Source of the DNA: an uncultured bacterium
GTDB lineage: Bacteria > DUMJ01
Assembly (NCBI GenBank): GCA_937958695.1
Contig: CALGNK010000057.1
Span: 1-32,339 of the forward strand
Reading direction: 5' to 3'
DNA: 32,339 nucleotides
Under the pieces are notes generated by a model, which did no database searches, had not been told where the DNA came from, and saw only the letters and a list, made by a program, of their open reading frames with translations. How positions within the stretch are numbered: position 1 is the stretch's first letter; every line of letters starts with the position of its first letter. This document shows, piece by piece, positions 1 through 32,339 of this stretch. A program made the translations under genes and the position numbers.

Positions 1-419
1 TAAAGCGAATCTTGGTTGATTATGAGGTAGAGAAAGCCAGAGTCTACAGCAGAAAACAGTGGATATAGAGAATTGCTCTTGTATGTATCAACATCCATCT
101 AGACGCTTGGATAGACTTTACCAGGCTTAATATAGTTGGAAGTTTCGCTAGTAGCTAACTACCCTTTTTTACTCCAATATTCAATTTTCAAGGTGCGTAC
201 CACTTATTTATGGGATCTTATCCCTGGGGTCATATACTTTTACTTTATTTTTACCTATATTTTACCCCCCCACACATTTGTCAAGAGGAGTTTCCGAGAG
301 ACTACTTTATTAAGTTATCTTTTTTTATCTCTCATCTAAGAGATTATCTCTTAGATTAACTTAGCTTAAAAGCTTATCTGTATAACTACCTTAAAGACTA
401 CTTCTTTGTCTCACCTCCC
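1..419. other. Left-edge region without a convincing gene
   Basis: No reading frame here looks like a known protein. One frame is open from base 3 to a TAG at 66-68 and could be the last about 21 codons of a plus-strand gene cut by the window edge, but it is too short to judge. A hydrophobic 67-codon frame at 136-339 has no ribosome binding site and biased composition, and I treat it as chance. The region contains a perfect 10-bp inverted repeat (334-343 and 347-356, 3-nt loop). Neither side has a U-run in the correct orientation for a terminator. Confidence 0.5.
334..356. repeat. Perfect 10-bp palindrome with 3-nt loop
   Basis: ATCTAAGAGA at 334-343 is exactly complementary to TCTCTTAGAT at 347-356. 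It lies about 65 bp beyond the stop codon of the PIG-L gene, on its downstream side. On the minus strand the hairpin is followed by A-rich rather than U-rich sequence, so it is not a standard intrinsic terminator. It could be an RNA-stabilising hairpin or a protein-binding palindrome. Confidence 0.5.
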
Positions 420-1103
420 TCAAACCAATCTTGGAATAAAATCTGATCTTAAGAATGCCTCAGCATATTTAGACCCCCTCAAATAACCTCTTACTTTTGC
501 TAGTGCTTCTATGTACTCTATAATTCCTGGTAAAACAGGGAATTGGCTACTCTGTGTCTTCATTGCGGAAATTTTCTTATCTAAGGTATCTGTTATATCT
601 ATAAGAAGAGAAGGATAGGTAAAGAGTTCAATTACTTCATAGTAATAAAGTTCTGGAGTATACCAAGGTCTTCCAAAGTCTGCTAAAACATTTTCGGCTG
701 CTTTCCATCTGGCTTCGTCTGTAATCTCCCAAACTGCTCTATGATCTCTATGTTTATCCTCTTTGTAATGTGTAAAGATTACGTCAGGCTTATATTTTCT
801 TATAATCTTTACACACTCTTGATAAGTCTCTCTATCGTTTGTTATACCTTGATTAGGTTTGTATAGTATTATTCTTTCTTTTATTCCCAATACTTTGTTG
901 CATTCTTCGGCTTCTTTTAACCTTAATTCCCTCATCTTTTCTTTCATCTCTACAGAGCTATAGCTTGTTTCTCCTATAGCAAAGGTAACTACATATACGT
1001 CCTTCCCTAGGCTGGAGAGTTTTGCTATAGTTCCCCCAACTCCAAGTATTTCATCATCAGGATGAGCAGAAAATACTAGTATTCTTTGCCAATTTTCTAT
1101 CAT
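420..1103 (-). CDS. PIG-L/LmbE family N-deacetylase
   Basis: A 227-residue protein of the PIG-L (LmbE) family, zinc enzymes that remove N-acetyl groups from amino sugars or sugar conjugates. The zinc-binding AHPDDE motif is at residues 13-18, right after the first beta strand. A later HYKEDKHRDHRAV segment supplies the HxxDH-type histidine ligand. Length is normal for the family. The start is supported by an AGGAGA site upstream on the minus strand. It is transcribed divergently from hcp and its upstream region carries an extended -10 (TGATAAAAT) inside an inverted repeat. The substrate cannot be told from sequence: bacillithiol-type, GlcNAc-conjugate and antibiotic-related deacetylases all share these motifs. 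Confidence 0.85.
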   Translation of the reverse strand: MIENWQRILVFSAHPDDEILGVGGTIAKLSSLGKDVYVVTFAIGETSYSSVEMKEKMRELRLKEAEECNKVLGIKERIILYKPNQGITNDRETYQECVKIIRKYKPDVIFTHYKEDKHRDHRAVWEITDEARWKAAENVLADFGRPWYTPELYYYEVIELFTYPSLLIDITDTLDKKISAMKTQSSQFPVLPGIIEYIEALAKVRGYLRGSKYAEAFLRSDFIPRLV

Positions 1104-1146
1104 AGTCCTATCTCCTATAGCTTATATTTAAATGATTTTAAATTTA

Positions 1147-1178
1147 TTTTATCATAAAATTACTGAATTATGATAAAA
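1147..1178. repeat. Perfect 11-bp inverted repeat in the PIG-L promoter
   Basis: TTTTATCATAA (1147-1157) and TTATGATAAAA (1168-1178) are perfect inverted copies with a 10-nt spacer, about two helical turns centre to centre. The left arm overlaps a minus-strand extended -10 (TGATAAAAT; hexamer at 1146-1151), so a dimer bound here would cover the PIG-L promoter. The right arm forms a similar -10-like sequence on the plus strand. It reads as an operator or as paired divergent -10 elements. No U-run follows on either side. Confidence 0.5.
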
Positions 1179-1221
1179 CAAAGAGACTAATTGCTTTTTA
1201 ATATACCCTTTTGTCGCCATC

Positions 1222-1250
1222 TTGATTTTGCTTATAACAAATTGTATAAT
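1222..1250 (+). promoter_or_regulatory. Promoter of hcp
   Basis: TTGATT at 1222-1227, a 17-nt spacer and a perfect TATAAT at 1245-1250. Transcription would start near 1257, leaving a leader of about 38 nt that contains the AGGAGG-type ribosome binding site at 1281-1287, before the ATG at 1295. Confidence 0.65.
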
Positions 1251-1294
1251 TTCTAGTGAATTGATTAAGTATATTATAATAGGAGGGCTTATAG

Positions 1295-2608
1295 ATGAGC
1301 AACGTAGAAAGAGTGGATATGTTTTGTTATCAATGTTCTTGGACTGCAAATGGAATTGCTTGTACTGTTAAAGGTGTCTGTGGGAAAGTTCCCACTGTGG
1401 ATAAATTACAGGATAACCTTCTTTTCGCTATAAAAGGTATTACCGCTTATCTGTATCATGCTAAAGAGCTTGGCTATACCGATCCAGAAATTGATTCTTT
1501 CTTGTCTGAAGCCTTTTATTCTACCCTTACTAATGTTAACTTCGATCCAGAGAGATTTGTCGCTTTGGCACTTAAAGCTGGTATGATGAATATAAAAACG
1601 ATGAAACTTTTGAAGATTGCCCATATAGAAAAATATGGAGAACCTGTACCTACAAAGGTAAGAACTTGGACGGTAAAAGGAAAGGGGATAATTGCTACTG
1701 GCCATGGCCTTAAAGCTTTAGAAGAGCTTCTAAAACAGACAGAAGGTTCTGGAATAAATGTTTATACCCATTCTGAACTTTTACCAGCCCATGGATATCC
1801 TGGGTTGAAGAAATATCCTCACTTGGTAGGTAACTTAGGCAGGGCATGGTATGATCAGAAACAACTATTTGCTAAATATCCGGTGGCTATACTTGGAACT
1901 TCAAATTGTGTTTTAATACCCCAAGAAAGCTATAGGGATAGAATGTTTACAACAGGAACTACTGGCTTGCCTGGGGTTAGGCATATAGATGGTTATGATT
2001 TTACCCCTGTTATAGAAAAGGCAAAGACTTTACCAGACCTAGAAGATGAACCTGAAGGCCAGTATCTAACTACAGGATATTCAAAATCAGTAATTCTTTC
2101 TTTAGCAGAAAAGATTAAGTCTTTGGTCGATTCTGGAAAGATAAGACATTTCTTCTTGGTAGGTGGATGCGATGTTCCAATTAAAAAGAGTCAGTACTAT
2201 AGAGAGTTTGTCGAAAAACTTCCTAAAGAAACAATTGTTCTTACACTTGCCTGTGGAAAGTTTAGAATAAATGATCTGGAACTTGGAGATATAGATGGGA
2301 TTCCCAGATTGATAGATTTAGGGCAGTGCAATGATTCTATAGTGGCTATAGAGTTAGCTGAAGCCTTGGCTAATCTATTTGGTGTTGGAGTCAACGAATT
2401 ACCTCTTACCCTTGTTTTAACTTGGATGGAGCAAAAAGCAGTGGCTATACTTTGGAGCTTGCTTGCCCTAGGTATTAAAGGTATCTATATCGGACCCGTA
2501 TTACCAGCATGGGTTAATGAAGATATACTTAAGGTGTTACAGTCTCAGTATGATTTAAGACTTATCTCTGAGCCAGAGGAAGATATAAAGAGTATACTTA
2601 ATAGATAA
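1295..2608 (+). CDS. hcp: Hybrid-cluster protein (hydroxylamine reductase), class III
   Basis: A 437-residue hybrid-cluster protein. The family carries an ordinary [4Fe-4S] cluster and a hybrid Fe-S-O cluster; it reduces hydroxylamine in vitro and acts as a nitric oxide reductase in E. coli. The N-terminal cluster motif is C11-x2-C14-x8-C23-x5-C29. Later cysteines in the GTSNC, GGC, LACGKF and GQCND segments match ligands of the hybrid cluster. At about 440 residues it matches the short class III form, which lacks the second helical bundle of the roughly 550-residue class I and II enzymes. It is monocistronic, with its own promoter and a strong hairpin terminator downstream. A likely role is defence against nitrosative stress in an anaerobe. 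No hcr reductase gene is adjacent. Confidence 0.93.
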
Positions 2609-2626
2609 AATTGTCTTTTCGCTAAT

Positions 2627-2666
2627 AGGCTAGTATCTTCTATTTTAAAGATACTAGCCTTTATTA
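2627..2666 (+). terminator. Intrinsic terminator after hcp
   Basis: A perfect 13-bp stem, AGGCTAGTATCTT (2627-2639) with AAGATACTAGCCT (2648-2660), has an 8-nt loop and is followed by TTATTA and more T-rich sequence. It lies 19 bp after the hcp stop codon. Confidence 0.8.
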
Positions 2667-2667
2667 T

Positions 2668-2697
2668 TTGCATTTTTTTGTCTTGTTGTGTTATTCT
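2668..2697 (+). promoter_or_regulatory. Promoter of the esterase-tldDE operon
   Basis: TTGCAT at 2668-2673, an 18-nt spacer and an extended -10 TGTTATTCT (hexamer at 2692-2697). It lies between the hcp terminator and the esterase start. Confidence 0.45.
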
Positions 2698-2734
2698 ATT
2701 AGTAAATCTAGTAAAAGGGGAGATGATGTTAATT

Positions 2735-3505
2735 ATGGAAATTCCTGTTGTTTTTGGAAGAGAAGGGCATAAACTAGTAGGGATATTACATATGGCTGAC
2801 TGTAAAACAAAGAATCCTGGGGTTGTTCTCTTTCATGGTTTTACAGGTAATAAAATAGAACCACATCGTCTCTTCGTTAAGATAGGGAGAAGCTTAGCCT
2901 CTTCTGGAATTAATGTATTAAGATTCGATTTTTATGGCTCTGGAGATAGCGAAGGGGAATTTATAGAGATGACCTTTTCGGGGGAGGTTGAAGATGCTTT
3001 TACCGCAGTTGACTTTCTAAAACAGCAAAGTTATATAGATCCTTCTAGAATAGGTATTTTGGGACTAAGCATGGGAGGAGCTATTGCTAGTTATGTAGCA
3101 GGAGGTAGGGATGATATAAAATCTGCGGTCCTTCTTTCCGCTGTAGCAGATTTATCTCCTTTAGCTGAAAGGATAAAAACTCAATATCCCCTAGAAAAAT
3201 TAAAAGCTGATGGTTTTGCTGATTATTTGGGTTGGCAGTTGTCTGTAAGGTTTATAGAAGAGTTACCTACTCTCTGTCCAGCTGATAAGGTTAAGGGCTT
3301 TAATGGTCCAGTCCTTATTATTCATGGTTCTAAAGATGATGTCGTTCCTGTTGATGCTGCATATCAGTATTATGACGTATTAAAGGAAAGAATCGCAGAG
3401 ACTAAACTAGTTATTATAGAAGGAGCTGATCATACGTTTAATTCTGTAGCTTGGGAGAAGATGGTTATTGATAATGTACAAGACTGGTTTGATAGAACCT
3501 TATAA
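2735..3505 (+). CDS. Alpha/beta hydrolase (esterase-like serine hydrolase)
   Basis: A cytoplasmic alpha/beta-hydrolase of about 256 residues, close to cinnamoyl esterase or acylaminoacyl peptidase-like serine hydrolases. It has an oxyanion-hole HGFTG segment near the N-terminus and the nucleophile elbow GLSMGG with Ser112. The acid is in GSKDDVVP and the catalytic histidine in GADHTF. The frame is open further upstream, but a GGGGAG site at 2717-2722 limits the start to ATG at 2723, 2726 or 2735. I chose 2735 because it begins just before the first recognisable strand; spacing alone does not decide it. It is the first gene of an operon with tldD, tldE, a LivF-like ATPase and transaldolase. 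The substrate is unknown. Confidence 0.82.
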   Translation: MEIPVVFGREGHKLVGILHMADCKTKNPGVVLFHGFTGNKIEPHRLFVKIGRSLASSGINVLRFDFYGSGDSEGEFIEMTFSGEVEDAFTAVDFLKQQSYIDPSRIGILGLSMGGAIASYVAGGRDDIKSAVLLSAVADLSPLAERIKTQYPLEKLKADGFADYLGWQLSVRFIEELPTLCPADKVKGFNGPVLIIHGSKDDVVPVDAAYQYYDVLKERIAETKLVIIEGADHTFNSVAWEKMVIDNVQDWFDRTL

Positions 3506-3516
3506 GGAGTAAAGAT

Positions 3517-4956
3517 ATGAAGGATATGGCTTATACTGCTTTGAATACAGCCCTTGATTATGGGGCTACTTTTTGTGAGGTAAGGGTTATTAGAAGTAAA
3601 AGACAGGGGATAAATGTAAAGAACGAATTGGTAGAGGAATTGATAGATAGAGTAGAAGAAGGGATAGGGATAAGAGTTATATCTAACGGCTCTTGGGGCT
3701 TTGCTGGCACATCTTTTTTGGATAGGGAAAATATTATAAAAACAGCAAAGAAGGCGGTTGATACAGCTCGTGCTAGTAGTTTGACTAAAAAGAGAAACGT
3801 AGATCTTTCCCCAGCTAAAAAGATAATAGCTACTTGGGAAAATCCAATCAATATAAATCCTTTCGATATATCATTGGATAAAAAGGTAAGTCTGCTTATT
3901 GAAGCAACAAGGATTATGACTAGAGTCAAAGATGTAAAGATAGCTGAAGGAAGTATGGACTTTTGGGAAACAGAGAAGCTTTTTGTAAACAGTGAAGGTA
4001 CAGAGATTTTTCAGCATATAATCGAGAGCGGTGGTGGAATTTGCGCTTATGGTATAAGGGAAGGGGATGTTCAGAGAAGAAGTTATCCTAATTCCTTTGG
4101 TGGACAGTATGAGACTAGTGGATACGAATTGATAGAAGGAATGAAACTTCTAGATAATGCTCAAAGAATAGCAGAAGAGGCAAGTGCTCTATTGGATGCT
4201 CCAGAATGTCCATCTATGGTTACAACATTGATATTGGACGGTTCTCAGGTTGCCTTACAGGTCCATGAGTCTATTGGCCATCCTACGGAGTTAGATAGAA
4301 TATTGGGTATGGAAGCAAGCTATGCTGGGACAAGCTTTATTTCTGTAAATGATAGGAATAGGCTCAAGTATGGGTCTAAGATTATGAATATTACTGCAGA
4401 TGCTACTCTCCCTAATGGACTAGGTTCTTTTGGATATGATGATGAAGGAATCCCTGCTCAGAGAGTTGATATAATTAGAGATGGTATTTTAGTCGGTTTT
4501 TTGACCAATAGAGAAACAGCTTATATATTAGGTGAAACCTCTAATGGAACATGCAGAGCTGATGGCTGGAAGAATATGCCACTTATCAGAATGACTAATA
4601 TTAACCTTGAACCTGGAATTGGAACCTTGGAAGATCTTATAAAAGATACAGAAGAAGGTATTTTTATGAGTACTAATAAGAGTTGGTCTATAGATGATAA
4701 GAGGCTCAATTTCCAGTTTGGATTGGAGATAGCCTGGGAGATTAAAAATGGAAGATTAACTAGAATTTTAAAGAATCCAAACTATACAGGAATTACTCTG
4801 GAATTTTGGGATTCTTTGGATGCTGTTTGTGGCCCTAGTGAGTGGAAGATATGGGGTGTCCCAAATTGTGGAAAAGGGCAACCAGGGCAGTTGGCCCATG
4901 TGGGACATGGAACAAGCCCAGCCAGATTTAGAAATGTAAGGGTGGGGGTGAAATAG
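3517..4956 (+). CDS. tldD: Metalloprotease TldD
   Basis: A 479-residue TldD-type zinc protease subunit. The characteristic HExxxH zinc motif is HESIGH at residues 250-255, within the family's conserved segment. Established biology: TldD and TldE form a heterodimer that degrades unfolded peptides and, in E. coli, removes the leader of microcin B17. TldD supplies the metal site. The start follows an ATAAGGAG site at 6-7 nt spacing. tldE begins on the base right after the stop codon, so the two subunits should be made in step. The C-terminal domain (VCGPSEWKIWGVPNCGKGQP) is intact and full length for the family. Confidence 0.95.
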   Translation: MKDMAYTALNTALDYGATFCEVRVIRSKRQGINVKNELVEELIDRVEEGIGIRVISNGSWGFAGTSFLDRENIIKTAKKAVDTARASSLTKKRNVDLSPAKKIIATWENPININPFDISLDKKVSLLIEATRIMTRVKDVKIAEGSMDFWETEKLFVNSEGTEIFQHIIESGGGICAYGIREGDVQRRSYPNSFGGQYETSGYELIEGMKLLDNAQRIAEEASALLDAPECPSMVTTLILDGSQVALQVHESIGHPTELDRILGMEASYAGTSFISVNDRNRLKYGSKIMNITADATLPNGLGSFGYDDEGIPAQRVDIIRDGILVGFLTNRETAYILGETSNGTCRADGWKNMPLIRMTNINLEPGIGTLEDLIKDTEEGIFMSTNKSWSIDDKRLNFQFGLEIAWEIKNGRLTRILKNPNYTGITLEFWDSLDAVCGPSEWKIWGVPNCGKGQPGQLAHVGHGTSPARFRNVRVGVK

Positions 4957-6264
4957 ATGTACTTAGAGTCTTTAAATTATATAATAGACAAGGCTAAAGG
5001 GATGGACGTAGAGTGTTTTGTTACGTCTAATAGACGTATTCTTACTAGGTTTGCTAATTCTTACATACATCAGAACGTATCAGTCGATGAATTGGAATTA
5101 TCTATAAGGGTTATACTTGATGGTAAAACTGGTAAAGTATCTATTAATCAACTCTCTAAAGATGTCTTAGATTCCTCTTTAAAGAGGGCTGTAGAGATAG
5201 CCAAGATAACCCCTCCTGATCCAGAGTATTTTGGTCTTCCAACCCCAGTTCCTGTGACTCTTAAAAGGGGATACTTTCAGAAGATTGAACCAGAGATTTT
5301 AGCCCGAGAGGTCAAAGAATTTATTAACGCCACTGATAATTTAAATGCCTCTGGTGCTTTAGAAGTAAATAATATTACAATGGCTATAGCTAACTCGAAT
5401 GGTATAAGTATAGAGGATAATCTTTCTATAGTTTCTTTAGAAGCGGTAGTCCAAGATGGAGATTCGAGTGGTTATGTATATGCTATGGAAGAGAGTTTAG
5501 AAGATATAAATTTTGTCTCTCTTGCTAAGATTGCTAGTGATAAAGCTAGAAAGGGGCATAATCCTATTGAAATTTCTCCTGGATACTATACAGTAGTCTT
5601 AGAGCCTCAGGCGGTGGGTACCCTTATCTCTTTCTTAGGATTAATGGGTTTTGGGGCAAAGCAGTTTGAAGAGAAGCGAAGTTTCCTAGTAGGGAAACTA
5701 GGGGAAAAGATTACTTCTGAGGTGATTAATATATGGGATTATCCTTCACATCCTAAAGCTATAAGTCTTCCTTTTGACTTTGAAGGTCTTCCTAGGAAAG
5801 ATGTGGTTCTTATAGATAGAGGCGTAGCTAAGAATTTGGTTTATGATTTTAAATATGCTAAGAAAGCAGGAAAAGAGTCTACTGGAAATGCTTTGCCTCA
5901 GCCTAATACAGATGGACCTCTTCCTTTTAATCTTACTCTTTTACCAGGAAGTAGCTCTTTAGAAGAAATGATAAATTCGACTAAGAGGGGCATATTGGTT
6001 ACAAGGTTCCACTATACTAATATCGTAGATCCTATTAAGACTATTATTACTGGAATGACTAGAGATGGAACATTTTTGATAGAAGATGGAGAGATAACGA
6101 CTCCAGTGAAAAATATGAGATTTACCCAGAGCATCTTAGATGCTTTGAACTCTGTAGAATTTATAGGAAGAGAACTTTTTAGAGCTGGTGAGCATTTTAT
6201 CTTCCCCACTTTAGTACCAGCATTAAAGATTGATAGATTTCAGTTTACAGGAGTGACTAGGTAA
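4957..6264 (+). CDS. tldE: Metalloprotease-associated subunit TldE (PmbA)
   Basis: A 435-residue partner of TldD from the same fold family. It lacks the HExxxH motif, as expected for the TldE/PmbA subunit. Features typical of the family are the SNGISIEDN segment near the middle, the TGNALPQPNT segment and a C-terminal domain ending in VPALKIDRFQFTGVT. The start codon directly abuts the tldD stop, and its own stop overlaps the next gene in a TAATG junction, which suggests translational coupling. Subunit assignment is firm. The natural substrate here is unknown; ribosomally made modified peptides are one documented class. Confidence 0.94.
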   Translation: MYLESLNYIIDKAKGMDVECFVTSNRRILTRFANSYIHQNVSVDELELSIRVILDGKTGKVSINQLSKDVLDSSLKRAVEIAKITPPDPEYFGLPTPVPVTLKRGYFQKIEPEILAREVKEFINATDNLNASGALEVNNITMAIANSNGISIEDNLSIVSLEAVVQDGDSSGYVYAMEESLEDINFVSLAKIASDKARKGHNPIEISPGYYTVVLEPQAVGTLISFLGLMGFGAKQFEEKRSFLVGKLGEKITSEVINIWDYPSHPKAISLPFDFEGLPRKDVVLIDRGVAKNLVYDFKYAKKAGKESTGNALPQPNTDGPLPFNLTLLPGSSSLEEMINSTKRGILVTRFHYTNIVDPIKTIITGMTRDGTFLIEDGEITTPVKNMRFTQSILDALNSVEFIGRELFRAGEHFIFPTLVPALKIDRFQFTGVTR

Positions 6265-6962
6265 TGTTAAAAGTAGAGGGAATTGATGTATACTATGGAG
6301 TCATAAGAGCTTTAAAGGAAGTGTCTTTGAGTGTAAATGATGGAGAGATTGTTACCCTTATAGGAGCTAATGGTGCAGGCAAGACTACCACATTAAAGAC
6401 TATATCTGGTCTTATAAGACCTAGAAAGGGTAAGATCACTTTTAATGATTATGATCTGACTAAAATGGCTCCTCACGAGATAGCTAGTTTGGGTATTCTT
6501 CAGGTTCCTGAAGGAAGAAGAGTTTTTGGTAATCTTACTGTTATGGAAAATCTACTTATGGGGGCTTACCTGAGAAAAGATGATATATCTAAAGACTTAG
6601 AGTGGGTATTCTCCCTTTTTCCAAGATTGAAAGAGAGGCAGAAACAAAAGGCAGGAACTTTAAGTGGTGGAGAGCAACAGATGTTGGCTATAGCAAGGGC
6701 TCTTATGGGTAAGCCAAGAGTGATGTTGTTGGATGAGCCTTCTCTAGGGTTAGCCCCCCTATTAGTTCTAAACATATTTGAGACTATACAGGAGATAAAT
6801 AAACAGGGTGTTACTATACTTCTTGTTGAACAGAATGCCTATATGGCTCTTCAGATTGCGCACAGGGCATATGTTATTGAAACAGGAAGGGTAGTTATGG
6901 AGGGGACTGGAAGAGAATTACTTAATAATGAAGCAGTTAAAAAGGCATATCTAGGAGGGTGA
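6264..6962 (+). CDS. LivF-type ABC transporter ATP-binding protein
   Basis: A 232-residue ABC ATPase of the branched-chain amino acid (LivF) type. The Walker A is GANGAGKT at residues 34-41, the signature LSGGEQQML and the Walker [14 protein letters not shown]. The [13 protein letters not shown]-loop region is typical of LivF. The start overlaps the tldE stop by one base. No permease (LivH, LivM), second ATPase (LivG) or binding protein is nearby in the window, so its partners must be encoded elsewhere or it serves another system. Assignment to the LivF family is strong; the transported substrate is not established. Coupling to a peptidase pair could reflect amino acid or peptide recycling, but that is inference. 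Confidence 0.88.
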
Positions 6963-6966
6963 TAAT

Positions 6967-7620
6967 ATGAAATTTTTTGCTGATACTGCTAATATAGAGG
7001 AAATAAAACAGATAAAGAAGTGGGGACTATTAGATGGAGTAACTACTAATCCCACTATCATATCTAGGGAGAATAGACCCTTTAAAGAAGTTGTGATGGA
7101 GATATTAAGCATAGTTGATGGTCCTGTAAACTTAGAGGTGATAAGCACCGACGCGGAAGGTATGGTTAAAGAGGCAATAAAGTTGGCAAGTCTAGCCCCT
7201 AATGTAGTTGTAAAAATACCTATGACTACCGAAGGTATCATGGCTGTTAAAGAGCTTTCTAGTAGGGGGGTAAAAACGAATGTTACTCTTACCTTTTCCC
7301 CAACTCAGGCTCTTATAGCAGCAAAGGCTGGTGCTAGCTATGTAAGTCCATTTATTGGTAGGTGGGATGACATATCCATGGAAGGTATGCAAGTTGTAGA
7401 TGATATCCTTACCATATTTAATAACTATGGTTATAAGACAGAAATTATAGTGGCCAGTGTAAGACATCCTATTCATATACTTCAGGCAGCAAGATTAGGA
7501 GCACATATAGTTACTGCTCCATTCAAAGTTCTAGAACAACTCTTCCATCATCCGCTTACTGATATAGGGCTTAAGAGATTTCTTGAAGATTGGAAAAAGG
7601 TTCCTAATCCCGAATTTTAG
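6967..7620 (+). CDS. Small-type transaldolase (TalC/fructose-6-phosphate aldolase family)
   Basis: A 217-residue transaldolase of the short, decameric type. The Schiff-base lysine is K83 in [11 protein letters not shown], and the N-terminal [11 protein letters not shown] and GVTTNPT segments are diagnostic. Homologues act either as transaldolase (pentose phosphate carbon transfer) or as fructose-6-phosphate aldolase, and sequence of this kind cannot always separate them. In most anaerobes it serves as transaldolase. It follows the LivF-like gene by 4 nt and is the last gene of the operon, directly before a strong terminator. Confidence 0.92.
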
Positions 7621-7622
7621 AT

Positions 7623-7660
7623 TACTAAGGGGCTATAATCTAGCCCCTTAGTATATTTTT
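7623..7660 (+). terminator. Intrinsic terminator after the tldDE-transaldolase operon
   Basis: A perfect 13-bp stem TACTAAGGGGCTA (7623-7635) and TAGCCCCTTAGTA (7641-7653) has a 5-nt loop, then TATTTTT ending at 7660. It starts 2 nt after the transaldolase stop. The hairpin also covers the stop codon of the opposing ferritin-like gene, but that side lacks a U-run. Confidence 0.9.
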
Positions 7661-8125
7661 AAGATTATTTAACCTGTATATGTGACTTTTCTCTTGATTT
7701 ATGATTTCTTTTACTAGATTTCTTTCTTTATCTTCTAACCCTTCTAAGATTTCGTAATAGTAGAGGATAGTATCTTTTTCTATCTGGATAGCTAATTCTA
7801 TTACTGAAGATTCATCGCTTGTGTCTTCTAGAAATTTCTTTATCTCCTTTGAATCTTTAAAGACTCTATTTTCTACTAAAGAGTGAAGAAACAGATTGGC
7901 TTCTTCCTCATTAAAAGCCTTTTCAAATCCTCTTCCTGTTATATCTTTGTAGATGGACTTGAACACTGCGATGTGATCTTTTTCTTCTCCTGATAGGTAC
8001 CTATATATTTCTTCAATTTCCTTGTTTTTAGTTCTATTAGCTAGAGATTCATAAAAGATTGCTCCATCTTCCTCAATTTTTACTGCCATTTCTAGTATCT
8101 CTTCTAGAGAATATGTTTTATACAT
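7640..8125 (-). CDS. Ferritin-like/rubrerythrin-like diiron protein
   Basis: A 161-residue all-helical protein with two repeats of the ferritin-like diiron pattern. The first is EEDGAIFYESLA followed by EEKDHIAVF. The second is IEKDTILYYYEILEGL followed by NQEKSHIYRL. The spaced Glu and ExxH residues are what a rubrerythrin or YciF-type four-helix bundle uses to bind two irons. It lacks the CxxC rubredoxin domain of classical rubrerythrin. Peroxide reduction or oxidative stress defence is the usual role in anaerobes; iron handling is an alternative. The start has a strong AGGAGGT site upstream on the minus strand. A TATAAT (8161-8166 on the minus strand) is a plausible -10. Confidence 0.8.
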   Translation of the reverse strand: MYKTYSLEEILEMAVKIEEDGAIFYESLANRTKNKEIEEIYRYLSGEEKDHIAVFKSIYKDITGRGFEKAFNEEEANLFLHSLVENRVFKDSKEIKKFLEDTSDESSVIELAIQIEKDTILYYYEILEGLEDKERNLVKEIINQEKSHIYRLNNLKNILRG

Positions 8126-8248
8126 AACTTTACCTCCTAGGTTTATATATTCTTATAAAGATTATACCCTATTTTATTTCGAACAATTAATAGTTTTCTA
8201 TCATATATAAGTTAGACACATATAAATCTGATAAGGAGGGAAGAATTC

Positions 8249-8743
8249 ATGGAAAAGGGTAAAATAAAAAGATGGTTGCCCTATTTAGTAATTGCATTAG
8301 TTATAGTAGGTATAGTAATTGCTGTTTCTGTTAGAAGAACACCTACTGAACAGGCAACTACTGTAGAGGAAACTAAGCCGACAGAGGTAGCTGAAGAGGT
8401 TTCTACAGAAGCAGTTGAGGAAGAGACCACTAAAATAGCAGAAGAGACAACTGAAGAAATATCTGAAGATCAAGCTGAATATGACCGTATCCGTGAGATA
8501 TATTGGGAAGGAGATTATGAGAAGGCTATAGAGGAGTATAAGGCATTCATAGAAAAGTACCCTGAGAGTGAATGGGCAGATGATGCCTTATACGATATAG
8601 CCTCTTGCTATGAGTATCTTGGGGACAATGAAAAGGCGATAGAATATTATAAAAAGGTGGTTGAGGAATATCCAGATACTGATTTGGCAGAGAGTGCCCA
8701 GTGGAGTATTGACTATCTTAAGGGACAAGAAGAGGGGAGTTAA
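8249..8743 (+). CDS. Membrane-anchored TPR protein
   Basis: A 164-residue protein in three parts. A short basic N-terminus and one membrane segment (about residues 10-28) act as an anchor, and a Thr/Glu-rich low-complexity linker spans about 33-75. The last part has two TPR-like repeats of the tol-pal type (YWEGDYEKAIEEYKAFIEKY and YLGDNEKAIEYYKKVVEEY). The tail would sit outside the cytoplasmic membrane if the basic residues stay inside. The start has an AAGGAGGG site at good spacing. Proteins like this usually scaffold envelope complexes or resemble YbgF/CpoB, but there are no tol-pal neighbours here. Function is not assignable beyond the TPR fold. Confidence 0.75.
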   Translation: MEKGKIKRWLPYLVIALVIVGIVIAVSVRRTPTEQATTVEETKPTEVAEEVSTEAVEEETTKIAEETTEEISEDQAEYDRIREIYWEGDYEKAIEEYKAFIEKYPESEWADDALYDIASCYEYLGDNEKAIEYYKKVVEEYPDTDLAESAQWSIDYLKGQEEGS

Positions 8744-8767
8744 CTGACTTAACATATAAGTATCATT

Positions 8768-8789
8768 GGGGTAAGGGTATCCTTACCCC
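8768..8789. terminator. Hairpin between converging TPR and glycosyltransferase genes
   Basis: GGGGTAAGG (8768-8776), a 4-nt loop GTAT and CCTTACCCC (8781-8789) form a perfect GC-rich 9-bp stem between two convergent genes; it overlaps the glycosyltransferase stop codon. On the plus strand the following sequence is moderately T-rich (TAATTTTTA) after a 7-nt gap. It is probably a terminator, weaker than the others in the window. Confidence 0.55.
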
Positions 8790-9679
8790 GAGTTGCTAAT
8801 TTTTATCTCCTCTTTTAGCGTTTCCAAATATACTTTAGTAAGGAAGATAGTTAGAAAGTACCTTTTATAGTTAAAACTCTTATTAGAATTTAAAATTTTG
8901 ACTACTCTCTTTTCGTTTACATATCCAAAGCCTGTAAGTATCTGGTTTAGAGCCATATGAAAAGATGTATTCTGAATCATAAGTCTGACCTCAAAGGTTG
9001 GATATTTTTTGTAAAGATAGATTGCACTCTTAGCTCGCTCCTTTTCCTTTTCTATAAGAGTTTTAAGGCTATTCTCATTAGGTAGGGGCTGATAATGGTA
9101 CCCTACTGCTTCTGAGGCTTTGATAGACTTTATTTTTGAAGTTTTAAGTTTTAAACCAAAGTCTATATCTTCCCACCCATACACATTAAATACCTCGTCA
9201 AATCCTCCGACTTTAAGAAATAATTCTCTAGGTATAGATGCATTTCCAGAGGCAAAGTAGGCATTAGAGAAGTCTAATATGGAACCTTTGTTAGATAGTT
9301 TAGCATCTATCTCTGATATGGCTATTACTGGTCCAACTGCTACAACTCCCTCTGGATGGTTCTTATGAGCTTCTACATGAATACTTATAAAATTTGGAAG
9401 AACAAATATATCACTATCTATAAATATTATTAAATCCCCTTCGCTCTCCTTTACTCCGAGGTTTCTACAGAAGGCTGGTCCTTTTCTTTCGGATAGGGAG
9501 ATAAATCTGAAATTTCTATTACTTGAGAACCTCTTTAAAATTTCTCTAGTATTATCCTCGCTTCCATCATCTACCACTATTACTTCGTATTGAGGATAAT
9601 CTTGATTTAAAATGTACTCTATGCATCTAGAAACTATATTTTCTCTATTTCTAGTAGGGATAATTACACTGGCCTTCAT
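8783..9679 (-). CDS. Family 2 glycosyltransferase
   Basis: A 298-residue GT-A fold transferase. It has the nucleotide-sugar-binding N-terminus ASVIIPTRNREN, a VVDDGS segment, the metal-binding DSD in IIFIDSDIF, and the acceptor-side GWEDIDFGLKLK. This is the layout of GT2 enzymes that build polysaccharides or glycolipids. The frame extends upstream to 9781, but the extra 34 codons have no domain, so I start at the ATG (minus strand, 9677-9679) directly before the first beta strand. There is no Shine-Dalgarno site. An extended -10 ends 9 nt before the ATG, so the mRNA may be nearly leaderless. It is divergent from the aminotransferase/reductase fusion gene. Acceptor and sugar are unknown. Confidence 0.87.
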   Translation of the reverse strand: MKASVIIPTRNRENIVSRCIEYILNQDYPQYEVIVVDDGSEDNTREILKRFSSNRNFRFISLSERKGPAFCRNLGVKESEGDLIIFIDSDIFVLPNFISIHVEAHKNHPEGVVAVGPVIAISEIDAKLSNKGSILDFSNAYFASGNASIPRELFLKVGGFDEVFNVYGWEDIDFGLKLKTSKIKSIKASEAVGYHYQPLPNENSLKTLIEKEKERAKSAIYLYKKYPTFEVRLMIQNTSFHMALNQILTGFGYVNEKRVVKILNSNKSFNYKRYFLTIFLTKVYLETLKEEIKISNSG

Positions 9680-9688
9680 TTGTAATCT

Positions 9689-9697
9689 ATTATAACA
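9689..9697 (-). promoter_or_regulatory. Extended -10 promoter of the glycosyltransferase
   Basis: On the minus strand TGTTATAAT (TGN plus perfect TATAAT) ends 9 nt before the ATG. Transcription would start only about 2-4 nt before the start codon. No good -35 is visible 16-18 nt upstream, as is allowed for extended -10 promoters. Confidence 0.5.
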
Positions 9698-9773
9698 TAA
9701 TATTGAGGTTTGTATTAGGTTCTTATTTTTGATAGAATAAATTGAAACAGGTTTTACAGGAGGAAGATTAAAG

Positions 9774-12314
9774 TTGAGCAATACTAGATATATTAATCCT
9801 TATTTGAATAGAATGCTTGAATTTATAAGGTTAGATAAAGTATTTGTAAGAGGCGAAGGAAATTATCTTTATGACGAAGATAACGTCTGCTATTTAGATT
9901 TTATTTCATCTTTTGGGGCTTCACCGTTTGGATTTAATCATCCGGAGATATGGGAGATTCTAGAAAAAATAAGAAAGGAATCTATTCCAGCTATTGTTCA
10001 GGCTTCTATCTCTAGATATCAAGAAAGGATAGCAGAAAGATTAATTGAGCTAGCTCCTAAAGGGTTTAAATATGTTGTATTTGCCAATTCTGGGACAGAG
10101 GCGGTTGAAATAACTATAAAGTTAGTCTTTTTGTTGACTGGTAAAGATAGGTTAATAATTGCTAAAGGTGGGTATCACGGTATACAGAATGGGAAATTCA
10201 CATATATACCTTATGGAGATATAGAAGCTCTAGAGAAAGAATTAGAGGAAAATGCTAAGTTTTATGCTGGTTTTATGGTAGAACCCATACAGGGAGAAGG
10301 AGGCATAATCTTACCTCCAGAAGATTATCTATCTAAAGTTAGATCTCTCTGCCATAAGTATAACGTTGTATTTATACTAGATGAGATACAAACTGGCTTG
10401 GGTAGGATTGGATCTATTTTTTCGTGTGAAGGGAAAAATTTTACCCCAGATATATTACTTATTGGTAAGGTATTAGGTGGAGGGTTATATCCTATAGGAG
10501 CCTGCTTAATTAAAGAGGACTTTTATCCAGAAGGATTTGATCTGAATAATTTTTCTACCTTTGCTGGCAATAATATAGCCTGTATGATAGCTGATAAGGT
10601 GCTTGATATCTTAACAAAAGATAATAGAAGTTTGATATATACAGTGAGTGAAAATGGAGAGAGATTAATTAAAGAATTAATAAAGTTAAAGGCCAAATTC
10701 CCTAATCTTATAAAAGATGTAAGAGGTAGAGGGTATCTATTAGGCATTGAATTAGAAATGGATAAAAGAATTTATCCTCAAAGTATACTAAGTGTTCTTT
10801 CTGAACAGGAGAACTTAGTCCCACTGGTTATTAGTTACCTCTTAAATGAGAAGAAAATAAGATTAGCTCCTACATTAAAGAATAATAGGGTCATAAGATT
10901 AGAGCCTTCATTCGTAACTACATGGAATGAATGTCAGAGAGTTATTGAATCCCTTGAGGATGTTTTTACTATTCTAGACAGAATGGATACTCCAGAGATT
11001 ATACGCCCAATTCTTAACATAAATAGAGAAGAACTCCCAGCGTATAGTCTGAGTGTTGTGAATAGAGAGTCTTGGGATGATATTTCTCCTTCTTTAGAAG
11101 ATGGTCGTTTTGCTTTTTTGGTTCATCCACTTGATCTTGCCAACTATTACGAGTTTGACCCGACCCTTTCGGTACTTCCTAGAGATAAGATAGCTCTCTT
11201 TTCTGAGATTGGGAAGGATTTGATAAAACCCTTTGTTATAGGGAAAGTTAGGTTAGTCTCGGATTGTGGGGCTACTGCTTATGGTGAGTTTATTAACATT
11301 CCTTACACTGCTAAACAGATGCTAGAGACACCTCAAGATAAGATGCTTAAATTGATGGAGGATGCTATTATTCTTGCTATTGATAGAGGTGCAAAGATCC
11401 TTGGACTAGGTGCTTATACATCTGTTGTTACTAGAGGAGGGACATTAATCAAAGGTAAGTATATCCCTCTAACTACAGGTAATAGCTATACTGTAGTAGC
11501 TAGCGTAGATGCGTTAAGACTAGCTTCAGATAAATTGGGAATTAATCTAAGTCAAACTACTGTTAGTGTCATAGGGGCAACTGGATCTATAGGAAGAGCA
11601 CTGGCTATACTTTTGTCTGAAGATGTTTCTAGAATAATTTTAGTTGGAAATCCTTCTCATCCTAAGTCTAGCGTTAGAAGGTTAAGGAAAGTTGGGATGG
11701 ATTTATGTCTAAATATATCTAGAAAATTGGAAGCTGGCTGGAGACCAAGTGATAAAACTATTGGCGATTATCTATCGACTCTCAGTTTTCCCTCCTATGA
11801 CGATATGGATGGTTGGGAAAAGATATTAAATCTACTTGAAGAGAAGGGTTATATAACAATCACTACAGATCTTCCTCTAGCTGTATCTTCTTCTGATATA
11901 ATTGTTACAGCTACTAACAGTCCTAAAGAACTTATAGAACCTGATTATATAAAGTTTGGAGCTATTATATGTGATATTTCTAGACCGCCTAATGTGAGCC
12001 CTTCGATAAAAGAGCTAAGACCAGATGTCTTGGTGATTGATGGAGGGGTTGTAGAGATACCTGGTAGGCCCTCACTAGGTTGGTATTTTGGATTTGAGAG
12101 AGGATTAGCCTATGCTTGTATGGCAGAGACAATGATGTTAGCGCTAGAGAAGAATTATTCGGATATGAGTCTAGGAAGCGACCTTAAAATAGAAGGACTC
12201 AACTATTTTAGAGAATTGGCTAAAAAACATGGATTTAAGATAAGTCAACTGAGGAGTTTTGATAGACCTATTTCTGAAGAAGAATGGGAAAGACTTATAG
12301 CATCTAGACGATAA
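9774..12314 (+). CDS. Fusion of class III aminotransferase and acyl-ACP reductase-like domain
   Basis: An 846-residue two-enzyme fusion. Residues 1 to about 410 are a complete class III (omega/ornithine-type) PLP aminotransferase, with the FANSGTEAVE PLP-phosphate loop, D203 in ILDEIQTGLGR, and the Schiff-base lysine K232 in GKVLGGG. Residues about 444-846 resemble the cyanobacterial long-chain acyl-ACP reductase (AAR). Shared features are FAFLVHP at the start, LTTGNSYTV, a Rossmann GATGSIG at 601-607, IDGGVVEIPG, and YACMAE with C782 aligning to the AAR cysteine that is acylated in catalysis. Relative to AAR there is an insert of roughly 70 residues after the Rossmann start (about 630-700). 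The start is TTG with AGGAGGA 10 nt upstream. The inferred reaction is acyl-ACP or acyl-CoA to aldehyde by the C-terminal half, then aldehyde to primary amine by the N-terminal half. Domain calls are firm; the coupled reaction is a hypothesis. Confidence 0.85.
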   Translation: MSNTRYINPYLNRMLEFIRLDKVFVRGEGNYLYDEDNVCYLDFISSFGASPFGFNHPEIWEILEKIRKESIPAIVQASISRYQERIAERLIELAPKGFKYVVFANSGTEAVEITIKLVFLLTGKDRLIIAKGGYHGIQNGKFTYIPYGDIEALEKELEENAKFYAGFMVEPIQGEGGIILPPEDYLSKVRSLCHKYNVVFILDEIQTGLGRIGSIFSCEGKNFTPDILLIGKVLGGGLYPIGACLIKEDFYPEGFDLNNFSTFAGNNIACMIADKVLDILTKDNRSLIYTVSENGERLIKELIKLKAKFPNLIKDVRGRGYLLGIELEMDKRIYPQSILSVLSEQENLVPLVISYLLNEKKIRLAPTLKNNRVIRLEPSFVTTWNECQRVIESLEDVFTILDRMDTPEIIRPILNINREELPAYSLSVVNRESWDDISPSLEDGRFAFLVHPLDLANYYEFDPTLSVLPRDKIALFSEIGKDLIKPFVIGKVRLVSDCGATAYGEFINIPYTAKQMLETPQDKMLKLMEDAIILAIDRGAKILGLGAYTSVVTRGGTLIKGKYIPLTTGNSYTVVASVDALRLASDKLGINLSQTTVSVIGATGSIGRALAILLSEDVSRIILVGNPSHPKSSVRRLRKVGMDLCLNISRKLEAGWRPSDKTIGDYLSTLSFPSYDDMDGWEKILNLLEEKGYITITTDLPLAVSSSDIIVTATNSPKELIEPDYIKFGAIICDISRPPNVSPSIKELRPDVLVIDGGVVEIPGRPSLGWYFGFERGLAYACMAETMMLALEKNYSDMSLGSDLKIEGLNYFRELAKKHGFKISQLRSFDRPISEEEWERLIASRR

Positions 12315-12753
12315 GGTCTACTATAACGCCCTTTGTTAAAGCCTCTATCCTCAAGATATTTATCTTTCGCCGTATCTCATCTAATCTTTCATTTACAATG
12401 GGATTATCGAAATCTTCTGTACTCTTTAATAGTCTTTCTTCTTGTATTAGTTTTCTAATCTCTCTTTTTATCTCTTCTGTATTATCAGAAAAGATTTCTG
12501 TACTACCCTTATAGTTTCTATCTCTAAATTTTGCCCTAGATTCTCCACCTACAACTATTAGCCTTTTTGTTTCTGGATCTATAGTAAATTTAACCTTTAT
12601 TTCAGCATCTACAATCTCTTTATTAGCATTTAAGGCATATCTTTTGAATACCCTAATGTTTAGCGCTTCATGGGCACAAACTCCAGTTAAGGAATCAAAA
12701 CCTTGATAAAACCTATAAGTAGCACCCTCTCCAGTAAATGTAGTAACTTGCAT
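12304..12753 (-). CDS. Conserved-looking hypothetical protein
   Basis: I do not recognise this 149-residue protein. The N-terminal half looks like beta strands (alternating hydrophobic residues, with AEIKVKFTIDPETKRLIVVGG as the core). The C-terminal half is a charged helical region, EIKREIRKLIQEERLLK and ERLDEIRRKINILRIEAL, possibly a coiled coil. There is one Cys (C26) and no signal peptide. The start has a GGGAGAT site on the minus strand. Its last 11 nt overlap, tail to tail, the end of the aminotransferase/reductase fusion. Normal codon use and a proper ribosome binding site make it a likely real gene. Confidence 0.65.
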   Translation of the reverse strand: MQVTTFTGEGATYRFYQGFDSLTGVCAHEALNIRVFKRYALNANKEIVDAEIKVKFTIDPETKRLIVVGGESRAKFRDRNYKGSTEIFSDNTEEIKREIRKLIQEERLLKSTEDFDNPIVNERLDEIRRKINILRIEALTKGVIVDLIV

Positions 12754-12831
12754 ATGAGATCTCCCAAAAGTATATTACTATAAAATTCTGAAAAAGTGAA
12801 GAGGTTTACTTAATCATTAGGTATCTTTTTG

Positions 12832-12840
12832 TGATATAAT
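12832..12840 (+). promoter_or_regulatory. Extended -10 promoter of the SCIFF operon
   Basis: TGATATAAT, an extended -10 with a perfect TATAAT at 12835-12840. Transcription would start near 12847, giving a leader of about 24 nt with the GGAGGT ribosome binding site before the ATG at 12871. No clear -35. Confidence 0.6.
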
Positions 12841-12870
12841 AAGAAAAATTAAAAATAACGGAGGTAAAGT

Positions 12871-13038
12871 ATGGGAAAACATATTAAGATAATAGTAGAA
12901 TCTTCTATAAACAAGAAAGAGGAAAAGAAGAATTGTCAAGAGTGTCAGACGCCGTGTAGGTCTGCCTGTAAGACTAGCATGACTGTTGGAAATTTGGTTT
13001 GTGAGGTAAAGAAGCCATTAGGAAAGTGGACTTGGTAA
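12871..13038 (+). CDS. scfA: SCIFF ranthipeptide precursor, five-cysteine variant
   Basis: A 55-residue precursor peptide of the SCIFF family (six cysteines in forty-five residues), a ribosomally made peptide crosslinked by a radical SAM enzyme. The leader MGKHIKIIVESS matches the family's usual start, and the core reads CQECQTPCRSACKTSMTVGN. Cysteines are at 22, 25, 29, 33 and 44. The usual fifth cysteine, after CKTS, is Met37 here. The residues equivalent to the thioether crosslink described in clostridial SCIFF (Cys32 to Thr37 there) are both kept, as Cys33 and Thr38. A GGAGGT site precedes the ATG. The maturase gene overlaps its 3' end by 13 nt, so the two are translated together. The role of mature SCIFF is not settled in any organism. 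Confidence 0.92.
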   Translation: MGKHIKIIVESSINKKEEKKNCQECQTPCRSACKTSMTVGNLVCEVKKPLGKWTW

Positions 13039-14324
13039 AGAGAGATTGGCATCTTTTCTCTATTGAAGGAGAGTATTTTTTGTTTAACAGTCTTGGTTCC
13101 CTTTATCAATTGGATGAAGAGGGAACTAAGGCTGTTGAGTCCCTTCTCAAAGGTAAAAAGGATTTTCGCATCTCTCAAGAGGTCTACAGAGAAATAGAAG
13201 AAGTACTATCTTCTTATGGAAACTTTGACATTCAAAGTTATGGTGACTTGACCTTAAAGTCTCTCTGTTTGAATGTTTCTCATTCCTGTAATATGTCTTG
13301 TGATTATTGCTTTACAAGCCATAATTTTATCTCTGATAAGGCTTTGATGGATTTAGAAACAGTATATAAGGCAATAGATTTTTTGATTTACGCTTCGAAG
13401 GATACAAAGAATATAGAGATAGACTTCTTTGGTGGAGAGCCATTATTAAACTTAGAAATTATTAGAGAAGCAAGCATATATGGTAAGAAGAAGGCTATTG
13501 AATCTGGTAAAAATCTGAGGATAACGCTTACTACAAATGGCGTCCTTTTGACAGAGAAGGTTTTAGACCTTTTAGATGAGCTAGATATAAGTATAGTTTT
13601 AAGTATTGATGGAGGGGAAAAGATACATAACAAGCATAGACATTTAATCGGTGGGGAAGATTCTTTTAAGTACATATTGCCTAATGCTTTAGAGCTAGCC
13701 AGAAGAAGAGAATATGGAGGATACTATATAAGGGGTACTTATACTGCGGAGACGATAAAATTTTCTGAGACATTTAAAGAGTTAGTTGACCTAGGATTTA
13801 GATATATATCTCTTGAACCTGTAGTGACAAATGATAAAAGTCTCTCAATAAAGAAGGAGCATATCCCTATTTTGAGGGAAGAATATAGAAAAATAGCTGA
13901 AGAATGTTTGAAGGGTGATATAAAATTCTTTCATTTTGAGTTGCCCTTAGAAGAAGGGGCTTGTATACCGAGATTAGCTAGAGGTTGTGGTGCTGGGGTA
14001 GAGTATATGGCAATAACTCCTACTGGTGAAATATATCCTTGTCATCAATTTGTTGGACATAAACAATTTAAGATGGGTAATATTTACGAAGGAAACCTTA
14101 GTGAAGAATTAAGAGATAGATTTAGAATTCTAAATATGATAGATAGTAAGCCTGCGTGTAGAGATTGCTGGGCTAGATATCTCTGTGGTGGAGGTTGTCT
14201 AGCCAACAATTTTAATATAAATAGTGATATTATGGAGCCTTATGAAGTTGGTTGTGAGATACAAAAGTTAAGAATAGAATATGCCCTATGGTTAAGGGCA
14301 AAAAGAATGGAGGTAAAGGTATGA
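13026..14324 (+). CDS. scfB: Radical SAM SCIFF peptide maturase
   Basis: A 432-residue SPASM-type radical SAM enzyme that forms Cys-to-alpha-carbon thioether crosslinks in SCIFF. The N-terminal region (about 1-80) is a RiPP recognition-like domain. The SAM cluster motif is C88-x3-C92-x2-C95 (CNMSCDYC), followed by DFFGGEPLLN. The C-terminal auxiliary cluster cysteines are in RGCGAG, IYPCHQF and CRDCWARYLCGGGC. Length matches known maturases. It starts at GTG 13026, or possibly TTG 13032, which has GGAAAG about 5 nt upstream; both lie inside the SCIFF gene. Its stop overlaps the next start (ATGA). Assignment is firm because of the adjacent substrate peptide. Confidence 0.95.
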   Translation: MDLVKRDWHLFSIEGEYFLFNSLGSLYQLDEEGTKAVESLLKGKKDFRISQEVYREIEEVLSSYGNFDIQSYGDLTLKSLCLNVSHSCNMSCDYCFTSHNFISDKALMDLETVYKAIDFLIYASKDTKNIEIDFFGGEPLLNLEIIREASIYGKKKAIESGKNLRITLTTNGVLLTEKVLDLLDELDISIVLSIDGGEKIHNKHRHLIGGEDSFKYILPNALELARRREYGGYYIRGTYTAETIKFSETFKELVDLGFRYISLEPVVTNDKSLSIKKEHIPILREEYRKIAEECLKGDIKFFHFELPLEEGACIPRLARGCGAGVEYMAITPTGEIYPCHQFVGHKQFKMGNIYEGNLSEELRDRFRILNMIDSKPACRDCWARYLCGGGCLANNFNINSDIMEPYEVGCEIQKLRIEYALWLRAKRMEVKV

Positions 14325-14938
14325 GGATAAAGGTATTTTTAATTACACTTGTGATTTTGATGTCTTTTAGTAGTTTGGCAAATGCCAGTACTTTGTCTAA
14401 CTGGGGACCAACTGGAATCTCAGAAGTACCAACGGCTTATGTGTTGAATTTTGGTGTGGCAGTAGGTCCTAATATTGGTTTTTATGGAGAGGATACCTTA
14501 ATAAGAGTTCCCATTACTTTAGGCCTTGGTATTGGCATAGAGGTAGGAGTAACTGGACTTTCTCTTTCTTCTTCAACTGATTTAGTCCCTATGTTTCATG
14601 CAAAGTGGAACATTATAGAAGAAAAACCCCTTCTGCCTAGTGTATCTATAGGGGGTCTCTTTGATGTAAATGATTCTATGGGAGGAACATCCTTCTATGT
14701 TGCACTTTCCAAAGGATTAGGAAACTTGAAGGGCCATTTGGGTATAGGGAGCGGGATATATGAAGGTATGTTTGGAGCCTTAGAATTCAAGCTTACTGAT
14801 AATATAGACTTGATAGGTTTTTATAAATCTGAGCAGGCTGGTCTTGCCCTCAATATAAATTTACTATCGCTTTTGAATATCACAGCAACTTACCACGGAG
14901 GAATCATATTCCAAGTTGGAATGAATGTTTCACTGTAG
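14321..14938 (+). CDS. Exported beta-barrel-like protein
   Basis: A 205-residue protein with a clear Sec signal peptide (residues 1 to about 22, MRIKVFLITLVILMSFSS then an ANAS cleavage region). The rest is Gly-rich with alternating hydrophobic residues and no long hydrophobic helix, typical of an outer-membrane beta barrel. The mature N-terminus GPTGISEVPTAYVLNFG resembles the start of YjbH-like and related barrel proteins. An upstream in-frame ATG at 14288 exists, but the GGAGGT at 14309-14314 places the start at 14321, overlapping the maturase stop as ATGA. Translational coupling to the SCIFF maturase suggests joint expression; a functional link is not shown. If it really is a barrel, the organism has an outer membrane. 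Confidence 0.72.
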   Translation: MRIKVFLITLVILMSFSSLANASTLSNWGPTGISEVPTAYVLNFGVAVGPNIGFYGEDTLIRVPITLGLGIGIEVGVTGLSLSSSTDLVPMFHAKWNIIEEKPLLPSVSIGGLFDVNDSMGGTSFYVALSKGLGNLKGHLGIGSGIYEGMFGALEFKLTDNIDLIGFYKSEQAGLALNINLLSLLNITATYHGGIIFQVGMNVSL

Positions 14939-14941
14939 GAT

Positions 14942-15379
14942 ATGAAACAGATACTTGTTATAGATGGCTTAGGTGGAGGTTTAGGAGCCGAAATTATATC
15001 TAGGTTGAAAGGGATATCAAATATAGAAATAATAGCTGTGGGAACTAATTCTTTTGCTACTGGAAATATGTTAAAGGCAGGGGCTAATAAGGGTGCTACT
15101 GGTGAGAATGCTATAAAGATATGTTCTTTAGATGCGGATATTATTGTAGGACCTTGGGGAATAGTTGTACCTAACAGCATGATGGGTGAAATTACTGTTG
15201 GGATAGCAGAAGCTGTGGCTACAAGTAAGGCTATAAAGGTATTGATTCCTGTCTCTCATCCTAGATTTTTCTTGGTTGAGGAGACAGTTTCATCTTTGAA
15301 TAGACTGATAAATCTAGCTATAGAGAAGATTTTGGAGATATTAGATGGAAGATTTAATGCTACTGAAAAGGGCTCCTAA
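14942..15379 (+). CDS. DUF3842 family protein
   Basis: A 145-residue protein of the DUF3842 family, common in anaerobic Clostridia-like bacteria. The N-terminus ILVIDGLGGGLGAEII is a glycine-rich nucleotide-binding-like loop after the first beta strand. Later segments VGTNSFATGNMLKAGA and DIIVGPWGIVVPNSMMGEIT are the conserved core. The fold looks Rossmann-like, but no reaction is known to me. It is the fourth gene of the SCIFF operon, 3 nt after the barrel-like gene, and its end overlaps the DUF2007 gene by 35 nt. Confidence 0.8.
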   Translation: MKQILVIDGLGGGLGAEIISRLKGISNIEIIAVGTNSFATGNMLKAGANKGATGENAIKICSLDADIIVGPWGIVVPNSMMGEITVGIAEAVATSKAIKVLIPVSHPRFFLVEETVSSLNRLINLAIEKILEILDGRFNATEKGS

Positions 15380-15602
15380 TAAAGCAGAAGCAGAGATAAT
15401 AAAGAGTTATTTAGAAAGTAATGGTATATACGTCTTTTTAAAGTCTTCTACTGTTCCTTATGGCGATGGACCAGTTATGGGCATGGGTGGTCCTGTAGAG
15501 ATATGGATCCCCAGAAATTCATTAGAGATAGCGATAGCCTTGTTGGTAAGGAGAGAAATTGAAGAGGGAGGTGGCATCGAAGATGATTCCAATAAGGGAT
15601 AG
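15345..15602 (+). CDS. DUF2007-type putative signal-transducing protein
   Basis: An 85-residue protein with the DUF2007 pattern. It opens with MLLKRAPNKAEAEIIKSYLESNGIYVFLKS, a ferredoxin-like beta-alpha-beta unit, and continues with a hydrophilic loop and IWIPRNSLEIAIALL. Such proteins resemble PII-like or ACT-like small domains, and their ligand is unknown. The start at 15345 has TGGAGAT at good spacing and lies inside the DUF3842 gene. A second ATG at 15357 is possible. The 3' end overlaps the rhomboid gene start by 20 nt. Confidence 0.75.
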   Translation: MEDLMLLKRAPNKAEAEIIKSYLESNGIYVFLKSSTVPYGDGPVMGMGGPVEIWIPRNSLEIAIALLVRREIEEGGGIEDDSNKG

Positions 15603-16284
15603 TATACCCTCAAGGAGATTTCCTATAGTTAATGTGTTACTTATAATAGCTAACTTTATAGCCTTCTTCTATGAGCTTTCTCTTGGAGAAGGATTGGAGA
15701 GATTTATATTTCAGTACGGTATAATTCCAGCAAGATTTATTCAGGATATTGTTAATTTAGGTTCTGTACCTATTAAAGATGTTTTTATCCCTTTCTTTAC
15801 AGCCATATTCTTACATGGTGGATGGTATCATATACTTAGTAATATGTTATATCTTTGGATATTTGGAGATAACGTGGAAGACAGAATGGGTCACTTTACA
15901 TATCTAGTCTTTTATCTCTTCTGTGGTATTACTTCGAGTTTTGCGCATATTTTAACAAATTTATCTTCTCCTATCCCTACAATAGGAGCTAGCGGGGCAG
16001 TCTCAGGTGTATTAGGAGCTTATTTTATAATATTCCCTGAATCTAGAATTATGACTTTACTTCCATTTGGCTTTTTCCTCCATATAGCTGCTATTCCAGC
16101 GTTTCTCTTCTTGGGATTTTGGTTTATCTCTCAGACCCTAAATGGTATTGCTAGCTTAGCAGTAAGAACATATGCAACTACTGGTGGAGTTGCGTGGTGG
16201 GCACATATAGGTGGATTTGTGACTGGTTTTATAGTAGGTATTAGATATAGACGAAGATATCGGCCATATTACTATGGGTGGTAA
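15583..16284 (+). CDS. Rhomboid family intramembrane serine protease
   Basis: A 233-residue polytopic membrane protein with about six or seven hydrophobic segments. The catalytic dyad is visible: Ser137 in GASGAVSG and His208 in HIGGFVTG. The HGGWYHILSNM segment holds the conserved histidine and asparagine of the oxyanion region. Rhomboids cut transmembrane segments of substrates within the cytoplasmic membrane. I start at ATG 15583, preceded by GAGGGAGGTGG, not at the frame's upstream ATG (15559). The proline- and tyrosine-rich cytoplasmic tail (RRRYRPYYYGW) is short. Its substrate is unknown, and operon neighbours do not decide it. Confidence 0.93.
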   Translation: MIPIRDSIPSRRFPIVNVLLIIANFIAFFYELSLGEGLERFIFQYGIIPARFIQDIVNLGSVPIKDVFIPFFTAIFLHGGWYHILSNMLYLWIFGDNVEDRMGHFTYLVFYLFCGITSSFAHILTNLSSPIPTIGASGAVSGVLGAYFIIFPESRIMTLLPFGFFLHIAAIPAFLFLGFWFISQTLNGIASLAVRTYATTGGVAWWAHIGGFVTGFIVGIRYRRRYRPYYYGW

Positions 16285-16296
16285 AAGGAGGAGATA

Positions 16297-16818
16297 ATGA
16301 AAGAGCATATTAAAAGAGCACTTTTATTAGCTTTTATATGTGCGTTGTCTGCTGGTACTTTGGGATATTTTTATCAGCTTACTACTCCGATTATAAAAGA
16401 GCAACAGATAAAAGCCCAAGTTTTATTACGAAAAGAAGTATTACCGCAGGCTATGGAGTTTAGAGAGGTCACTATTGATAGCTATACAGTATATCTAGGA
16501 TTAAGTAATGGAGAAATAATTGGTGGAACCGCAAAGATTACTATGAAGGGTTATGGTGGGAATATAGATTTAATTTTAGGGATAGATAAGAACAAAAGAA
16601 TAACAGGTGTAAGGGTATTGTCCCATAATGAAACTCCAGGATTAGGAGAAAAGGTTACTAAAGGTAATTATTTAGAGCAATACATAAATAAATCAATTGG
16701 TGATATAAATACGGTAAGATTTATAACTGGGGCTACAATATCTAGTAAGGCTGTACAAGAAGGGGTAAAAAGAGGTGTAACTTTAATATCCAAGGTTTTG
16801 GAGGAATATCATAAATGA
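16297..16818 (+). CDS. RnfG-like FMN-binding protein
   Basis: A 173-residue protein with one N-terminal membrane helix (about 6-27) and an FMN-binding domain of the RnfG/NqrC type. The flavinylation motif TGATIS puts the FMN-carrying threonine at T147. LSHNETPGLGEKV is the second diagnostic segment. FMN is attached through phosphoester linkage to Thr by ApbE in the known proteins. In Rnf complexes RnfG sits outside the membrane and passes electrons. No other rnf gene lies nearby, so this is a lone FMN-binding protein in an operon with rhomboid and nicotinate phosphoribosyltransferase. The start has AGGAGGAG. Its stop overlaps the next gene as ATGA. Confidence 0.9.
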   Translation: MKEHIKRALLLAFICALSAGTLGYFYQLTTPIIKEQQIKAQVLLRKEVLPQAMEFREVTIDSYTVYLGLSNGEIIGGTAKITMKGYGGNIDLILGIDKNKRITGVRVLSHNETPGLGEKVTKGNYLEQYINKSIGDINTVRFITGATISSKAVQEGVKRGVTLISKVLEEYHK

Positions 16819-17831
16819 GAAGGCTATTTTCTGCTTCTGAAGAAGAGATTATAAGTGGAAAGACTGCAGATATATATTTTGAGAGAACATATAAGGTTCT
16901 GAATTCCGTAGGGGCACTTAGTACTCCTGTGGTTGGAGAGATCTTTCCAAGGAAGAGTGGATATCTAGGTGGGGTTAAAGAGGTATTAAATCTTTTAGAA
17001 GGCAAAAAAGTTAGAATCTACTCTCTAGAAGAGGGAGAGCATATAGAAGAAAAAGAGGTAATAATGCGTATTGAGGGCCCCTATGGAGAATTTGGTATAT
17101 ATGAAACTGCCATACTTGGAATTTTGGCATCTTCGACAGGATGGGTAACTGCAGCTAGGGAGTGTAAAGAAGCTAGTAATGGGAAACCTATTCTATCTTT
17201 TGGTGCTAGACATGTGCATCCTGCAGTGGCTTCTGTAATGGATAGGTCCGCTATAATAGGTGGAGTTGACGGAGTGAGTTCTATACTTGGAGCGGAATTG
17301 GTAGGTATAATTCCATCTGGAACTATGCCTCATGCGTTGATATTAATTATTGGTGATACTGTCGAATCAGCTAGGGTTTTTCACAAGGTTCATCCAGATA
17401 TCCCTTTAGTTGTTCTGGTTGATACCTTTAAGGATGAAGCAGAAGAAGCCATAAGAGTAGCAAGGGAATTTGGAAGGTCCTTATATGGAATAAGACTTGA
17501 TACTCCAGGAGAAAGGGGAGGGGTAACCCCAGAACTAGTTAGAGAGGTAAGACTTAGACTTAACCAAGAAGGTTTTGATTATGTAAAGATATTTGTCTCT
17601 GGTGGTTTGAATCCTGCTAGAATAAGAATCCTTTCTGAAGCTGGGGCAGATGTATTTGGGGTTGGAAGTTATATCTCTGGGGCTTCACCCATAGATATGA
17701 CTCTGGACTTAAAGGTAGTAAGAGGAAAACCTGTAGCTAAGAGGGGAAGAATTCCAGGAGTTACAGATAATCCTAGACTAAAACTAGTTTATGATAACTT
17801 GGTGCCGGAAGCCGGGGTCGAACCGGCATGA
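16815..17831 (+). CDS. pncB: Nicotinate phosphoribosyltransferase
   Basis: A 338-residue nicotinate phosphoribosyltransferase of the short bacterial/archaeal type, salvaging nicotinate to NaMN with PRPP. Diagnostic segments are FGARHVHPAVASVMDRSA, GGVDGVS, GTMPHALI, the VDTFKDE loop, RLDTPGERGG and KIFVSGGLNPARI, with a C-terminal zinc-free end. Length fits the compact subfamily. It is the last gene of the SCIFF operon. Its final ten codons (PEAGVEPA and stop) are antisense to the T-arm and acceptor stem of tRNA-Leu, so the natural C-terminus is written by tRNA sequence. No terminator is visible. The frame could also be read as quinolinate phosphoribosyltransferase-like, but the motifs favour PncB. 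Confidence 0.9.
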   Translation: MRRLFSASEEEIISGKTADIYFERTYKVLNSVGALSTPVVGEIFPRKSGYLGGVKEVLNLLEGKKVRIYSLEEGEHIEEKEVIMRIEGPYGEFGIYETAILGILASSTGWVTAARECKEASNGKPILSFGARHVHPAVASVMDRSAIIGGVDGVSSILGAELVGIIPSGTMPHALILIIGDTVESARVFHKVHPDIPLVVLVDTFKDEAEEAIRVAREFGRSLYGIRLDTPGERGGVTPELVREVRLRLNQEGFDYVKIFVSGGLNPARIRILSEAGADVFGVGSYISGASPIDMTLDLKVVRGKPVAKRGRIPGVTDNPRLKLVYDNLVPEAGVEPA

Positions 17832-17888
17832 GCTAGAAAGCTCAGCGGATTTTAAGTCCGCAGCGTCTACCTATTCCGCCATTCCGGC
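17803..17888 (-). tRNA. tRNA-Leu(UAA)
   Basis: On the minus strand GCCGGAA pairs with TTCCGGC as the acceptor stem. The anticodon loop holds TAA between CGGA-type stems, and there is a long class II variable arm (TGAGCTTTCTAGCTCA) and a GGTTCGACC T-arm. CCA is encoded directly after the discriminator A (17800-17802 on the plus strand). It overlaps the 3' end of the nicotinate phosphoribosyltransferase gene on the opposite strand. Confidence 0.95.
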
Positions 17889-17903
17889 AGCTTTCTGATA
17901 TTT

Positions 17904-17931
17904 ATTATACAAAGAAACTTCTCTTTGTCAA
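17904..17931 (-). promoter_or_regulatory. Consensus promoter of tRNA-Leu
   Basis: Reading on the minus strand, a perfect TTGACA (17926-17931), a 16-nt spacer and a perfect TATAAT (17904-17909). Transcription would begin near 17897, about 9 nt before the mature tRNA. Confidence 0.8.
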
Positions 17932-17960
17932 GAGTATGTTACTTTTGGAGGTGAAGGATT

Positions 17961-19745
17961 ATGCATAATGTTAATAGACTTGAGGATATTAACGAGAATC
18001 TTTCTAGAGAATCTTTGAATAGGCCTATTCTTTTAAAAAGAGAAGAGATTAGGGAGGATATCCCTAGTGATGAAATTATCAAACTCTGCGAAAAACTTAT
18101 TAATACCCCAATTCCTGAAGCTAAGTATTCATACTTTAGAGAATTCCATATTACAGGTAATAGAACTCATTATGAGACACCTCATAGACTAAAAAGGACA
18201 AATATGTATCTTTTGGCTATAGGAACCTTTTTAACTGATAGAGAAGAATTCCTTCTTAGACTCCAAGACTATATCTGGGATGTATGTAATGAGGTAACTT
18301 GGTGTTATCCTGCACACTTACCTGAAGAGTTAAACTATAATGAGCCTTACATAGACCTATTTGCTTCTATGACCGCAGAACAACTTGGCGAAATTCTTGA
18401 TCTTTTAGGTGATAAACTTGATAGAAATATAGCAGAAAGGATAAGGTATGAACTAAAAAGAAGAATATTTGTTCCATTCTATGAAAATCCAGATAGATAT
18501 TGGTGGGCAAATGCATACTGGTCTAATTGGTGTGCTGTGTGTTGTGGAGCAATAGGAGCCTCAGCTATAGCAGGTAGAGCAGAGGAACCTTATTTTAGTA
18601 AGATAATGTTTGATGTTATACAAAGACTTAATAGATATCTGGATTATTTCGACAGTGAGGGCGGATGGGTAGAGGGTATAGGTTATTGGAACTTTGGATT
18701 AACCCATCTATCTAGGTTTGCTGATAGTTTATATAGGATTACAGATGGAAAGATAAATATCTTTGAACATCCTAAACTCCAAATTACTGGATTATTCCCA
18801 ATTTATTGTTATTTACCACCAGAAGGTTTTGTTAACTTTGGAGACTGTTCCTATGAAGCTAAGTTAAACAGAGATTTAGTTATTCTTTTAAGTAAGTATA
18901 CCAAAGTTAGTAAGGAATTAAACTGGTTAGCTTCCCAGATAGAAATGAGAGAATTGGAGAATTTCAGATGCCTTAGAAAAGAAGAGAAGATAATAGAGCC
19001 TCCTAAGAGTACATTTATACATTTTCGTGGTATAGACTGGGTTATAACACGTAAAAATTGGGAGGATAAACTTGGGCCAGTTTTGGCTGTGAAGGCTGGT
19101 AATAATGGCGAACCTCATAATCAGTTAGATGTTGGTCATTTCATATTTCATGTCTATGGCCAATCATTTTTACATGACTTAGGTTCAGGGATTTATACGA
19201 AAGATTATTTTAGAGAGGGAAGATACAAGAATCCATTCTGTAATGCAGAGGGACATAGCTTAATCTTTATAGACGGTGAAAGTGAAGGGATAGGAAAAGA
19301 TTTTGAAGGCAATATTGTTGCTTTTGAATCAGGTAATGATAGAGATATTGTAACTCTTGATCTAACTAAGGCGTATGCTTTAGAAAAGGTAGAAAAGATA
19401 ACTAGGAGGTTGCAATTCTTAAAGGATAGAAGAGATGGGGGGCTCATTCTAGAGGATGAAATCTTACTTAAGACTGCTGGTAAGATAGAATCTAGAATAC
19501 AGATTAATGGTTTACTAGAGAGATTAGGAGACAAGACTTTTATAGTTAAGGGTAAATATGGGAATCTATTTATAGATGTAAAAGAACCAACAGATGCCAT
19601 AGTTGAAATAGGGGAGTTAAAGGGCTTGGAATTTCATGATGGCTCAATAAGAGATTTCAATTTCTTGAATATAGTTACCTCTAGTAGAGATGTTAAATTT
19701 TATATAATATTTATTCCTTTTAGAGAAAGGGATGAGATAAGATGA
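17961..19745 (+). CDS. Heparinase II/III-like polysaccharide lyase
   Basis: A 594-residue protein of the heparinase II/III superfamily. The N-terminal half is an alpha-helical toroid (NAYWSNWCAVCCGAIGASAI and GGWVEGIGYWNFGLTHLSRF are typical). The C-terminal half is a beta-sandwich opening with GEPHNQLDVGHFIFHVYG, a LHDLGSGIYTKDYF segment and GHSLIFIDG. Family members break uronate-containing chains by beta-elimination. There is no signal peptide, so it would act in the cytoplasm, probably on imported oligosaccharides. A GGAGGTGA site precedes the ATG. The next gene, a sugar isomerase, starts in an ATGA overlap. The exact substrate (glycosaminoglycan, alginate-like or other) cannot be told, and no transporter is adjacent. 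Confidence 0.78.
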   Translation: MHNVNRLEDINENLSRESLNRPILLKREEIREDIPSDEIIKLCEKLINTPIPEAKYSYFREFHITGNRTHYETPHRLKRTNMYLLAIGTFLTDREEFLLRLQDYIWDVCNEVTWCYPAHLPEELNYNEPYIDLFASMTAEQLGEILDLLGDKLDRNIAERIRYELKRRIFVPFYENPDRYWWANAYWSNWCAVCCGAIGASAIAGRAEEPYFSKIMFDVIQRLNRYLDYFDSEGGWVEGIGYWNFGLTHLSRFADSLYRITDGKINIFEHPKLQITGLFPIYCYLPPEGFVNFGDCSYEAKLNRDLVILLSKYTKVSKELNWLASQIEMRELENFRCLRKEEKIIEPPKSTFIHFRGIDWVITRKNWEDKLGPVLAVKAGNNGEPHNQLDVGHFIFHVYGQSFLHDLGSGIYTKDYFREGRYKNPFCNAEGHSLIFIDGESEGIGKDFEGNIVAFESGNDRDIVTLDLTKAYALEKVEKITRRLQFLKDRRDGGLILEDEILLKTAGKIESRIQINGLLERLGDKTFIVKGKYGNLFIDVKEPTDAIVEIGELKGLEFHDGSIRDFNFLNIVTSSRDVKFYIIFIPFRERDEIR

Positions 19746-20548
19746 AGCTTTCTTTTAGCACTTTAGGCTGTCCCAATTGGGATATAAAAAAGATAGTAGA
19801 GTCTGCTAGGCGCTATGGCTACGAAGGAGTAGAGCTAAGAGGCGCTGGGAGACAACACATATCACTTGAAGTCTCTCCTAGAGAGAGGAGTGAGATAAGA
19901 AGAATCTTTGAGGATAATGGTATAGAGATATGTTGTATAAGTGCATATACTAGGTTTGCTTCTCCTTTAAAGGAAGAGAGAGAAATGAATATGGAGAATC
20001 TTGTAAGATATTGTGAATTGGCTAAAGAAATGAATGCATCAATAGTAAGAAGCTTCATAGGAGATGTCCCTAGAGAGATTGACAAGGCTGAGTATATGAA
20101 TTATATTCCTGAGGTTCTACATAGAGTTGGAGAAAAGATAAGAGATCTTGGAGTAGATGTTGTATTAGAGACACACGACTATTTTTCAACAGGGAAAATG
20201 ATATCTGATATCATAAGAAAAACAGATAGTAAAAATATAAAGGCTCTTTGGGATGTATGGCATCCGTATAAAAGTGGAGAAAGCCCAAGGGATACTTTAG
20301 AATACCTAAGAACTTATCTTAGACATACGCATATAAAAGATGCAAAGAGAGTAGGTGATGATTGGCAATTAGTTCTGCCAGGGGAGGGAGATATACCAAT
20401 AAAGGATATTATAGATTTACTTAAGGGAATAGATTACCAGGGGTATCTTTCCTTTGAATGGGAGAAGATGTGGCATCCAGAGATACCAGAGCCTGAGGTG
20501 GCATTTCCAAGATATATCGAATATATGAAGTCTATAGGGGCTACATAA
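19742..20548 (+). CDS. Sugar phosphate isomerase/epimerase (TIM barrel)
   Basis: A 268-residue protein of the xylose isomerase-like TIM-barrel family (AP endonuclease 2 superfamily). Segments seen are MKLSFSTLGCPNWD at the first strand, YGYEGVELRG, VDVVLETHDYFSTG, ALWDVWHPYKSGE, HTHIKDAKR and GYLSFEWEK, holding the Glu, His and Asp metal ligands. The family contains epimerases, isomerases and dehydratases (e.g. hydroxypyruvate isomerase, inosose dehydratase), so the exact reaction is open. Its start overlaps the lyase stop (ATGA). The two probably act in sequence: the lyase makes an unsaturated uronate product and this enzyme rearranges a derived sugar. That link is inferred from gene order only. 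Confidence 0.82.
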   Translation: MKLSFSTLGCPNWDIKKIVESARRYGYEGVELRGAGRQHISLEVSPRERSEIRRIFEDNGIEICCISAYTRFASPLKEEREMNMENLVRYCELAKEMNASIVRSFIGDVPREIDKAEYMNYIPEVLHRVGEKIRDLGVDVVLETHDYFSTGKMISDIIRKTDSKNIKALWDVWHPYKSGESPRDTLEYLRTYLRHTHIKDAKRVGDDWQLVLPGEGDIPIKDIIDLLKGIDYQGYLSFEWEKMWHPEIPEPEVAFPRYIEYMKSIGAT

Positions 20549-20568
20549 AGAACAGTTACTGATTTCTC

Positions 20569-20597
20569 TAGACTTTAAGCAGTTGAAGTGATATTAT
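20569..20597 (+). promoter_or_regulatory. Promoter of the site-2 protease gene
   Basis: TAGACT at 20569-20574, a 17-nt spacer and TGATATTAT (extended -10, hexamer 20592-20597). A GGGGTGAT site lies downstream before the ATG at 20643, about 10 nt away. Confidence 0.45.
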
Positions 20598-20642
20598 AGG
20601 CTTAGGGATTATTTTATTTTAGAAAGGGGTGATTTTATTTTT

Positions 20643-21761
20643 ATGGTGGGGAGTCTACGGATAGGTAGAATCCTAGGAATCCCTATAGAGATTCATTATA
20701 CTTGGATTATAGTATTTGGTCTCATAACTAACACATTAGCTACCACTTATTTATCCAATTATACATTATATACTTCCCCATACATAAACTGGATTATTGG
20801 TACTATAGCTTCTCTTATATTTTTCGTCTGCGTTGCTATGCATGAGATTATGCATTCTTATACCGCAATAAAGTTAGGGCTAAAGATAAGGCGGATTACT
20901 CTTTTTATGTTTGGAGGTATAGCAGAGATAGAGGGAGAGCCTAAGTCAGCTAGGGACGAATTACTCATATCCATTGTTGGTCCAGTTACTAGCGCTTTTT
21001 TGGCAGTAGTATTTTTACTATTTTCTAAATTTCCATTTAATCCTCTGTCTCCTATTGGTGGAGCCATTTTATATCTATATCGTGTAAATCTAATTTTAGC
21101 AGGATTTAATCTGATCCCTGCCTTCCCTCTAGATGGCGGGAGGGTTTTAAGAGCCATACTTTGGATGATCTTTAAGAACTATAGAAGAGCTACTAGGATA
21201 TCGGCTGGGATTGGAATGACATTCGCCACTATGATAATGTTTTTAGGTTTCTATATACTTCTCTTTGGCCAATTTATAACTGGTCTTTGGTTCATCTTTA
21301 TTGGTTGGTTCCTAAGTCAAGGTGCTATGTCAGGGGAAAGAGAGGTAGACATAAGAGAAGCCTTTACAGATGCTAGAGTGAAGGACCTTATGAGTAAAGA
21401 GATTCAGTCTGTCCCGCCAAATATTAATATAGAGGATCTTATGCTAAATTATTTCTTATCTTATAGATATGTGGCTTTTCCTGTTATGTGGGGAGACAGT
21501 ATACTTGGAATAGTTACGTTAAATGATATAAGAAAAATTCCTAGGGAAGAATGGAAATACTATACGGTTAGAGATATAATGATTCCGATGTCTTCCGATC
21601 TTACTATAACCCCAGACGAATCTGCATTTGACGCTTTCTTGAAGATAAATAAAGGCTCAGTTGGAAGACTTCTAGTTATAGATGAAGACAGACTTGTTGG
21701 AATTATAAGTAAAACAGACCTTATTAGATTTTTGCAGATAAAGGCTATGATGTCTAGCTAG
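20643..21761 (+). CDS. Site-2 protease family (M50) zinc metalloprotease with CBS domains
   Basis: A 372-residue intramembrane metalloprotease. The zinc motif is HEIMH at residues 67-71 in a membrane helix. The second ligand is D164 in FPLDGGR, in place of the NPDG of other members. About six membrane segments cover residues 10-230. Two CBS domains follow (about 245-370; VKDLMSKEIQSVPPN and TVRDIMIPMSSDLT). CBS pairs bind adenosyl nucleotides, so activity may respond to energy state. Family members cut membrane-anchored regulators, often anti-sigma factors or transcription factors. The first codons MVGSLRIGRILGIPIEIHYTW are typical. It stands alone, convergent with the eno operon. Confidence 0.92.
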   Translation: MVGSLRIGRILGIPIEIHYTWIIVFGLITNTLATTYLSNYTLYTSPYINWIIGTIASLIFFVCVAMHEIMHSYTAIKLGLKIRRITLFMFGGIAEIEGEPKSARDELLISIVGPVTSAFLAVVFLLFSKFPFNPLSPIGGAILYLYRVNLILAGFNLIPAFPLDGGRVLRAILWMIFKNYRRATRISAGIGMTFATMIMFLGFYILLFGQFITGLWFIFIGWFLSQGAMSGEREVDIREAFTDARVKDLMSKEIQSVPPNINIEDLMLNYFLSYRYVAFPVMWGDSILGIVTLNDIRKIPREEWKYYTVRDIMIPMSSDLTITPDESAFDAFLKINKGSVGRLLVIDEDRLVGIISKTDLIRFLQIKAMMSS

Positions 21762-21770
21762 TTAAAGTTA

Positions 21771-22133
21771 CTACCACTTTTTCTGTTTACCTTTCCATTT
21801 TTCTTCTAGGCTTTTCTTAAGGTCTCCTAGTCTCTCGTTACTCTCTTTGAGAAAATGTGATAGCTTAAATTCGAATTCCTCTAAAGATTTGAGTCTTTTT
21901 ATAGAGACTTCTAAATCTCCTCTCTTATTATATCCTATTACTACTGCTTTTACTTTGTCTCCTTCATGAAGGAAATCAGCAACATCTTTTACATATGAAG
22001 AATCTATCTCTGAGATGTGTAAGAAAGCTTCTCTTCCATCATTAAGTGTTAAGAATGCTCCAAACTTTGTAATCTTTTTGACCTTTCCTTCAACTATCTC
22101 TTGATTATCTAATGGATTTGTGTTGGAATACAT
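21771..22133 (-). CDS. yabR: S1 domain RNA-binding protein (YabR-like)
   Basis: A protein of about 120 residues with one S1 (OB-fold) RNA-binding domain (about residues 10-80; EIVEGKVKKITKFGAFL, FLHISEID, VIGYNKRGDLEVSIKRL) and a lysine-rich helical tail. In Bacillus subtilis the general stress/S1 gene yabR follows divIC, and the same order is seen here, which supports the name. A longer frame starts at 22157, but the start at 22133 has CTGGAGAG at good spacing. Either start overlaps the end of divIC. Function in the family is poorly defined; RNA or polynucleotide binding is the only safe statement. Confidence 0.82.
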   Translation of the reverse strand: MYSNTNPLDNQEIVEGKVKKITKFGAFLTLNDGREAFLHISEIDSSYVKDVADFLHEGDKVKAVVIGYNKRGDLEVSIKRLKSLEEFEFKLSHFLKESNERLGDLKKSLEEKWKGKQKKW

Positions 22134-22386
22134 AGAGTCTCTCCAGGTTTTGTCCATCCTAACTCCTCTCTTATTAATATTTCTATATATTTATCATCAT
22201 ATTTAAGTCTATAGATTTCTTTCTCTAGATTTTTATTTTCCTCTCTTAGCCTACTTAGTTGTTCCCTAAGTTGAGAAATCTTTACTTTACTTTCATTTAT
22301 ACTATTTAGAACAATAAATGTAGATCTTGATAAGATTATCAGATAAATGATTATAAATGCTGATAATAATATTTTACATGCTTTAT

Positions 22387-22390
<4 letters not shown>
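22109..22390 (-). CDS. divIC: Septum formation initiator DivIC/FtsB
   Basis: A 93-residue bitopic membrane protein. It has one N-terminal membrane helix (about 8-27), a coiled coil (about 33-66; leucine-rich heptads) and the conserved ending LGWTKPGET. This is the DivIC/FtsB family, which joins FtsL and FtsQ/DivIB in the division complex. The start is TTG at 22388-22390, overlapping the pyk stop (TTGA), with an AAGGTG site about 10 nt upstream. Placement downstream of eno and pyk and upstream of a yabR-like gene links glycolytic and division genes in one transcript. The length is normal. Confidence 0.88.
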
Positions 22391-25076
<2,686 letters not shown>

Positions 25077-25115
25077 TTATCCTCCGTAGTATTCGTTTAA
25101 TTCTTAGATGGTTAA

Positions 25116-25144
25116 ATTTTAATTAATTACCTATCTATTGTCAA
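25116..25144 (-). promoter_or_regulatory. Promoter of the eno operon
   Basis: On the minus strand a perfect TTGACA (25139-25144), exactly 17 nt of spacer and TAAAAT (25116-25121). Transcription starts near 25109, about 35 nt before the ATG. It overlaps the plus-strand promoter of the NYN gene at the -35 element. Confidence 0.8.
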
Positions 25145-25166
25145 GGGTAGGCAAGAAGAGTAAAAT
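25138..25166 (+). promoter_or_regulatory. Promoter of the NYN-domain gene, overlapping the eno promoter
   Basis: TTGTCA (25138-25143), a 17-nt spacer and TAAAAT (25161-25166). Five bases of its -35 are the same bases as the -35 of the eno promoter on the other strand, a back-to-back arrangement around a TTGTCAA core. Confidence 0.7.
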
Positions 25167-25211
25167 TGAACTAGAAAAAATTATTTTAAGGAGGAAATTA
25201 ACATAAGATTT

Positions 25212-25712
25212 ATGGGGAGAAGGGCATTGTTTATAGATGGAAATAATCTGTATTTTGTACAGAGAAAATTAAAGTGGAATATAGATTTTGAGAAGCTTCT
25301 TAATTATTTTAAAGGGAATGAAAATTTTTATAATGCGTTCTATTACTCTGGTTATGATACTACCGATCAGAATCAAGAAAACTTTCTTAAAGCTTTAACT
25401 TTAATAGGTTATACGGTAAGGAAAAAACCTTTAAAGACTATATCTTCTTTAGATAGCGAGGAAAAGCAGAAGAGTAATATGGATGTAGAAATAACATTGG
25501 ACCTTATAGTTACCTCTAATCATTATGATGAGGCTTATCTCTTTTCTGGGGATAGCGATTTTGAAAGTGTTGTAGAATATCTTAGGATGATAGGAAAGGA
25601 GGTAGTTGTAGTATCTACTTTGGGACATATAGCTATAGAATTAAGAAACGCAGCGGATAGATATGTAGATTTAGCAGAATTGAGAGAATATTTAGAAAAA
25701 TCTCATGCCTAA
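25212..25712 (+). CDS. NYN domain protein (LabA/DUF88 family)
   Basis: A 166-residue NYN-domain protein, a PIN-like fold of presumed metal-dependent ribonucleases. The N-terminal FIDGNNLYF acidic loop, the middle MDVEITLDLIV and the GDSDFESVVEYLR segment carry the acidic residues that would bind metal. GKEVVVVSTLGHIAIELRNAADRYVDL is typical of LabA-like members. It is monocistronic and divergent from eno. The first standard start is ATG 25212, but the AGGAGG (25189-25194) sits 17 nt before it. An in-frame ATA at 25203 is at the ideal 8-nt spacing, so the ancestral start may have been there. Substrate RNA is unknown. Confidence 0.85.
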   Translation: MGRRALFIDGNNLYFVQRKLKWNIDFEKLLNYFKGNENFYNAFYYSGYDTTDQNQENFLKALTLIGYTVRKKPLKTISSLDSEEKQKSNMDVEITLDLIVTSNHYDEAYLFSGDSDFESVVEYLRMIGKEVVVVSTLGHIAIELRNAADRYVDLAELREYLEKSHA

Positions 25713-25717
25713 ATTAA

Positions 25718-25749
25718 AGGGGTGAAACCCACTTTAAGGCTTCACCCCT
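25718..25749 (+). terminator. Hairpin after the NYN gene
   Basis: AGGGGTGAA (25718-25726) and TTCACCCCT (25741-25749) form a 9-bp GC-rich stem with a 14-nt loop, 6 nt after the stop codon. The following sequence (ATCCATTTATT) is only moderately T-rich. It is a probable terminator. Confidence 0.6.
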
Positions 25750-25924
25750 ATCCATTTATTACCCATTCACGAGCCATTTTGAACCCATTTAACAGGTAAT
25801 TATCCTTAACCATAAGAAATTATAGAGTATATTTTTGCCAATGTCAACTATTTGTTGGAGAGAAACAGTTTGAAACCAGCTCCTATGGGAATATATAATG
25901 TTACGTGAAAAGAGATGAGTCTAT

Positions 25925-26499
25925 ATGAGAGTAGCGGTTTTGGAAAAAGTAAAGAAGATTCCTATAGAAGAGAGATACCGAAGCCTAAGGAAGATGATGT
26001 TTTAGTAAGAATAAGATCTGTAGGAGTCTGTGGTTAAAGCTTACGGAGTAGAGCAAGTATTTATTGTTGATATAAATGACTTTAGGTTATCAGAGGCTAA
26101 AGAACTTGGGGTAGACTTAGTTATAAATAGCAAATTAGAGAAAATAGAAGACTATATTGAGGTGAAGTAGATATAGTTTTTGAGGCTTCTGGCAATTCTT
26201 CTGTTATAAATCAAACTACAAAATTTGCAAAAAGAGGCGGTAAAGTAGTTTTTATAGGCCTTGCCTCTGAGAATTACATTGGTATTAACATAAATGAGAT
26301 AAGCTCTAAGGAATTAGACCTTTTAGGTATATTCAGATATGCTAATGTATATAAGAAAGCTATAGAACTAGTAGCTAAGGGAAAGATAGACTTAAAGACT
26401 CTTGTTACACATCATTTTCTTCTTGAAGAGGCACAAGATGCATTAGAATTTGCAGATAAGAATAAGGATAAATGCATAAAGGTTATAGTTAATCCGTGA
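25925..26499 (+). pseudogene. Decayed zinc-dependent alcohol/polyol dehydrogenase
   Basis: Three fragments of one medium-chain dehydrogenase lie in order but in shifted frames. From ATG 25925, MRVAVLEKVKKIPIEE begins the protein; a shift after IEE then continues as IPKPKEDDVLVRIRSVGVCG in the next frame. An internal deletion of about 150 codons removes the zinc domain and start of the Rossmann fold. The next piece resumes with VKAYGVEQVFIVDIN and stops at a TAG near 26168. A third frame holds VDIVFEASGN, then the C-terminal half to VIVNP and a TGA at 26497-26499. The type is a sorbitol or threonine dehydrogenase-like MDR. The loss of the catalytic domain shows it cannot be active. Sequence conservation of the pieces suggests recent decay. 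Confidence 0.9.
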
Positions 26500-26512
26500 C
26501 CTATAGTCTCTT

Positions 26513-26541
26513 TTGACAGACATCCTTTTATATGTTACTCT
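26513..26541 (+). promoter_or_regulatory. Promoter of the GyrI-like gene
   Basis: A perfect TTGACA (26513-26518), 17-nt spacer and TACTCT (26536-26541), a weak -10. It lies 14 nt after the dead dehydrogenase. Confidence 0.5.
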
Positions 26542-26581
26542 ATAGTTGTAATTATCTTAATTTTTAAGGGAGGTAATTTTT

Positions 26582-27106
26582 ATGGCTAGTCTAGTTAATC
26601 TTAGCTTCACCGATTTTGGTCCTGCTAGAGTTATTGGTAAGGAGATAAGAACGAAGGTAGCTGGAGAATATAATCCGATCCCGCAATTTTGGATGAAGTG
26701 TTTTGAGGATAGAGTGTTTCAAATATTAGAGTCTATGCCTGATTGTATTTTAGACTCTTCTTATATTGGTTGGGAAGGAGAATACGATCCTAATACTAAT
26801 GAATTTTCCTATATAGTTGGGATGTTTATGAAGCCGGATACCCCTGTGCCAGAAGGCTTTGACTTTCGAGACCTCCCTGCTTGTAAAATGGCAATTGGTT
26901 GGATTAAGGGAAAAGAGCCTGAGATATATATGGAAGGGACACCATTAATGGTTTCCGGAATGAAAGAGAAGGGATTTGAATATGATGACTCTGAAGGGTA
27001 TATGGTAGAGGTTTATACCTATGAACGTTTCATTATGCCACAAGAGAAGGGTGAAGAGGAGGTGATTTTAGACCTTTATATTCCATGTAAAAGTATAGAA
27101 CCTTAG
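26582..27106 (+). CDS. GyrI-like small-molecule-binding protein
   Basis: A 174-residue protein matching the GyrI-like/AraC effector-binding fold, without a DNA-binding domain. It opens LVNLSFTDFGPARVIGKEIRTK, the first strand and helix. IPQFWMKCFEDRVFQIL, YIGWEGEYDPNTNEFSYIVGMF and the DLPACKMAIGWIKG segment are typical of the duplicated SHS2-type domain. The end has a YTYERFIMPQEKGEEEVILDLYIPC strand. Such stand-alone domains bind hydrophobic or drug-like ligands, and some hydrolyse them. It has an AGGGAGGT site and its own promoter. The ligand is unknown. Confidence 0.8.
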   Translation: MASLVNLSFTDFGPARVIGKEIRTKVAGEYNPIPQFWMKCFEDRVFQILESMPDCILDSSYIGWEGEYDPNTNEFSYIVGMFMKPDTPVPEGFDFRDLPACKMAIGWIKGKEPEIYMEGTPLMVSGMKEKGFEYDDSEGYMVEVYTYERFIMPQEKGEEEVILDLYIPCKSIEP

Positions 27107-27158
27107 ATAATTTTTGTTTTGCCAGATTGCTATTGCTTTTTAGAGAATGTTATGCTAG

Positions 27159-27164
27159 TATAAT
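27159..27164 (+). promoter_or_regulatory. -10 element of the tRNA-Cys/tRNA-Val operon
   Basis: A perfect TATAAT at 27159-27164, 10 nt before the mature tRNA-Cys. The start would be near 27171. A -35 is not clear at 17 nt; TTGCTT is 20 nt upstream. Confidence 0.55.
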
Positions 27165-27174
27165 TATAGTTAAA

Positions 27175-27248
27175 GGGGACGTAGCCAAGCGGATTAAGGC
27201 GGCAGATTGCAAATCTGCTATTCCTCGGTTCGAATCCGGGCGTCCCCT
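27175..27248 (+). tRNA. tRNA-Cys(GCA)
   Basis: Acceptor GGGGACG pairs with CGTCCCC; anticodon stem GCAGA/TCTGC encloses TTGCAAA with anticodon GCA. The T-arm has GGTTCGAATCC. The discriminator is U73, as expected for tRNA-Cys, and CCA is encoded at 27249-27251. Confidence 0.96.
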
Positions 27249-27256
27249 CCACAAGT

Positions 27257-27328
27257 GGGCGGTTAGTTCAGCGGAAGAACGCTTCGTTGACACCGAAGAG
27301 GCCAGTGGTTCAACTCCACTACCGCCCA
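27257..27328 (+). tRNA. tRNA-Val(GAC)
   Basis: Acceptor GGGCGGT pairs with ACCGCCC. The anticodon loop contains GAC in a CTTCG/CGAAG stem. The T-arm has GGTTCAACTCC. CCA is encoded (27329-27331). It follows tRNA-Cys by 5 nt after that gene's CCA and is probably processed from one transcript. Confidence 0.95.
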
Positions 27329-27337
27329 CCATTTTTA

Positions 27338-27346
27338 TGTTATAAT
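27338..27346 (+). promoter_or_regulatory. Extended -10 promoter of thyX
   Basis: TGTTATAAT, with TATAAT at 27341-27346. Only 7 nt separate it from the thyX ATG, so transcription would begin at or next to the start codon. It lies 10 nt past the tRNA-Val gene. No -35 is visible. Confidence 0.65.
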
Positions 27347-27353
27347 ACCCTAT

Positions 27354-28010
27354 ATGAATGTAAGACTTTTATCCTATACACCTGAGCCTGATAGAGTAGT
27401 GGCCCTTTCTGCAAGGCTATGTTATAGTAGAATAGGTATTTCTGAACTTGCCGAGAAGCTTACCGATGAAAAGGTTAGGGAGTTATTGAATAGACTTAGG
27501 AAGTCTGGTCACTTATCTCCATTCGAACATGCAAATTTTACTTTCGGTATAGAAGGTATCTCAAGAGTTACATCTCACCAGCTGGTTAGACATAGAATAG
27601 CTAGCTATTCACAGCAAAGCCAAAGGTATGTAAATATGTCTAAGACTGACTTTGTGATTCCTCCTTCCATTATGAAAGATGAATCTGCTTTGGAGATGTT
27701 ATCTAAAGCAAATAAATTAGCTAAGTCAACTTACGATAAGCTTATCGAGTTAGGTATACCTGAGGAAGATGCTAGATATGTTTTACCTCAAGGAATTACA
27801 ACAAAGATTATTGTAACTATGAATGCTAGGGAATTGTTACACTTCTTTAATCTTAGATGCTGTCTTAGAGCACAGTGGGAGATAAGGATGATGGCTAATC
27901 ATATGCTTGAAGAGGTTAAAAAGGTCGCTCCTATCATATTTGAAAAAGCCGGTCCTTTCTGTTTTAGCGGTCCTTGTCCAGAAGAAGGTCCCTGTCCTCT
28001 TAAAAAATGA
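27354..28010 (+). CDS. thyX: Flavin-dependent thymidylate synthase ThyX
   Basis: A 218-residue ThyX, which makes dTMP from dUMP using methylene-tetrahydrofolate and FAD/NADPH, so no dihydrofolate reductase recycling is needed. The RHRx7S motif is RHRIASYSQQS at residues 79-89, followed by QRYV. HLSPFEHANF at about 55 and the ELLHFFNLRCCLRAQWEIR helix (about 165-185) are diagnostic. There is a Cys-rich tail, FSGPCPEEGPCPLKK. No Shine-Dalgarno site precedes the ATG; a TGTTATAAT ends 7 nt before it, so the mRNA is probably leaderless. The stop overlaps DUF3006 as ATGA. A strong assignment. Confidence 0.97.
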   Translation: MNVRLLSYTPEPDRVVALSARLCYSRIGISELAEKLTDEKVRELLNRLRKSGHLSPFEHANFTFGIEGISRVTSHQLVRHRIASYSQQSQRYVNMSKTDFVIPPSIMKDESALEMLSKANKLAKSTYDKLIELGIPEEDARYVLPQGITTKIIVTMNARELLHFFNLRCCLRAQWEIRMMANHMLEEVKKVAPIIFEKAGPFCFSGPCPEEGPCPLKK

Positions 28011-28231
28011 GATTTGTTATAGATAGATTTGAAGGAGATATTGCTGTACTAGTTAATGATATAACTATTAATATTCCAAGGATTATTCTTCCAAAAGAGG
28101 CAAAAGAGGGAGATATCTTAATTATTGAACTAAGAATAGACAAGGAAGAAACAGAGAGACTCAAAAGAGAAATAAAGGACAAGATTAATAGACTCATAGA
28201 GAAAGAAGAAAAGGGTGATATTTGGCTTTGA
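28007..28231 (+). CDS. DUF3006 protein
   Basis: A 74-residue protein of the DUF3006 family. The first half (RFVIDRFEGDIAVLV...IPRIILPKEAKEGDILII) is a small beta-barrel. The second half is a charged helix rich in Lys, Glu and Arg. DUF3006 genes in low-GC anaerobes often sit next to a ComEC-like metallo-beta-lactamase gene, as here. The start overlaps the thyX stop (ATGA), and the stop overlaps the next start. Function is unknown. Confidence 0.85.
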   Translation: MRFVIDRFEGDIAVLVNDITINIPRIILPKEAKEGDILIIELRIDKEETERLKREIKDKINRLIEKEEKGDIWL

Positions 28232-29163
28232 GAAAGACTAAAGTCTCTTTAACTCTTATTATTTTATTACTTATCTCCTTAGTAGGTATTGGTATATCAG
28301 ATCCTAACACTAGGTATTTACTCTTCAGTAAAAGTGTATTATTTAATGCGGATGTAAAAATTTTTGTTCTTGATGTGGGACAGGGGGATAGTATACTTAT
28401 AAAAGCTTTTGATAAAAATATTCTGATAGATGCTGGCCCAGATAGAAATCTTTCTTCAAGTAAGATTAATTCTTTCGGAGTAAAGAAATTAAATCTAGTA
28501 ATAGCTACTCATCCTCATAGTGACCATATAGATGGTATGGTTGAGGTAATTAGAAGATATAATCCAGAGTACTATCTAGACCCTGGTATCCATCATACTT
28601 CCAAGATATATAAGACTCTTTTAGATCTAGTTGAAGAAAAAGGTCTCAAGTATATGAGGCCTAGAGGTCAGACTATTCATCTGCAATCAGCAATACTTTA
28701 TATCTTCCCTCTACCTAGCAATATCAAAAGTATAAATAACGGTTCTGTGGTCAGTAAGTTATCCTATAAAGATTTTGGAATGTTATTTTTAGGGGACGCA
28801 GAGTTAGAGGAGCAGTCCTTTCTTATAGACACCAGTAAAGATAATCTTAAAAGTAATGTAATAAAGATTTCTCATCATGGCTCTAATACAGGGACTAACC
28901 AAAGACTAATAGATATAGTATCGCCAGAAACAGCTGTTATATCAGTTGGGGAAAATAATCCTTATGGACATCCCCATAGAGAAGTTATAGAGCTTCTAAA
29001 GAAGAATAATATAAAAATTTATAGAACTGATAGAGATGGGACTGTTATAGTGCTTTCTGATGGTTCTAAATACAGCGTAATAAGGGAGAAAGGTTCTATA
29101 GGTGAAAGATTTTTATTCTTTATATTGCAACTCATAGAAACAGTACGAGGAGGTATTTGGTAA
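28222..29163 (+). CDS. ComEC-like metallo-beta-lactamase-fold hydrolase, membrane-anchored
   Basis: A 313-residue protein with a short N-terminal membrane helix or signal (about 8-25), then a metallo-beta-lactamase domain. The motif THPHSDHIDG gives H97, H99, D101 and H102. VLDVGQGDSILI, LLFLGDAELEEQ and KISHHGSNTGTN are the ComEC C-terminal-type segments. It lacks the permease part of ComEC. Stand-alone versions are presumed extracellular hydrolases acting on nucleotides or DNA ends, not shown here. The start is TTG at 28222 (TTG 28228 is possible), with AAGGGTGAT close upstream. It overlaps DUF3006 by 10 nt and is followed by gcvT at 1 nt. Confidence 0.88.
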   Translation: MALRKTKVSLTLIILLLISLVGIGISDPNTRYLLFSKSVLFNADVKIFVLDVGQGDSILIKAFDKNILIDAGPDRNLSSSKINSFGVKKLNLVIATHPHSDHIDGMVEVIRRYNPEYYLDPGIHHTSKIYKTLLDLVEEKGLKYMRPRGQTIHLQSAILYIFPLPSNIKSINNGSVVSKLSYKDFGMLFLGDAELEEQSFLIDTSKDNLKSNVIKISHHGSNTGTNQRLIDIVSPETAVISVGENNPYGHPHREVIELLKKNNIKIYRTDRDGTVIVLSDGSKYSVIREKGSIGERFLFFILQLIETVRGGIW

Positions 29164-29164
29164 A

Positions 29165-30199
29165 ATGAAATATACTACCCTCTATGAATCACATAAGACT
29201 TTGGGTGCAAAATTTGTAGATTTTTCTGGTTGGCAGATGCCGCTTTACTATACCAGCATAATAGAAGAAGCCAAAGCTACTAGGAGTAATGTGGGTGTAT
29301 TTGATGTATCTCATATGGCTCGATTTTTGATAAATTCTCCTTCTTTGGATTTTTTAGATATACTTTTTACTAACGATCCTCGGAAACTTGGTGTTGGGAA
29401 GGCTCAATACACCCTTCTTTGTAATGAAAGAGGAGGAATAATAGATGATACCATTCTTATGAACCTGGATAATACTAGATTTTTACTTATAGCCAATGCG
29501 TGTAATCGTTATAAAGTCTTAAATTGGCTAAAGTTATACAGTAAAAATGAGACTATAGAAGATATTACAGAATCTACAAGTTCTATAGCCATCCAGGGTC
29601 CAAAAGCTGAGGGTTTGGCAGAGAGGATATTTGATGTCGAATTGAGTAAACTAAAGAGATTTTATATATTTGGGCTAGACAATCTTATCATTTCTAGAAC
29701 AGGATATACTGGCGAGGATGGGTTCGAAATATTTACCTCATCTAATATGATCTTTTCTTTATGGGAGAAGGCTATATCTCTAGGTGGAGTTCCTTGTGGT
29801 TTAGGTGCTAGAGATATACTTAGACTTGAAGCGGGATATTGTTTATATGGTAATGAATTGAGTGAGGATATAGATCCGATAACTTCAGGGCTTGAGAGAT
29901 TTGTAAAATTAGATAATAGAAATTTTATAGGTTCTGAAAGAATTAGAGAGCTTGTTATAAATGGAACCAAAGAGAGATTAGTTTGGTTTAGAATGCAGGA
30001 CAAAGTGATTCCCAGAAAAGGAGATGACATTAGATATAATGGAATGAAGGCTGGTAGGGTTACCTCTGGTGGTTATTCCCCTAAATTTGATGTTGGAATT
30101 GGTATGGGATATGTAGAGTCAGAGATAGCTAAAGAGGGAAATATTGTAGAGGTTGTTATAAGAAATTCTCCTCGGATTGGTATTATATCGAAGAGGTAA
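29165..30199 (+). CDS. gcvT: Aminomethyltransferase (glycine cleavage T protein)
   Basis: A 344-residue T-protein, transferring the methylene group of the H-protein-bound aminomethyl unit to tetrahydrofolate. Family segments are VDFSGWQMPLYY at the N-terminus, GVFDVSHMARF, the folate-binding GGIIDDTILM (the first Asp is catalytic), QGPKA, SRTGYTGEDGFEIF, GLGARDILRLEAG and the C-terminal barrel, somewhat short. No gcvH or gcvP is adjacent, so these would be elsewhere, or the protein may be a folate-dependent relative. An AGGAGGT site precedes the ATG at 29165. With thyX in the same transcript it concentrates one-carbon (methylene-THF) functions. Confidence 0.9.
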   Translation: MKYTTLYESHKTLGAKFVDFSGWQMPLYYTSIIEEAKATRSNVGVFDVSHMARFLINSPSLDFLDILFTNDPRKLGVGKAQYTLLCNERGGIIDDTILMNLDNTRFLLIANACNRYKVLNWLKLYSKNETIEDITESTSSIAIQGPKAEGLAERIFDVELSKLKRFYIFGLDNLIISRTGYTGEDGFEIFTSSNMIFSLWEKAISLGGVPCGLGARDILRLEAGYCLYGNELSEDIDPITSGLERFVKLDNRNFIGSERIRELVINGTKERLVWFRMQDKVIPRKGDDIRYNGMKAGRVTSGGYSPKFDVGIGMGYVESEIAKEGNIVEVVIRNSPRIGIISKR

Positions 30200-30207
30200 T
30201 CCCTCCG

Positions 30208-30216
30208 TGATATAAT
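30208..30216 (+). promoter_or_regulatory. Extended -10 promoter of dnaG
   Basis: TGATATAAT, hexamer 30211-30216, only 6 nt before the dnaG ATG. Transcription would begin at the start codon. No Shine-Dalgarno site and no clear -35. Confidence 0.65.
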
Positions 30217-30222
30217 ATTATT

Positions 30223-31992
30223 ATGAGTATTTCTCAGAGGATAAAAGAAAGGATTGATATAGTAGATTTTATCTCTTCTTATGTCAGGCTAACGAGATCT
30301 GGGAAGAATTACATAGGGCTTTGTCCATTTCATAATGACCATAATCCTTCTTTTACGGTAAGTCCAGAGAAACAGTTATTTTACTGTTTTGGCTGTAAAG
30401 AAGGTGGGGATGTAATAAAGTTTCTGATGAAGATTGAACATCTCTCCTATAGAGAGGCACTTGCTCAACTCGGTAGGCGTGTTGGGATAGAGGTGGATGA
30501 TACTAATGATGAAAGTTCTGGAGGAATTAGAGAACTATACAAGATAAATGATCTTGTCACAAAATATTTTAACTATATACTTACAGAAACACAGTATGGT
30601 AAAATTCCTAGAGAATATCTGGCTAAGAGAGGTATAAAGAAGGAAACTATCGATACCTTTAAGCTCGGTTACGCTATGGCTAGTTGGAATTCACTGCAAA
30701 AATTTTTGGAGAAAAAGGGTGTAAATTTAGAGACACAGGAAATATTAGGACTTATAATAAATGATAAAGAGACAGGTAAGTCCTACGATAGATTTAGAGA
30801 TCGTATAATATTTCCTATCATTGATATAACAGGTCACACGGTAGGTTTTGGTGGTAGAGTTTTAGATGACTCATTACCTAAATATGTAAATACCCCAGAG
30901 ACTCCTGTATTTAGAAAAGGACACATTCTTTATGGCCTTTATCAGACCAGAGATGAAATAATGAAAAAGGACCAGGCAATTGTAGTTGAAGGATATATGG
31001 ATTGTATATCCTTATATCAGGCTGGTATAAAGAATGTGGTGGCTTCAATGGGAACTTCATTTACTCGTGAACAAGGCTTAGCCCTGAAGAGAATAGCAAA
31101 GGATATAGTTATTGCCTTTGATACAGATACTGCAGGCGATTTAGCTGTAATCAGGGGTGCCAATGTCTTAAGGGAAGTGGGTTGTAATGTCAGAATAGCG
31201 CGTTGGACTGTTTTTAAAGACCCTGATGAGTTTATACGTAACGAGGGTCCTATAGTCTTTTTAGATATTATAAATAGAGCCAAGTCATTTTTGGATTATA
31301 TGCTAGAACTATTAATAAATAGGTATGATATTACATCTTTAGAGGGAAGGATTCAGTTCTTTCAGGAATTTTTTCCTCTTTTGAGAAGTGAACCTAGGGT
31401 ATCTGTTCAGAGGGCATATTTGGATAAGGTAGCTACTCTTGGAAAGATTCCTCCAGAGTTATTGTACAGAGAATTTGACCTTTTCTATACTTCAAGAAAG
31501 AAAGAATTTGAGGTTACTTCTATCTCTGCTTTAAGCTGGATGCAGAGAGAAGATATGGATGTATTGAGAGAGAAATTAGAGAGACAGCTGTTGTTTTTTG
31601 CTCTTAATGATATTAAGTTTCTTAACATAATAAAGGAGATTTTTCAACCAGATATATTCACTATAAAGGAATACAGAGAGATATATGAACGTCTATTACA
31701 GTGGAATTTTGAAGAGGGGGGATTCGAAGTACAAGATGATAATCTTTCAAGCGTAATAGCTAAGATAAACATCTCTGAGCAGATAGAACTGTCTGAAAAT
31801 AACTTAAATGAAACTATAAATAGGTTAAATGGTATAATATTGCAAAAGAAGAGGGAAGAACTAATAAGAGAGTTAGAGTTGGCAGAGAAAAGCGGTGAGG
31901 TTGAGAAGGCTAAGGAGCTTGCTACTAAAATTCAAAATTTGACTAGAGAGATTTTTAGTATAGGGGAAAGGAGAATGTCTGTAAATGGATGA
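30223..31992 (+). CDS. dnaG: DNA primase
   Basis: A 589-residue DnaG, which makes RNA primers at the replication fork. The CHC2-type zinc finger is C34/H37/C55/C58 (LCPFHNDHNPSF and YCFGCKEGGD). The toprim active site has E256 in VEGYMD and D300/D302 in AFDTDTAGD. The linker and a C-terminal DnaB-interaction region are present. It has its own, apparently leaderless promoter 6 nt before the ATG. It is directly upstream of rpoD, whose start lies inside the last codons, giving the classical macromolecular synthesis order dnaG-rpoD without rpsU. Confidence 0.97.
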   Translation: MSISQRIKERIDIVDFISSYVRLTRSGKNYIGLCPFHNDHNPSFTVSPEKQLFYCFGCKEGGDVIKFLMKIEHLSYREALAQLGRRVGIEVDDTNDESSGGIRELYKINDLVTKYFNYILTETQYGKIPREYLAKRGIKKETIDTFKLGYAMASWNSLQKFLEKKGVNLETQEILGLIINDKETGKSYDRFRDRIIFPIIDITGHTVGFGGRVLDDSLPKYVNTPETPVFRKGHILYGLYQTRDEIMKKDQAIVVEGYMDCISLYQAGIKNVVASMGTSFTREQGLALKRIAKDIVIAFDTDTAGDLAVIRGANVLREVGCNVRIARWTVFKDPDEFIRNEGPIVFLDIINRAKSFLDYMLELLINRYDITSLEGRIQFFQEFFPLLRSEPRVSVQRAYLDKVATLGKIPPELLYREFDLFYTSRKKEFEVTSISALSWMQREDMDVLREKLERQLLFFALNDIKFLNIIKEIFQPDIFTIKEYREIYERLLQWNFEEGGFEVQDDNLSSVIAKINISEQIELSENNLNETINRLNGIILQKKREELIRELELAEKSGEVEKAKELATKIQNLTREIFSIGERRMSVNG

Positions 31993-32339
31993 GAAAATTA
32001 GAGAAAAAGAGGAACATATAGGAGAAGAGTTTGATTCTAATATAGAATATCTTGTAGATAAGGGTAGAAATCAGGGATTTGTTACCCATGAGGATATATT
32101 AAAAGCTATTCCTGGGGAAGAGTTAGATATTGACCATCTGGATTATCTTTATAAAATTCTCTTAAATCTAGGTATAGAGATAGAAGATGGTGAAGAACTA
32201 AAGAAACTACCCGTAGAAGTTGAGAAGTTAGAAGAGGAGTTAGAGGTAGAGGAAGCAGTACCACTAGATGATGCAGTAAGGCTCTATCTTAGAGAAATAG
32301 GTAAAATTCCGCTACTTACTCCTGAGGAAGAAGTAGAAC
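31985..32339 (+). CDS. rpoD: Primary sigma factor RpoD, N-terminal part
   Basis: The first about 118 codons of the housekeeping sigma factor, cut off by the window edge. Residues 1 to about 85 match region 1.1 (LVDKGRNQGFVTHEDILKAI), a negatively charged domain that keeps free sigma off DNA. An acidic linker follows. Then region 1.2 starts with VRLYLREIGKIPLLTPEEE. The ATG overlaps the dnaG stop by 8 nt. An AGGAG site at 31969-31973 is 11 nt upstream. Regions 2 to 4 lie outside the window. Confidence 0.94.
   Translation, partial: MDEKIREKEEHIGEEFDSNIEYLVDKGRNQGFVTHEDILKAIPGEELDIDHLDYLYKILLNLGIEIEDGEELKKLPVEVEKLEEELEVEEAVPLDDAVRLYLREIGKIPLLTPEEEVE

Follow-up and report, generated by a model that had tools for sequence, protein, structure and literature searches.

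An enzyme that is predicted to couple acyl-thioester reduction to transamination is encoded in the window, as we call the whole stretch of 32,339 nucleotides that was analysed. A class III PLP transaminase (TA) and a thioester reductase (TR) of the acyl-ACP reductase (AAR) type are fused in a single chain. By analogy with characterised enzymes, and on the distribution of its relatives, we propose that it is a bifunctional enzyme that turns an acyl thioester into a primary amine, and that in N-glyceroyl alkylamine phospholipids it probably supplies the amine chain. Domain identities, catalytic residues, the spread of the family, and the linkage of TR to TA, ligases, ACP, PlsY and a partner family labelled "cl6" were computed directly.

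Domain layout and catalytic residues

The N-terminal half of the fusion matches the Pfam family Aminotran_3 (PF00202, E 1e-70). The C-terminal half is Shikimate_DH-like in Pfam and matches the reductase half of PigE (PDB 4ppm, E 1.5e-26), the Synechococcus AAR (6jzq, E 9e-15) and the NCBIfam acyl-ACP reductase model TIGR04058 (E 2e-22). In sequence searches against solved structures, 4ppm was the top match for each half. Putrescine and ornithine transaminases are further near relatives of the TA. The AlphaFold model of the fusion is confident (mean pLDDT 90.9, pTM 0.86), and the best PDB match of its TA half, found with Foldseek, is PigE (E 1.3e-33).

An alignment of 58 fusions revealed that K232, D203, T567 to N570, G601 to G607 and C782 are near invariant. 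The column of C782 is that of C294 in the Synechococcus enzyme (SeAAR), and the C294S entry, 6jzz, differs at exactly this position. By alignment, K232 and C782 thus occupy known catalytic positions. The sequence features of didomain enzymes of the TamH/PigE type, which are the TA lysine and aspartate and the TR nucleotide-binding motif and cysteine on one chain, are all found here. The ratio of non-synonymous to synonymous substitution rates (dN/dS) within the genus is about 0.1 for both halves, indicating purifying selection, and rises to 0.3-0.7 in the linker. An earlier note on this DNA had read the N-terminal half as a class III TA with K232 and D203, and the C-terminal half as an AAR with TTGN and GATGSIG motifs and a conserved cysteine at C782; each of these assignments holds, and AAR relatives are among the best matches of the C-terminal half.

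Table 1. Positions of the fusion gene, its sites and the neighbouring genes in the window.
Feature	Position	Strand	Basis or remark
Prismane/CO dehydrogenase family protein, 437 aa	1295-2608		Covers profile positions 140-513 only, without the usual N-terminal part
Divergent GT2 glycosyltransferase	8783-9679	-	Pfam PF00535, E 3e-33; candidate lipid glycosyltransferase
AGGAGG, ribosome-binding-site-like	9758-9763	+	Read from sequence; 10 bases 5' of the TTG start
TA-TR fusion gene	9774-12314	+	One unbroken ORF, TTG start, 846 aa
Class III PLP transaminase (TA) domain, residues 1-405	9774-10988	+	Pfam PF00202; Foldseek best match 4ppm (PigE)
Missing-loop site between G136 and I137	10179-10184	+	Alignment
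D203, TA pyridine-nitrogen aspartate	10380-10382	+	Near invariant in 58 sequences
K232, TA PLP Schiff-base lysine	10467-10469	+	Near invariant in 58 sequences
Inter-domain linker, residues 406-440	10989-11093	+	Poor conservation, dN/dS 0.3-0.7
AAR-type thioester reductase (TR) domain, residues 441-846	11094-12311	+	4ppm, 6jzq and TIGR04058 matches
TTGNSYT motif of TR, residues 567-573	11472-11492	+	Sequence and alignment
GATGSIG nucleotide-binding motif of TR, residues 601-607	11574-11594	+	Sequence and alignment
C782, predicted catalytic cysteine (SeAAR C294)	12117-12119	+	Alignment to 6jzq and 6jzz; near invariant
Orphan ORF, 149 aa	12304-12753	-	11-base overlap with the 3' end of the fusion; conserved in genus; no Pfam or NCBIfam match
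SPASM radical SAM protein	13026-14324		413.7 bits against the SCIFF maturase cut-off of 425; a "ScfB-related orphan" model also matches
YjbH-like (exopolysaccharide/outer membrane) protein, 216 aa	14288-14938		Covers part of a 658-position family

Characterised relatives and the spread of the family

Two characterised proteins carry this pair of activities. TamH, from the tambjamine YP1 pathway of Pseudoalteromonas tunicata, is a TA-TR fusion; paired with TamA, a ligase-ACP protein, it makes dodecylamine from C12 acid via C12 acyl-ACP with NADH and L-Glu (PMC9594044). It is ACP- and NADH-specific, refuses C12-CoA, and yields detectable free aldehyde when L-Glu is left out (PMC9594044). Retention of the aldehyde within the window protein, which the earlier note assumed, is conjectural. 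For PigE of the prodigiosin pathway, in which the order of domains is TR-TA, there is evidence for both thioester reduction and transamination (PMC8341465). With TamH and PigE characterised, the core reaction has precedent and the window protein joins these two as a relative, without being the first of its kind; the earlier note, which knew of no characterised example, is not supported on that point. Its coupled reading, from thioester through aldehyde to amine, gains good support from the same two precedents, by which it is very likely that the window protein carries out reduction by TR and amination by TA. Acyl-thioester-to-amine chemistry has been seen before, and the novelty lies in the role that the enzyme probably plays.

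The window protein and TamH, which we compared by description, share a common order, a class III TA followed by an AAR-type TR with a catalytic cysteine. They differ in length (846 aa in the window protein, which belongs to a compact family, and 941 aa in TamH) and in setting: TamH belongs to a tambjamine pathway, whereas the window protein lacks a pyrrole cluster and comes from hosts with cl6. PigE ranks first for both halves among solved structures and NCBIfam models, but its TR-TA order, seen in two PigE loci, is the reverse of that in the window protein, and its TA branches apart from the fused TAs of the TA-TR type. Assignment to the PigE equivalog (NF053554) was rejected: the score is 452 bits against a curated cut-off of 850, the domain order is TA-TR, and pyrrole genes are absent from the window. 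In cyanobacteria the aldehyde from AAR goes to alkanes. The window TR shares with AAR a homologous reductase fold, the GxxGxxG motif and the cysteine, but is fused to a TA, as the cyanobacterial enzyme is not; at 79.8 bits against the cut-off of 449.7 for the long-chain AAR equivalog (TIGR04058), it is a homologue and not a member.

A survey that took one genome per species yielded more than 50 full-length, compact relatives in which TA precedes TR, among them members of Bacillota, Chloroflexota and Pseudomonadota. Orthologues in three MAGs of the same genus are 81-85% identical over the full length. The nearest fusions outside the genus are in Bacillota, with identities of 49-52% in Peptococcaceae and Desulfotomaculum-like bacteria and 43-45% in Syntrophomonadaceae, Halanaerobiales and Dethiobacter; those of Chloroflexota, Acidobacteriota, Myxococcales, Pseudomonas and Chromobacterium are 37-44% identical. 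The full-length orthologues in the genus (81-85%) and in many Bacillota (43-52%) exclude a chance or mis-assembled fusion, and the fusion is therefore real.

In a tree of TA domains the fused TAs form one group (22 rows, support 100/99) with the TA of PigE outside it, which suggests that the reverse-order fusion of PigE arose separately. The stand-alone TAs of TR-bearing genomes form no single clade with the fused TAs, and we therefore make no claim of common descent for the two. Counts of TA per genome are to be read as "at least" values; the TA of one genome (G006) was present in one search and absent in another.

The domains fused to the TA-TR pair in some relatives indicate what it acts on. 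In two Chloroflexota proteins (L078, 5871-10487, 1538 aa; L087, 706-5376, 1556 aa) a fatty acyl-AMP ligase (FAAL), a phosphopantetheine carrier (ACP), TA and TR follow one another on a single polypeptide, and other fusions carry a C-terminal AMP ligase (L110, L137). These ligase and carrier architectures place the pair downstream of carrier-bound acyl chains. Together with the ligase, desaturase and ketosynthase neighbours of the Pseudomonas fusions, they argue for an acyl-thioester substrate.

The Chloroflexota chains are predicted to hold the whole pathway from fatty acid to amine in a single polypeptide. On a Leisingera plasmid the TA-TR-AMP ligase gene (L137:8959-13146) adjoins MMPL and LolA-like genes, and on a Rhodovulum plasmid (L135) a TA-TR gene lies within an exopolysaccharide/exosortase region. 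Seven Pseudomonas and Chromobacterium loci (L092, L093, L095, L097, L098, L101 and L108) are clusters in which the fusion occurs with genes for an AMP ligase, a fatty acid desaturase, a GNAT-like protein, a large membrane protein, a LolA-like protein and a ketosynthase; their product is probably a fatty amine natural product.

The partner family cl6 and N-glyceroyl alkylamine lipids

The cl6 family consists of uncharacterised proteins of about 300 aa (for example G000:C11:38577-39467, in L150, and L113:7066-7968) that had no match in Pfam, NCBIfam or the sequences of solved structures. In Clostridia it stands beside the stand-alone TR, in the conserved row dus-HTH-cl6-TR-greA-lysS. The idea that the HTH protein of that row (cl1), upstream of TR, is the fatty acid regulator FapR found no support, as it had only generic HTH matches. 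Among 386 genomes across the domain, 38 have cl6, and 37 of these also have TR, which was called at E <= 1e-8 and is present in 48 genomes, some of them without cl6; the hypergeometric probability of this co-occurrence is about 1e-40, uncorrected for shared ancestry. TR proteins 680-800 aa long are in many cases cl6-TR fusions, and a cl6-TA-TR operon occurs in two distant genomes, in one of which it includes a lipid-transport-like SRPBCC gene. One genome (G183, L209) has two cl6 copies in tandem. The model of cl6 (pLDDT 89) has AAR 6jzq among its top PDB matches, at a probability of 1.00 and a TM-score of only about 0.5, and no invariant cysteine was found in the family. The cl6 protein may serve as an AAR-like subunit without catalysis of its own, or as another dehydrogenase.

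The window genome contains a cl6 gene (56% identity to the Clostridia copy) with greA and lysS directly after it. The slot between cl6 and greA is without the stand-alone TR that is usual there elsewhere, and a search of this genome found no TR besides the fusion. Eight other fusion-bearing genomes have a readable row; in six the slot is likewise TR-less, and in two the stand-alone TR is kept, in one of them at a weak score. In Peptococcaceae the HTH gene of the cl6 row lies directly upstream of the fusion. Overall, cl6 is present in 16 of 19 sampled genomes with Bacillota-type fusions, whereas all seven from Pseudomonadota, Acidobacteriota and Myxococcota are without it. The gene accompanies the Bacillota-type fusions and not the Pseudomonas type, and the window fusion is therefore of the cl6-linked and not of the natural-product type. 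A search of the window genome found one PP-binding carrier (ACP) and one AMP-binding enzyme.

The genes nearest to the fusion were rejected as a guide to its function because they are conserved only in the genus: the GT2 gene divergent from it, the 149-aa orphan, and the SPASM radical SAM, YjbH-like and DUF3842 genes. GT2 was listed as 8783-9781 and has its likely true start at 9679; its genus orthologues are 303-307 aa long. The earlier note's suggestion that it acts on an amine-bearing lipid is speculative in view of this narrow conservation, though the lipid proposed here does need a glycosyltransferase. The neighbours seen in Syntrophomonadaceae, taken from their lengths for an aromatic-acid operon, proved by sequence to be proline-tRNA ligase-, 5-FTHF-ligase- and peptidase-like, that is, housekeeping genes.

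Lipids with an amide-linked alkylamine are found in several lineages that carry TR and cl6. Deinococcota are marked by a 2'-O-phosphatidyl-3'-O-glycosyl-N-glyceroyl alkylamine, which is the main phospholipid in Thermus and Meiothermus (PMC3035268); for these two genera such lipids are reported in PMC3398001 as well. From Deinococcus radiodurans a related lipid was described in 1985 (PMC3035268). The amine chain of the T. thermophilus lipid is iso-C17 and shares its iso type with the fatty acids (PMC3398001), which fits acyl reduction and amination with no carbon lost, as expected. All phospholipids of Chthonomonas calidirosea are phosphatidylglyceroylalkylamines (PMC3367263). N-glyceroyl alkylamine lipids dominate several Bacillota according to the survey of Bale et al. 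(2025), as it is cited in PMC13274423, where Moorella thermoacetica is also cited as containing them. The enzymes for the third chain were described as unidentified in a 2022 paper on Thermus (PMC9636437), and our literature search found no paper that links AAR-type reductases to N-glyceroyl alkylamine lipids.

The gene distributions match these reports at the level of phylum or genus, lipids and genes having been recorded in different strains. In Deinococcota, cl6 is present in 106 of 111 genomes and TR in 107 of 111. A Thermus genome (G168, whose EF-Tu almost matches the T. thermophilus protein of 1exm and so identifies it) has cl6, a TA (41% identity) and TR in the form of a fusion to PlsY. 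Such PlsY-TR proteins (for example L019:6365-8026, L047:3272-5230 and L049:3895-5571) are near universal in Deinococcota. They have the same TR domain as the window protein and occur with cl6 and a related TA, but TR is joined to a glycerol-3-phosphate acyltransferase domain in place of TA; no characterisation of a PlsY-TR protein was found in the literature searched. The Thermus TA may not be the matching orthologue, because stand-alone and fused TAs form no one clade. In a Chthonomonas MAG (L133) cl6 and TR lie side by side. The gene set of the producer lineages (TR, TA and cl6) is present in the window host, and from these matching distributions we consider it probable that the alkylamine is destined for a lipid. 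On a finer balance, we lean towards the broader view that TA-TR or its split parts, together with the AAR-fold cl6, form the missing alkylamine branch of these lipids in Deinococcota, Armatimonadota and Bacillota, with TR appearing as a stand-alone protein, cl6-TR, PlsY-TR, TA-TR or FAAL-ACP-TA-TR.

Proposed pathway and competing explanations

In the pathway that we propose, an acyl chain would be passed from a carrier, most likely as acyl-ACP, to C782 of TR, and the acyl-C782 intermediate would be reduced with NAD(P)H to a fatty aldehyde. Amination of this aldehyde by the PLP-dependent TA, with glutamate, for instance, as amino donor, would then give an alkylamine. The alkylamine would be joined as an amide to the glycerate moiety of a phospholipid, with cl6 or other proteins as candidates for this step, and would most likely become the third, amide-linked chain, as in Thermus, Deinococcus, Chthonomonas and some Bacillota. 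Glycosylation would follow, a step for which the divergent GT2 is no more than a candidate. The cl6 protein, encoded elsewhere in the window genome, would act together with the fusion.

The same chemistry could instead supply an amine to a dedicated secondary metabolite or signal, of the tambjamine or prodiginine kind, and to no membrane lipid. The only characterised members, TamH and PigE, do serve pigments, and the clusters that hold the Pseudomonas and Chromobacterium relatives include genes for AMP ligase, desaturase and ketosynthase. We nonetheless regard this explanation as unlikely for the window protein, around whose gene there is no pyrrole or other biosynthetic cluster, only neighbours restricted to the genus, and whose Bacillota-type relatives are accompanied by cl6 as the Pseudomonas type is not.

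A short or functionalised acyl-CoA as substrate, giving a small or polyamine-like product, is improbable. The likeness of the TA to putrescine and ornithine transaminases would suit it, and the size of the substrate cannot be read from sequence. However, TR is of the AAR type, and its relatives are fused to FAAL and ACP or to PlsY, or lie near a fatty acid desaturase.

A loop next to H135-G136 (KTLGALSATG..YQ.PF), present in all relatives outside the genus in the 58-fusion alignment, is lost from the window protein. About 20 residues kept in every other relative are thus missing from all three genus members, close to the PLP site, and nowhere else in the TA is the AlphaFold model as uncertain as here (confidence about 67). 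If the deletion had inactivated the TA in this genus, the protein would yield only aldehyde. We think this highly improbable, since every PLP-contact residue is kept and selection on the TA is purifying (dN/dS about 0.1). Loss of the loop may change the choice of substrate or donor; a weakened or abolished TA activity is possible, and the low dN/dS does not favour it. Least probable of all is the reverse direction, in which amines would be catabolised through aldehydes to acyl thioesters: both half reactions are reversible in principle and many hosts are amine-fermenting anaerobes, but the ligase-ACP fusions indicate the reductive direction, amine transporter and catabolic genes are absent beside the window gene, and we know of no AAR-type enzyme that acts as an acylating dehydrogenase in vivo.

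If the lipid role that we favour is correct, the fusion would name the enzyme for the amine chain of lipids described from Deinococcus as early as 1985, and TR, TA and cl6 together would be a genomic marker for a lipid used in chemotaxonomy. The FAAL-ACP-TA-TR chains would be one-protein catalysts for the conversion of fatty acid to amine. The question would be directly testable in Thermus thermophilus, which is genetically tractable.
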